DNA from: Sordariomycetes sp. S80-01Y
Taxonomy: Eukaryota; Ascomycota; Sordariomycetes
Direction: 5' to 3'
DNA: 64,000 nt
Assembly (NCBI GenBank): GCA_037042185.1
Contig: JAXQJY010000033.1
Span: forward strand, 372,001 to 436,000
The position numbers were made by a program, and so were the translations under genes. Under the pieces are notes generated by a model. It worked only from the letters and a program-made list of their open reading frames with translations, was not told the origin of the DNA and did not search any database. The stretch's first letter is position 1. Each line of letters opens with the position of its first letter. Below are positions 1 to 64,000 of the stretch, piece by piece.

Positions 1-496
1 ACCAACATGCATATCAGGCTGGTTCACAGTGTCAACATACTGTCGTCTTGCTTGCCTTCTGCCCTCAGGTTGACCCCGGCGGTGAGGCCATGTGCTGCGC
101 TACGGCGGAGGACTGGCGAGAGCATAGGGCAGCGTTTGGTTCTGGTTGCGTCTCGGTAGAAGCCAGCCCTACGCCCCATTGGTTCTCCTCTGGGGCCTGC
201 CTGTCCGCGGCGTCGACATATGCATGGCGGCACACTGTCGAGTGACACTGGGTCGAGTTGGTCATTTGCCGCGTAGCGTCCTTTGCCTGACGCGCCTCCC
301 GCGCTGCAGGATGGGACTGCCGTTGCGGGCGAGTCGGAGTCGGCGGGCGGGCGCTTTGTTTGCCGCGCTGTTTGTTATTCATATATGTAGGGGGCCGTAG
401 GCTTGACCTCTGACCCTTTTGCTCTTGACCGAGTCTGCCCAGCCCTCAGGCTCGGAATGAACCACCTCCTCCTGACCACCGCCCCGAGTCTACACC
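1..496. other. Upstream region of the RTA1-type gene, no gene seen
   Basis: I see no convincing coding sequence here. Several short open frames overlap one another on both strands with no recognisable domain. The stretch probably holds the promoter and 5' leader of the gene starting at 497. Confidence 0.5.
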
Positions 497-1851
497 ATGG
501 CAGGCGATTGCGGCTCGACTTGTCCAGTAGAGGGTGGCTTCTACGCCTACAAGCCTAACGTTGGCGGCAATGCAGTTCTCCTGGCTGCGTTCGCTGTGCT
601 TGTTCTGGTGGCCCTCTACTTGGGAGTCAGGCTGAGGACGCCCGTCTTCTCGGCAACCCTCGCAACGGGTATGTTGCTTGAAGTTATTGGTTTTGTAGGG
701 CGTGTATTGCTCGGAAATACCTCTGACAGTCAGACTTTTTTCGTCCTGTCAATGCTTGGCACCCTTCTTGGCCCAGTCTGTGTCAGCGGGGCTATCCTCT
801 TGACGCTCCCGCATATCCTGACAGTCTATGGCGACCATCTCAGCCCTCTCCGGCCGATGGTGGCTGGAGTCATCTTCTACAGCCTGGCTGCTATCGCTGC
901 TGTCATCCAAGTCATCGGAGTTGTCTTCGTATCTTACGATATGAGCGGACTAGGAGTAGGTCCTGCCTGCGGCTCCATCAAGGAAAAGATGCTGACGAAA
1001 TTTAGCGCATGGGAGGAACAAGTCTCATCGCAGGCGGTCTCGGCGTGCAGTTACTTGCACTTCTCGCCTTCAGCGGCCTGCACCTTTGGTTTATGATCGG
1101 ACTCAGCGGGAAACGCTCCGGCTTGGATCCGAAACACTCGGCAATTTACCAGTCGATAAAGTTCAAACGCTTCCTCTTCGGTAAGGATGACAGCACCTAT
1201 CTACATGAGAATCTCTACTGACACCATTAAGCCACGGAAGTTGCTGCAGTGCTACTGATCGCCTATACCATCTACCGCATCGCCGAGATGGCCTCTGGCC
1301 CGACTGGCGCCCTCTTCCAGAACCAAGCCGCCTTCATGGTCATCAACGGGGCTGTACCATTCCTCTCGGCCCTGCTCATCACTGTGTTGCACCCGGGAGC
1401 TGCTTTCGGATCTGCCTGGGGCTCGACCTCGCCCCTTCGCCGCACACCAAAGCGTAGATCTGCCCCGGCTCCGCTCCGACCCCAAGAACGACCTGAGGGC
1501 TACAAGACCCACGCCTTGTACAACCCTGAGATACGGGCCCAGATCTCTCCCACTTCGCAGCGACACTCGAGCGTCCCCACTCAGCCGAAGGACTCCCCTG
1601 GGTTGCCCTCGCACCCCAAGGCTGCAATGAAGGGCAGCCCGATGCCGTCGCCAACCGGAACTACAGGAAGGAATAAGCCCAGCCCTATGCCTTCGCCTAC
1701 AGGCACCTATGGGAAGCCACGAACAAGTCCGATGCCGTCGCCCACGGGCACAGCTCAGACTGCTGGCTCGGGAATCGAACACAGAAGTAGCTTGCGAAGG
1801 AGCGCGGCACCGCCGAGCAAGCGAATGGTGGAGAAGGACGAGCTTTGGTGA
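497..1851 (+). CDS. RTA1-like seven-helix membrane protein
   Basis: Three exons: 497-955, 1006-1180 and 1250-1851, giving 411 residues. Intron 1 (956-1005) has a GTAGGT donor and a GCTGAC branch-like site. Intron 2 (1181-1249) has GTAAGG, CTACTGAC and GCAG. Both keep the frame. The first 270 residues carry about seven hydrophobic helices with the RTA1 family pattern: an N-terminal extracellular Cys-rich start, the helix with ATGMLLEVIGFVGR, and a last helix before HPG. Members are fungal lipid-translocating exporter-like proteins such as yeast Rta1, Rsb1 and Pug1, linked to resistance to sterol-active compounds or sphingoid-base export; the substrate here cannot be told. After the last helix comes a long basic, Pro/Ser-rich cytosolic tail (about residues 285-411) with three copies of PMPSPTGT. 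The ATG at 497 is the first in frame, just before the first helix. Confidence 0.88.
1635..1755 (+). repeat. Three imperfect coding repeats (PMPSPTGT) in the RTA1-type tail
   Basis: Three degenerate copies about 45 nt apart each encode the core PMPSPTGT, separated by basic spacers containing NKP or KPRTS. They lie in the cytosolic tail of the RTA1-like protein. The Ser-Pro and Thr-Gly content suggests a disordered, possibly phosphorylated segment; that is inference. Confidence 0.75.
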
Positions 1852-2725
1852 TCTAAGTGAAGGAAAGTGCATGTCAACATGTAGCGGAACCTGAGAGTTT
1901 GATTGGAGGGATCTGGCGTTGATGGGGTTGGACTTGATACCATGGGTTGCTCAGAGCCGGCTTTGGGCTGCTCTTTTAGGAGCATGTCTACGACTTGGAA
2001 TGATGGCAAACTTCAATTATCACGCTCCTTGGCAATGAACAAATCCTACTATTTCTGTTTCCCAAGTTCTTTCACCAGTTGAGAATCTTCATGAAGGCTA
2101 GACCTAGCGCTGTCGGAGACCAATCTCAGTTGTACAATTTCAAAGAGCCCCTCCAAGGTAATTCAACCCCTGAATCTGCGACAGTCCCACCACCTCGATC
2201 CCTCGAAGCTTCATTCACTGATGCGGATGTCAAGCTTAGAGTTTTGGCTTCAAGTTCTTTGTCGGCATGAAGAACCTTTTTCTCCATTACTTTGTTATGA
2301 TAAGCACCCAGCGTCTTGCACTTATTCCGAACGGCCGCTTTGAACGCAAAGGGGAGTTCAGATGGTGCTAGAGCAATCCGACAAGATTCAACACAAATAC
2401 TCGAGGAATGATCCTTAGGTATCCGATGGCAGAAATAGATAGGTAGGATTGAGTCGTATGAGTTGTGATTCTATCGTTACCCCTGCCCCAGATGTACCCC
2501 CTGATAGTGGAGATTAGAGTGGCAGAAAGATGGAGGATTTCGATCATACGGAAGAGAGGCCTAAGAGCCTTTGACGATGTGAGTTTGGGGTCAAAATAAT
2601 AAGCACATAGGGCCTGTTGAAAAAGGGAATAGCGAAACAAAACTACTGTTACTCCAACAACATTCTGATAAGCATGCCCCATCGCGCCGCACCGATAGGT
2701 TCGACAAACCTCCATTATTCCTCAC
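1852..2725. other. Convergent 3' intergenic region, no gene seen
   Basis: This lies between the stop of the RTA1-type gene (+) and the stop of the aldolase-type gene (-). Open frames here are short and have no recognisable family. It probably holds both 3' UTRs and terminators. Confidence 0.5.
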
Positions 2726-3739
2726 TTAGTTGAGGAAGTCCCCCTTAGTCTTCGCAAGCTGCTCGTCGTAATCTGTGGCAGTATCAGTACACAAAGTCAA
2801 GGCTGGCTAGAAGGTTCAAACTTACACGGCTGGAACGCGAGCCAACCCTTTTCAGGCCCCCCAACCTGAAGCGCGGTGTAAGCGGCCTCGTCATCATCAA
2901 TGATCTTCTTCTCATAGCCTGCTGCTGAAGCAGCATCCACCAGAAGCTGAGCATGGCAAGTCTTGTCAAGGCTGATGAACCAAAAGGCAGCCTCGTCTAC
3001 GCTTTGACCAACGGTCAAGAGACCATGGTTCTGGAGGATCGCAGCCTTTCCGTCGCCGAGGGCTGCCGCAATACGCTTACCCTCTTCCGAGTCGACGACG
3101 ACGCCCCTGAAGTCGCGGTACACACCGTGCGACTTGTAGAAGCGCAGAGCGTCCTGGGTGATCATGTCGAGCTCGCGGCCGAAGGCCGAGAAGGCCTTGC
3201 CGTGGACACTGTGGGCGTGGCAAGCTGCGGTCACGTCGGGGCGGGCTTTGTGGATTTCGGAGTGAATGGCAAAAGCCGCGCCGTTGACCACCTCGTCGCC
3301 CTCGACGATGTTGCCATCTTCGTCGCAGAGGATCAGATCCGAAACCTTGATGAGCGAGAAGTGCATCGACAGCGGATTGAGCCCTGCGCCGTCAGCTTTG
3401 AACCACGTATGGCCGCAGCTACAACTTACAAAAATGATCAGTCAAGATTGGATCGCGAACAGAGATGTGACCCGCCACGCCCTCATCGAATCCCCTGTCA
3501 GCGAAGACGCGGAAAGCAGCCGCGAGGTGTTGCTTTCGGTACAGACGCTCCTCTTCCAACGTGTCGAACTTGGGATAGCTGCGGACCCTAAGCTTTCTTC
3601 CGTCCTTGGATTTAGCGGTGACTTGGATCTGGGCGGGATTGGCTTCGCGTGTCTCGCCATGAACCGCCTTGGTTTCCCCACTGCCCTTGACGTTGAGGAC
3701 TGGGGCGGCAGTGGCGGTCTCCGTAGCTGAAGGAGCCAT
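2726..3739 (-). CDS. Class II aldolase/adducin N-terminal domain protein
   Basis: Exons on the minus strand are 3739-3430, 3383-2826 and 2772-2726, giving 304 residues. Both introns (3384-3429 and 2773-2825) restore family-typical sequence: the first joins DHF to [10 protein letters not shown], the second gives FQPYYDEQL at the end. The start is the first in-frame ATG (3739). The protein has the class II aldolase fold: GHISVRDP, the metal-binding [13 protein letters not shown] segment and the third His in [11 protein letters not shown]. Bacterial relatives (fuculose-phosphate aldolase, ribulose-5-phosphate epimerase) are zinc enzymes. Fungal members of this subgroup are common, mostly uncharacterised, and often carried near sugar or secondary metabolism genes. 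The zinc-ligand histidines are kept, so an enzyme is likely, but the substrate is unknown. The N-terminal 60 residues are low-complexity and poorly conserved-looking. Confidence 0.88.
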
Positions 3740-5744
3740 TCTGGTTGATTGCCTTGGAATCACAGAGTCGATTTCCGATGTTGTGGCTGTTGTTGCGCTG
3801 ATGGGTAAGCAGATAGCTTAATCATGTAAGATCAAAAGATGAACATGTTCGTCATGGACAACATCTTGACTTCCATTCGGATTTGAATGGAGAACACGGG
3901 CATCGCCACGTTTCCCCGCATTCTAGTGTGCGAGTATCGGATAAGCTGCATTCTCGGCAATCGCTTCGCCGAAAGACAGTTGAAGTTCGGGGCGAGGCCG
4001 ATAGCGGCCGCAGTTGTGGATTCCGACGAGGTCCAAATTGAGGTCAATGAGGAATCTTGGTTGATGGCAAACCGATGCCTATCTCGTCATTCCGACACGC
4101 CGTGAACTCTTAGGGCCAAAACGTCAGCTGCCGGAAAACTATTTGACCTTTCTCAGGGGGGAAAGCTACCCTGTCTTCACGCTGGGGGGTTGAATGTTGG
4201 ATCGTTTTGGAGCGCGCCTGGAAAGCTTGAACAGTCACAGTTAACGTCCGTGTCTCAAGATATCACGAATCTTGCTGGCACCATGGGTTGCACAAGCTTG
4301 GCTTTGATAAGAAAGGCACGCGGGGCTCGCACAAACAGCTGGAAGACACGAATTTGCTGTCAAAAGCTTGGAGGTGGTCCCGCGGAAGACTGACGGAAAA
4401 TTTCCCGACGCTTGTTTCACTAGACACAATGCCGCGCTTACTTGTTGTCGATGTAGCCGCCGAATATGTAGCTGACACGCACCAGTACATGTTAGCGCTT
4501 CAGAGGTGCATTGAAGGTATTCAGCGCCTATCAAGTATATCTTTGCTTGGGTTGCCGCGATGCCCACAGCCATTGAACTCGGCTATACCTCACACCCGAC
4601 GAAGCAAATCTAGCGCCTGGGTGCGCTTTTCACTCTAGAGTGACCGGCTCACCGGTAAAGGAAACGCACAGAAAATATAGACTACCGCAAACCGGTCGTT
4701 GATGAAACCATAGACAATAAAACCGCAGTGCTGTACCTATGCCAGGCAATCAGTACACCCCTTGCATGAACGCCATCGCTCTGTTTGAGATGCTGTATCG
4801 ACCAGGCGCTGACTATGGCGAAATTGGCAGGTGTCATAACAGATGACTGCAACGACAACGCGTTTACTAGGTAGGTAACATCGGCTCATTCCGTGCGTGG
4901 GGGCCACTGAATGCTACGGAGGACCTCATACTTCATCATCTGCGCGATCTTCATGCCCCTGACGCATCTTGCGCTCAACTGAGAGTAAGCTGGAAGTTCC
5001 CATTGATTCAGTAGTAGAGAGAGCAAAGAAGGGCGTCGCAAAGTCCACACACAAACACACACTGCTGATGTTGTAGCCTAAGACCTGTTCGAGGTTCGAA
5101 TCTGAATTTTCGCCTAGTGATCGTCACTCGCTGGCACGTTCCAGCATTCGAGCTCGAGAAGGGTATCTGGGCAACGAGACTGCAGCATTGCCTGGCTCGG
5201 TATCAGACACCCCGGTGTCTGCGCAGACAGGTGTTAAAGCTTCGAAGGAAGCTGTAGGTGCAACCACTCTCAGACCAAGACCTCGTTGATAGGCTTGTAT
5301 TGGCGTGTCGCGTTTGAATAACAGAACAGACAGAGAATTGAAGTATTGCATTTAGTACTGTATCATGGTAAATTAACGTAATGTAACTGCCGTAGATGTA
5401 GGTCTTTGCGCTCAATTCTCCGCTGAAAGCTTGTCCTGCAAACAGGCGTTCCACCATCAACTGTGCGAAGGGACATGACACGATTTTGCTCGTCGGAATG
5501 GGTGAGGGACAATACCTCGAACATGAGCTTCTACGCTATCATTTTAAGTAACAATACGGAATAATTTGTCGTAACGATTGTCTTGTTCAAAGGATGAGGC
5601 TTTCGTTAAGCCGTAGCTAGTAGATACAAAAAGCGTCCTGTATCTGCAATTGTCCTCCGTAAATGCAGATACATTCACCGACCTTTCCCTTCTTTGCGCT
5701 CATAACTAATTGAAACTGTGCAATATCGCATCGCTTGGTTTGAA
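3740..5744. other. Two-kilobase intergenic stretch, no gene supported
   Basis: This divergent spacer lies between the aldolase-type gene (-) and the next gene (+). The longest open frames are about 110 residues, overlap on opposite strands and show no motif. A T-loop-like GGTTCGAATC at about 5093 has no pairing stem, so I do not call a tRNA. Confidence 0.45.
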
Positions 5745-7025
5745 ATGCGTCTCGAGAGGAGCGACTCCGCGTGCTCAGGTGATTCTGGGCAGCACAGTAC
5801 TGAGGCGGACGGCTGGCCTGACCAATCGCAATGGCCTGCGGAAGGCTACTGGGGACGAAGACAGTTTGTTCCACTACCCGGAGACGAGAACCGCTTGCAT
5901 ATGTTCGTTCGACCGACAGCAATGGCAACGGAAGAACAGGATCGTATCCTGTCGGCCTGGCAGAAGATGACTGAACGTCAAGGTCGTGCCCGTGCCATGG
6001 CGCACGACCTCAGGCCCAGCACCCCTCGTGACGTGCGAGCTAGAAATAAGATCCAGAAGCTTCAAGAAGAAGGTGTTGACGTTGATGAACACATGAAACA
6101 GCACGTGCGCAGCGTTGTCCAAGGCATTTCCGGGGTTCACGAAGCGCTGCGCCACTACTCCCAAGGTGAGAACAGTCCATACATTAGTTATCTCAACCAG
6201 ATGATGCTTGTCGAGTGGTCGAAGCAGAAGGAGAAAGACTCCGCCTTCTGGGAAAAATTACAAGGCAATATGGTCCGACAACAAGATCCTTTACAAAGCA
6301 ATCCCTGGCAAGACCAGTCAAAGTCTCCGAGTTATTCTCCTACTGGAATCAACATAGAGGATCTCGACCTAAGAGACCTTCTTGTATCTGAGCACCTCGG
6401 TGATCATGGGCTGCCTCCAGGTAAGTCGAATAGCTCCTCTCAACCCTTTAAAGGTGTTGCTCCCATCGATACCGAGCCGTCTACAACTCTCCAACCTCTG
6501 CACAAGAAGAACGGAGACTTAGGAAGAGCCCAAGAAGAACACGCGTACACACAGAGCGCCAACGCAGATGCGCGCTTTCAGCTGATACAGAGCCTGGATC
6601 TCCAGATTGCCGCCGTTGACCGGCGGTTGAAGGCCTCGGAAGCCCTGGAGCCCAGCCACAAGGTTGTCGTGCGTAATTGCAACTGCGATGGACAGAAATC
6701 ATTCGACAGACTGGTTGATCTTCTACGCCGCATTCTCGAGGGGAAGCAACGCAAGCTCCTCGAATTGGAGAAGAAGCGAGCACCACCCGACCGAGGAACA
6801 GTGCACCAGGATAAATATCGACCTGGATCGTTGAGGCGAGGACAGGTTGACCTTGTCGGCGCGGTGCGCACAGCTTGGAATAGGTACAAAAGCGCTTCTG
6901 ACACTCCTCCGTTCTCACGAGGAGGGTCTCGAGACAATTCTGCCGAGCAGAACAGGACTCAGGAGCAGCAGCCGGAGATTGTATTTGCGAACCCTCAACA
7001 GATAATTACCATTCGAATGGACTGA
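5745..7025 (+). CDS. Unrecognised protein with predicted helical/coiled segments
   Basis: An uninterrupted frame gives 426 residues from the first in-frame ATG at 5745; ATGs at 5901 and 5922 are plausible later starts. I do not recognise a family. The N-terminal third is strongly charged and helical (AWQKMTERQGRARAMAHDLR, then KIQKLQEEGVDVDEHMKQHV), followed by a Pro/Ser-rich middle. A C-terminal part has a short NCNCDG motif, then a Leu/Lys/Glu-rich helix (DLLRRILEGKQRKLLELEKK) that could form a coiled coil. The last 100 residues are basic and probably disordered. No signal peptide or membrane segment is visible. The length and the mix of conserved-looking helices and linkers suggest a real gene, possibly with an unseen upstream exon. 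Confidence 0.6.
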   Translation: MRLERSDSACSGDSGQHSTEADGWPDQSQWPAEGYWGRRQFVPLPGDENRLHMFVRPTAMATEEQDRILSAWQKMTERQGRARAMAHDLRPSTPRDVRARNKIQKLQEEGVDVDEHMKQHVRSVVQGISGVHEALRHYSQGENSPYISYLNQMMLVEWSKQKEKDSAFWEKLQGNMVRQQDPLQSNPWQDQSKSPSYSPTGINIEDLDLRDLLVSEHLGDHGLPPGKSNSSSQPFKGVAPIDTEPSTTLQPLHKKNGDLGRAQEEHAYTQSANADARFQLIQSLDLQIAAVDRRLKASEALEPSHKVVVRNCNCDGQKSFDRLVDLLRRILEGKQRKLLELEKKRAPPDRGTVHQDKYRPGSLRRGQVDLVGAVRTAWNRYKSASDTPPFSRGGSRDNSAEQNRTQEQQPEIVFANPQQIITIRMD

Positions 7026-7977
7026 TTGGCATACGAGGTTAGGATTGCCACAACACTTAACCCGGCCAATTACTGAGCTTCCCAGAGTTGCTTTCAACAA
7101 GCTGATAGTGCTCATTGGGAACTAGGTGTTGTTAGTTTCTGATTCGAATGCTCAAAGAAGGCGCAGGGGGGGATTTGTGTGCACAAGCGTACAATAAATC
7201 TCATGGATCTTTGCTTGGCATTGATCGATGCTATGAGAAGGTTGTGACGAGACGGGGATTCGGGTTTATAGCCAACATGAAAGTTGTTTATCCGTTAAAA
7301 GGAGGGTTTCATTCATCCTTTCATAGCTCAAGTACGAAGTGCTATCCTGTATCCCAATGGTAAGTTCCCTTGTCAAATCCGTAACCCCGATAGTCCGCAT
7401 GGACAAAAGTTAAGACCAGCATAGCTAGAAAAGTCAGCCTATTATACATGATTTATTTGTCCTTGAGTTACGGAATTTCCACAGAATCGGACATTAGGCG
7501 CACTGTTGTACCAGGCTCAAGAAGGATCCCAAGGTGCCAGGATATTGACTAGCGAAAGCCACCTATGGTAACCGTCAAAATTTACCCCAAAGATACCCCG
7601 GATTGTACCTTACTTTGACCGGCTTCAGTATGCTAACCCTAGGGGACATGAAGACACTAGGAACTCGGAAATACAAATCATTCAGGACCGGAGCTTCGTG
7701 AATAGCCCATTCTGGACTCAGCGGGTCCTCCTCATCGCCAGCTACTCGCCAGGCGGACTCGACCTTGAGCCTGCCAAGCCACTCACCTAAACGGCGACGA
7801 TGTCTACATCACCTCAAGATACGTTTTAAAGGGGGCACTGGTTATTGATGATATTATCGGTTACGGGAGGTTTGGAAAGGCAGAGCTCACCGTTATGAAT
7901 TTGAAGTCCTCGAAGAGTGTTCACACCAGTGCAGAAGAGTTAGCAAGAGTGGCAATCAGCCAAGTACTTTAGTCAAG
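7026..7977. other. Intergenic, AT-richer spacer, no gene seen
   Basis: I find no supported coding sequence. Base composition by eye is more AT-rich than around the flanking genes. It precedes a decayed dehydrogenase gene and may include degraded parts of its N-terminal half that I could not recognise. Confidence 0.4.
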
Positions 7978-8345
7978 AATGCATCAAAAAGGTGTATAAC
8001 GTGCAAGATGGCTATGGCCAGGCGGAACTGGCCAATTTCTGGCGATGTAAGAGACAAGTCGAAGAACATTCGTGTGGTTAGCCTTCACCCGATTCTCACG
8101 CGTCTCACCGCACACATGAAGCCGTTCGATGTTGACACGCAGTCACAACCAGCCAGGACCATGAAGATCCCCACACAGGGTGCATCAACTCCTGTTTGGG
8201 CTATTGTGGCCGCAGATTTGGGAAACAAAGGCGGCTTGTATCTCGATGAGGTTGCTGAGCCTGAGCTGGATTCCGCTGGGGAGCATTTCCACTCTTTGGG
8301 TGGTCACGCCGCGCATGCATTCGATCCTCCTTGAAAAAGACACTT
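7978..8345 (+). pseudogene. Relic of a short-chain dehydrogenase/reductase (WWOX/retinol-dehydrogenase-like), C-terminal half
   Basis: Two reading frames each hold part of one SDR. At about 8001-8039 one frame reads VQDGYGQAELANF, which lines up with the family active-site stretch KWxAYGQSKTAN. From about 8062 the next frame reads KSKNIRVVSLHP, then KIPTQGASTPVWAIVAADL, GKGGLYL-like and HAAHAFDP, the usual order of the C-terminal half. The shift of one base lies between 8039 and 8062. The catalytic Lys of YxxxK is replaced, and a stop follows FDPP at 8332-8334 before the usual C-terminal helix. No Rossmann GxxxGxG half is seen upstream. I judge it a dead host gene remnant rather than a working enzyme. 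A mis-assembly is less likely, because several independent defects are present. Confidence 0.65.
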
Positions 8346-10662
8346 TAGGACGAGAGTTTGAGATTGACTGGGGTCACGGGCGGATAGAAGAGCTGCTATG
8401 GGGGGCTGTTGTAAAACCGAGACTACCAGCACTCGTGGTGCGTTTTGAAAACGAGGACATGTCTATGAACGACCATCAATAGTGGTGCACAGAGCCAGCA
8501 TAGTTACCCCGCCGTCGCAACCATCGAGTATCTCCAGCTTTTGCCACAGTCAGGGTTTGCAGAACTTGATGAATTGAAGGAGCGTTCAGTGTGGCTTCAT
8601 CGATACACGTTGTGCCGTCGAAGTCTTGAGGATGCGACATAGTGGAGTACTTGCTTGGCCGCGTAAGTCCCTCATGAGACAAAGTAGATCCTTATGACAA
8701 TTTTCCCTATCGCCAATCCCCGTCACGTCTCATTCCTCGTCTCACGAATTTGCGACCGTCGGTCTTTGTTTAACAGCCCTCGAAGACTCATCGCAATAGC
8801 AAAGCACGATCCCGTCGATCCACTCGACAGCGCTGCAATCGTCAGTCCGCGTCGGATGCGAGCTCTTGGCTTCCGCAGCGCGGATCTGCTGTGTTGGGGT
8901 CTGGAACAAGGCGCCTCAGCCGCGGTGGTATGGCGCGGAACGTTACCCTCCTTTCAGAGGTCGTGGTTCTTGGTCGCAATCTGAATCCACGAACGATGCG
9001 TGCTCACCAAATGCTCAGTCATCGCGACCCCTCATGTCGACTTAACATAATCCAGACAATGTGTCATGCGGTCAACCGCGAGCGCCAACTTGTCAGCTGG
9101 AGTATGTAGACGACTTGGAGGGCGCATACTACTGCTTGATAATCTGCGCGATATGGGATAATGCCACCAAGTTCTCCCACTTCAAATCACTCTCGATTAG
9201 CTTTAGAGGAATTTGATGGCGTTTCCAGCCGGTGTCGGCTCCGGTGTTCGTCATCGAAGGATCGTTCCGTGGTGACGGCCCCTGCTGTTGATCAGTGACA
9301 GCCTCACCTGCGACTGGCAGCTGTAACCGAAAGAGCGCACCGCTGCCATGCTGCTTCCTTTGAGCACCAATGTTACGCATCATGGCTCACGTGGGGGGCT
9401 CTATCGCCGATCAGTCGGTCGAGGTCTAGGCCTGCCGCTTCGGGCTACTTGATGTGGTATCAACGGAAGCGAGCGATCCTGGGCTGGGTCGCATTAGACC
9501 TGCCACTACATCTGGACTTGATCGTGTCTTTCCCAACCTGGACAACCTCGGGACGACTTGGGCTCATACAGCCGTGTGCTGTTGCCCTCACGGACCGACG
9601 TACCAGACTCCTCATGCGGGTGTGCCCAGGCTGCCGACTCGACCGAGTCTCGAGGCCTGCCGGGAACCTTCGCGTTGGGCGTGTTGGTCCACCAGCTCTA
9701 CTGGCGTGACACTGCCGTCGCGCACGAAAGTAGAGCCTCTACCACGTGAAAGAGGCACGATAACCTGGGATCATGGTAATCTCGAAGCGGGAGACGTCTG
9801 AGTGGTTCCATGCGCTGCAAGGTGGTTCATGTTAGAGATCTGCGGATACCCGTTGCCCTCCTGCGCCACGTCACAGCTTAAACACCAAGGCACTGTTCAT
9901 CCAAGTTTTGCATCCACTCATCGAACCACGTCGCAGGCGTCGTGCTCCGTCCATCCGTGCGGGGAGCTGTGTGGGGAGCAGCACAATCTGCTTCACGTCA
10001 CACTGCCCCAGACTCGGATGCTAGTTTGACACCCACCGTGGACTGGCGCCCAGATCGACAGGGCGGGCGACCATGGAGGATGTTGTATGATGCCTGGTGG
10101 GTGATGCTATCAAGGAAGTCTTCTTCATCGGAACGACAGCCGAAGTCTCCAAATGAAGGCCCTGCCTGGAGCCGTCTGATAGCTTTCATGTCTCAGGAGC
10201 GCCAGGAGCATTCTTCTCAAGTACAAAAGCCTGGGTAGCATCGCATGTAATTACTTCCCAAAGTCTAACTCAGATTCGAGCGCCCAAGAAGCCTTAAGAG
10301 CCCTAAATACTCTTTGCAGCACCTCCGCCTTTTCAAATCCGTCCATATTCGTTGATTCACCTTCACCAGGGCTCGCCTGACAGCGAGGCAATCTGCAGAA
10401 GTAGTGCTCAGCTCATGACATGATCTGAAAAGGTCTTTCGATCCGCGACTTGTATCGTTTGGTGTTTGAAGGCTTCTCACTAGGTTTCGTCCTTCTACCG
10501 GAGGTCTTTGCATTGCTGCCACGGTAGCCGACCGAGGCTCGATCACAAGACTTGACGAGAAGACACCACTCGAACGAATACAAACCCCCAACAAGACGTT
10601 AAGGTTCTATACTGCTCACTTTCATCTCTTGCCTACCTCTCGATATCTCCCCAACCCTCATC
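8346..10662. other. Intergenic region, no supported gene; possible decayed minus-strand coding sequence
   Basis: Short open frames only. On the minus strand, 10265-10594, 9998-10189 and 9129-9383 read like protein fragments (for example RRALVKVNQRIWTDLKRR and ESDLKWENLVALSHIAQ), but no continuous gene can be assembled and I recognise no family. The right end holds the promoter of the ferric-reductase-like gene at 10663. Confidence 0.35.
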
Positions 10663-12559
10663 ATGACGGGCGAGCATTCCCCAGAGAAGGCTGCCATGTT
10701 TGCGGTTCGGGCGAAGATGAACCATGAGGTCGTTTTATACTTCTCCTTATTTATCGCTTCGGTGCTTGCGGCTTCGATCTTGGTCAAGTTTCTGCAGATC
10801 TTCAGGCCATGGGTTCCTGCGAGGATGTTGCAGTCTTTGTCTACCTTGCCACGGTACGTTCCTGGAGCTGACGAGAACGAAAGAACCGAGGCTGACCAGT
10901 GGCAAGATATACCCGATCTCTGGCACTTCAGAAAGTTTCCGGCCTCCCATCTGCTGGACACGGAGCCGTGATCAGTTTGTACGCCGTCGCCAATTTGGTC
11001 GCCACATTTGCCCATTACGACTTGAAAAATATGCCATTGCTTCCAAACTTGGCCTCAAGGACAGCATGGTTAGTTGACGTTCTTCATATTATAGCTCTGG
11101 CAATGCTAATATCACCAGGCTTGCGATAGTCAACATGTGCGTTGTCGTTTTCCTGAGCCTCAAGAACACGCCACTCGCTTTCCTCATTTCGTGGTCATAC
11201 GAACGGCTCAATCCCCTCCACCAGGTAGCTGGCTACGCGACGCTGATCCACGTCATTCTGCATACATCCTGCTACTGCGCCTACTTTGTAGGAGCCGGGA
11301 GGGCCAGCCGTCTGCTCTATCCTGAGGAGATATACGGCATGGTCGCAGGCCTGTCCTTCGTTGCGCTTGGCATCTCCGGGGCTATTGTCCGCCGCTGGTG
11401 GTACGAGCTCTTTTACTACCTCCACATCACGTTCTGGATCCTCGGAATTGTCATGGTCGGTCTGCACCAGCCCGAATGGAGCAAATACATTCTCTTTGCG
11501 ACGTGCGCATGCGCCGGTATCTGGGCTCTTGATCGTCTCCTCCGCCTTGCCCGACTGGCAGCGTACAGTGTTTCGAATTCAGTCACAGTACATCCACTTC
11601 CAAATAATGCTACCCGGGTCGTTCTCAAAAAGGCCCCTCTGGGGGCGAGGTCTGGGAAGCACTGTTTCCTCTGGATCCCCAAGATCCGGACATCGGAAAC
11701 ACATCCCTTCACCATCGCTTCGTCCGACCCTGTTGAGTTCGTCATTGCTTCTTATGATGGTTTTACCCGAGACCTCCACCGCTATGCTACCGAGAATCCC
11801 GGTGCATCTCTCAAAGCCAGCGTCGACGGTGCATACGGAGCGTTCCCAACCCCTCGCCATGCTGACAAGACGGTGCTGGTCGCCGGAGGCAGCGGCGCTT
11901 CCTTTGCGTTTGGCGCGGCGCTCGACGCTCTCGAAAACTCCACAAGAAGTAAACCAGATACGTCATCAGAAGGAGAAATAATATTCATCTGGATGGTCAA
12001 GAACTACTGTAAGTCAGCAAATCGATAATTTCTTTGGCTCTCTTTGCTGACCTTCTCAGCCCAACTCACCTGGTATTCGAAACAGCTTCGGGATCTCAGG
12101 TCTCATAGCAGAGTCTCCATTCGTCTATACGTGACTCGACCTCCCGTAGAGATGGTCATGACCGCTGGCGATCGTCGAGAGCCATCATCGCCAGCCAATT
12201 ACGAGAAGAGCAAAGCGTCTGCCCGCCAAGGTGAACTGTCCATCGAGACGGAGAAGGACCTCTCGGATCTCGAAAACCAAATCACCTCAGACCCCACGGT
12301 CAGTGAATGCGAGACTGTGCTTCCATCACCCCTAGAGGGAATGGAACGCTCAATTGAAGGAATCGCAGTCCACTATCTACGCCCCGACGTTGAGGTCTTC
12401 ATTCGCACCGTCATCGGGGAATCACGCCCCGACCAGCGTGTTCTCGTCCTCGGGTGCGGACCGAGCCGCCTCATGAAAGCTGTACGGAATACCACGGCAA
12501 ATTGTATATCAGGCGAGGGCCCAGCTGTCGAACTGCACTGTGAGCAGTTCGGGTGGTAG
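10663..12559 (+). CDS. Ferric-chelate reductase-like transmembrane flavocytochrome
   Basis: Four exons: 10663-10853, 10907-11068, 11119-12008 and 12060-12559, giving 580 residues. Each junction restores family sequence, such as LPR-YTRSL, RTAW-LAIVNM and KNY-SQLTWY. The order of parts is an N-terminal helix (about 20-43), then a ferric-reductase transmembrane core with the haem-His helices GYATLIHVILHTSCY and YLHITFWILGIVMVGLH. An FAD-binding motif HPFTIASSDP follows. The NADPH site is VAGGSGASFAFGAAL, ending with VLVLGCGPSRLM. This matches the FRE/NOX superfamily, where electrons from cytosolic NADPH pass through FAD and two haems to reduce Fe(III) or Cu(II) outside the cell. A strongly acidic/Ser-rich insert (about residues 445-510) lies inside the NAD-binding half. 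No ferroxidase, permease or siderophore gene adjoins it, so its metal specificity stays open. Confidence 0.9.
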
Positions 12560-13166
12560 CTAGGAAGTGCTTTCGTTGCATGTTCGACCCATGGCGAAGT
12601 TTGATGCGTGGCACCATCGGCATGGCTCGATAGCCCAAGCTAGTGAAAGATACAGCATTGCGCACTCAAGCGCTGGGAGCATGGGTGTTGAGGCAAGGTC
12701 TCGGCAGCTGAGGTGGTGACTCAGGCAGTCCAGCTTTGATGCCATCTGGGATGGTTGAAGGGGCGATGCGAGTCTATGTATGTGGTCAGCGATCTGGGCC
12801 TAGTTCGGTAGTGGCTTGATACCATTGAATCTATCGCAAGAAAAACCCTTAGATGACAAAACGCGCAATGACCAGCGCCCACTCCGCGACTGTATGCCCG
12901 CAGACTCTTCAAGCATGGCGCTCGGGTGAATTACACCCAGAACCAAACAACCCAAAGGGGAAACCACCCGGTGCCCTCTCCGTGCCAAGACCGGAACACG
13001 CCCCACCTTGCCGGACCCCGCCTGTTATCTCGTGGCTGCCATGAGGCTTATCGCAGAGATATCTCAGCTTCATCTCCTTTTCCTGCGTCCCATTTCACGC
13101 TGACTCTGCCTACAGGTCGTGTGGCCCGGACCTCATAGCAGGCCATCTCACAGGCGCCGCCATAGG
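12560..13166. other. Intergenic between two co-directional genes
   Basis: No gene seen. This is presumably the 3' end of the reductase transcript and the promoter of the dihydroorotate-dehydrogenase-like gene. Confidence 0.5.
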
Positions 13167-14372
13167 ATGGAGTCGTTTCCGCCGCTCACGTTGATGGGTG
13201 AAGCGCTACCTGAGGCGGGCAGCAGGGAGCCCCCCTTTCTCTACATCGATCCGCCTCTGCTCAACTCCGCCTGCCCGTGGTCGACGACCCCTGATCAGCT
13301 GCGCGATCTGTTGGAATGTCCCTCCGTGGGGGCGATCACTACGCGGACCAGTCTCATCAGGGGCTTCAACCATGATCCGGTCAACCACCGCTTCGCCTTT
13401 TTCAACCCGACAACAGGCCGCAGCGCGGATTTCCGGACCTACTCCTTTCCAGATCAGGTTTCTCAAGATTTTGGGGCTGCCGGAGGTGATGCAAACTCGA
13501 CGAACGGCCAGGCTCGAGAAGGCGGGATTTACGACGAACGGCTGCTCGGAGGTGAACACCCGCCAGAGACGTCAGCGTCGTTAAATAGCCTGGGGTACAG
13601 TCCCATTACCTTGGGACAGTACCTGGATATCCTCCGCAACCTAGGCCGGACTGTGTCGGATGCAGCGCGACGAAAGACCGTCATCGTTTCTGTCACTGGC
13701 ACTGAAGGTGAGGTTCAGGAATGCTACGATCTCATCGTCTCCCTGCGAGGGGTGATACCCTTCAAACTGGCCATGGAGGTGAATTTAAGCTGCCCCAACA
13801 TTGAGGGGTCATCCCCGTTGGCATATGACCGGGACAGGCTGGCAAGCTTCGTCAAAACCATACACCGACCTCCTCTCCTTCCGGTGGGGATCAAGTTCCC
13901 TCCGTACACCTACAAGGAGCAGTTCCTCATGGTCCGGTCCGCCCTCGAAGAAGCCGAGGCCCGGCACCGCCTCACATTCATAACGACGACAAACACCCTC
14001 GGAAACTGCATCATCACCGAGGACGGTAGTTCCTCAGGGTCATTCACGCTTCCCAATGCCGTGGGAGGCATGGCAGGTCCGCCTTTGCATCCTCTCGCGC
14101 TGGGCAACGTAAGGCAGATGCGCGAATGGGTGCTGGGCCCCGTGGGCGGCAACATTGGCATCATCGGCGTAGGTGGCGTAGGTGACGGTAAGGGGTATCT
14201 CAGGATGAGGAGCGCGGGAGCCAAGTACGTAGCACTAGCTACGGCTTTGGGGAGGAAAGGCGGAGTGGGTGTATTCGAGGACATTGAGCGGGATATTCAG
14301 GGGATGTGGAATGGTTTCGGGCCTCCAACCCTGCCTGGTGATCGTCCGCGCTTTGGAGCAGAAGGTAGATGA
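13167..14372 (+). CDS. Dihydroorotate dehydrogenase family protein, class 1 (Cys) type
   Basis: This is a single-exon gene of 401 residues from the ATG at 13167; the frame extends 5' to a GTG but has no earlier ATG. The FMN-barrel pattern is clear: NSACPWSTT at the first strand, GAITTRTS, EVNLSCPNIEG with the class 1 catalytic Cys, GIKFPPYT, TTTNTLGN, and phosphate-binding IGVGGV followed by GAKYVALATAL. Class 2 mitochondrial enzymes have Ser in place of this Cys and an N-terminal targeting helix; neither is present, so this is a cytosolic class 1-like member. Class 1A enzymes oxidise dihydroorotate to orotate with fumarate. Most moulds make pyrimidines with a class 2 enzyme, so this may be a paralogue with another role, for instance dihydropyrimidine or specialised metabolism. 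The region around residues 100-135 is longer than usual. Confidence 0.82.
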   Translation: MESFPPLTLMGEALPEAGSREPPFLYIDPPLLNSACPWSTTPDQLRDLLECPSVGAITTRTSLIRGFNHDPVNHRFAFFNPTTGRSADFRTYSFPDQVSQDFGAAGGDANSTNGQAREGGIYDERLLGGEHPPETSASLNSLGYSPITLGQYLDILRNLGRTVSDAARRKTVIVSVTGTEGEVQECYDLIVSLRGVIPFKLAMEVNLSCPNIEGSSPLAYDRDRLASFVKTIHRPPLLPVGIKFPPYTYKEQFLMVRSALEEAEARHRLTFITTTNTLGNCIITEDGSSSGSFTLPNAVGGMAGPPLHPLALGNVRQMREWVLGPVGGNIGIIGVGGVGDGKGYLRMRSAGAKYVALATALGRKGGVGVFEDIERDIQGMWNGFGPPTLPGDRPRFGAEGR

Positions 14373-15301
14373 CGGAGATATTCGTCTCCATTGGAAGGGT
14401 GGCCCACGCGTTGGGTTGACACAAGACTGGAAAACAGCGACAGGCAATTGTGTCTGAGACTGTCGGCCGTGGTCATCTCCTTGGTCTGAGAAATCGGGCA
14501 ATTCTTTCAATACGTTTACTACTACTACCGATGAATACTAGGCATGGTAGTGCAGTAACCTATACCGGGCCGCTTATGTGAGCGACTCGAACTAGGCCCA
14601 TCTCAACTGCAAGATCCCTTCCTCTAGGAGCCGAGGCCATGTGCCGGCTGCCACTGCAAAACGTCACGGCATCCGCAACGCCCATCGAGCACATCGACAT
14701 TCTTCCAAAATCCGCATTAGAAATCCTCGCCTCGCCACTCGCGGACAGCCGCCGCATCGCATGAGTCTGGAGTCTGGAGTCTCGGAGGCGAGTGGAGCGC
14801 GGAGCCTCTCCTCCGGCCCTGTGCCTGATTCTGTACGCGAGAGTGACATCAACGACTATGCAAGCCGGCAGCTCCATTCTGCAAACCCGCAGCGACCGGC
14901 CATGGTTTTTGTTGATAATTGACGTTGGACTCGGCAGCCATTCACGATGGATGTTTTACTACCACATGGGCGCGCACCCCGCAAAAGGGGAGTGTTTGCT
15001 CCCTGACATTGGCTGAGTGGGAGGGACAGCAGCGCGCTGTTGACGTCAATTGCACGCCATCGCATCGTGATCGGAACGCGCCTTCAGCTTCAAGGTTTTG
15101 AGGTTACGATACGGTGAGGAAAGCTGAAGCCGAGCCTGAGCCGGAGGGTATGTCAATGGGGCCTTAGGATGCCAGTGGCAGAGCCAAAGTCCTTTCTTGC
15201 CGGCCCTTATAAACTCGTCTCCCTCCCCGGCAGCTCTCTCCGGCTTCCTCCTCGCTGACCCCTGCCTTCACCTATACCGAGACTCCAGCTTCAGCTCTTC
15301 C
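14373..15301. other. Intergenic/promoter region upstream of the catalase gene
   Basis: No gene seen. It contains an AGGGG stress-element-like pentamer near 14986, an inverted CCAAT pentamer near 15008 and a TATA-like stretch near 15208. These are consistent with a stress-inducible promoter but are short matches. Confidence 0.45.
15207..15215 (+). promoter_or_regulatory. TATA-like element of the catalase gene
   Basis: The sequence TTATAAAC lies about 90 bp upstream of the catalase ATG (15302), a suitable place for a core promoter. This is a match by eye only. Confidence 0.4.
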
Positions 15302-17577
15302 ATGTCTCACCACATCGTCCCAGACTCCATCCGCGCAGCCATGGGCTCCAACAACGCCCAGGCGAAGGCCACCCAGCTGGCCGCCAACACGGTCGAGCCC
15401 ACCAAGGACACCCGCATCACCTCCGACTTTGGCACCAAGCAGTCAAACACGGACGACTGGCTGCGCGTCAACAGCGAGGATAAGATCGGACCATCGCTGC
15501 TGGAAGATGGCTTCGCCAGGGAGAAGATTCATCGTTTCGACCACGAGCGCATCCCCGAGCGTGTCGTCCACGCCCGCGGTGCCGGCGCGTTTGGCACATT
15601 CAGGCTCAAGGAGGCTATTCCTGAGCTGACGAACGCGGGCGTCTTGAACGACACCTCACGCGAGACTCCTGTCTTCTTGCGCTTTTCTACGGTTCTGGGG
15701 AGCCGAGGATCGGCGGACACTGTCAGAGATGTCCGCGGGTTTGCCCTCAAGATGTACACCGAGGAGGGAAACTGGGATATGTGAGTTTGACCGGAGCAAA
15801 ACCCGGACCCAGAGCAATGCTAACGTGTTCTCAAAGCGTCGGCAACAACATTCCCGTCTTTTTTATCCAGGATGCCATGAAGTTCCCCGACCTCATCCAC
15901 GCCGGCAAGCCTGAGCCTCACAACGAGGTGCCGCAGGCCCAGTCCGCCCACAACAACTTCTGGGACTTCATGTACATGCACTCTGAGGCAACCCATATGT
16001 ACATGTGGACAATGTCAGACCGCGCCATCCCAAGATCGTACCGCATGATGCAAGGATTCGGTGTCAACACCTACACACTGACCAACGACAAGGGCGAGAG
16101 GCACTTCGTCAAGTTCCACTTCACCCCCGAGCTCGGCGTTCACAGCTTGGTCTGGGACGAGGCCCTGAAGCTGGCCGGCCAGGATCCCGATTTCCACAGA
16201 AAGGACCTCGAGGAGGCCATCAACAATGGCTGCTTCCCCAAGTGGAAGTTCGGCGTCCAGGTTCTCCCCGAGAGCCGCGAGCACGAGTTCGACTTCGACA
16301 TCCTCGACGCCACCAAGGTCTGGCCCGAGGACCTCATCCCCGTGCGCTACGTCGGCGAGCTGGAGCTCAACAAGACGGTCGACGAGTACTTCCCCCAGAC
16401 CGAGCAGGTTGCCTTTGCGACGGGCCACGTCGTCCCCGGCATCGGCTTCTCGGACGACCCGCTGCTCCAGGGCCGCAACTTCTCCTACTTTGACACCCAG
16501 CTGTCCCGTCTGGGCATCAACTGGGAGGAGCTCCCAATCAACAAGCCGGTCTGCCCGGTCATGAACTTTAACCGCGACGGCGCCATGCGTCACACCATCT
16601 CCAAGGGCAAGGTGAACTACTGGCCCAACCGCTTCGAGGCCCAGCCTCCCGCGAAGCCCTCCGAGGGCGGCTACGTCGACTACCCCGAGAAGGTCGCCGG
16701 CATCAAGGAGAGGGCCAAGAGCAAGAAGTTCAAGGACCATGTCTCCCAGGCGCAGCTCTTCTACAACTCCCTGTCGGAGATCGAGAAGTCCCACGTCCTG
16801 GCCGCGTTGAGCTTTGAGCTCGACCACTGCGACGAGGCGGTCGTTTACGAGCGTCTCACGGGCAGGCTGGCCGACATTGACCTTGACCTGTCGAGGAGCG
16901 TGGCTGAGATGGTCGGCGGCATCAAGCCCGAGACCAGCAAGATCAAGAACCACGGCAAGAAGGCTCCTGGTCTGAGTCAGATGGACTACCTCCCCCAGAA
17001 GCCTACCATTGCCTCTCGGAGGATTGGTATCCTGATCGCCGACGGCTACGACGCTGTCGCTTTCAACGCCATCGTCGGTGCCATCAAGGGTGCCCAAGCC
17101 CTGCCGTTGGTCATCGGCCGCAAGCGCTCGCCCATCTTCGCTCTCGGAGAGGATTCCTCCAACAGCAAGGGCGTTACCCCCGACCACCACCTCGAGGGCC
17201 AGCGCAGCACCATGTTCGACGCGCTCATCATCCCCGGCGGCACGCCGAGCATCAAGACCCTCTCCGCCAACGGCCGTGCGCTGCACTACGTCCGCGAGGC
17301 CTTCGGTCACCTGAAGCCCATCGCCGCCACCGGCGAGGCCGTCGACTTTGTCGAGAAGGCCGTCGCCCTGAACCAGGTCAAGCTGAGCAGCAGCCACGAG
17401 GCGACCGAGAGCTACGGCGTCGTCACGCTGAAGGATGTCAAGCCCGAGAGCCTCGGCGATGTCATCAACGTCGCCAAGGAGGGCAAGGGCTTCCTCGAGA
17501 AGTTCATCTACGCTATCAGCCAGCACAGGTGCTGGGAGCGCGAGTTGGACGGGTTGGCGATGATGGTTGCATTCTAA
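15302..17577 (+). CDS. catA: Large-subunit (clade 2) haem catalase, conidial CatA/Cat-1 type
   Basis: Two exons, 15302-15780 and 15837-17577, encode 739 residues, the usual length of large-subunit fungal catalases. The ATG at 15302 is the first in frame. Catalase motifs run in order: the active-site block [40 protein letters not shown], and the proximal haem ligand region [15 protein letters not shown] with the Tyr. The last ~160 residues form a DJ-1/PfpI-like flavodoxin-fold domain ([16 protein letters not shown], then [11 protein letters not shown]), diagnostic of clade 2. No signal peptide is present, unlike the secreted CatB/Cat-3 class, so a cytosolic spore-type enzyme is likely. It converts hydrogen peroxide to water and oxygen. 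The coding sequence is more GC-biased at third positions than its neighbours, suggesting high expression. The stop codon runs straight into a 17-A tract. Confidence 0.95.
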
Positions 17578-17592
17578 AAAAAAAAAAAAAAA
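17576..17592 (+). repeat. A17 homopolymer directly after the catalase stop codon
   Basis: The TAA stop overlaps the start of a run of 17 A. The following sequence is ordinary 3' flank. It could be a genomic microsatellite or an inflated homopolymer from sequencing. Confidence 0.85.
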
Positions 17593-17995
17593 CCAATAGG
17601 CTTATGATACCACGGTTCTTGTATGTCAGTGCTCACCATAGGTGATGGAGATGGACCGCAATGATGAATAATGGAAACATTGTTTTTGTAAATTCGATTT
17701 TTATATATATACCAGCTGTGATTATTCCAGGCCCAACGTCCAAATGGGGTATATTTTCCAACTCGATCCGTGTTACCCAGGGCATTAATCGTGTGGTGAA
17801 AATGGTTCAAGATATTCGTGATAGATCGCTCGCTAACCCTACGACGATGCCAGTCGCATAATGCACCCATTCCGAATCATAGTAGATGATGTTATTCCCA
17901 TAGCTCTGAGCGCCTTTCCGGGTATGCCGTGCCCAGGAAGTCCGCAACGCCAATTTCAAATATTGGTAGAAATGCAAGAAATGCAGGTCGGAGCG
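17593..17995. other. Convergent 3' intergenic region
   Basis: No gene seen. It separates the stops of the catalase gene (+) and the fusion transporter gene (-), and presumably carries both terminators. Confidence 0.5.
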
Positions 17996-20833
17996 TCACC
18001 TCACCTCCCGGTCCTCACTGTGCGTAACCTCCACGAGGGGGGACGACTGCCGCCGGCTGCCCGTGAACTTGTCGACGACCTTTTCGAAAAGCCTGCTGTG
18101 CAAATGTGCCTTCTCCTGGTGGTGGACTCTCCGCGCGACAACTTCGTCTGTGTTTGTCTCCTCGTCCCTGTGTCTCAAGTCTGCGTGAGCGGCACCGGCC
18201 GGGTCGACCATCACTCTCGCGTCGCGTACGAGCTCCAGGAAGATGGGGTAGCACATCATGAGGACTTGAAGTACGATGATGACGATATAGGATGTTTGGA
18301 CGGAACCGCCGGTGGAGACGATGCCGTACATGATGAAGGGTGCGGCGCCGCCACCTGAGCCGCCCATCGTAATGAAGGCGGCGGCTCGTTTCGTTCTGCG
18401 TCCCTGGCCACGGAGGCCGATGGCGAAGATTAGTGGCCAGACCGGCCCTTCGGCGAAGAAGAACAGCACCACGGGGATGACGAGGAGGTTCGCGTTGTGA
18501 GGATGCAACACAACTGGGAGGAGAGCGAAGAGGAAGGATAGGGCAAGGAAGATGGTGAGTAAGGTCCGCGGTCGGGGCAGCCGTGGGTGGTGGACAGAGG
18601 CGTAGGTGAGGTAGCCAGCTAAGAAGCGGGAGATGACAAACGCTGTGTGCCCGATGAGGAGGTAATCGGGAATGGAGATGGCGATGCCTGGTGGTCGATC
18701 GGGGTTGGAGGTACTGCTGGGACCTTCTGTTGCATCCTCGCCGGAGTCTGTAGTAGACGGTAGTATTGAGACAAGCAGATCACGGAAGTAGATGCTATTG
18801 CTCTCCTGCGCAGCGACGTAAAAGTATTGCGCCGCTACAGCGAGTATGAGAGACACGGTCCGTAGTTGCAAGCCGAAAACGGACTTCTTCTGGGAATCGA
18901 CCGGGAGCCGATTGGCTGAGTCCTCGAGTTCCTGGTCCGAGACCTCGGGCAGGGGCATGTAGTAGAAGAACAGCCCCAGCGCGGAGCAGAGGAGGGTGAT
19001 GGCGAGGTATGTCCATTGGACGTTGATGAGGGTTGTGTTGTCGCTGAAGCCTTCCCGGCCGATGTTGCGGAAGAAGACTTTGTTCGCAAGCAGGCCTGAC
19101 AGGACAGACCCGACAGCTTGTACGGCCTGCGCTAGGAGCAGGCGCGTCTCGCCGTATTCTTGCGGTCCGCACAGGATGATGAAGGCATTTGCTGCCACTT
19201 CGAGGACAGAGAGCCCGAAGCCGACGATGAAATTGGACACCATGAAGCCACCGTATGAGTTAGTCACGGCCGAGGGCCAGAAAATGATGGTCCCGATCCC
19301 GTAAATTGACAGTCCAGTAATGAAGGTGACCTTGAACCCTCCGACATTCTCGAATTCGTTCTTACGATGGCGCTTCGAGCGATTATGCTCGTCTCGGCGG
19401 AGGATCCATTCTCCCACAAGCAGCGGTCCAAAGAGGTAACCACCCCCGAAGTAGGCGCTCGTCAATCCAAGTGTTTGCGCAGTGGAGTAATTGTTGATGG
19501 CCGCCACAACATTGTTGAGCGTGTTAAGCAACCCGTACGAAAGACCCCACAAGAAGAAGAGGATGGCGACGGTCGAGCAGTACTTGAAGGATTCGGAAGG
19601 CGTCGTTCGAAGCATGCTCTTTGGGCGCGCCATGTTGACAAAACCAAAGTATGTCGCGTTGTCGCTGTGATTCGTGCCGGCGGTCATGTTCGTTCTTGCG
19701 CGAGAAATGGTGCTGGCGCGGTTATTCGGCGCAGCGTCCATGCCCTCAGGTACCGTCAGGAACTCCATCGCGGAAATATCTTGGTCTTGAGCGGGTTGCT
19801 CATGTTGCGCTGGATCGTCAGGCAGGACGGCGGTGGGAGGAACCTGGACGTCGACTGGGGAGTCATTGTGACGGTCTGGAGAATCGGATTCAGAGGGCTT
19901 CGAAACGGATGTGCTGCTACGATCGGGGTCGTAAAGCATAGCAGGGAGAAGCTTCAAGATGAGAGGCTTGAGAGTTGGTATGCAAGCGCACGTGATGCCG
20001 ATATTGACCTCCACGGCAGACCACATGAAGGACAGGGATGCATTCCATGCAAAGTCCTCTTGGCCTCCGAACGTCGATCCGATGCTGCTTGAAGGGCCGG
20101 TCGGAGCTTCGGACAGCGCAGATTGGAGGAAGTGGATTCTCACAACGTCGACGATGGTAATGAATATCCCCAAGCTGAACAGGAAGACCACGGCGATTTT
20201 TTGTCGTTTCGGCAAGCGCATGCCCGTCAAGACGGGAATCGGGAGGAAGAGCAGGCAGAGATTTGTGATTATGTTGATCGGTGAGGAGCAGATGAACTCG
20301 GTGAGGAGCGGAATGCACTTGACCTTGCCGGCGTAGTAGGGATTCCAACCAGCAGAGACTGGACTGCATTGGAAGATGTTGAGAAAGGTGAGGATGATGC
20401 CTGCGAGGTTGACCACGCCCAGGAGCGCCCAACTCCAGTACTTCAAGACAAACTGCGTGTTCTTGAACAGCCGCAGGTAGAAGATGAGTACTGAAGTCTT
20501 AGTCGCCATGAGAGCCGGATTGTACAGCACACTGAAGACATACTCGCACCGCCTGAGCATCCCACGGTCATCTGATGCGATATCCTGATCATACCTGCCA
20601 AGCCCATTCGCCGTCCCCAGCGCAATACTGAAGCTCAGGAAGAAGGCAATCAGCCACGCCAGCATCATAACACGGTCATCCCAGCGAACACAGCGTACGA
20701 TGAAGAAGCGCGTAATCAGCCGCGCCGCCACGAACGCTGAGGCCAGACATAGTGTCGCAATGGAGACGGCGAAGACGGTTGGGCCGCGGTCGGGGATGTT
20801 GTGGTTATCCAGGATGGCCTCGGTGGCAAGCAT
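17996..20833 (-). CDS. Fusion protein: SAT4/rhodopsin-like receptor domain plus fucose-permease-type MFS transporter
   Basis: One uninterrupted exon of 945 residues starts at the ATG at 20833. Residues about 20-300 are a fungal rhodopsin (SAT4/PTH11-related) domain with seven helices and family hallmarks: RFFIVRCVRWDD after helix 1, the YFSVLYNPAL-like segment with ATKTSVLIFYLRLF, the FQCSPVSAGWNP loop, and FLPIPVLTGMRLPKRQK. A disordered Pro/Asp/Ser-rich linker (about 300-395) ends in YFGFVNMARPKSML. Residues about 415-890 are an FHS/FucP-like MFS with ILFFLWGLSYGLLNTLNN at its first helix. SAT4 proteins are membrane proteins of poorly known ligand; FucP-like proteins import sugars by proton symport. 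The fusion suggests a sensor-transporter. The C-terminal 60 residues are charged and cytosolic. The lack of introns, and one continuous frame with intact motifs on both sides, argue against an assembly artefact. Confidence 0.9.
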   Translation of the reverse strand: MLATEAILDNHNIPDRGPTVFAVSIATLCLASAFVAARLITRFFIVRCVRWDDRVMMLAWLIAFFLSFSIALGTANGLGRYDQDIASDDRGMLRRCEYVFSVLYNPALMATKTSVLIFYLRLFKNTQFVLKYWSWALLGVVNLAGIILTFLNIFQCSPVSAGWNPYYAGKVKCIPLLTEFICSSPINIITNLCLLFLPIPVLTGMRLPKRQKIAVVFLFSLGIFITIVDVVRIHFLQSALSEAPTGPSSSIGSTFGGQEDFAWNASLSFMWSAVEVNIGITCACIPTLKPLILKLLPAMLYDPDRSSTSVSKPSESDSPDRHNDSPVDVQVPPTAVLPDDPAQHEQPAQDQDISAMEFLTVPEGMDAAPNNRASTISRARTNMTAGTNHSDNATYFGFVNMARPKSMLRTTPSESFKYCSTVAILFFLWGLSYGLLNTLNNVVAAINNYSTAQTLGLTSAYFGGGYLFGPLLVGEWILRRDEHNRSKRHRKNEFENVGGFKVTFITGLSIYGIGTIIFWPSAVTNSYGGFMVSNFIVGFGLSVLEVAANAFIILCGPQEYGETRLLLAQAVQAVGSVLSGLLANKVFFRNIGREGFSDNTTLINVQWTYLAITLLCSALGLFFYYMPLPEVSDQELEDSANRLPVDSQKKSVFGLQLRTVSLILAVAAQYFYVAAQESNSIYFRDLLVSILPSTTDSGEDATEGPSSTSNPDRPPGIAISIPDYLLIGHTAFVISRFLAGYLTYASVHHPRLPRPRTLLTIFLALSFLFALLPVVLHPHNANLLVIPVVLFFFAEGPVWPLIFAIGLRGQGRRTKRAAAFITMGGSGGGAAPFIMYGIVSTGGSVQTSYIVIIVLQVLMMCYPIFLELVRDARVMVDPAGAAHADLRHRDEETNTDEVVARRVHHQEKAHLHSRLFEKVVDKFTGSRRQSSPLVEVTHSEDREVR

Positions 20834-22887
20834 CTTGTCGATGCGCGGGGAGAATTAAACCCAGGACCGAAGTCGGAATCAAGTCAATGGGGTTTGTGTT
20901 CGAGCCATTGTCGAAAGCGGTGGACTGAGGAGGAGCGCGGTGGTGAGGCCATACAAACTGGCTTCCGCTGACGGTCGAAGAGGCTACACGGGGTGGGTTG
21001 ATCTCTATTTTTTCGGTGCACCGGTTCTCGTGAGCGCGAGTCAACCCAAGATTCAAGTCCAGGTATTGCGTCGGTCGGGTCGTGCGTGGATCGACAACGG
21101 CGAGCAGTTGAAGAGAATAAGGATTGCGAGCTGTGGTGGGTATGCGGGTTGCGGATGGATTTTGCAGATGTGCTGTCGGCACTGGCAGGTCTGGCGAAAT
21201 GCGACGGCGCGGGAGTGTGGCGTGTCCCAATTTAAATCAGGCCTTTTTCCTGGAGCTTCCCCAACTTGAAATTCCTCGACGGGGAAAAATGGAATCGTTA
21301 GTGCTGAAGAAAAACGTAGCGTCGTTGGAGCAGGAAGTCTCTGGCAGTGGAGACCTTGTGATGTGCGCCGCTAGTCGCTCCAGCGGTGCCGTGCTGCGAG
21401 TCGTCGGATGATCGGCCTGCAATGACACGCTCGACACCTTTTGACGTCTGTAGGTGTGGCTGCGATAATTATGTGCGTCTGCTGGGCAACATGCGGTGAA
21501 CCGTCCAACCCAAGGTGACTGCAATCCAAGGTCGATGCGTTGGAATGGCGGAGAAGACGGAAGACGTCGACTGTTTCCAGACAGGACTCGGTCAATTGAC
21601 GGTGGGCTCGGGCGCTGATCCGCCGGGGAGGGGTTGACCCAGAGACAAATCACAACCCCAGGCGTTTGCCGCCTAGCTTAACCGAGTATAGGCTTTTGGC
21701 CGTCTTGGTGGCTGTAGTGGTAATGATGACAGCTGAGGCTTTGGAACCTGGAGTGAGTAAGGCCGACTTGCGTTCGCACCTCCAAGGCGAGGTCGTTGAA
21801 GATGTTCGACGTCAAAGCAGACAGCCCAACATACGAGAAATCTGGACAAGGAGGGCATCAACGCAGGTTGAGGGGAACAAGACCGATGCTGACGCTGGTG
21901 AGGGATATTGGAGGTCTCGTGACATCTTCTTGCTCACGAAAAACTGCAGCGCTCCTGCCGCTCCATGGCTCCCGAGTCCAGCGTGTCGGGAGCGCTCGGA
22001 CCACCTGACATCACCATTGACCGCAACCGGGCCAATTGCGTCTCAGCAAATCTCATTCGACGGCCCCGCCTCCCCAGATTTCAACTCGCACCTCGACTTG
22101 AGCCGCCAATGTCGAGTCGGACAGATTCCTCAGAGAGCCCTCCAACGCAGTCCCTGTCCCAAGTATGCGCGTTGCAACTGTGCCCTGCGACTGGTGGAAT
22201 GAGCTCCCGTTCCCTCTCACGTCCTCATGTCTGTTCATCGGCACGGTCAGCCCTCGTCATCGTGACCTCCAAAGAAGTGCTGCCAACACCTCGAGCAGGG
22301 ATCGTCTGTAGGCACCGACATACCGCTTCGGCCAGTGGTTCCGGCTCAGTTCATTTCCTGGTCGGTTTCCCGCTCTCATCGCCCGATCTGAACCAGTCGC
22401 CTCCCCTAACCCAAAAGTTGCACCGACTCCGAAACTCTATTGCTCGTTGCCCGACAGGCCTCGATTTTGACACGCAATGCCACGAAGTACGCTGAATTGA
22501 TTTCGCATTTTCTTCGCCCCGTGGGCCGAGTACCTGCGTCTGGCATGTTGCACTATTGACTTACATTCTCGTGTCGTCTGTCACGTGGCGTCTCACCGTG
22601 AGATTTTCTGCGACACCGACTGACAGTTTTGCGTCAGACCCCTGGTGCTTATTGTCCGCTGCGGAAGGACCTCAGAGAGCCGTACCAGTCTGGGGTCGTC
22701 CAATACCAAAAACGTGGTTCCTCATACTACGACGATAGAGTTGAGGCCGTTGCCGTTTTAGCCCATTACGTGCATGTTTGAGCTTGGAAGGTATTATGAG
22801 GTTATCCTGCGCTGGGTTTCAATTGCCCCAATGTGGCTTCAGCCCTCTCTGCCCTTGATACGCGCCACACATTCGAGGCCCATCTTG
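20834..22887. other. Two-kilobase gap, no supported gene
   Basis: This lies upstream of the fusion gene and downstream of the F-box gene (both minus). The longest frames (about 176 residues) are Ser/Pro/Arg-rich and overlap other frames, so I regard them as chance. The right part presumably carries the F-box 3' UTR, the left part the fusion gene promoter. Confidence 0.45.
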
Positions 22888-24730
22888 TCACGTTCTAGAG
22901 CTGCCAAATATCTTGCCCTTGTAGCCCTCCACCTCGTGCCGTGGATCAGTGTAGTGCCTGTCTTCGAGACAGTATTCCCAATCCGACTCATCAACATCAA
23001 CATACTCAGCCTCCTCGCTCGCAGGAGGAATGCGGGTATGTGAAACGTCAACGTTCCAGGCCTTGAGGTTTGCAATGGCGATCGCATCCCATGTGAAGTC
23101 GTCGGGTAGGACTTCGTCCTGGAGCAGAAAATTGACACTCCGGAGATATGGGAGCCGCGCTCCAGTGTGAGTTTCATCTTCTGCCTTGCCAGTGATATTG
23201 CGTAAAAGCTCCCTCAGGAACGCATTGAAGAACCCCAGACCTTTGTGGCTCCTCACCGGGAACTGAATGCTCAGAGATTCGACGTTGGGAGGAAGTGACA
23301 GCTCGAGTGCTTCCAACACAACCGCCTTCTCTTTCACAAAGTTGCCATGGCAATCGTCCTCTACGGGAAAGGTGAAGACCTCCTGAGGACCCCAACGTGG
23401 CGCTTTGCCTTCACTGGCTACCCATACAAAGGACTCGGCGGCAAGCCCCTCGACTCGCCTGAGGGACGGATAGTTGGCCAAAACCCAAACCCGTTCACCA
23501 ACGGTAGATCGAAAAGTCAGCCTCTCCAAGTTGTCCGAGAACGTTGTGGGGCATCCATGCAACTTTCTCGTGAGTGTCGGCGTGAAAGGATCGTCGCTTT
23601 GGAGATGTCTTAGTCGTTTCGGGAGTGAGTAGATTCGATGCGTCTCCTCAGGGAGCAAGTCACACTTGGCAATTTCCAGTATTTCTACAGAAGATGTACC
23701 TGGCTCAATCGAAAGACGATGAGTAGAGTCTCGTGGAGCTGCGCGGCGGTAAGTCCGTAGTCCCACTCCTGCGAGGCGGAGGACTTTCAGCTGAGGGAGT
23801 GCGAAGAGCGGCTCGACATCCTCCAACTTGGTGCAAAAGAAGTCGCTGCGATGGGCTGAAGCTCTCAACTTGCGCCTAGAATTGGTCTCACTATTCAGGG
23901 AAATTTTGCGCAAGGACTGAAACCCGTGGAGCCATCCGCTGGTCTTGTTGAGGCAGCACTGAGCTATCAGCAGATTTAGGACATGCAGGGGATGACCTGC
24001 GTGGTATGGGTCCGCGTCTGCGTGTCTGCCGGCTTAGTTAGGGATATAAGATACACTACAGCTGCAAGACTTACTGAACGTAGACTATGGTGTTGAGGTT
24101 TGGGCAGAGAGAGAGCAGCAGGGCATGAAGCATTTCATCTTCCCCGTGCAGTGCTTCCTCAAGTAAATCGTCAATCCACGTCTTCTCAACACCGTACTTC
24201 TCAAGCAAAGAACGATACATGGATTCGTCATGTTGGAGAAGTGCGCGGCCTCGCGCTCGGGCAGCTTGTGCTTCCGCCATTTCCAACTCTCGCTCCGGAT
24301 CGAATCCCCTTGTACCGTCACCCGTTCCAGGGCCGTTTATTTCCTCCTCTGCATCTAGCCCTTCCTCGTCTGGCAGCATAAATGCGGCAATGCGACCCCG
24401 TCCACAGCGAAAGTCGGCCAAATCACACCACATATGCAGGGCCGTGCGATGAGTCCATATCTCCGCTCGCCGAACATGCCAAGCCTCCCTCATTGCGTCT
24501 TGCGAGGCGCATCTAAGAAGATCCGGCACGTTGAAGGGGTTGCGGTCATGGATGACCCGGTACTTCTCGTCAAGCTGCTGACGCGATGCGACAAGCTCTG
24601 CACAGCAGCCATTGAACCTGCGGCATGTTCGGCTAAGGGACCCGAGCGCCGAGGGTTCAACACGATCTAAGTAGTCGGCGATTTGAACGAGGAGCTCGTC
24701 AGGAAGCCCCAATAGTTGGGCGACGGCCAT
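22888..24730 (-). CDS. F-box protein
   Basis: Two exons, 24730-24075 and 24025-22888, give 597 residues. The intron (24026-24074) has GTAAGT, a CTAAC branch site and CAG. The N-terminus is a clear F-box: GLPDELLVQIADYLDR, then ALGSLSRTCRRF (residues about 7-40). F-box proteins bind Skp1 and bring targets to an SCF ubiquitin ligase. The next 180 residues include an acidic stretch (DEEGLDAEEEINGPG). The C-terminal half (about 230-597) has irregular Leu-rich segments such as LFALPQLKVLRLAGVG and LRHLQSDD, similar to the degenerate leucine-rich repeats of many mould F-box proteins. The target cannot be inferred. The C-terminal tail is acidic and Tyr-rich (about residues 560-590). Confidence 0.85.
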
Positions 24731-25453
24731 CGCTGCTTTGGTGGTTTTTGAAGTGATGGTGAACTTGGGTGTCCGACTTCACCCAAGCTTACCCTGAAGC
24801 AGACGGAGGTGGTTGCCTCAAATTCACCCAGATCAGTATTATGCGACATAGACAAGCCCTGTAGCAACAATGGCACTAGAGTCGGTGAGTGAATTAGAAT
24901 CGATTAGTTGGTAAGCCATAAATTAGATTAGCTGATAGAGTCATTTTGTGCCTCAGTGTGTGGCAAGCATGACAATGATACAATGGCACGCGTTGGAGGA
25001 ACTCAGATGCATCGCGTGATCACGTGTCGCATCTCACCCTACCGATGGTCCCATTCAGCTTGCGCCAGCAGCTGTTGGCACGTTCAAAAACGCCCATTAT
25101 GCATACCATCACCATCGTGAGCACTCCGCCGCTGCTGTCAGCGACCATGTCTCGGACATTATCCTCAGGTGAATTCTGCGGAGCGGCGGACTTTCTAAAC
25201 CTCCCCCCCCCCCCGACAGACCAGACCCTCTCGGTCGCGGCGACGGGAATCGGAGATGCACAGTGCTTGGAAACCTGCTTTGCGATTACCAATCACCACC
25301 ATCCATCACCCATTGTTCGACTCCCACCCGATCCGGCGCACAGGCTCGAGCTTTTGCGATTGTCCATTCCTCGATGCTTGAGAAGATGGACGGGTGACCA
25401 CGATTCTTCTCATTTCTGATTTCATTTTTTCCAGCCTCTTGTGTTAGACGAGG
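24731..25453. other. Divergent promoter region between the F-box gene and the MFS gene
   Basis: No gene seen. It holds an 11-base C run at 25204-25214 and pyrimidine-rich leader sequence just before the ATG at 25454. Confidence 0.5.
25204..25214 (+). repeat. C11 homopolymer in the MFS gene promoter
   Basis: A run of 11 C lies about 240 bp upstream of the MFS start. Such runs are prone to length error in sequencing. Confidence 0.8.
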
Positions 25454-27314
25454 ATGGACAAGATGGCTTCGCTAGCCGACCGCCAGAGCAGCTCTGGTAA
25501 CTATCACCGTGACATGGCGAATCATCATGCCAATGCGACGCCCAGTGAAGAGACGCCCCTGCTGTCTCCTCGCGACTCGGAACCAGGCGACAACACACCT
25601 GGGCCTCACCTTGGCGCCAACGGCAGCGCCAATGGCTCTGCGCAGCGCTTGGATGATTCCGAGCCGAAGCTCAAAGTTGGTGCTCTGCGAGCTACCAGCA
25701 TAGCTTTCTCTCTATGGCTGCTCATCTTCCTCCAAGGCAAGCATCGCCGTCTCACGGCCGCACCAATGGACGTATTACTGACATGAAGAAGCCTCCAACA
25801 TGTCTGGAATCACCATGATTCAAGGCTCCATAGCCCGCGATCTAGACGCGTATGAAGGAACCCAGTGGTTCACATCCGGCTATCTGATCACCATGTCGTC
25901 TCTCGCGCCGCTGATGGGTAAATTCGCCGCCATCTTCACACCTCGGTCTTTAGTCCTGCCCATTTCCCTTCTTGTCAGCACTGGGGCCATCATCTCTGCC
26001 TTTGCCGCAACGTTCGAGGGCTTCGTGCTGGGACGTGTGGTGATGGGCATGGGCGGTGCCGGCGTCCTGACTCTGGCCGTCATCCTGGTCCTGGACTTGA
26101 CGGGCAAGAAGAGGCGAGGGTTCGTCATGGGCTGCGTCAATGCTGGATTTAGCATCGGCGTATCTATGGGTGGCATCGTTTACGGAGCCCTCCTCCCTGC
26201 TGTGGGCTGGCGAGCAATGTTCTGGATCCAGTGTCCCGTCGCCCTCGTCAGCGGGCTATGCCTCTTCCTGAGCCTGCAGCCACCACCAGACAGCGCCAAG
26301 TTTGATACTTCCTCGACCTGGACCAAGCTGCGACGGATCGACTACCTCGGCGCCGCCCTTCTCGTCTCAACCATCGTACTCTTCCTCTACGGCCTGGCAG
26401 GAAAGATCCAGCTCATTCCCATATTGCTCTCACCAGTATGCCTTCTCCTCTTCATCTTGGTGGAAATGTTCTTCGCCTTCGATCCCGTCATCCCGTTGAA
26501 GGTGTTGAAATCAAGGGCAGCACTGTTGAGCTGTGTTTCGCAACTCGGTCTCATGAGCGCTCGGTGGACGGTCTTGTTCTACATGCCTATCTTTATGCTC
26601 GCTGTGCTTGGTGAGCCGCGTGCCAAAGCCGGTGCGGTCCTCGTCCCGACCAACGTGGGTTTCGCTCTCGGTGGCATCATTGTGGGCGCTTTGCACATCA
26701 AACGCAATGGCTCCTTCTGGCTGCCCTGCTTGGTTTCGATCTTCCTATTCAGCCTGTCAATGTTCCTGCTGTCTTTTGTTGCCTCGCCAGATGTCCACCT
26801 TGCAGCCTTGATCGTCGCCGTCATCACCGGCGGCATCGCTACAGGCGCTGCCCTGAACTACACCCTGGCTCATATCCTCCACCACAGCCACGAGGGAACG
26901 CAGTACATCACAACCTCCCTACTCGGTACGTTCCGCGGCTTCGGCGGGGCGTTCGGAACCTCCATCGGCGGGGGGGTCTTCCAACGACTGCTGCAGACGA
27001 GCCTCACCACCGGCTTCCTGTCCATCGAGAAAGGCGAAGCCCTCAGCCCCGAGAGGAAGAGACTTGTGTCGCAGCTGCTGGGGGCGCCGGAGATGGTTTT
27101 TGGAGGAGGACTGAGTGATGCCGAGAGGGAGGTTGCTGTCGATGCGTATGCTGGCGCCAGTAAGGGGGTGTGGCAGGCGGCGGCCGTTCTAGGACTGGTT
27201 GTGCTTGTTTTGCAGGCGGGTACAGGGTGGAATGGCCCAGACAAGGAAGAAAAGGTGGATGAGGCCGAGGCGAGGGCTAACACCATGGAGGCCGAAGGCG
27301 TACCTGAGACGTGA
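25454..27314 (+). CDS. DHA2-type major facilitator (14-helix) transporter
   Basis: Exons 25454-25736 and 25792-27314 encode 601 residues. The intron (25737-25791) starts with GC, not GT: AAG then GCAAGC, with a perfect TACTGAC branch site and an AAG acceptor. Splicing gives LIFLQ-ASNMSGITMIQG, the normal first-helix exit of this family. The order is an 85-residue hydrophilic N-terminus with TPLLSPRDSEP, then 14 predicted helices. Motifs include WFTSGYLITMSSLAPLMGK, LGRVVMGMGGAGVLTLAVI and LPAVGWRAMFWIQCP, as in the DHA2 drug:H+ antiporters and the vacuolar basic amino acid transporters (Vba). The early TPLLSPRD stretch resembles the N-termini of vacuolar members. The substrate is unknown. No toxin or metabolite cluster adjoins it. 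Confidence 0.9.
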
Positions 27315-27583
27315 AAGAGTCGTCTTGAACGAGGGGATAAAGAAGGGGAGACGAAAATGAGGATAAAGTCGGACCAATAAACACCAGGGCCGCAAACTTC
27401 GGGTTCAGAAACAACAGGCGTTCAGGATAGATTTCTTTGGCTGTAAAGCACGCTTCGATAGATCTGCTACATATCGCAAGACCTTTGTACTATCAACAGA
27501 GGGCCTTGATCCCCATTATGAAAACAGACGCTTATGCATGGAATATTTCCATCCCTTCTTGTCCATTTCTCTCTCGGAAGAAA

Positions 27584-30531
27584 TCAATTGGTCGCGCCAC
27601 CTGTCAAGAAAAAGTCCAGCTCAGAAGATCCTCCGTTGTGCAGGCGCTGCTCATTCTCGGCTAGCTGCTCCAGCAACGTCAGGAACGGATCCTTTTCGTC
27701 TCCTCCAGTCGTTGTGCTGCCGTTATTGCTCCCATTGCCGGGGCTCGGGGCTGGTCTTCCACTTTGCGGCTGAGGAGGGGGCGGGTTGATTCGGCCTTGA
27801 CCGTCGTCGCCATGCCAGGCCGCGGGGCTGCTGAAGGCATTTGTCGGCAACGTTCCGAACATAGGATCGTAGCTTCCTGAATCACCCATGAGATTCTGAC
27901 CTTGCTGGCCCTGGACTGCTGCCCCGCTATAACTGTAGCTTGGACTGAACGCTGTTCCCTGGAATCCTTGGCCACCTTGTTGACCTGAAGCCATCCCGAA
28001 CCCTACCGCAGCAGCCGCGGCCTCTGCTGCGTGGTTCGCCGCCGCTTCGCTGATGCCGGCCATCTGGTTGTCTTGAATTTGGGAGTTGTGATGTGGCATT
28101 TTATTCCGAGTTGTCATGAGCGCTGGTCCCGCTTGCGGGGGTATGCCGCCCTGGTTCGAGATCGACCTGCGTGAGTAGTTGGGGCTGGCCAGGGCAGCAG
28201 TTGGAGCCGACTCGATGGTGGCAATATTCTTGATATCTGGCCTTGTTCGGGTCGACGATGCTGTGTTCTTCCGTTTCATACCTGGTCGCTCCATGTCTTC
28301 GCTCCCTCGCGGGGCGTACAAATCGTGGCCGCCGTAGGCGTCGGCTGTGAAATCGACAACCGCATCGGTAAGACTCAAATTCGCAGCATCGAATGAGAAC
28401 GGCTGGCCATTCGGCCCTACAATGTTCGAATATCGTTCGAAAAAGTCCTCCAAGTGGAATGAAGGGGCGTATCGCATCGAGTTGCCGCCCAATGACTTGA
28501 CCAGCTCAGCATGAGCATTGTATATTCCCTGGAGAGTCTCGCGGTGATGTTGAACACTGGCCCAAGCGTACCTCAACTCGCTCAGATGCTGCATCTCCCT
28601 CGACAGGAAGTGTGGTGATGAACTGAACACATTCATCTCCCCGATACCCCCCTGCTTGCTGTAGTGCGCTCCATGGATGTGAACTGTGCCAGCTGTGCAA
28701 ATACAGTATCCCACAAAGGCCGGCCACTCAATGGTGCTTGTCTGCTTCCCAAGCTCAATCAACTCAGCGATGGCGTTGGCATGTAAGAAACACATGTTAG
28801 TTGCTTCAATCTGCCAAGATTCATGCTGACCGTTTCCAGCGAGCTCCGCGAGGTCAATGGGAAGGAAGGGTCGGTAGATCAAACAGTGAATGAGGTGGTA
28901 GATCAGCTTGCTGAGTACCAATGTGGTGGAGTCGGGCTGTCCGAAGAGAGTTTCGAGGCTGGAAAAGACATCATCCGTGCCCGAAGCCCATATGTCGAGG
29001 TCTTGTCGAATCTTGGACAGGTTCGAAAGCGAATGCCATGGAAAGTGCGAGTCGCCCCTGACACCGCCCGCAGCGAGGTAGCGATTCGTAGTCCCCATGA
29101 TGCGTGTGATGTCGATGAGCATGCCCGTGCTGCCTTGTGACTTCTTGCTGCTGCCCTGAAAATGTTGAAGATTCGAACCAGGTTGGAAGAACTCTCCTTC
29201 GATGAATCCAGAAGACTGGCTTGGTGCCCAAGAGGGTAATCGCAGCATGATGGTCTTGTCGCTGATTAGTGATGGCCGCTTCGATCCACAGGCCATAAAG
29301 CGATCAAGGAGATAGGAGCTCCAGAAAAGCCGCCTTCTGATTTCCCTTTCCATAGGCGTCACATTCTGGTCCGTTTCGCGATGTATTTCCAACGCCATCG
29401 CCATTCCGACTGCCGTTGCTGCTTCTCGTCAGAACTCAAACTACAGAAACAGGAATCAGGTTTACTCACTCAGCATCATATAGGCCTTCTTTCCCCTCCC
29501 AGATCCGACAAAAGCAACGACTAAAAGTAAAGCAGCTTGTAGACTGTCCAGCGAAGGCTCGTCTACGTCGATCTCCCGGCGTGAACGGGCAGCATAATCC
29601 TCGCTTAAGCTGACCGCCGACTGATATCCTCCGGGATGAGGTGTATATCTACGCTTGTCAGATACCATACGCTCCTTGCGACTAGAGAATGGATCAAAAT
29701 ACCTGGATGCCACTGCTGATATGGCATGTTTGAGGTAATCTGGCAGCTGACCCAGTTGCATGCGTTGGCGTATCGAGGACTCATCTAGGATGTGATATGG
29801 CTTTGCATGGAAGCGGGCGAAGTAGGTATCGAGAAGGGCTTCAGGGAGGACTGGCGGTGGGGAATTGTCCCTGCCACTTGTCAGCTGGTCCCGGAGAGAC
29901 AGAAGCCTTTGATATTGGTACATACTTTGGAATGGCAAGCGGTGGCGACACGTTGGAACCTTCGCCTCCGCTTGGAGAAGTGTTGGAGTCTGCTGCCAGC
30001 CTTTTCGCCGCAGGCTCTTCGGTACCTTGGCGGGCATTCTCAAGCATCTTCGGATCACCATGATCCCCGGTTGGCGACGTCTGCTCTGAATTCTTCTCCC
30101 TCAGCTTCGCCTCTAGCCCATCAACTCTTTTCAGCAGAGCATCAAGGACGTCTGTCTTGGGCCCGCGCTTCTTCGGTACAGCATCTACGCGCCGGCTGTC
30201 AGCACTTCCTTTCTCCCATGGGGTGTTTTCAATACGAGTTTGCATACCGTACACACAAGGACATTGGAAGACCTGGCAAGCTTCACAGGCGGGGCGTAGC
30301 CTATTGCATTTGATCTAACCATGGTGAGCGCTGCGAATCCAGATCAAAACGGCTCAGATGACCAACCTTGCGCTTTCGACATGATTTGCAGTTCATGGAC
30401 TCTCGTGGCTCGTTGCTCATTCTACGGGTGGGGAGACGCTCTATACCGACCTGGGGCCGAGCGATCGCGACAGGATGCACGCCAGACATTTGTTGCTGGC
30501 CATGCCCTGCATCGTACATTTGAACGCTCAT
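27584..30531 (-). CDS. Zn2Cys6 fungal transcription factor
   Basis: Four exons on the minus strand, 30531-30367, 30314-29926, 29876-29470 and 29418-27584, give 931 residues. Introns (30315-30366, 29877-29925, 29419-29469) all have GT-AG ends and keep the frame. The binuclear zinc cluster spans residues 48-75, split by intron 1, with spacing C-x2-C-x6-C-x6-C-x2-C-x6-C and the basic [16 protein letters not shown] core. A linker and coiled coil follow ([20 protein letters not shown], residues about 100-125), then a fungal-specific transcription factor middle domain with GREKKAYMML-like and [18 protein letters not shown] segments. The C-terminal 300 residues are Gln/Gly/Ser-rich and probably an activation region. 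It is a nuclear regulator of unknown targets. Other exons upstream of M1 are possible, since the zinc cluster starts unusually far from the N-terminus. Confidence 0.9.
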
Positions 30532-33500
30532 GTTGAAAGCAGCACGATCGGATAGAAGTCGCAGTCGTTACGCTTTGCGCAGAAATCAATGTCGTTATGT
30601 CGTTGCCAGCGTGTAGGGATTTGAGATGGTCAAGGCCACCACGATCGACAGTTCATGAGGTTTCTGCGTGCCCTCAGGGCCGCCGCAGGAAAGCGCGCGC
30701 AGTCAGTTACAATGCCGAGCAGGGAGAGCAGCCGTCTCAATGGCGGCCGGAGGGTGGATGCTAAGGCGTCTTGAGGTCGGCGTCCTAGAAGAGGATATCT
30801 CAGAGGGGGAGGGTCGCGAGGCTGGAGTGTGGGTAGGTTGCGAAATAAGGTACAAACAAGAAGAGGGTTCAAGGTCCATCCGTCAGACGAGGCACAAAAA
30901 GAGCCAAGAAAGCGAGTGAAATGGGGGCCGGGGTAAGAGTCGGGGAGCAGGGAATGGGGAAGAGGAGCTGCGAGACGCTGCTACGGACGGTCTGGTACTG
31001 GCGGGAGCTGGCGGGAGCTGGCGACGAGGGACGGCTCAGAGGTGTCCGGGGGTGACAGAATAAAGCGGACGGTGGCCCCAGACGGTGGTTCTCGTGCCTT
31101 CCTCGCCCTGGACGGGTCTCCTCCCCCGGAAAAGACCCTCCCAGATCCCCACTGAGCCCTTCACTGCTGCTGCTTAAGGTTGGCACTGCCAGTAACACTG
31201 GCAAGTTGGGAACGGTGCGCTGCCAGAAAGGTCAGGGCAGAGTCGGGACTCCTCTTCCGCCCAGTGCCCTCCCCTCTCTGTCAACTGTCCTTCCCTTCTT
31301 CAACTCTCCCTCGGCTTCATGCCAGCGCCCACAAAGCGAGAGCGAGGCTAATAAAGACAAGGGACCATGTCTCCTCGGGCCTCACGAGCCTTCCGGTGGG
31401 CGTGACCGGCTCTGGCGCGCAGCTCAAGCGCTGGTGCAACGCTAGAACAGGCGCTTGCATGGCGATGCATTCTGGCTTGCAGGGCTGTGGAGGCGGAGGT
31501 GCGGGTGGAGATGGCCGGCCTCGAAAAGGCGGAGGGGCAGCCTCGAGCCGTGAGTCGTCCGTTTCTTTGGCATTTCCATCTTTAAATTCGGACGCCATGA
31601 CAGAAGCCGAGAGCCAAGCCAGAGGCCTGTGTGCGCTCTGATGCCACTGCCGACCTTGACGCTCTCTGTCGTTGCTCGGGCATCTTTTTACAAGTCCGAA
31701 CAAGTACCGCGCCCGGGCAACGCCAAACATCAAACGAGAATCCCGGGGTTCGCGGACGGCTTCATTTCCCACCTTCCACGAAACTCTGGTCTACAAGCTG
31801 TGTGACTGTCTCAGATGTTGTGTCACCTGTCGTACAAGTAACCCAGCGCCCTGGAACCTCGTGGCGCTGTGGTAGCTGAATCAAAGCGGCGGTCTCTTGG
31901 ACGTCAATTCAGCGCCACGGCTTGAACAGACTCACTAGGCGTGTCAACGAATTACCCCAACTCATGCTCCTCATTCACCACCCGCAAAACCAGTACCCTC
32001 TTCAGTCGAGCCATGCCGAGTGGATCGGCACTCTGCATAGCGCCGCTGCGACGAAAAGGATGCCTCGAACGGAGTACAGAACGAATACGGACCTGCTGGG
32101 TTCGACAGCACAGGACCAAGCGACACAGCGGCCAAACCACTGAGAGCGCAGCAGGTATGAGTCCGGTTTTGCATACACCTTGTAGCTTGCCGCTGGACCC
32201 GATCTAGACATACAGAGCCTTCGTAGCGTCCAAGATACTCTTCGAGAATTGGTACATCATCTTGATCTCACACATGGCAAAGCGACAGGTAAATGTTGAA
32301 GGGGAACCCTTGGCCGGCCTCCGGACTATCTTTCTCGGTACTTTCGGGCGATCACCTTGCCTAGGCCGATGCCAATTCGGGTCCATCCGAAACCTTGTCG
32401 AGCTCTCTTCGAGTTTTAGTCACCGTCGGAAAAGCGCGGTAACCCCCCTCCCCCTCTCATCACCGGAAAAGGCGCTGGTCCTTTTTAATCAAGAAGGGGG
32501 CAAGCCTCTTCGCAAGCATGACAGCTTTCGACGATTGTGCGACGCTTCTTGCAGCCCCTTGGATTTCGAATCCCTGGCGCTCGGCTCAGCTCCCCCTTTT
32601 CGGTTGATGATCCCGCTACGGCCAGCATCCATACCGCCGCAGATCTCAGAGGATCTTCATTCTGTTTGGGTAGTTCTGTACTGGTTCTGAACGCTAGCAA
32701 CAGGCTGCCGTGCCGACTACATCAAGTTTCTAGGAAGAGTCGTAAGGACCGACCCGCTCGACCGAAGCCTTGCGTCGGCGGGCTTTTGGTCAGCTCGAAC
32801 CGTCCCTCCTGCTCCTCGAACGCGGGGGAGGCCTTCGATCTGATGCGGAGAAGAGGTGCCAAGTGCTCGATGAAGCGAGCCTCAAGAGGGGTCCCGGTCC
32901 GATCAATCTGGAGATGCACAACGCACTCCAATTCACATGCTACCGCTCGAATGGGAGGCAACCAGGTCAGGAGGGCAGCCCATCACCCTTGGTTCTCTGT
33001 CAGCTGCGGTTATGGATGATCACTGACGAGCAGACTCCTCACCATGCACCAAGGGTCTCGTCGTGTCGACAGATCCCTCTGCGCTGATGCTCCCAGATTT
33101 GGTGAGGATCGTCTTCGGTTGGGCATGACGGCGATTGCCACTGGGAGACCTCTTGCAGACCAGTCAGTGAGATTGCGAGGGAATCTCAAGCAGGACGCAG
33201 TCTTCCAATCCAAGTTTCTTGCTTGTAATTGCTTGGACAAGCTTGACGAAACCATCCGTGGCTCATATCGGTCATGTCGGCCGAGTTTCGGCCTCTCGCT
33301 ACCCCGAAACCACCGAGGCATCCCATCCGCACCGCTGCCAGGCGGTTGTTGACGGTCCGCGATTCCTTTCTGAGCTATTCCGTACAATGCATTGCACTAG
33401 CTTGTTGTCATCCAAGTTCAGCTCACTTCATCTTAAACCTGGTCTCGCGATGACGGAACGCGCCATTTGGCAATGGACAGAATAGTCTCCTCACTGCGAA

Positions 33501-34776
33501 AGTCAGGGGTGCAAAGGACCTGGTCCCCCGTACTCCGTATATCCACTCCGCCGAGCACCCAGATGCCACTTTCGCGTGTCTGTGACAGCCTCACTTCGGG
33601 GAAGCGCCGTGTGATCGCGCGTGAAGTTCCCGGCACTAATCCGGTACTTATTGCTATGTTCGAACATGACGAAAACCTTCAGTATTCCTCGATATGTCGT
33701 CCAGTAGCCGCTTCAAGATCGACCTAAAGATGGGTGCAGGCACCCGAGGATCGAGCTGCCGTTGTTTCACCATCGAAAGTTCCGATGCGCGTCCATCTCA
33801 CAGTATTTCTTGACGTGAGATCCGATTTCTGCTCCTGCATTTGCCCATTCCAAATTTGCCCCGAAACCGGATATGCACATGGTGTTACTTATGTTTCAAG
33901 GCACCGCTCACATCCGTTGCCTACATCCTGACACGCTTACACGGTCTGCAACCACGTCACATCCCTCTGTATTTCACACAAGCATTGGTGTCCTATCCGC
34001 ATATTGCTCGGGGGGGCTGGGATGAAAGGTCATCATCGTGGACCAGGGGCTGCGTGGCTAGCCAAATCCAATCGTGTTGATCAAACCCGAGCTTTCTGCG
34101 GCGCGTGTTGGCAACGTCCGCGAAGCATGAAGAGAGCGCGTGATTTGTAAAGTTGAAATGGAAGGCTTGTTCAAGGTTTGACAGCTAAATCGCTAGATAT
34201 AACAACAATTCAAGGCATGAATAATTCCGCAACTCCGGCAACACCTGTGGTTCATCTCCTCAGCAGACCTTCGCAAAGGTACGGATGTGATCGGCAAATC
34301 CCGCCCCTGCCCCTCGCGGGCTCCAGTAACTACAGATTCCTTCTCCTCAACAAGTCTCTACTTCTTCCAGTCATCATTGATGGTGTCGTTCTTGGTAGGG
34401 AAGCGCCGTTTAAGGTATCGAAGACGGCAGGGATTCATGCACGGTGCCTCGGCAATGCACCCATCGCGGATATGTATGCCCGCTCAACCACCCACTCACC
34501 CCTCCAGATATCCGCGAACATGTCTTGTTATTTCTGAAACTCAGGTTTGGGCGGGTCGACGGTCCGTTAGAGAGCCTTGGCTCGGCATGGTGTCGCGGCG
34601 ATCCGGCGGGCTCTGGGACGTGAAAAGGACGGTCGATGGGTTGTGTAGCTGATGTCTTCAGTGTAGATCTGGGCATCGCCAACCCCTTATGGTTATTCTT
34701 TCTCAAACGTTGGTCTTGGTGTGAACCTGCCTTCAGAAGATATGAGCGTATCGTTGTTTCGTTGCCCCGGGTATCT
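30532..34776. other. Four-kilobase gene-free gap
   Basis: This lies between the Zn2Cys6 gene (5' end) and the QutR-like gene (3' end), both minus. No frame exceeds about 160 residues and none has a recognisable domain. Long upstream regions are common for fungal regulators, so part may be promoter or 5' UTR. A 10-bp direct duplication (GCGGGAGCTG) lies at 31001-31020. Confidence 0.45.
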
Positions 34777-37065
34777 TTAGAACATTGTCCTTCCACTCGC
34801 CATCCGGACAAAGCTATAAGGCACATTCTGACCGATCAACAGCCTGAGACTTTCAACGGTCGTGAAAGCCGCAACGTCAGCTGCGCCGTAAGCTGCAAAC
34901 CCACTCTTCTCCGCAACGGCGCCAGGGTTGCTGCGTTTCCTTGCGGCACCATCCGCAAGGTCGAGGAACACCCTCTTGGTGCCTGAATTACCATTCGCTT
35001 GGTTGCCACCGAAGGCTCGCACCAGCATACCGACGAGGTGGCTCTTCTCCGGACCGAGGGCTGAGACAATTACGAAGGGGGCGCTGTCGTCCGTGACGGA
35101 TCGAGCTCTCTGAAGACTGTGGAGGTCAATGAACTGTTCGATGGGAGGTGCATTGCGCGCGAGCATTGTAGGTGTCCTGAAGCCTACAGTGTAAATCTTC
35201 GCAATTCTAAGAGCTCTCATAGCGAAGAAAACCGCGGCGGCGTCGTCCGATGAGGAGGCAAGTACCACTGCACTTCGGCCGGCATAGGCAGATGGTGCAA
35301 GATCCCTAGTCAAAGTACTCATGATACCCTTCCAAGTGGCGTTATCCAATATTATGGAGGTGTTGGGAGGAAGTGCTGAGCGCCTAAATTGGCCGACTGT
35401 CTCCGCGTGTCGGTGAGGCGGACTGGAAGGGGCAGAATGGGGTGCGGAGTCCGGAGCAGAGGACGGCGTCGAGCGAACGACAATAGTGTCAAATATGCCA
35501 ATGACTCTAGCAGCTTCCGTCAACACTGGACCCGTTCCGTTGTTCAAGTTGGCAAAGAATGGACTGTGCTTGATCAGAGACTGGTAAGAGAATCCCGGAT
35601 CCAGGTACGCCCCTCCAAAATGCTGTTGGTTGCACCAAGCTTCAACACTCGCCGGACTACCAGGTTGGCGTTCGACGATGGCAAACTGATGTGGTAGGCC
35701 AAGCTCGTTGAAGCACTTCTCGTAAAACAGCGCTTGTGGCGTAGCGCTTCTCGACGCTGAGCTACTGATGCCGTATATGTTTTTCTTTGGTAGCTGCCCA
35801 AGCAGAGCCAGGGCGGAGTTGATCTCGGCAGTACTCATCTGGCCAGGGGCAGCAATGATAGGCAACAGCGGGTGAGTAATGGGAGTGAAGACCTTGTTGA
35901 GAGTTCTCGAAAATTGACCCGTCTCTCCCATGTTAACCGCGGATAGTGGCGGCGCGTCTGGGTATTCGGAGCGGATTTTGGACCGGAAGTATTCGAGTTC
36001 GAAGTTCTCGTTGTGCTCGTTGATGATGGCAATCATCTTGATGATGTCCGCGTACGGTATCGACCTCTGGAAAATCTCTTGCGCGTATGGTGACGGCCAC
36101 CTAAAAGTTCCGGAGAAGTCATGGAATGCAGACATGATGCGTGAGTTCCCCCTCTTTTCGTAAAGTCTCCTTCTGATCTCTTCTGGCAGCCACAGTTCAA
36201 CATCAATGTACTCTACCCCCCATTGAATGGCGCGGTATAAGTACTCGTGATAGAGTTCTGGGTCTTCCATTGGGAACTTCCCATTTTCTTTAGTACATCT
36301 TGTAGTGAAGATTAAGGGAAGTTCCGTACGCTGCCTCAGTAGCATGACTTGTTCGCCGACATAACTGAGACTCGGCACACTCGAATAAGATCCGTCGCCC
36401 AAAGGCTCCCTCAATAGGTCGACCCGAATCTCAACAGCGTCGGAACCGACAGTAAGGATGTCAATATTTGGCAAGGCTGCTCGCACGTCAGGGAAGGTTG
36501 TCGACATGAAGTAAGTGCGAGGCTTCTCCATTAACTCTTTGTGGTGACTGATCTGGCCCAAAGTGAAGGAGGTGAAGCGAGCCAGGTCACGGCGAAAGAA
36601 GGGCGAATCCGTGTAAAGAAACTCATAATCGCAATGAGCCGAGAGATGCAAGTCCGGCGGCATCCCGTGGTTGACGCAGTGAGCGTGGATCGCCACGACG
36701 AGCTCTTGGTCCCTCTCATCGACATCGAGCTTTGCCCCTGAGTTCTGGACACCAACCACCAGTCCCCGCTCCTCCAAGCTGACATCTTTGAAGCCATTCT
36801 TTATCCTATATGGCTTCCCCAGCACCTCGGCGAACACTGACACTATTTGGTCTTGCCCTGGTCCGAAAACGATGACCACGATTCGAGAGTCTCCAGTCTG
36901 AGGTGCTCCTCCGCCAAAGGTTCCCTCGTTGATTGTCACTGGGCTTTGGCTAGGACGGTCAATATCCATCTTTATTGGCGTTGTACCCGCATGGTGAATC
37001 GCAGAGGCTGAGGTTGGGCCTGGACTTGGACTGGGGCTCGCGAGAAGCTGTTGTACGGCCGCCAT
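34777..37065 (-). CDS. Quinate repressor (QutR/QA-1S)-like protein related to the AROM C-terminal half
   Basis: A single exon of 762 residues is related to the last three domains of pentafunctional AROM. Residues about 55-190 are a shrunken shikimate-kinase-like domain without a P-loop. Residues about 195-430 are type I 3-dehydroquinase-like: [25 protein letters not shown] with the His, IIKMIAI with the Lys, and [19 protein letters not shown]. The rest is shikimate-dehydrogenase-like ([19 protein letters not shown]), but the catalytic TxPLK stretch is replaced ([11 protein letters not shown]), so that domain is probably inactive. In Aspergillus and Neurospora such a protein binds the activator QutA/QA-1F and blocks quinate catabolism genes when quinate is absent. 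It is shorter than the ~920-residue classical repressors, mostly by the N-terminal part. No quinate-pathway structural gene is in the window. Confidence 0.8.
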
Positions 37066-40000
37066 CTTGGATATCGTATGGGTGTCTGGAGTGCACGGCT
37101 GCCCTGCACTTCGAGTCGATAAGTTCCGGGTCGCTTACGCAGACGTCTATCAGTCTTCCGAGCTATCGCATACCTGCCCTAACAGGTGTGTTGTGTTTTC
37201 CCCGACTCGACGCTACCTTGTTAAACGGTCTTGGAGCGGAAGCACTACCTGATCGGCTGAAGACCGTCAGGCAGAGGCAGGGCGGGTTGGGACCAGAAGA
37301 CTCAACGAATCGAAGGGCCGTCCAACAGTATAGGGTGGCAGGTGATTCTGCTGCTGCGGCAGCAGGTCGTACTGAACAACGGCGCTTGAGCCGGAATATC
37401 AGGTGCCGTGTTAGAAAGGGGAATCCAAGGCAATAGGAGCGAATGAGTGAAGCTTGGGATAGCAAGCACGTTACTCGCCCACGGGTGAAGTCGTCGGAGA
37501 GGGGGCGTGACCTTGAGTAGTAGCCAAGCCAGAGGCAGAAGTCCTGATATACAATGAGTGTCAGGACTTTGGGCAGAGCCGTAAATGGAGGCGCGGCAAG
37601 TGGTGCTGATTTTAGCCGTCGGGATGAGGCTCGGCCAAGCTCGAAGCTGTAGCAAGATGCGACAGGTGGGACTGTCCGCAAGGGCTAGAGCGAGGCAGGA
37701 TCTGGTAGTCTGGGATAGAGCAGAAGACCAAGGATCCGAGGTTTAACTTGAAGTCAAAGATCAAGCCCACAGTGCCCAGAGATGTGTACCAGTGGTGAGA
37801 GTCTGATGGCGGCTGTTCGTTGGTGGAGGCAGAAGAATCCTGCCCAGGACGGCGGCGTCTAATTGTTCCACCACAGGCGCGAAGTACCAGCGACACGACC
37901 GGACCACGGGTGCTTGCTTGCTGGTCTGAGGGTCCTTATCGTACCGACACTGGGAGGCAAGTAGTGTCGATGGGATTGACAATGAGCGATGCAGGATGTT
38001 GCTGCGGCCCTGCGTCTGAGCAAGTCTTGGGACTCCAGTGTTTCGAAAGTCGACCCTGGGGACTGGGACCGGTCTCGAAAGCGGCCAGGTTGGTGGTGAA
38101 TTTCCTTCCGCCTAAAAGGAGATGTCGAGTCCGTCGCCGACGTCTTCCGCTTACGTTTCAGTGGAGGCGGCGGCAGGGATGAACTGATCAGCGTCGGCCG
38201 ATTGGAGAGTATTCCAGGGCTGCGCTTCCGAATCCGCCGTCGCTACTCGATTCGAGCTGGAGAAGCGCGCAATTGATGTGTCGATTTGATGGTCAAAAAA
38301 GGTCCAACGCTGGCGGAGATGGCGCTTTGGTCGGGGCATACAGTTAGCCAGCTGAAGACGCACTGTAAAACGCCGAGTGCTCCTACCCTCTGGTGGTCGA
38401 GTTGTGGCGGAAGCAGCCGCTACGGAGGCCATCCTAGCGAGAGGGAAAGGGCATTGCACACACTGTGGGGGGAAGGCACGACCGATGCTAGCGGCTGAAT
38501 CCCCACCTGCCCGACCCCATCCCGCATTTCCCTGACGGTGTTGTTTATCCACCAATGATAGCTCGCTCCCCCGCAGCACTGTTCACCGGGGTCCAGGGGA
38601 GCCCTCGAAATTCCACCTCCACTCTCACTACTCTTCCTGGCTGACCGACATCACTTCCGACGATAAGGCCGTGGCGCTTCCACCTGCCCGGATGAGTTTC
38701 GCAGCACCGTTTCGATGTTTGATTCAGCCTGAAGACCTACAGCATCATCCAACTCAGCAGTCACAGGCTTCACATCACAGGCTCAGGAGGGTGACTGTCA
38801 ACCAGCCCTGTCTGTCGTTGCCTACCACCAGAGGCTCGGGCTAAAAATCTGGGGATGTGGGAGGACGGGTGGCACATGCATAACGGCAACGCATTTCAAA
38901 CACGGAGGAGCCGCAGATCTAGAACCTCTAATTCCAAAAAGGGCTGCCATTGTACCCGTGGCTTTCTTTGAGGGGATGCTCAGGGTGTTCGAGGACTCGC
39001 TCCTCGTTCCTCGTTTGTTTGATGTACAGTGGCTAAATTGGTGACTTGTGTTTGGAGCATGATCCATGATTACCAAGAAAGAGTAAGTCTTAACAAGCCA
39101 AGCTAAGGCGGCCAAGCACGCAGTCCGGCCAGAGAGCCGATGACCTTTTGTCAGTTCTAAACTAATCACGTACTCAGGAATTTCAGGCCATTTCAAATTT
39201 CATCGTGGCCTTCATCAGCCAATGGCTGCTTCCAAGCATGGAATGTCAACAGACGCCTGACCAAACCTTACCGCATCTCGAAGACAATCTTTGACCCTAC
39301 GAGTTACCGACTGTTGTCCCGAATGACGCCAACGTACGCATGAGAAATATGATGTATATTTGACCTTTAAAAATCTCCGATGACCAACCTCGGGTTGTGG
39401 CTGAATGACTATCGGGTGGGCTTTTGGGACGTCGTTCCGGCGGGGCTCTAGACTCGAATGGATTTTCCACGAATGGTCGATGTTCCTGCTTGCTGCTGAG
39501 CTCCGTCTATGTCAATCCCAAGGGGTCCGGGCTGGTGATGGAACAACCAATAGCCCCGAGTATTGTTACAAGCGTAGATCCAAGCCTCGGAAAGGCTTCC
39601 AGAAGGGCGGTTAAAGTTGGGCCCAGTCACGGCGTCATGCTGAAACACATGGCACAATGAAGGGATCAAGCAGACTGTATGGGGAGATACATGCTTTTAA
39701 TTATGCTTTCAATTAGGTTCCCAGGCCCTCGTTACCTTAATTGCAATCAACTGGTCTAATGATAATGCCGAGTCGGCAATAGACACCCGGCAATAGAGCT
39801 GTCATGATATCGTCCGCGAAAAACGAGGGGAATTGCAATCAGGAGGACATGTGAACTGTCGAATCATCTTATTATCGCATGCACCAGATCTGGAGCTAGA
39901 GTTCTCGATGCCTTTGAGGGCACGGTTATCTGAATGGCATCTCAAGCAGGCAGTGAAACTCGGGTATGCCTCCCTCCGCCCGAACTGATGTGCTATGCTT

Positions 40001-41310
40001 CTTCAACACGCAAAGATCACTTTAACCGGGAGCCCTAACTGAGGTACCTCCGAACAATTTGATCATAGCCAATGCGCGGTGTCTTTGTATGATCGTAAGC
40101 GGAGTTCCCTTTGCGTTAGCAGTAGCTGGATACCAAGAGATGCCGCGCTGAGCGTTGAACGCAAAAGATCATCGATATAGCACATTGCTAATGATACAGT
40201 CATCGGGAGCTAACCCCATTGGCGTGGTTATATTATGCTTGAATATCACGAGACACTTCGGAGGGGCTCAGAATGTTACCCTCCCCGCCCCAAGGTTAGT
40301 GCCAGTATCAAGTGCCGAAGATGGAGACGGCGGCCGGAAGAACGAGACGCACGAAAGATTGATTAGCGGGCATTTAACCGGCTGACAATGGCTAGCTGCC
40401 GTCAGGACTGACTAGAGAAAGGTTGTCCCGCATGCCGTCCCTGTACGCCTCGATATGAACAGATGTTCATCGCAAAGATTCCTCCATCGAGATCCCCTAA
40501 CTTGCTTCCACGTACAAGAAGAGGAGGTGAGTCCCTGGTTGGGGTCCAAATTACTCATGGAGACTTGTGAGCCTTTGACTTCTGGGAGACACTGGGATGC
40601 GAACTTACGCGTAGGTGACGGGCGAGCGAGCAATCCTGGGCACATCTTCTTGATCCATTTGAAGTCACTATACACGCAGATGCTTAATCTAAGCATTGGA
40701 AGAGAAAAGTATAGAACAGTCCTACAATTCTTCCTGGGCGTAGGGCGGATCTACATCTCAAGGTGCAACGGCGTATCCCGCAAGGCCGAGGATTGGTGCT
40801 CAAGTGTGCACTGTTCGCTAAGCATGCGCTCATGTGCTAATCAACCAGTTCAATCGCGAGGTACAACCTGGTCCGCAGCTTGGTAGGGACTCGTAACACC
40901 AAGATGTGGCAATGTTGACGTTAGGGGTGACCGTGCGCTCGCTAGCATTGACAAAATGTTGATGGTCCAGGGTTATGGACAGCTTTGGAGACACTCAGCC
41001 CCTGAAACTATTCCCAGGGAGGGAACGGCAATTGCTTCGTTTGTCAACAGACGCTATGCGTGAGAAGAGTTCAGTTGGTCTGGAGCTTAGCTCAGAGCTC
41101 ACAACTTCAGCTGCAAACGTCAACGTCACGCTCAATTGACAGTGGGTCAAGGTGCCCTCCCTCCAATGAACGCGCCCCTCTCCCTCGCGTCACGTCACTT
41201 TGAATCTCGTGTCGCGCGCCTTCAAGGACGAGCTTTCCAACTCATCTCAATCATTGCGCGAGCTGCTTTTGACATCTTCACGCACCACCTCCAGCTTCGC
41301 ATCGCCCACA
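37066..41310. other. Four-kilobase gene-free gap
   Basis: This is the divergent spacer between the QutR-like gene (-) and the histone chaperone gene (+). Open frames are short and unsupported. The part from about 39.2 to 41 kb is visibly richer in A+T. A minus-strand frame near 40.4-40.7 kb looks protein-like but matches nothing I know. It may contain decayed sequence, long promoters or non-coding transcripts. Confidence 0.4.
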
Positions 41311-42914
41311 ATGCCTGATCAGACCGACGCTCCAACCGAGCCCGCCCCTGCTGCGGCCGTCAATCCAGCCGTCGCCGCCGCCGTCCAAGAGTCTGAAGCC
41401 CTCTCAGGCCCTTCAACCCCCCATTCCATAGACCCCGCGCACGACGACGACCTCAAATCGAAAAAGGTTCATCTCGCCGACCTGTCCGCAAAGGGCACAG
41501 CTCTCTACGCACACAAAAATTACGAGGAGGCCGCCGAGGTCTTCTCGCGCGCGTCCATCATCCAAGCTGAGATCAACGGCGAGACCGCCCCTGAGAATGC
41601 CGAGATTCTGTTCCACTATGGCCGGAGTCTGTTCAAGGTCGGGCAGAGCAAGAGCGATGTGCTAGGTGCGAATGCGCCAAAGACGGAGAAGAAGAAGCCT
41701 GCCAACGGCAAGAAGAAGGCTGAGACGAAGGCTGAGGAGGCTACGCAGGAGGGTGAGGGTGCTGTGACGGCGGAGAAGGGCAGTGAGGCGGAGGTCAAGG
41801 TCGCTGCCAGCGAACCGAGTGCGAACAAGCCGCTTTTCCAGTTTACGGGTGACGAAAACTTTGATGATTCGGATGACGACGAGGTAAAGGCGGTTCAGCA
41901 AATCCCAAGACATTTGCTGACTCTGCTCCCAGGAAGCTGAAGGCGGCGAAGAGGATGACGAGGACGACGATGACCTGGCGACTGCTTTCGAGATCCTTGA
42001 CCTCGCTCGTGTCTGCTACGAGAAGCGCCTGGCCGAATTGGCAGGAGAGGAGACAGAAGGCAAAGGCAAGGAGAAGGCAGAGGACACACCCGCAGTCCGC
42101 CACGTGAAGGAGCGTCTAGCAGACACCCACGATGCACTGTCAGAGATCTCACTAGAGAACGAAAGGTATAGTGCCCTTTTTCCCTCGCTTCAACACTTGA
42201 CTGACGAAGCAGATACCCCAACGCCATTGAGGACGGCCGCACATCCCTCAAGTACAAAATGGAGCTCTACGCCGAAGATTCCGAGATCATCGCCGAAGCC
42301 CACTACAAGCTCTCACTCGCTCTCGAGTTCGCGTCAATCACGACCGCAGCGGAGGATGGGACCACAACGGAGCGCAAGGACATAGATCAGGACATGCGCG
42401 ATGAGGCAGTCAAGGAGATGGAGCTTGCCATCAAGAGCTTCAAGCTCAAGTTGCAGAACAAGGAAGTCGAGGTGGTGGAGAGCGCCAACGCAGAGGAGAA
42501 TACCGTTGCTAAGGGCGAGATTGCGGAAATGAAAGAGCTGATCGGGGATATGGAGCAGAGGGTAAGTTTCTTCACGGAGTTTTCACTTCGCTTGCTAACA
42601 CCACGAAGTTGACGGATCTCAAATCCGATCCCATCGACACGAAGGGCCTTATGGGTCAGGACGCCAACCCTCTCGGTGGCATCTTGGGCGCCGCCATTGG
42701 CGAGTCCTCGGCCGAGGCTCAAGCCCGCATCGACGAAGCTTCCAAGGGCGCCAACGACCTCAGCGGTCTGGTGCGCAAGAAGAAGACCAAGGACGAGCCT
42801 GCTGCTGAGACTGCTGCTCCGTCTGCCGATGCCAAGGGCAAGAGGAAAGCCGAGGACGCGCCCGAGGATGAGTCGGCCAAAAGGGCAAAGACTGAGGAGC
42901 CTGCGGCCGCATAG
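41311..42914 (+). CDS. hif1: Histone chaperone of the NASP/Sim3/Hif1 (SHNi-TPR) family
   Basis: Four exons, 41311-41883, 41933-42165, 42213-42561 and 42609-42914, encode 486 residues. The ATG at 41311 is the first in frame. TPR-like helices surround an acidic insertion: LSAKGTALYAHKNYEEAAEV (about 55-75), NAEILFHYGRSLFKVG, then a Lys/Glu-rich loop ending in DDSDDDE and EEDDEDDDD, LATAFEILDLARVCYEKRLAE, and YPNAIEDGRTSLKYKMELY with EAHYKLSLALEF. This is the interrupted TPR arrangement of NASP-family chaperones, which bind H3-H4 and work with the Hat1 acetyltransferase or in CENP-A loading. The C-terminus has the nuclear-signal-like stretches VRKKKTKDE and KGKRKAED. Expected location is the nucleus. 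It converges on the MPP10 gene with 187 bp between stops. Confidence 0.93.
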
Positions 42915-43101
42915 ACCACCGCGGGCACTGCCGTCTTCTAGACATCATCAGCCGTGGGTTAGGAAATGGCGTTTTGGAGTTGGCTGGGGTGGGCTGCCAA
43001 GGATCAAAAGGCTCTTGAGACAAATACCTGGGTGTATGATTGAATGAATGTACACATTGGCTCTATGCAAACTTTCCGTCGTGAATCTACCTTCATCAAG
43101 C

Positions 43102-45243
43102 CTACAGCTTGTAGCTCGAGCTACCCGCGGTCTTTGCGTTCCGGACCTTATTCCCCTGCACGTCCGTAACCTCGCCCTTTCTGTTAACAACCTTAACGCC
43201 GCCCTTGCGCAGATCATCCATTGTATCCTTCCTCGCTTTCGCCTTGCCGCTCAGTCCACCGTTCAGGCCGCCGGCCTTCTTTCCCCTGGCCTTGTCCTGC
43301 CTCCTCTTGCGCTGCCTGTCGTCCTTGCTCATCTCCTGCTTCGCCACGGGGAGGCCGCTCTTGCCGACGACCTCGCCCTTGGCGGCGTTCTTCTTGTTGG
43401 AGGAGTAGATCTCCTGCGGCGCTAGGCTGGACGATAGGCCCGTCATGCCCGCCGAGGTGGTGGGCTGGGCGTCCTCCATGGCGATGGTGGCGACGTCCGA
43501 GACGATGTTTAGGGCAGGCTCGACGGGCTTGGGGGTGTAGTGCCAGCTGCTCAGGGCGTCGAGAGAGGCCGAGACTTCTTTCCACATGTTGGCGATCTCG
43601 GCCTCTTCGCGTTGGAGTTTCTCGTCCGAGGCCGACACATACGTGTCGGGGTTGTTCTGTTTGGCATGCTCCTCCTCGTAGACCTCGGCGAGACTCTTGC
43701 CCTTCGTGTCGTCGAGCTCCTCCAAGGCGCCGCGGCGGGTGTTGGGTAGGTTGTCTGTCCCCGGTCTTCGGCGGATGACCTCGTCGAACTCCTGTGAGAG
43801 AATACGACGCTTGATCAGATCCTCAATCGTCTCGTTAACTTCGGGAGTGATGACGGGAACAGGCTTGCCGCCATGCTCGAAATCAACGTCCGTTTCCAGC
43901 AACGAGTTGGTCGGTCGGTCGGCGGCCGTGGCTTCGCCGGACATCGCCCATTCTCGCTTTCGTACTGACTCAGCCTCGAGCTTCCGGATCTCTTCCGCAA
44001 GCTTGGCCTGTCGCCGCTCGTGCGCTGATCGCCTAGCTTTGGGGTCGCCGGCCTCAACGTCCGACAACGCATCTTCTGAGTTCTCCTCTTCCGATTCTGA
44101 ATCGAAAAGGTCGCGTTTGACGTCGGCCATGGCGCGGTTGACGTCCTCCTCCGCGGGTTGCCCGAAAGAAACCGTCTTCTTGGGCTTCGGCTTTGACGCA
44201 ACCTTCTTCTTTGGCGGGGCAAAGAAGTCTTTGTAGTAAATGTCGTTGGCGTTGTACAGGTCGCCCGTACCATCATCAACTCCATCTTCCAGATTCCCAA
44301 TCTCCTCGTCCTCGTCATCACTAGCCCCCTCGGGAGCGTCCAGCGCCATGTCGCCAAAGGTGGGACCCTCATCATCTGAATCTTCCTCTTCATCTTCTAC
44401 ATCTTCGTCTTCGGCTTTTGACTTTTCGACGTCCTTCTTTGAAGAAGGTGCCAGGGGATCCGCATTCCAGTCAATCTGCTCATCGTCGCTGGCTGCGTCG
44501 GTGTTTGGGTCACCTTTGGCATCTTGATCTTCGAACCATTGAGACTGTTTGTTGAACTCATCGAGAGAGAAGAAGCCGTCGTTCAGGCCGTCTGGATCGC
44601 CAACGTACTCCTCTCCTTCTTCGTCGTCTTCGTCGTCTTCGTCTTGGTAATCATCTTGATGGTCGTCGAAAGCGCCTTCCTCGTCCTCGTCCGAGACAGC
44701 TTCCATGTCAAGCATATCCTCGTCGCCGTCGACTTCTTCATCGTCTTCGTCGAAGTCACCGCTCTCCTCATCCCCGAGGTCCTCTGAGTCGACCTCTTCC
44801 ACCTCAGCATTCTGCTCGTCGCCACTGTCGCTCCCGACGGCGACCAAGCCTTCGTCTTGCAACTCATCCAATCTCCTGTCAGCGAATCCTAAGACCCCCT
44901 CGATGACCCTCTTGGCCTGTTGCCAGACCTGCTCCGTTTCGAAGCCCTCCACGTGAACCCTCCTTACTTTCAGCACCTGCTCTTTCTCCTCGCCCCTCTT
45001 CCTCTTCTTCAATCGCTGCGCTTGTTCATCCGCTACATCACCCGCAAATCCTTCCAGAGTATCCCGCACAAGACTGAGACTCTGTGTCGGTATCGAAGCA
45101 GACGGTTGAAGAAAGTGGTGTCGCTTCGAAGGCGCGAGGTTCTCGAGGAATGCTGCGGTCGCCATCGTGTCGGCGGGATGCGGAGGCGCAAAGGTTAAGG
45201 TATGGGATGTACTCGAGGAGGAAGAGTTGTCGACGGCGGCCAT
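43102..45243 (-). CDS. mpp10: U3 small nucleolar ribonucleoprotein Mpp10
   Basis: A single exon of 713 residues. Mpp10 is part of the small-subunit processome, where with Imp3 and Imp4 it helps U3 snoRNA pair to pre-rRNA for early cleavages. The sequence shows the family layout: an N-terminal helical part (LAPSKRHHFLQPS and VIEGVLGFADRRLDEL), very long Asp/Glu-rich tracts at about residues 140-330, the conserved IYYKDFFAPPKK segment (about 335), SxxxRRxQKLAEEIRKLE-like helices, then ETDVDFEHGGKPVPVITPEV, FDEVIRRRP, and DALSSWHYTPKPVEP near 565. A Lys/Arg-rich nucleolar tail ends in KNAKTAGSSSYKL-like sequence. All of this fits nucleolar Mpp10 of normal length. The acidic tract shows a third-position bias toward GAC/GAG. 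Confidence 0.93.
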   Translation of the reverse strand: MAAVDNSSSSSTSHTLTFAPPHPADTMATAAFLENLAPSKRHHFLQPSASIPTQSLSLVRDTLEGFAGDVADEQAQRLKKRKRGEEKEQVLKVRRVHVEGFETEQVWQQAKRVIEGVLGFADRRLDELQDEGLVAVGSDSGDEQNAEVEEVDSEDLGDEESGDFDEDDEEVDGDEDMLDMEAVSDEDEEGAFDDHQDDYQDEDDEDDEEGEEYVGDPDGLNDGFFSLDEFNKQSQWFEDQDAKGDPNTDAASDDEQIDWNADPLAPSSKKDVEKSKAEDEDVEDEEEDSDDEGPTFGDMALDAPEGASDDEDEEIGNLEDGVDDGTGDLYNANDIYYKDFFAPPKKKVASKPKPKKTVSFGQPAEEDVNRAMADVKRDLFDSESEEENSEDALSDVEAGDPKARRSAHERRQAKLAEEIRKLEAESVRKREWAMSGEATAADRPTNSLLETDVDFEHGGKPVPVITPEVNETIEDLIKRRILSQEFDEVIRRRPGTDNLPNTRRGALEELDDTKGKSLAEVYEEEHAKQNNPDTYVSASDEKLQREEAEIANMWKEVSASLDALSSWHYTPKPVEPALNIVSDVATIAMEDAQPTTSAGMTGLSSSLAPQEIYSSNKKNAAKGEVVGKSGLPVAKQEMSKDDRQRKRRQDKARGKKAGGLNGGLSGKAKARKDTMDDLRKGGVKVVNRKGEVTDVQGNKVRNAKTAGSSSYKL

Positions 45244-45858
45244 TGCGGGTTCTGCGCCGACAATAGCTCTGGATGCGCCGCACGGAGAGTGATCTTGATG
45301 GAAGCAATAAGACGATGCGGTTACTGGGAAAAGTCTTGGACTTCGAAAAAAAATCTTGGTGGGGCGGCATTGGAGTCGGACCCGCTACGGCGTTCGGTTT
45401 TGAGTCCCTTGCCTACCCTGCACCCTATCCATCTTCCTCGGATGCGAACATCACGCTGCTCGAAGCGAGGCACTCAAGTTGGCTGCAACTGCGGAGAAGA
45501 AATCAGTTCGATTTCAGATAATTACGTCGTCGTCTATGGTGGATTGAACGGTGTCATAACAATCCCTACCACGATACCAAGGTATGTCGGTTGACTCACG
45601 AAGGTCAGACACATCCCAATCACACATTATTGTGCGATGCTTGCAAGCGGCACGTGTAAGCCTACTATGGATAATAGGTTCTAGTTTTTCTAGGCTGTGT
45701 TAACGCGTGTAGGTCTGGCCACTAAAGTTTGCTAATGTAACAATGGCCGCTTACGCCAGATTTCGGTCTAAGTAAACCTGTAAATGATCCGAAGCATAAA
45801 GAAGTAAGTACCGTGCCTTACAACGCCATGAACGCCACCAAATTCGCGGTGCGTGAGC
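45244..45858. other. Intergenic spacer between two minus-strand genes
   Basis: No gene seen. It holds the promoter of the Mpp10 gene and the 3' end of the RING-protein gene. A GTATGT donor-like site overlaps the RING-protein stop region, so a small extra 3' exon may reach into this stretch. Confidence 0.45.
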
Positions 45859-47808
45859 TCACATACCCCGTCGGCCACCGGTGCTCATCAGGGTCAACTT
45901 CTGCTTCTTCCCTTTCTTCTTCTTACCGCTAGTACCAGAATTGCTAGCATCAGGGCCAGAAGCCTCCTGGCTAGCTTCAATAGACTCCCGCAACCGTAAA
46001 GCCTCCAGCTGTGCGGCGATGTTCTGGCTATTAAAAGGGTCATCTTCCCATGTCTCCTCATGATGTTCTTCTTGACCTTCGTATATTGGGGCTGCCGTAC
46101 CCCACACTGTCCGTTGGGCATTGGGGCTGGCAGAAAGCTCAGCTAGGGTGCCGAAACCCATGCGGGATTCGGGCGGTGATGTGCCTGAAGGAGCAGTCAG
46201 AGGTTGGAACTCTGAGGGATCCATAGGCGGACGGTCGTCGTCCAAGTCAATTGCCGGTAATCGTTGGCCTGTGGTTCGGCGAAGCTCGGCCGCTTCTTGA
46301 CGCTCCGCGTGCTGCCTATATTTCTCCTCTTGAGACAGCCTCTCAGCGTTGCGTCTCCTTCGCCGTTCGATATCCACTTTCAAAGTATCAAGAATTTCCT
46401 CTGGGATAATGTCGGTCCAGTCACATTCCAGAAAATTGACGATGCAACCCCTGGGCAAATGGCCTAGATATTTCGCTCGCTTGCGCATTGCGTCATCAAC
46501 ATGATGCCCTGTAGTTATGTTCTCGACCCTCGGAAGCAAAGTCGACGGAAATTGGGAGAAAGATCCATACTTGGTCTTCAAGATCCGGATATCCAGAGGC
46601 GAGAGATACAGATGAGGCTGTGAACTGTAGAAGTGGAAGTCCGCCTCCGATGCTCGTGGCCGTCGATTCCCATCCTTGCTGGGTAACGGGCTTGTGTCAA
46701 CATCTCCGAGCTCGGCAAGCTTCTCTTTCGCGTTGTTGATATTCCTGATAGCCTTCTGAGTCCACTCATGGTCTTCGCCGAACATTAATTCATCTTCCTT
46801 CTCTTGCTTCTCCAGGGCGGCGATTTCTTCGTCGAATTGCTCGCGCATGTAGTCTGGTGTGGCCTTCATGATACGCGCGTAGTCGAGCACGTTGGCGGCA
46901 AAGTGCCACGGAATGCCATCACCCGAGTTCAATACCTCAGCACCGCCCTCACTTGGCAAAGCCAGTATCGAGTTTGCGTTCCGGGCCATCAGTCGAAGCA
47001 CGACGTCGTCTCCAGGTTTCGGCAGCGCACTCTCTTGCCCGGCGTAGAACCGCGTCGGTTTTGCATCGCGATGATAGATCTCATTCTCACATATTGGACA
47101 AGCCTGACACCTTGGGCCTCTATGCGCTTTCCCGTCCTTCTCCGATGGATGGGTCGAAGCCATAAACCGCAAAAAGCACGACAAACAAAAGACATGTCCG
47201 CACTTCACCATCCTCGGCGCAACCGGCTCTGACAGGCAAATAGGACACGACGACGACTGCGACTCAGAGGATGCAACGATCTGCATAATTAGATCCCACG
47301 ACAGCTTCATATCAGGATCAGACGCTTGTCCGGTGTACGTCCCACTCGGCGAGACAATGAAGCGGTAATTTGCGTGTACGTAGCGATCCCGATCCCTGGC
47401 GTGGCTCATGTAGCTCCCCTGCTCCCTACGCCAGTCCCTAGAGCCGCGGTCGTGGTATCCGTATCCATGTCCATGAGATGGTTGGAACCTTTGATAGTCG
47501 AGCAAGTGCGTGATGTTCATCTGGCCCCGTCGCCCATTCGCATTCCTAAGCAGCCGTTGTTCGGCCATCGCGTCGTATGCGTCCGGCGAGGAGTACGTTC
47601 GCTCGCCACCACCTGGTCTTCTTTGGTTCTTGTGCTGCTTCCGAGAGGCCTGGCCCTTTCGCGGAGCAGAGCTGGAACTGCTGGATGGGCCGGTCGAGGC
47701 TGGTCGACGCGATTCGATGCTGGAGGTTGAGGGTCCGCCAGCTTGGTTGCTGGGGGAGTTCGATGCGATGGAAAGGGACTTGCCCAGGTTCGAATTCGAT
47801 TGATTCAT
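45859..47808 (-). CDS. mag2: RNF10/Mag2-type RING finger protein
   Basis: A single frame of 649 residues from the first ATG at 47808; the frame opens earlier only through a TTG. A disordered Ser/Arg/Gly-rich N-terminus (about 1-130) has a KNQRRPGGG motif. The C3HC4 RING follows at about residues 185-245: CPICLSEPVAPRMVKCGHVF, CLSCFLRFM, then ACPICENEIY. Next come helical parts typical of RNF10 (ATPDYMREQFDEEI, FHFYSSQPHLYLSPLDIRIL, HLPRGCIVNFLECDW) and a Lys-rich C-terminus. RNF10 is a ubiquitin ligase acting on 40S ribosomal proteins uS3/uS5 of stalled subunits, and yeast Mag2 is its relative. The C-terminal GGRRGM may be the read-through of an intron donor (GTATGT) rather than the true end. 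Confidence 0.85.
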   Translation of the reverse strand: MNQSNSNLGKSLSIASNSPSNQAGGPSTSSIESRRPASTGPSSSSSSAPRKGQASRKQHKNQRRPGGGERTYSSPDAYDAMAEQRLLRNANGRRGQMNITHLLDYQRFQPSHGHGYGYHDRGSRDWRREQGSYMSHARDRDRYVHANYRFIVSPSGTYTGQASDPDMKLSWDLIMQIVASSESQSSSCPICLSEPVAPRMVKCGHVFCLSCFLRFMASTHPSEKDGKAHRGPRCQACPICENEIYHRDAKPTRFYAGQESALPKPGDDVVLRLMARNANSILALPSEGGAEVLNSGDGIPWHFAANVLDYARIMKATPDYMREQFDEEIAALEKQEKEDELMFGEDHEWTQKAIRNINNAKEKLAELGDVDTSPLPSKDGNRRPRASEADFHFYSSQPHLYLSPLDIRILKTKYGSFSQFPSTLLPRVENITTGHHVDDAMRKRAKYLGHLPRGCIVNFLECDWTDIIPEEILDTLKVDIERRRRRNAERLSQEEKYRQHAERQEAAELRRTTGQRLPAIDLDDDRPPMDPSEFQPLTAPSGTSPPESRMGFGTLAELSASPNAQRTVWGTAAPIYEGQEEHHEETWEDDPFNSQNIAAQLEALRLRESIEASQEASGPDASNSGTSGKKKKGKKQKLTLMSTGGRRGM

Positions 47809-48470
47809 GGTCGTCCCTAGCGGAGGGCGTACATCCAAAGAGCGTTATGATGAGGGGTAGGTCATCCGGGTATCGTGGGTGGTGACCGAAGCTATCGAGA
47901 CGCTCAGCCCACGCTGATCCAGCCGTTCTTTCGCGTCGTTCCGGGTCGTTGGAATAATCGGATCTCCAGCAACGATATCTGTGTCAGATGAAGATGAGAG
48001 AAGTATTAAAAGTCAGCTTGCAGGGTGAGATCAAAGGGGTCCAACTGGGACGGACCCCGAGCGGTAGTGGAGAGGGATCGAGTCACGATCTGGAGGGGCT
48101 GCATGTGTCGAGGTCATTGAAGGCGAGTCGGCGGGCACCGGAGCGGATGTGCGGTAAATCCGACCATTCCCACGCCACGCCGCCAAATCACGTGCGCGTG
48201 ATAAGGCTTATGAGCCGCCCGGTAGTTTCACAGGAGGTCAGTTTAGCTTTTCAAGGAACAGCAGTAGATGCATGATAGCTATAATTAGATATAGGTGTTG
48301 ATCCAGACGCACCTCCAACTATCGAGTCTCTTCCTAACTATGGCAACAAATGCATCGCGCGACCGGGGGGAATCATTTGACACATGAAGACACATAAACC
48401 CATGCAAAGTAGCCCATCACCAATGACGTTTACGGCGAGGCCATCCTCAGCTTACAAAGCCGAGCACCTC
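47809..48470. other. Promoter of the RING-protein gene and 3' flank of the Crp1-like gene
   Basis: No gene seen in this spacer between two minus-strand genes. Confidence 0.5.
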
Positions 48471-50847
48471 CTATTTGTCCGAGATCTTGTGCTTGATCTT
48501 GCTCAGCATGGAGCTCAGACGGTTCTTCTTCTTCTGGGCGGCGCCGGAGGACTCGGCGGTCTTGTTCTCCGAGGAGCCGTTGGCGGGAGCGCTGGTCTTG
48601 GTGTCCTTGGTGGTGGTATCCTCCTTGGCCTTCTCGGCTTCAGGCTTCAGTGGCTCAGCAGACTTGCCGGCATCTGTCACGGGCTCCTTGGGCTTAGCCT
48701 CAGGGGTCTCTTCTTTGCCCTTGGTTTCATCGACAGCAGGGGCAGGCTTGACCTCCTTTAGCAGCTCTGACTCCATCTTTTCCTTGTTTCCAACAGCGGT
48801 GGTGCTTCCCGCAGCCTCCGGGCCCTTGCCAGACTCAGTAATGGAGTCCTTCACCTCGGCAGGTACCTGGGGCGAGACCTCCTCACGCGTCTCTTCCTTG
48901 TTCTGAGATTTGAGAGCATTTTGGGCGGCAACGGGCAGCCTCTCCTTGACGGAGTCAGGGAGGTTCTGGTTGGCGGTCTCTGCGACGGTAGTGGCAGCCT
49001 GGTTGGCAGCAGGGCCGCCCTTCTCAACGGCAGTGTCCTTGGCAAGGATGGCAGCACCGGCAACGGTGCCGCCAGCAGCAGCGAGACCACCGGCAATGGC
49101 GCCAGTGTTCTCGGTCTTCTCGGTACCAACGCCAGCAGTGCCAGTGGACGTGGCGGCGGCCTCGGGCACCTTCTGCTTGAGCTCGGTCTCAACCTCGTTC
49201 TTCTCCCGGACCTCCTCGGCAACGGCACTGGCCTCGGGGTCAGCACCGGCCTTGCTCTGGCTCTCCTTGACAGTCTCGGGAACCTTGCTCGACTCCTTGG
49301 GGACTTGGCCAGCAAGGCCGACGGTAGTAGCCTGAGGGCCAACTGAACTGATGGTGTTGTCTGTTACGGGAAGTCCGCTCTCGGGGATGATGGGCTTGGC
49401 GGAGTCGGCAGTGGTAGCAGTCGCAACACCGGGGATCGCATCGCTGTTCTCATATGAAGCCTTGTCAAGCTTCACGTTCTTGTTGATGTCCTCGGTAGTT
49501 GCGAGAGCGGGCTGTTGACCAGAAGGAGGGTTGACGGCGCCGTCGGTCGCGGGGAGAGGATTGATGCCAATGGGCTTGTCAAGCTCGTTGGCGGGGCTCT
49601 CGGGGAAACCGCCAGGAACGTCAGAAGGCGTAGCAGCACTCTCCTTGGGGACCTCGCCAGCCATCTTTGCGGTCGTGGATTCGGGGCCGACGGAGCCGAT
49701 TGCAGGGACGATGCCGACGGCGGCGATTTGCTCGGGGGCGAGGAAGTTGTTGATGTTACCTTCGGTGTCGGTTTCCTTGGGCGCAGAGTCGTTGAGCACC
49801 CAATTGTTATCAACGACGAACTGGAGGGGATTGGTTAGCTCAAGTGTGCGCGAAGTGAGTAAGCCAGAGTCAGAGCCGGCAACGTGAGCAAATAATGGCT
49901 TGGAATCGGATGTGAGGGGAAGGAAATGGGAAGGGAGCGTCGAGAGCACACCCTGGGCCGGAGTGATTTAAGTTCAGGCTGCTCCAATGCTTGCGCAGTC
50001 CCAGAACAGCCCACAATGGCCCGATGGCTTTCCAGGGAAAGCTGTCCAGGCAGAGGCGGGCCATCGCCAATTGCGTCATCCGCCGCACTGGCGACACTGA
50101 CTAACTGCGCAACAGCGTCATCTGACTGCTGGGTTGAGCGACGCAAACAAGGGCATGGCATGGAGCAATTGCCTGCAGGGCGATCGCGATGGTCAACGAA
50201 TTCCCTCGTAAGCACTGAGAAGCAGCGCGATAGGCTCATAGTGGTTCGTGGCCTTGGAAAGCTGACCCCATGATGCAATCGCAGGCCTGGAGCTTGCGCG
50301 GATCCCTGCGCCCAGCGGTGTCTCGTCGCCCGCAGCCTCCGACGGGGGTTCGCCAGCAACAGCTGGAGCTCCGTATCACCGTACCAGCGCGACAGTTTGT
50401 GGAGGGGCAGCTCGAGCTCTGGTGAAGCTTTCCAACAGCCGTCGACAATGACGACCAATGCAACACAAGATTGGGGCAAGGGGGTTTAAACTCTGGCTCG
50501 GCTGTTTGTGTCAACGCACCTTGTAGTAGATCTTCTTGGAGGCGTCCTTCAGGTCGACGGTCTTCTCGAAAACATCGCCCTTCTTGTCCAGCTTGACACT
50601 CTTGGTCCAGTCGTCAAAAGTGCCCGTGACAAAGACTTCTTCGGCGTCGGGATGCTCCCTGGATGGCAATTGAGTCAGCGCAGTGTCTCGGCCGGGTGGA
50701 GGAATGGTGTTTCGGCGCTGCCTCGAGCTGTTTCGGCCACAATGACGGCGGAGAGCGGTGTCGATGGTGGAAGCACGGCAGCGCGAGGCTTAGGGTGCAG
50801 TGGCAGGGTTGATGTGAGACTCACCACTTGAACGTGTAGCTGCCCAT
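48471..50847 (-). CDS. Crp1/Mdg1-like protein with AMPK-type glycogen-binding domain
   Basis: Three exons, 50847-50825, 50658-50520 and 49820-48471, give 503 residues. Introns are 50659-50824 (166 nt) and 49821-50519 (699 nt, long for a mould). Joining them gives an N-terminal AMPK1_CBM (CBM48-like) domain, residues 1-85: FKWEHPDAEEVFVTGTFDDW, then IYYKFVVDNNWVLNDSAPKE and GNINNFLAP. The rest is a low-complexity Ala/Glu/Lys/Thr-rich tail. It has loose repeats such as STTAKMAGEVPKES and ATTVGLAGQVPKES, a Gly/Ala hydrophobic patch (about 300-320), and a basic C-terminus (KKKNRLSSMLSKIKHK). Yeast Crp1 and Mdg1 share the domain. Crp1 was described as binding cruciform DNA; Mdg1 has a link to pheromone signalling. 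The role in moulds is not known to me. Confidence 0.85.
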
Positions 50848-51585
50848 GTTGCGATTATGTATTAGATGCTGTTGGGTATGGTCTGTACGGATATTCGAAG
50901 GCGCTATTCGGGGGTATCGGGTTGTGTTGTTGATGGAGAGTTAGAGGGTCGAGGCCACGGAGAAGAGAGTTGGATGGGCTGAGCAACGGTTGCGGCGGTG
51001 GGGGGGCTGGTGAAATTAATGTTGGACCAGGATCCGGCGGCGGTCAGTCTACCCTCCCAGCGAGCGATGACGCCTGAATACGACTTTTCGCAGCCGCATC
51101 CCGTGCCTGGTAGACGATTCTAGAAGCCGACTTATCCAAAAAATCCTTCACCCTCTTGCTGGGAACAATGAGTCAACAAGAACCCTCAGCACCAAGGCTT
51201 TCATGTGACCTCGTGCTGGAGGCTCTTTTGCGTCTACGAGTGGACTTGAGGGCAATGAGGTCATCGCATCGCTCAGTGCAGCGGACCAGAACCTCCCCCA
51301 GATCGACAAGACTGGCTGCAAACGGAAATCGTGACAGCTTCGGCTCGGCTAGATCACCCGATCCTTGCGGGTCGACAGGTCTACTCCCATGGGCATTCCA
51401 GAACTTGAACCGACAACACGCACGTTGGCTACTGTAGACGCTGGCGGCGACGACTCGCATCGCTTGGAGTCACTTTTATTTATATATTCAGAACTGAGAT
51501 AACGCCCATACACCGAAACCGATTCTAACCTTGCAATGTAACCGGCGGCCGAGCGCCGCTTACCTATTCATAGTAATCTCAACCC
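50848..51585. other. Intergenic spacer, no gene seen
   Basis: It holds the promoter of the Crp1-like gene and the 3' flank of the secreted-protein gene. A plus-strand frame at 51156-51437 has no support. Confidence 0.45.
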
Positions 51586-52419
51586 TCACAGCTCCTCCTT
51601 GGTCTCAGATTCGGCGGCCTTCTCCTTCAGCACATTGGCAGTCACCCTGAACTCAGCCTTGTTGTAAAGATCCGGGCGTTTGTGGTCTGTCCATCCGATG
51701 ACGTTGCCCGCTTCAACATCGGGCTTGTACAGACTCAAATCAAGGAGCTGGTCTGCAGGTCCGGTTGTTAGCAAAAAAAAAAAGTTCAGGCATAGGCAGA
51801 GAAGACCATAAAGTGGCTCACCTTTACACTCGCTCTCCTCAGCAGCCCAAAGAGGCAGAGTGTGATAGATCGCCGCCGGCGCGAAGATAACGACCTGCTC
51901 ACCATCTTTTTCCCTGTTCGCGATGTCCTCCACATCAACCACATCCTCGATGAAATCTTTCTTGTCTGCCGGCTTCTTGAAGACTCCAAACAGCCCCTTC
52001 CACTCCCCGCCTTCCCGTTCCTGCTTCTCGATCCAATCCTTGACGGCATTCGGAAGCTCATCCATCCCCATCTTGAGGAGACTTCGATCGTAGCCGTGCC
52101 TGTCGTAGCCGCTCCAGCCACCAGGATACTCCCTCTGCTTGAACAAATTCTTTAGCCCGGGCGCCCATTGCTTGAGACCGAGTGGCTCGGGCTCTTCAAG
52201 GTCGTGAAGCGTGTACTCTTGGGCCCAGAAGTGCTTTTGAACTGTGCAAGAGGGCTCGATGTGCGTGGCATCTTTGAGGGTTGGGAAGGGGTCGCGCCAG
52301 AGAAAGCCGGAGACGATGTGGGGTGTGATGTTGTTTGGCGGAGGCTTCTTGTGAACGCCTTGCGCGACGGCGTTTGTTGCCAAAAGGGCTATGGCAAAGG
52401 GGAGGCTTGAGAGCTGCAT
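51586..52419 (-). CDS. Small secreted protein of unknown function
   Basis: Two exons, 52419-51822 and 51752-51586, give 254 residues. The intron (51753-51821) has a GTGAGC donor, a T-rich tract and CTGCAG; it is 69 nt, a multiple of three, and has no in-frame stop, so unspliced message would encode a 277-residue form with a hydrophobic insert. The first 19 residues are a typical signal peptide (MQLSSLPFAIALLATNAVAQ). The mature part is rich in Trp, Lys, Asp and Pro, with WRDPFPTLKDATHIEPSC, YPGGWSGYDRHGYDRS and VVIFAPAAIYHTLPLW. Only two Cys are left in the mature spliced form. I do not recognise the family. It lies 566 bp from the 3' end of agd3 in the same direction, at the edge of the exopolysaccharide cluster, where the synthase gene would be expected in Aspergillus. 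Confidence 0.8.
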   Translation of the reverse strand: MQLSSLPFAIALLATNAVAQGVHKKPPPNNITPHIVSGFLWRDPFPTLKDATHIEPSCTVQKHFWAQEYTLHDLEEPEPLGLKQWAPGLKNLFKQREYPGGWSGYDRHGYDRSLLKMGMDELPNAVKDWIEKQEREGGEWKGLFGVFKKPADKKDFIEDVVDVEDIANREKDGEQVVIFAPAAIYHTLPLWAAEESECKGEPLYGLLCLCLNFFFLLTTGPADQLLDLSLYKPDVEAGNVIGWTDHKRPDLYNKAEFRVTANVLKEKAAESETKEEL

Positions 52420-52985
52420 CGTGCTACTTTCCGATAGACGTAACGAGTGTCATTCAATAGAGCGAAACGAGTGACAACCAAGCGCATAATTGACCCCTCC
52501 GCCCGCCCTTATATACCGTCACGGATCATGACCCCTCATCCCAATGGCAACCTTTCCGAAAGAAAAGTTGTGTTGTTGTCCTCATCGGACCCTTCCTCCT
52601 CCGCATTTCCATATTGGTGATTGTCGAGGGTGCGGGGCGCCCCATCGATTGGATCATCGGTCGTGACTTGTGCCGAGCAATGGGTGTCGGGGAGTTGGAG
52701 ATGCGGAGAGAGCAGGGGATGCGCCCATATTTGACGTTTCACGAACCCCTGGGCGGAAGATGCGGGCCGACAACTGCTCAGTCTTGGATCTTCTCATTGA
52801 ACACGTGCATCTTATGGGGGGAGATCCACGGGGGATTAAACAGTAAAAACGAGATGAGGCAAGATGTTTGGATATGAGACCAGTCTCCGTTCTGATCTTC
52901 AGCAACGCCGCTAAACTTGGCTACCAACAATAATATTACTCATTACGGAAACCGGATGGCCCTACAGAAACACTACTTAACACAG
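52420..52985. other. Promoter of the small secreted-protein gene and 3' flank of agd3
   Basis: No gene seen. A TATA box for the secreted-protein gene lies inside. Confidence 0.5.
52509..52516 (-). promoter_or_regulatory. TATA box of the small secreted-protein gene
   Basis: On the minus strand the sequence reads GGTATATAAGGG, about 90 bp upstream of the ATG at 52419, which is a suitable core promoter position. Confidence 0.55.
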
Positions 52986-55189
52986 CTACAGAGAGACGGC
53001 CTCGCTAAGGGTCAAGACCACAGGGCTCCCGTTCATGCTGACCCAGACAATCGTGGGCTCATCACCAACGTTCTCTTCCTCCTTGCTACCACCACTGGCA
53101 GTAACGCTCCCCCCAGGGATCGTAACCGGCACGTTAACCCCGCATCCATTGCCGTCGGTGGTCAACGTCACGCTGTCTATAGCATTGCCATTGCTGGAGT
53201 ACTTGTAACTCAGCTTGGGCTCGCAGTTGTCCAGCGTCATGCGGTCGACAAAGTACTTGCCAACATCGTCGTGCTTCAGGGAGATGATAGGCCAGGAAGT
53301 CAGCCTCATCATCTCTTGGACGATGGTCTCCGTCCAGGCCATGAGGATAGACATCTTCCCTGTCTGCGAACCAACTGTCATCGTGGGCATGTCCATCTGG
53401 CGCATGTTTGCTTGATGGAACATGTAGGGATCTGCCATCAGTCCCAGCAAGTGGCGGGTGTTGGTTGTGCGCGCGTCCGTTAAAAGATTGCTGAAATCCC
53501 CCGAGCCGGCGGATGTGTCAATCCACTCTTGAGTCGTGCACTCTGGGGTATCGCAGTTGTAATAGATGGTTGTCGCGAAGCGAGGGACGACGACGACGCC
53601 ATCGTAGCCGTTGCGAGCAACTGTAGTGATGAGAGGATGGTGTTTTGAGACGTCGCTCCTGAGCACGGGGCGCGTGTTGTCACCTACGGCGTAGAGGATG
53701 CCGTTGTCTCTCCAAGCGCGGAGTGCGTCGCCGTTGTGCAAGCCCGTGATTTGAGGTGGGATGAGGCCTTGAGGAGAGAAAAAGGGCGATTGATCGATGC
53801 CCATCTGCTGCAGCCAGTCTTGGTTAAAGTGAATCTCACGGGTAGTATCGTGATACGTGGCATTGTTCAGGGGTAGATGGGTGAAAGTATGTGAGACGTG
53901 AGCAAAGGCATCGCGGTTGTTGGCGTCGAGCCACCAGGCGGCGAAGTCGTCCAGCTCTGTGCAGGTGGACGTCCATCCGTATTGTTCGAACATGTCGGGC
54001 CACTTATCAGTGCCGGTGCCAAGCGGCTTCTTGAACTCAAGTTCCGTGTCGGGGGGAAAGTCGTAGTCGACCGCCTGGTCAGGAACGCAGACATCGTCAG
54101 ACTGATCCTCGGGATCAGTGGAAGCAATGAGGTTACCGTTGCCATTGTGGCCCATCTCAAGGAGGAAGTTGGAGCCAGCGGGCAGACGGCTGTTGAGGTT
54201 GCTTTGCCAGGTGACATGGCCTTCCATATCACCTGTGCGGGTCTTGAACTCGGTACCCGCCGGTAGGTACAGCCCAGTCGAGAGTTGAACATCGTCCACT
54301 TGGCAGTTCAAGTAGGTCTTGCGCTTTCCCACGAAGAGTCCACGGGTCATCCAGTGAATGTGGGCGTGCTGGAGGAAGTTGGAGGTTATGGACCAGTCAG
54401 TAGCCCAGCCGATGAAGTAGACGAACTGCTCGCGGCCGTCGAAGTTGTTGATGACTGCGGCGACAGTATCACCTGAGAAGTCTCCGCCGGGGCCGAACTT
54501 GGCAACCTCCCAGGTGGTGGCGGCATCCGTGATCTCGGCAGGGTAGTGCCAGAGTCCTTGGGTGGTCACACCAGCGTTTCTGCAAGCAGTCAGTTCTGTG
54601 GCCACTTCGGAACAAGTTTCTGAGCCCACTCACGCCTTGAGCTTGGCAGTCGGAAAGGCAGTGGTGTTGGTCAAACTGATGAGTTGCTCGACGCCACTGC
54701 CGCAACAGCCACCACCTACAGCGCTTGCTCCTGGACATCTTGATTAGTGCCAACTTCGAGATTAGGCTGAAGAAGGAACTCACCAAAGGCGGGCCCAGGA
54801 TACTCATCCGTGCGCACCATGCGGACGTGAAAGTCCTTCTGGTACTCATGAATTGTATTCCACTGCTCTGTGGTGATGGCGCTTTGCCACGAGCCGTCGT
54901 AGTCATATGAGACTGCGCCCATAACAATGATGCCCCCATAGCGACCCTGAGTCTCGGAGCCAGTCAACGCCGGCAGTTGGATTCCCTCTTTAGGCACAAT
55001 CACCGTCTGGAAGGGGATGCCATAGGCTTCGAGACCAGAGCTAGCGGTCGAGGCCGAGTAGTCATCTCGGGCGAAAATGAGGACTGTACTGTCGACGGTG
55101 GCTCCAGGCACAGCATAAGCGCGGGAGGCTAGGCCGAGGATTCCTCCCCATGCAAGCAGTATATACTGCAGGAACCGGTGACTGAGCAT
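52986..55189 (-). CDS. agd3: Agd3-type galactosaminogalactan deacetylase (secreted, CE18)
   Basis: Three exons, 55189-54784, 54730-54634 and 54579-52986, encode 698 residues. Introns (54731-54783 and 54580-54633) restore PAFG-ASAVGGGCCGSG and KLKA-NAGVTTQG. A signal peptide covers about 1-26 (LLAWGGILGLASRAYA). The N-terminal Rossmann-like part (VLIFARDDYSA, IIVMGAVSYDYD) leads to a carbohydrate-binding middle, then the deacetylase domain: LNCQVDDVQLSTGLYLPAGT with the metal/catalytic Asp pair, HVSHTFTHLPLNN with two His, and WRDNGILYAVGDNTRPVL. These match Agd3, which removes acetyl groups from part of the GalNAc units of secreted galactosaminogalactan, making it cationic and adhesive. The length fits family members. 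The C-terminus is short and Ser/Gly-rich. It sits divergently to ega3 across 1.76 kb. Confidence 0.92.
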
Positions 55190-56947
55190 GCTGGTTGCAA
55201 CCTGGTGTTAGTGGCACGACTTGGGACAGGTGAGACGGAGGACGAGGTTGTTGATCCCGACTTGGAACGAAGCGGATGCGAAGGGCTGCTTCTTATGTCA
55301 AAGCATGTCAGCGTGAGAGAATGGGACCTGGCAGGATACCCAAGCGAGAGGTGTCGGGAACGAGGACACTTCGCATAGCAAAGGCAAAGGCTCGCTCCAT
55401 TAGACGTAGGGGCCGCTTGGCAGAATGGGGGACCTGAAGCTGCTGCCGACCGAACTATTCAGCCATAGCTCAAGCCAAGTGCAGTCTCGAAGCGGTTTTC
55501 TCAACGTTTCACGAAACAATTTAGCTTGCCCACCACCATCTTCTTTTAGCTCGATAAGCAGAAGAAAGTTGGCGTCCGACGCCCACGGGCAAATGCACGG
55601 GAACGAGGCAAGGGATCCAGGGGGGCGTAGACTAACACCGGCAGGGAAGCCTCATCGGAGGCTAAGGCGGTCCAACCACCGGCGCGTCTGCCGAGATCTC
55701 GGATCATGGACGCATTCCCAACCCTTGGGAGAAGGTCAGCCGCACGCTCAGCCCCTGGGAGGCGCCGGAAGCTTATTATTGCCGGGCCCTGGACGCAGAC
55801 CTTGACCCCATGGCCAGGCCCAATGTAGACCTCAAGGCTGCGAGGCGTCGGTTTGGCGCCGAGCGAAAACTTCTCGTCTGCGGAGGTTACGGTGGTCGTC
55901 GCACTGCAGTGTCAGGCAGAAAACCTGCAAGCCATGCTAGGAACCTCGTATCGACACGCGGGGGACGGAAGGGGGGACGGAAGAATGTTCAAAGGCAGAA
56001 GAGATTGGCTCTGAGTGGTCGTGCCTGAATGGCAAGGGATCTGGTACCGGTACACACGAAGCTTGGCTTTCAAGAAGTCGAGAAGTAGATGTACAAGATC
56101 GTACCGGCAGGGGATGTTGCTTATTCTGCGGGGAAGACAGCGCATAGCTCCGGGCCAGATTCAGGCAGGGTCCCTGTCCCCCGAACAGCGAGGTGTGCTG
56201 AGTTGTTCTGCTCCCTCACGCTGCAGGGAGAGAAAGGAAGCGCTGTGAAACCTATCCAACGCTGGGGGCGCTGCTCACAACCTTGAGCCTGAGTGAGAAA
56301 TTGTTCTGGCTGGCGCAGTAAAGTACACCTACCATACGCTTTTGGCAACGCGACAGGCACACGGCTTCTTGTCAAGAACATTGTGAAGCGGGCGTCAAGC
56401 CACCACCCAAAAACCATTATATGCTTAACATCAAGCTTCAAATTGTGGGTGTGTGGTGTCAGCGCTGAGTTATGCGCTCTACGTACCGTCTCAGCTTGGA
56501 GGAACCGTCGGCCTCCACCTGAAACTCGCAGGCTAGCGGTGATCGACCGGCATGGTAGATTCATGCCCCGTCGTTGGAAAAGCAAAAACTTCCAGGGCCG
56601 TCTCCGCTCTGCCGCCCCCAAAGCCGCAGGGCTAAAATAGCGACTGTCGTTCGGCGAAGTGTTTGCGAAAGCGGCATTCAACGTTGCAAAAGCCCGAGGT
56701 GCTTGAGCCAAGGCGAGGCTGGTGCTGGATGGTGCCGGATTGCCGCGTCGCGGTCCAGAACCCCCCAACATCGACCCATTCGAGGCAGACTTCATCTCAG
56801 CCCTGTGGCTGAGCTAAATCCTTCTGTCACTCAGGGTCCTTTGTCTGTTGCGACAAAGATCGTCGGTTGCTTTAATATACTCGCTCTCGCATCGATTTTC
56901 GGGGCCTACAATTGACCAAGAACGGCAACCACGCAGAATACGTCGCC
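55190..56947. other. Divergent intergenic region between agd3 and ega3
   Basis: No supported gene. The 224-residue minus-strand frame at 56121-56795 is Arg/Ser/Pro-rich and without motifs. The region probably holds the promoters of both cluster genes. Confidence 0.45.
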
Positions 56948-58046
56948 ATGCTGGGTTTTGGCAAATCTCACGCGCAGGTCGACGCGGTCGAAAAACCCGC
57001 CAAGCGGTCATGGTCGCTGCGCAAAAAGCTGCTGGTCATTGCCATCATAGCCATCGTAGTGATTGCTTTGGCAGTGGGTTTGGGTGTTGGCCTGACCCAA
57101 GGTGGCGGAGACGACAACGATGACAGCGATAACAACGATGACAGCAGTGATGGCGATGATGGACAGGAGGGCGTGCCGGACGAGGGTCCCGAGCGTGACA
57201 GCGCATGGAAGCCCAAGGTCAACGACTCCTGGCAGATTGTCCTCCGCTACCCGATTGACATGAGCTCCGAGGACGACATCAACCCGGACGTAGCAGTCTA
57301 CGATTTGGATCTCTACGACAACGACATCGAGACCTTCCGTATGCTCCAGGATGCTGGCAAGAAGGTCATCTGCTACTTCAGTGCTGGCTCGTGGGAGGAT
57401 TGGCGCGACGACAAGGATGACTTTGACGACAATGACCTCGGCAAGGAGCTAGATGGCTGGCCCGACGAGCGCTGGGTGGACGTGACCAGCTCGGGCGTCA
57501 GGGACATCATGAAGGAGCGCATCAAGCTGGCTTGGAGGAAAGGCTGCGATGCTATTGACCCCGACAATGTGGACGGCTTTGTAAGCCCCCTTCTGAAGCC
57601 TCAATGTGACAGCGTCCTAACAGCAACAGCAAAATGACAACGGCCTTGGCCTAACGGCTGACGACGCGGTTGACTTCATGCAATTCCTGTCGGACGAAGC
57701 CAAGAAGTATAACATGGCCGTCGGCCTCAAGAACGCCGGCGCCATCATCCCCGATGTCATCGACTTCATGGACTTCTCAGTCAACGAACAGTGCATCCAG
57801 TACAACGAGTGCGACACTTTTGCGCAGTTCATTGAGGCCGACAAGCCAGTGTTCAACATCGAGTACCCCGCCGGTGATTCCGAGGACAAGAGCAAGATCA
57901 AGTCCAGTGCGAAAGACGAGATCTGTTCGCAGAAGGGCAAGGCGAGCGACACTGAGGGCTTCAGCATTGTCATCAAGCTGATGAATCTGAACGGGTGGGT
58001 GGAGTACTGTGACGGCGACACTTTTGAGACGGCTGTGGATAATTAA
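56948..58046 (+). CDS. ega3: Ega3-type membrane-anchored endo-alpha-1,4-galactosaminidase (GH114)
   Basis: Exons 56948-57580 and 57630-58046 encode 349 residues. The intron begins GTAAGC; two in-phase acceptors (57623 and 57629) exist, and the second is better spaced from the CTAAC branch site. The start is the ATG at 56948. This is a type II membrane protein: cytosolic 25 residues (KRSWSLRKK), a helix at about 28-49, then an Asp/Asn/Ser/Gly-rich spacer (about 52-85). The rest is a GH114 barrel: WQIVLRYPID, DVAVYDLDLYDND, KKVICYFSAGSWEDWR, GCDAIDPDNVDGF and VNEQCIQYNECDTF. D206 and E264 have the spacing I recall for the catalytic Asp/Glu of Aspergillus Ega3. Ega3 cuts deacetylated (galactosamine) stretches of galactosaminogalactan. 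It sits between agd3 and sph3, as in Aspergillus fumigatus, but on the opposite strand from both. Confidence 0.92.
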
Positions 58047-58109
58047 GGATGACTACCGTGGGCATAGCGAGGAGAAGTTTTGAATTCGAGCGTGCTTTTG
58101 TCTGCAAAG

Positions 58110-58859
58110 CTATAGACCCTCGTCGAGGGCTCTGACAAGGCTTCTCCATGTGCGTGGCCATTTCGTGAAATTCCCACCCTCCTGTTCGGTGATGTATAAG
58201 CCCGCAAAGCCCGAGCCTCGGACTTCTTCAATAACCTGCTCGAGTCCTCCTTCTGCAGTAGAAAAGGTGTGCATGATGACGAGAGCCTTGGAATGCAGGT
58301 CTCCTGGGAGTCCAGATCCTTCCTCTCGCGTTGCCTGCAGCGCTTTCCAATGGGCCTGTGACTGTTCAAACGTGACAACGTACTCTGCGTTGTCGAAGAA
58401 TGCTCGGTCTACAACAACCCCGGGATTGTATATCACAAGACCATGCCGGTTCAAATTCGTCTGCCACGTGCTGTGAACATGATTGGAGAGTGAGGCCATG
58501 TATGGCAGGCTGCTTGGATCCGATGGTACCTCATCGATGAAGATGCCTTCGAGCCTGAAAGTGCTGTTCCACTGGCGATAGAGGTCGACATCTCTCTGTA
58601 CATCCACAAGAGCGCGCTGCCCGTAGCTGGTATGGACATACCCAATAGGATGAATATTGGCAATGAGATTCAGCTTGCGCAATGCAGCCTTGTAGCTTGC
58701 ATCGGGCATGGAATCTGGTCCGGGTCCGTTGCCCGGGTTGACTATGACCAGGAAGCGCACGTTGGGATGCGCCTCTGCGGCGTGAATCAGAGGATCCCAA
58801 GCTTTCTTGAGGGGGTAAATGTAGAGCGGCAGAATGACGCAGAGTGGTGCCATCTTCAT
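58110..58859 (-). CDS. sph3: Sph3-type endo-alpha-1,4-N-acetylgalactosaminidase (GH135, spherulin 4 family)
   Basis: A frame of 249 residues from the ATG at 58859 covers the whole spherulation-specific family 4 barrel: VILPLYIYPLKKAWDPLI, VRFLVIVNPGNGPGPDSMPD, HPIGYVHTSYGQRAL, VDLYRQWNSTFRLEGIFIDE with the catalytic acidic pair, LVIYNPGVVVDRAFF, YVVTFEQSQAHW, and HTFSTAEGG with GFAGLYITEQEGG near the end. Sph3 cleaves N-acetylgalactosamine-rich stretches of galactosaminogalactan and is needed for its production. Aspergillus Sph3 is membrane-anchored near the N-terminus. Here the barrel starts within 10 residues of the ATG and no signal or anchor is visible. The frame stays open upstream to about 58910 (PFIIWFRHAAPAVH), so a 5' exon with an anchor may be spliced on. 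The stop lies 64 bp from the ega3 stop (convergent). Confidence 0.88.
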   Translation of the reverse strand: MKMAPLCVILPLYIYPLKKAWDPLIHAAEAHPNVRFLVIVNPGNGPGPDSMPDASYKAALRKLNLIANIHPIGYVHTSYGQRALVDVQRDVDLYRQWNSTFRLEGIFIDEVPSDPSSLPYMASLSNHVHSTWQTNLNRHGLVIYNPGVVVDRAFFDNAEYVVTFEQSQAHWKALQATREEGSGLPGDLHSKALVIMHTFSTAEGGLEQVIEEVRGSGFAGLYITEQEGGNFTKWPRTWRSLVRALDEGL

Positions 58860-58865
58860 GTGCAC

Positions 58866-60096
58866 TGCTGGTGCGGCGTGACGGAACCAGATGATGAACG
58901 GGCTTCCTGCTGGCTACAGTAGTTCCTCCGATCTTCGGCAATGCCTCAAGGAACTGTTGATGATCTTGAGTAGGTTCCCTCGAGGAAAGCTATTATGTGT
59001 TCTGAGCGTGGTCTTGTCAGTATGATACCACTAAGTCTTCTCCGAGAAGCTTCAGAAACTTGGGCAGCGAGGTCTCGTATGAAATGCCAAGCATGGAAAG
59101 CTGATGTACACGTACGCCTGCGTCGTTGGTAGAGATGTGCTGAATCGCAAGCCCACGCTACTGCGGCTGGGGCTGACATCGGGTGCTGCGGGCTGAGCTT
59201 GCATAATATGCCTGTCGTGTCCCAAGCCACCAAGACCCCGAATCCCGTTTTGGCATCCCCTTGCACAACCAACAGAGCTGACCTGAAGCTGCGGGAAAAA
59301 TCATTTTGCAAGAAGCACGGGCGGATCGTGGCCTGTGGAACTGGACGAAGCCGAGCCTCGACTTCGTCATCTCAGTCCAAGGCCGGGAAGAATCATTGGT
59401 ACGGCTTGCTCCTCGGGGTGGCACAGCAGGCTCCAAATCCAGGTCCAATGGACGCTGCCCGCAGATTCACAAACTCCGAAGCTCTTGTTCGCGGCCGAAA
59501 TTCCGCCTGAGCTACTCAGCACGGAAGCCGGACTTTCGCCCTGCATGGAAGATCTCGGCGATTTGACGAGGGTTGGAATGCGCTGAAACAGCGAATTGCA
59601 CCGTGAGGAACTCCACTTGAATGACTTGCAGCGGCCCAGGTTGCCAGGGTCGCTTGCTCAGCTGTTTGCGTAGGGCCTGTGAAGGGGAGATCGTCCTCCA
59701 GCATGGGTTGACATCCTCGGACTGTGTAGCTGTCGGCCGCGAGAGGTTGGAAAGTGAAGATCTCGCGAAGATCAGCGTAGATTGATGAACACACTGGGAG
59801 ATCTGATCCGAGCTAGTGTCACGTGGCGGTGACGTGTAGGCGCAAGCCAGAGAAACAATGCCGGGCCAGCAGCGTCAACGACTCATCATCATCATTATTA
59901 TTATCATTGAGTTCCTTGTTGTTCGCGCTCACGATTACATGACTGTATTTCTGCCTCATCATGCTACATGATGGTGACTCGGACCTGATAAAGAAAAAGC
60001 GACTTTTTACCCCAGCTTTTACCCGCCACAATTACCTTAATATCGAAACCTTATTCCACGCACCGAACAATTCATGAGACCTCGAAATGCGACTCA
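58866..60096. other. Intergenic region between sph3 and uge3
   Basis: No confident gene. It may hide a 5' exon of sph3. It contains a trinucleotide tract at about 59883-59908 close to the uge3 3' end. Confidence 0.4.
59883..59908 (+). repeat. TCA/TTA trinucleotide microsatellite
   Basis: About four TCA units pass into TTA units. It lies in non-coding sequence downstream of uge3. Confidence 0.8.
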
Positions 60097-61395
60097 TCAC
60101 TTTCTCTCAGCCTGCGACCTGGAAACGTAGTTCCACAAATCGCTCGCGCACTGCTGAATGCTCTCTTTGGCGGCCCAGCCAAGCTCCTTGAATGCGCGGT
60201 CATTGGAAGCAACGCAGAACCCGACATCCCCTGCACGTCGACCAGTCCAACGCACAGGAATGTCCTGGCCTGCAGCCCTCTCAAGACTTTGGACGGCCTC
60301 GATCACGGTAGTGCCGGTTCCGGACCCTAAGTTGAAGGTGCGGAAGGGATCCTTGTGGGTTGAGCCGAGCGCTGCAATGTGACCTCGAGCAACGTCGGAC
60401 ACATGGATAAAGTCGCGGACTGCAGTGCCATCCCGGGTGTCCCAGTCGGTTCCAAACACATCAAGCTCACTTCGCGCCCCAGTGAGGACATGCGTGATGA
60501 CCGGGAACAGGTTCGTGGGAGTTTGCCTGGGGTCTTCACCGAGGAGACCTGAAGAGCAGCAGCCGACGGGGTTGAAGTACCTCAGCGCCACAATGCGCCA
60601 GTCTGGGTCGGATTGCGCAATGTCGGCAAGGATTGCTTCGCAGAAGTATTTGGAGCGAGCATAAGGGCTTTGCAGGCCGGCAACTGTGGGCTCGGCTGCA
60701 ACAAGTTCGCCGTTGTGGTCGACGTAAGTCTCTGGATGGTGGACAAGATCCTCCTCTCGTAATGGCCTGCCAGTATCGGCTTTAGTGCCATAGACGGTGG
60801 CTGATGACGAGAAGACAAAATTGCGAATGCCGTGCTGCCCCAGAAGTTCGACCAAGTCGACTAGGCCGCACACGTTATTGCGGTAGTAGGCAATGGGTCT
60901 CGAGATCGACTCCGAGACGGATTTGAAAGCAGCAAAATGGATGACTCCGGAGATTCGTGACTGGCGGACAAGAGAGGGAGATTGATCCGCGCTGTCTGGT
61001 ACGACCGATGTCAGGTCGGAATAGGATTCGAGGAGGAACCGCATTGAATGACTGCGGTAATCCAGCTTGTGGAAGTGCAGTGCAGGCATTTCCCGACTGG
61101 AGCCATGGTAGTGCTTTGCTGCCAACTTCTGGATCCTGGTGAAGACACTGTCGAAGCTGTTGCTCAAGTCGTCGACAATTACCACGTTGTACCCGGCTTT
61201 GAGAAGCTCGAGCGAGGTGTGAGATCCTATGAAGCCAAGCCCGCCAATGACGAGAATGAAGCGACTCTTGACTCCAGAGGAAATCGGTGCTGGCGCTGCG
61301 ATGCCATATTCAGATCCCGAGCTTGGCGTTGTTGGCGGCGAGCTGTGGAGCGATGAGGCCTGGGAGAACACTCTTGAACTCCAGTAGCTGTCCAT
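60097..61395 (-). CDS. uge3: Uge3-type UDP-glucose/UDP-GlcNAc 4-epimerase
   Basis: A single exon of 432 residues. It is an extended SDR: the NAD-binding GGLGFIGSH at 51-59, the FSSSATVYG segment at about 195-203, and the active-site YARSK at 245-249. LRYFNPVGCCSSGLLGEDP contacts the sugar nucleotide, and RDFIHVSDVARGH is diagnostic of GalE-type epimerases. A 40-residue Ser/Pro-rich N-terminus precedes the fold. In Aspergillus fumigatus Uge3 interconverts UDP-Glc/UDP-Gal and UDP-GlcNAc/UDP-GalNAc in the cytosol, supplying both donors for galactosaminogalactan. Sequence alone does not prove dual specificity, but its place beside sph3, ega3 and agd3 strongly favours it over the housekeeping galactose-pathway Uge5. 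It is transcribed in the same direction as sph3. Confidence 0.92.
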   Translation of the reverse strand: MDSYWSSRVFSQASSLHSSPPTTPSSGSEYGIAAPAPISSGVKSRFILVIGGLGFIGSHTSLELLKAGYNVVIVDDLSNSFDSVFTRIQKLAAKHYHGSSREMPALHFHKLDYRSHSMRFLLESYSDLTSVVPDSADQSPSLVRQSRISGVIHFAAFKSVSESISRPIAYYRNNVCGLVDLVELLGQHGIRNFVFSSSATVYGTKADTGRPLREEDLVHHPETYVDHNGELVAAEPTVAGLQSPYARSKYFCEAILADIAQSDPDWRIVALRYFNPVGCCSSGLLGEDPRQTPTNLFPVITHVLTGARSELDVFGTDWDTRDGTAVRDFIHVSDVARGHIAALGSTHKDPFRTFNLGSGTGTTVIEAVQSLERAAGQDIPVRWTGRRAGDVGFCVASNDRAFKELGWAAKESIQQCASDLWNYVSRSQAERK

Positions 61396-64000
61396 GGTGA
61401 TAGAGTACCCTTGGATGATAGACGAAGATGAAGGGGAAAAGGAGAACCAGCTCGCAAAGCCGAGGTTTTTGATGGATGAAGAGCTTGACCTCTAAGACCT
61501 CACTAGTCCACTTCGGACATCGTCAACTTTATACCGCTTCATGGCTCAGACTTATGCCGAATTTCAAGCAGCCAAGGAAAGCCTCTCCTGCGTCAATATT
61601 GGGCTCTTGGTTCTAGGCGCTGCTGGAAGAGGCGCCATCACAACATCAACTAGCTGGAAGGGGCCAGGCCTGCTCGCCTCGGCACGATTCCACAAGTAGA
61701 TGTCTAATCTGGACGGCCGGCGCGGATTCAGGCTCAGGACAGCTCTTCACGCTTGGTGTGCTTTTCTCGGACAAGTCTAGCTTGGCACTAGGCCGTGGGA
61801 TACGACTGCAGGTGAAACGGTGTTTGAGTGCCAACCGGGTTTGAGCTTCGGTGCAATCTAAAATTGCTTGATAGCGCCAGATGCCTCTAGACGCGCGATG
61901 TCATACGAGAGGCAAACACAGCCATACGCACCCATCTTGACCAGAGGCAAATCGCTCTTCCGTCGAACCATCTCGCTATGGCTGCCGGGTCGGCAAAGCT
62001 CTGCTCAACTGCGCTACCCAGAGACCCAGCTCCAAGGAGTGGGTGCCAACGTGCACCATACGGTTGTTCTGATGCGCATCCATTCCCTGTCCAAGAGGCT
62101 CAGCTGGCATACGGGCTGCCTTTCGGGCTATCCGCCGGAGTCACCCAAACAGTGGACGACAAGGCTAACTTGCAGTCACCCTGCATGCTACGAGATGCTT
62201 AGGTTGCGATCTTGACCCGATCGATGAGTCTCAACGATTGCGTGCTGTAAATCTGGACAAGGCAACGACCCTCTGTCACTCCACACACACGTTCAACACA
62301 GCCTGTCCCCTTGATCAATCATCCTTTAGGTAGACGCCTTTTCGTACAAGTAGCCGGATTTGGACAAGGCTCAACGGCGCGGACTTATTGACACCTGAAT
62401 CTGCGAAAAGCGAGTGCGGCACGGCGGTCGTTGCGACCGTGGCCGTTCTTTGTTGTTGGAAAAAGCAAAGCCCGTGCGTCCGTCGTCGGGAGCTGCTGGT
62501 CCACTGGCCGACAAGGGCTCCGCCGCGGGCGTTGACAAACTGCCGAGACGATGGAGCGCCTCAGGGGTCGGTAGCATGTACCGGTACATGTATCGGTCTG
62601 CCAAGGGAACCGCCCGATGGAAAGTCTCGTGTGGCAGATCTGGGACGGCGCTAGGGCTGGGAGGTATCCCGTCCGGCGACTGCTAGCCTCGAACGGGCTG
62701 CAGGGTGCATATACACGAATCCCGGTTTCGACCTCCCAGCAAAAGAAGAAAAGTCCTCTCGTGCATCAGGATTTGGGCCGCACACCGACAGGCATGGGAT
62801 GCCTCTGTCGCACGCTCACCAACGATGCGTCCGGCTGGATACGACCAAGCCTCGTGGCAATATCTCGAGGCTCGGGGATTTGGCGGGCATTCAGCCGATT
62901 TATTGGCACCTCACCGCAGCGAGTCTGGATCTCTGTACAACCCCACGAAATCTCGCGGCTCGCGCCGATTTCGTCTACTCAAAATCAAGCTCGGCCGACC
63001 GAGATTGGCTCCCGCGAAGCGCCACACAGCCTGGTGTGTATGTACTCTGTAGGCTCGACGAAGATGCACTCACCGGTTGTCACCCTCGGTGGTTGCATTA
63101 AAGCTCATGCGGCTTTGTGGCCCCGGGGCTTCGTGTTGCGCTACCAGCCGTGTCATTGGTGCTCTGTTTCTTCCACGTCGACTGGAACATCCACTGCAAG
63201 GGCCTGGCTCACCTGGGCAGCTCGTTACCTGCACAAGACATTCGCGAGATTTATTCTGCCTGAATTCGTGTTGCCCAGCTCGCCAGCAAATTCTGCAGCG
63301 AGGTAGCCAGCATATCCCTGTGATGCTTCAGCAGGGCCGTTTCCTCGACTCCATTGGCCCCGAGTTGCGCAATATTGTGGCGGGCATCGACGGGCATGAC
63401 GGTCGACTGTGAGGCGCATCCTCCAGCCCGACCCGTAACTTGAAGTGTCGGACGTCTCCTTGGAGGCTATAGATAGTTTCAACCACATGTTTCCACCCAA
63501 GGGTCCCCAAGTCAGACCCATTCACTCCTGGCGCGTTTACGCAGTGGGACTCCGGTGTGCTAGTTGTGTAAGGGTCTGTTAGCTGGACCCACGATTTGCT
63601 GCATGGGCCGCGCCAAAGAGCGTAGGGGACCAGACCCTCCTCACCTACGCTTTTCGTCACTTTCTTGCTTTTCTCTTTGTTGGTTCTCCGGTGAGCTATC
63701 CCTGCTGGCCAAGTCGGCCGGACCCATGTAAGGCATGGGGATAGCGAGCACTTCGGAAGACCCTCTTGCCATAACCCTTTCGAGACACCATTACCGCCAC
63801 CCACACTTCCCACAGACCAGCCAAGCTTTGCCTTCTAGAGGATGGTCAGGGGAGGGCCCAGCTCTTAGTGTCCTCGTACCTGCTGTAGCAGCTTCAGGCG
63901 CCGCCGATCCTTGCGCCGGAAGTGCTCTACGCGGCTCGCCACCAGCTCTCTAGTCTACGATGCCCTCCCGAACACAAAGAAAACAATGTCATTCTCCATC
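61396..64000. other. Gene-free right end upstream of uge3
   Basis: No supported gene in 2.6 kb. The longest frame (62617-63306, 229 residues) has no recognisable motif and looks like chance in GC-rich sequence. It probably includes the uge3 promoter, and perhaps the 5' region of a gene beyond the window. Confidence 0.4.
61527..61535 (-). promoter_or_regulatory. TATA-like element of uge3
   Basis: On the minus strand the sequence reads GGTATAAAG, about 130 bp upstream of the uge3 ATG. The match is by eye. Confidence 0.45.

Follow-up and report, generated by a model that had tools for sequence, protein, structure and literature searches.

A galactosaminogalactan biosynthesis cluster, very probably complete, in a hypocrealean fungus

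Do four neighbouring genes for carbohydrate-active enzymes in a 64,000-nucleotide stretch of fungal DNA (the window, meaning the whole stretch analysed) form a route to galactosaminogalactan (GAG), an adhesive polymer that fixes hyphae to surfaces, and is that route complete? An earlier note, each of whose calls came from motifs, had named the four agd3, ega3, sph3 and uge3, and matches in Pfam, NCBIfam and the PDB confirm all four where it placed them. It had also credited them with a full supply, modification and cleavage route, which is borne out for the four enzyme families; the polymerase is missing from the window and sits right outside it. We conclude with high confidence that this is a complete GAG biosynthesis cluster with four of its five genes inside the window (Table 1), its owner being a hypocrealean ascomycete as judged by the synthase gene. 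The cluster is a genuine further member of a published type and, apart from its Sph3, an ordinary one. Published work is cited below by PMC number.

Table 1. Features of the cluster, by position in the window; synthase coordinates are continued past the window end
Feature	Position	Strand	Description
agd3	52986..55189	−	secreted GAG deacetylase; CBM87 + CE18 + C-terminal domain
agd3/ega3 intergenic	55190..56947		1.76 kb between divergent genes; presumed bidirectional promoter
ega3	56948..58046	+	GH114 endo-alpha-1,4-galactosaminidase; N-terminal membrane anchor
sph3	58110..58859	−	GH135/Spherulin-4 domain, 249 aa
uge3	60097..61395	−	UDP-glucose/UDP-HexNAc 4-epimerase; single exon, 432 aa
uge3/synthase intergenic, window part	61396..64000		start of 3.08 kb region between divergent genes
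synthase (gtb3 type)	64479-72808, window-extended	divergent from uge3	outside window, beside uge3

Gene models in the window

The agd3 gene spans two reading frames on the minus strand, one (52986-54629) carrying Agd3_CE (E 1e-179), CBM87 and Agd3_C and the other (54716-55189) the N-terminal half of CBM87 (Pfam). The gene continues to 55189, a correction to the extent given in the earlier note. Two GT-AG introns, at about 54783-54716 and 54633-54580, have alternative joins that give a product of 693-698 aa; a fourth join would shorten it to 668 aa at the cost of domain sequence. The product matches PDB 6nwz with 604 bits, and in that alignment (chain offset of 122, counted by hand) the positions corresponding to A. 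fumigatus D377, D378, H510, H514 and H668 (numbering of PMC7229062) are conserved. The Agd3 N-terminus, MLSHRFLQYILLAWGGILGLASRAYA, looks signal-like by eye. The region between agd3 and ega3 is presumed to be a bidirectional promoter and holds a single match, at 56348, to a StuA-like consensus. Across the window this motif was matched 43 times against a shuffle mean of 68.6, fewer than in the shuffles, so that the scan gave no evidence for StuA sites and no support for co-regulation.

Two frames on the plus strand, 56912-57637 and 57678-58046, match Glyco_hydro_114 (Pfam, E 5e-44 and 4e-30) and are best read as a single ega3 gene with one GT-AG intron at about 57581-57629, encoding 349 aa or, with an alternative acceptor, 351 aa. 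The protein is closer to 6oj1/6ojb (299 bits) than to the other fungal GH114 structure, 9ep6 (132 bits), which places this hydrolase, as far as tested, with Ega3 as the earlier note had held. Equivalents of Ega3 residues D189 and E247 (PMC12054363) are conserved in the alignment (offset 41, counted by hand), and the N-terminal segment LVIAIIAIVVIALAVGLGV has a mean hydropathy of 3.23, as in an Ega3-type enzyme with a membrane anchor. The sph3 frame, 58110-58865 on the minus strand, matches Spherulin4 (Pfam, E 1.4e-70) and PDB 5c5g (131 bits), and its putative catalytic D, E and second E are invariant in all 24 alignment rows.

The uge3 product matches Epimerase (Pfam, E 1.5e-39), scores 310.8 bits with NCBIfam galE, above the 262.3 bits required, and contains the GGLGFIG and YARSK motifs. 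It shares 57-97% identity with 120 listed homologues, 119 of which have Cys at the specificity position, Cys394, the remaining row having a gap there. Under the published specificity rule for this position (PMC10482301), Cys is associated with UDP-HexNAc use; the clearest other GalE of the genome, on contig C9, is 40% identical to Uge3 and has Leu instead. By identity and by this Cys/Leu difference, as far as tested, Uge3 appears distinct from the housekeeping GalE. Each of the four proteins thus falls in the family first proposed for it (CE18, GH114, GH135 and GalE) with its catalytic residues conserved, and Pfam, PDB and NCBIfam assign none of them to an unrelated family.

A synthase with a PelF-like C-terminal part

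The earlier note had ended the cluster at 61395, yet a large multi-membrane GT4 synthase of the gtb3 type follows at 64479-72808. Its ATG lies 479 bases past the window end (L002:979, in the coordinates of the extended locus), and the gene was for this reason missing from the earlier gene list. A long exon (L002:979-8160, 2,394 aa) is followed by a glycosyltransferase exon ending at L002:9308. Glycos_transf_1 and Glyco_trans_1_4 score above their cut-offs and DUF3492 slightly below its own (22.5 against 23.3 bits); DUF3492 is also the database label of many synthase relatives among the listed matches. The N. crassa relative, labelled B19A17.110 and assumed here to be NCU05132, is 45% identical over 97% of the query. 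For comparison, the V. dahliae synthase VdGtb has 2,856 aa and 11 predicted membrane spans (PMC13245733).

Published work describes similarities between GAG and Pel synthesis (PMC9030451). We aligned 87 fungal sequences, the long exon found here together with those 86 of 120 listed homologues that measure 2,550-3,100 aa, and compared six slices and one combined slice by hhalign, with column-reversed slices as a repeat, to 48 profiles: PelD, PelE, PelF, PelG, GH114, GalE, a TPR protein of the PelB type and 41 unrelated families taken from the same loci (each slice giving 47 results). The C-terminal slice matched PelF with a probability of 99.9% and an E of 9.2e-31 over 433 columns, across both the DUF3492 and the GT4 parts, and its next best match had an E of 0.031. 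Among the 48 profiles a clear match was limited to this slice and to PelF alone. Moreover, hmmsearch matched five of five PelF sequences with E values of 1e-17 to 1e-28. Against the 100-bit PelF cut-off of NCBIfam NF038011, the glycosyltransferase exon alone reaches 84.4 bits, and its relatives in Amphichorda (89.2), N. crassa (88.6) and T. asahii (71.9) are likewise below. By these profile comparisons the C-terminal part of the synthase is PelF-like; in the titles, abstract beginnings and passages searched we found no published report of Gtb3 as a PelF relative.

A fusion of the whole PelD/E/F/G complex was considered and rejected on these sequence profiles, the ~2,000 N-terminal residues having no convincing match to any of the Pel components compared. 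The best values for N-terminal slices were an E of 0.006 for a control family and 0.008 for PelE (slice 1690-2100, probability 4.9%, 43 columns), and reversed slices reached 0.019; the PelE match is taken as noise. The N-terminal region likewise showed no convincing relation to PelD or PelG, and two other bacterial membrane proteins, from the L100 and L014 loci, had no match among the synthase slices.

Plasmids of Kocuria rosea (L100), Streptomyces californicus (L103), Thermus brockianus (L014) and Paraburkholderia graminis (L011) encode a PelF-type GT4 with a GH114, and some of these operons add Spherulin4, epimerase-family proteins or an Agd3-like protein. They cover most functions of the fungal GAG cluster, and such operons have been published (PMC7229062). 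Their glycosyltransferase and membrane partners are separate proteins, unlike the fungal synthase. Of the Agd3-like neighbours of pelF, that of Thermus scores 30.0 bits, above the 27.6-bit cut-off for Agd3_CE, while those of Kocuria (CBM87, 24.8 bits) and S. californicus (E 0.022) fall short. The loci of two weaker glycosyltransferase matches, in Herpetosiphon and Halomarina, contain no pel-like operon.

Proposed route and the location of Sph3

Given the families, catalytic residues, clustering, fifth gene and gene order observed directly here, the substrates, co-regulation and adhesive role would be those of the clusters characterised in Aspergillus, Neurospora, Metarhizium and Verticillium. 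Uge3 would supply UDP-Gal and UDP-GalNAc, and the multi-membrane synthase would polymerise and export the chain through its PelF-like GT4 domain. Secreted Agd3 would then strip part of the acetyl groups to give a cationic, adhesive polymer, whose deacetylated stretches membrane-anchored Ega3 may cleave, and Sph3 would cleave acetylated chain in a step tied to synthesis. The cluster adds a complete GAG set in a hypocrealean fungus and predicts a cationic adhesive matrix, production of an alpha-1,4 Gal/GalNAc/GalN polymer and adhesion being expected in this organism by homology. Among the literature matches listed, galactosaminogalactan is unmentioned for genera near it.

Sph3 is the member that departs from the Aspergillus pattern. 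Aspergillus Sph3 is described as membrane-bound (PMC12054363), whereas the N-terminus of the window gene model showed neither a separate signal peptide nor a transmembrane segment. In none of the 23 retrieved homologues does a transmembrane segment precede the GH135 domain either (one of them is a fragment lacking its N-terminus, and another, 99% identical, is probably the same gene), and in all nine named from annotated fungal genomes the first 70 residues hold no stretch above 1.23. The titles, abstract beginnings and passages searched contained no report of an anchorless Sph3. In the accepted model Sph3 sits next to the synthase on the outer side of the membrane, and the lack of an export segment here and in the retrieved relatives is a testable contradiction of it; locating where Sph3 works would tell its role during synthesis.

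The prospect that Sph3 does leave the cell, thanks to a missed short upstream exon or by an unconventional route, and acts externally like its Aspergillus counterpart, is close to evenly balanced. Its start, MKMAPLCVILPLYIYPL, scores as signal-like by an 11-residue measure, with 2.22 against 2.17 for Agd3, and two of 62 spliced alternatives extend this stretch to 19-residue means of 1.82 (with a non-consensus donor) and 1.63. However, MKMAPLCVILPLYIYPL forms the opening strand of the catalytic barrel and aligns within the A. clavatus domain known from its crystal structure, and therefore cannot be cleaved off; moreover, the 12 top-scoring and five canonical-donor models among the 62 have no hydrophobic segment apart from this strand, and the nine named homologues also argue against export.

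We tentatively propose instead, as a possibility rather than an expectation, that GH135 Sph3 is cytosolic in Sordariomycetes and in the related bacterial operons and acts where the PelF-type synthase faces the cytosol. GH135 would then lie inside with Uge3 and the glycosyltransferase domain, and GH114 outside with Agd3. This division parallels the deletion pattern of M. robertsii, in which surface GAG is abolished on loss of Sph, Uge or Gtb but not on loss of Agd or Ega (PMC8224951). The S. californicus operon is in line with hydrolases split across the membrane, its GH114 having a lipoprotein-like signal and its GH135, which begins before the upstream gene ends, having none. The Kocuria GH114, also without a signal at its annotated start, counts against the split, as does the N. 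crassa GH135 deletion strain, which is still adherent (PMC11356417) and so leaves an essential inner step unsupported there, a point in favour of export. Stand-alone bacterial Spherulin4 proteins were tried as a secreted contrast and set aside as weak, just two of four having a signal at the annotated start. Were the cytosolic location of Sph3 correct, the membrane anchor seen in Aspergillus would be exceptional, and the general role of Sph3 would lie elsewhere than in clearing clogged chains outside.

Comparison with known clusters and genomic context

We take gtb3 ahead of agd3 to be the actual map order in A. fumigatus. The five A. fumigatus genes gtb3, agd3, ega3, sph3 and uge3 represent the same five families as those found here, and the relative order agd3-ega3-sph3-uge3 is common to both (PMC4817252, PMC7229062); the synthase, however, adjoins uge3 here, whereas gtb3 is named ahead of agd3 in A. 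fumigatus (PMC10485009). The A. fumigatus gene order given in the earlier note accordingly stands for the four window genes and fails for the whole cluster, which follows Neurospora. N. crassa NCU05132-NCU05137 has the same five families in the same order of synthase, epimerase, GH135, GH114 and deacetylase, and has one additional small gene with a signal peptide, NCU05134, lying between epimerase and GH135 (PMC11356417); the gap between sph3 and uge3 here is 1.2 kb. Five-gene Sordariomycetes clusters have been proven by deletion to produce GAG in M. robertsii (MrGAG, PMC8224951), where order and orientation are unlike A. fumigatus, and in V. dahliae (VdGAG, PMC13245733).

It is improbable that the present cluster is a degenerate remnant with GAG production lost. 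The lack of an Aspergillus-type anchor on Sph3 might suggest as much, since A. fumigatus (PMC12054363) and M. robertsii (PMC8224951) are left without GAG when sph3 is lost, but all five gene models are open throughout, without stops and with plain GT-AG introns, and the four window genes keep their catalytic residues. Anchorless Sph3 is, moreover, common to the retrieved relatives and so is not damage confined to this lineage.

In six-frame searches of the whole 30.9-Mb genome, in which match counts are lower bounds, Agd3_CE and Spherulin4 were each found in one place, ~4 kb from each other, and GH114 gave at least three matches in two genes, the second, on contig C12, being of the F. solani type. 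By our own arithmetic, two other such genes would fall within ~10 kb of a gene present once in a 30.9-Mb genome with a chance of the order of 1e-6. Although members of GH114 and GalE occur widely and the first calls each came from motifs, this clustering and the adjoining synthase refute, to near certainty, a chance neighbourhood of unrelated carbohydrate enzymes with an ordinary Leloir epimerase, a reading also contradicted by the Leu of the separate C9 GalE and by the identical N. crassa gene order. Also counted in favour of a GAG cluster, 34 of the 120 listed synthase homologues apparently share a genome with one of the 120 listed Uge3 homologues, and several such pairs among the listed matches have consecutive locus tags, for example NLU13_6547/6548.

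Gene families and catalytic residues

The claim of the earlier note that agd3, ega3, sph3 and uge3 form a galactosaminogalactan (GAG) cluster is borne out by Pfam. Where they had been placed, agd3 encodes the three Agd3 domains, ega3 a GH114, sph3 a Spherulin-4/GH135 and uge3 a member of the NAD epimerase family. Against solved structures Agd3 scores 604 bits (6nwz), Ega3 299 bits (6oj1/6ojb) and Sph3 131 bits (5c5g), and 32 different sequences of GalE type match Uge3 with E-values of 1e-30 or below. The window covers positions 372001-436000 of contig C16 in a 30.87-Mb genome of 16 contigs. In that genome one place each was found for Agd3_CE and Spherulin4, together with two GH114 genes, and the cluster genes thus lie together beyond chance. 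The other GH114 gene lies outside the cluster and resembles F. solani FsGH114, scoring 285 bits to 9ep6 and 117 to Ega3; the GH114 of the window shows the opposite preference.

Positions of the GAG genes and of other frames (window numbering, continued past the window end; second GH114 gene in contig numbering)
Feature	Position	Strand	Model
agd3	52986-55189	-	two introns, 693-698 aa
ega3	56948-58046	+	one intron, 349-351 aa
sph3	58110-58859	-	
uge3	60097-61395	-	one exon, 432 aa
Synthase frame	from 64479	+	2,394 residues, then GT4 exon
Synthase exon join	71660/71706	+	2,761 aa spliced
Frame adjoining agd3	51586-52419	-	277 aa
7TM/transporter frame	17999-20854	-	952 codons, unbroken
Second GH114 gene	G000:C12:2230328-2230945		

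Counted along the 6nwz alignment, the published residues of A. fumigatus Agd3, D377, D378, H510, H514 and H668 (PMC7229062), are all conserved in the window protein, as are D189 and E247 of Ega3 (PMC12054363) in the 6oj1/6ojb alignment. The active-site D, E and second E of Sph3 are invariant in 24 of 24 alignment rows; the second E aligns to Glu222, and the other residue, printed as Asp196 in PMC12054363, is position 166 by count in the 5c5g alignment. At the substrate-size position Uge3 has Cys394, a Cys in 119 among the 120 homologues listed and a gap in one; the genome's GalE on contig C9 has Leu there, and C14 holds a weak further GalE-type match. According to PMC10482301, human GalE lacking this Cys loses UDP-HexNAc use and trypanosome enzymes with Leu use UDP-Glc/Gal only.

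The frame adjoining agd3 has a signal-like N-terminus, matched no Pfam family and is a possible additional cluster gene. Elsewhere in the window, a possible receptor-transporter fusion is suggested by one frame whose residues 44-299 match the rhodopsin-type 7TM domain of fungi and whose residues 430-838 match a major facilitator transporter.

The synthase and its bacterial parallels

Extending the window by 19.5 kb, the first 500 bases of which are the window's last 500, revealed a synthase gene divergent from uge3, whose favoured exon join was picked by eye among 34 possible, guided by the consensus of relatives. The five genes lie in the N. crassa order: synthase, uge, sph, ega and agd. The GAG cluster is real, intact and ordinary, in a new host. 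A hydropathy scan of the synthase shows two groups of strong membrane segments, nine in all, compared with the 11 described for VdGtb in PMC13245733. Its ~780 N-terminal residues (gene at L002:979-9308, in the DNA past the window end) match no Pfam family and nothing clearly among the profiles compared; relatives align across them. The 131 homologues include N. crassa P0084 and a T. asahii protein, both among the 120 listed. In a FastTree of 28 chosen sequences the protein groups with Amphichorda, Emericellopsis and Clonostachys (support 1.0; 0.92 and 0.35 within the group), a tree of one gene only, from a cluster type that has moved between fungi, as reported for T. asahii (PMC4817252).

Profile comparison of the synthase returned PelF (E 9.2e-31) and no convincing match to the N-terminal part. 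PelF is also the best NCBIfam family for the GT exon, at 84.4 bits and below the 100-bit cut-off; three relatives score 72-89 bits. Searched by tblastn against 72,556 plasmid records, this exon matched 28, annotated at the match as pelF (17), a DUF3492-domain protein (one) or other glycosyltransferases (four), with six lacking annotation. A Kocuria rosea plasmid encodes, consecutively, a weakly Agd3-like protein, PelF, a membrane protein, Spherulin4 and GH114; this operon may be mobile as one unit, since two transposase genes of identical protein accession flank it. On a Streptomyces plasmid PelF is accompanied by an unassigned protein, a pair of epimerase-family proteins flanking a nucleotidyltransferase, Spherulin4 and GH114, and a Thermus plasmid carries PelF, GH114 and an Agd3-like protein above the Pfam cut-off. 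Among 85 PelG loci in a set of 86, not a fair sample because 80 were picked by PelG likeness and most are Burkholderiales, a GH114 frame occurs in 33, a GalE frame in 10 and both in seven. These parallels are confirmation rather than discovery, because bacterial GAG-like operons were already reported, and horizontal transfer proposed, in PMC7229062.

Sph3 without an anchor

The one structural oddity of this otherwise ordinary cluster is an Sph3 without an anchor. Its reading frame starts at the first barrel strand, and between there and uge3 none of the three upstream frames has a 19-residue stretch above 1.20 mean hydropathy. Of 62 spliced alternatives, the 12 top-scoring and five canonical-donor models viewed have no hydrophobic segment apart from the first strand, which one alternative with a non-consensus donor extends to a 19-residue mean of 1.82. 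Nor does any stretch exceed 1.38 in the first 70 residues of 23 homologues, compared with 3.23 for Ega3; nine are named from annotated fungal genomes (Hapsidospora, Ilyonectria, Dactylonectria, Verticillium, Phaeoacremonium, three Cytospora and Diaporthe) and the other 14 may be unspliced calls. The same measure gives the Agd3 signal segment just 1.35, so it serves to detect membrane anchors but may miss a signal peptide. By an 11-residue measure the first strand itself scores signal-like; that it is part of the crystallised catalytic domain (5c5g) argues against a cleaved signal there.

Sph3 may belong with synthesis. As described in PMC8224951, M. robertsii mutants without Sph, Uge or Gtb lack the surface GAG signal, whereas those without Agd or Ega retain it, and the absent export segment here points the same way. 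Against this grouping counts the N. crassa GH135 deletion, which is still adherent (PMC11356417); that source mentions Sph3 with a membrane segment, in wording we take to mean the Aspergillus enzyme. The anchorless Sph3 merits a bench test.
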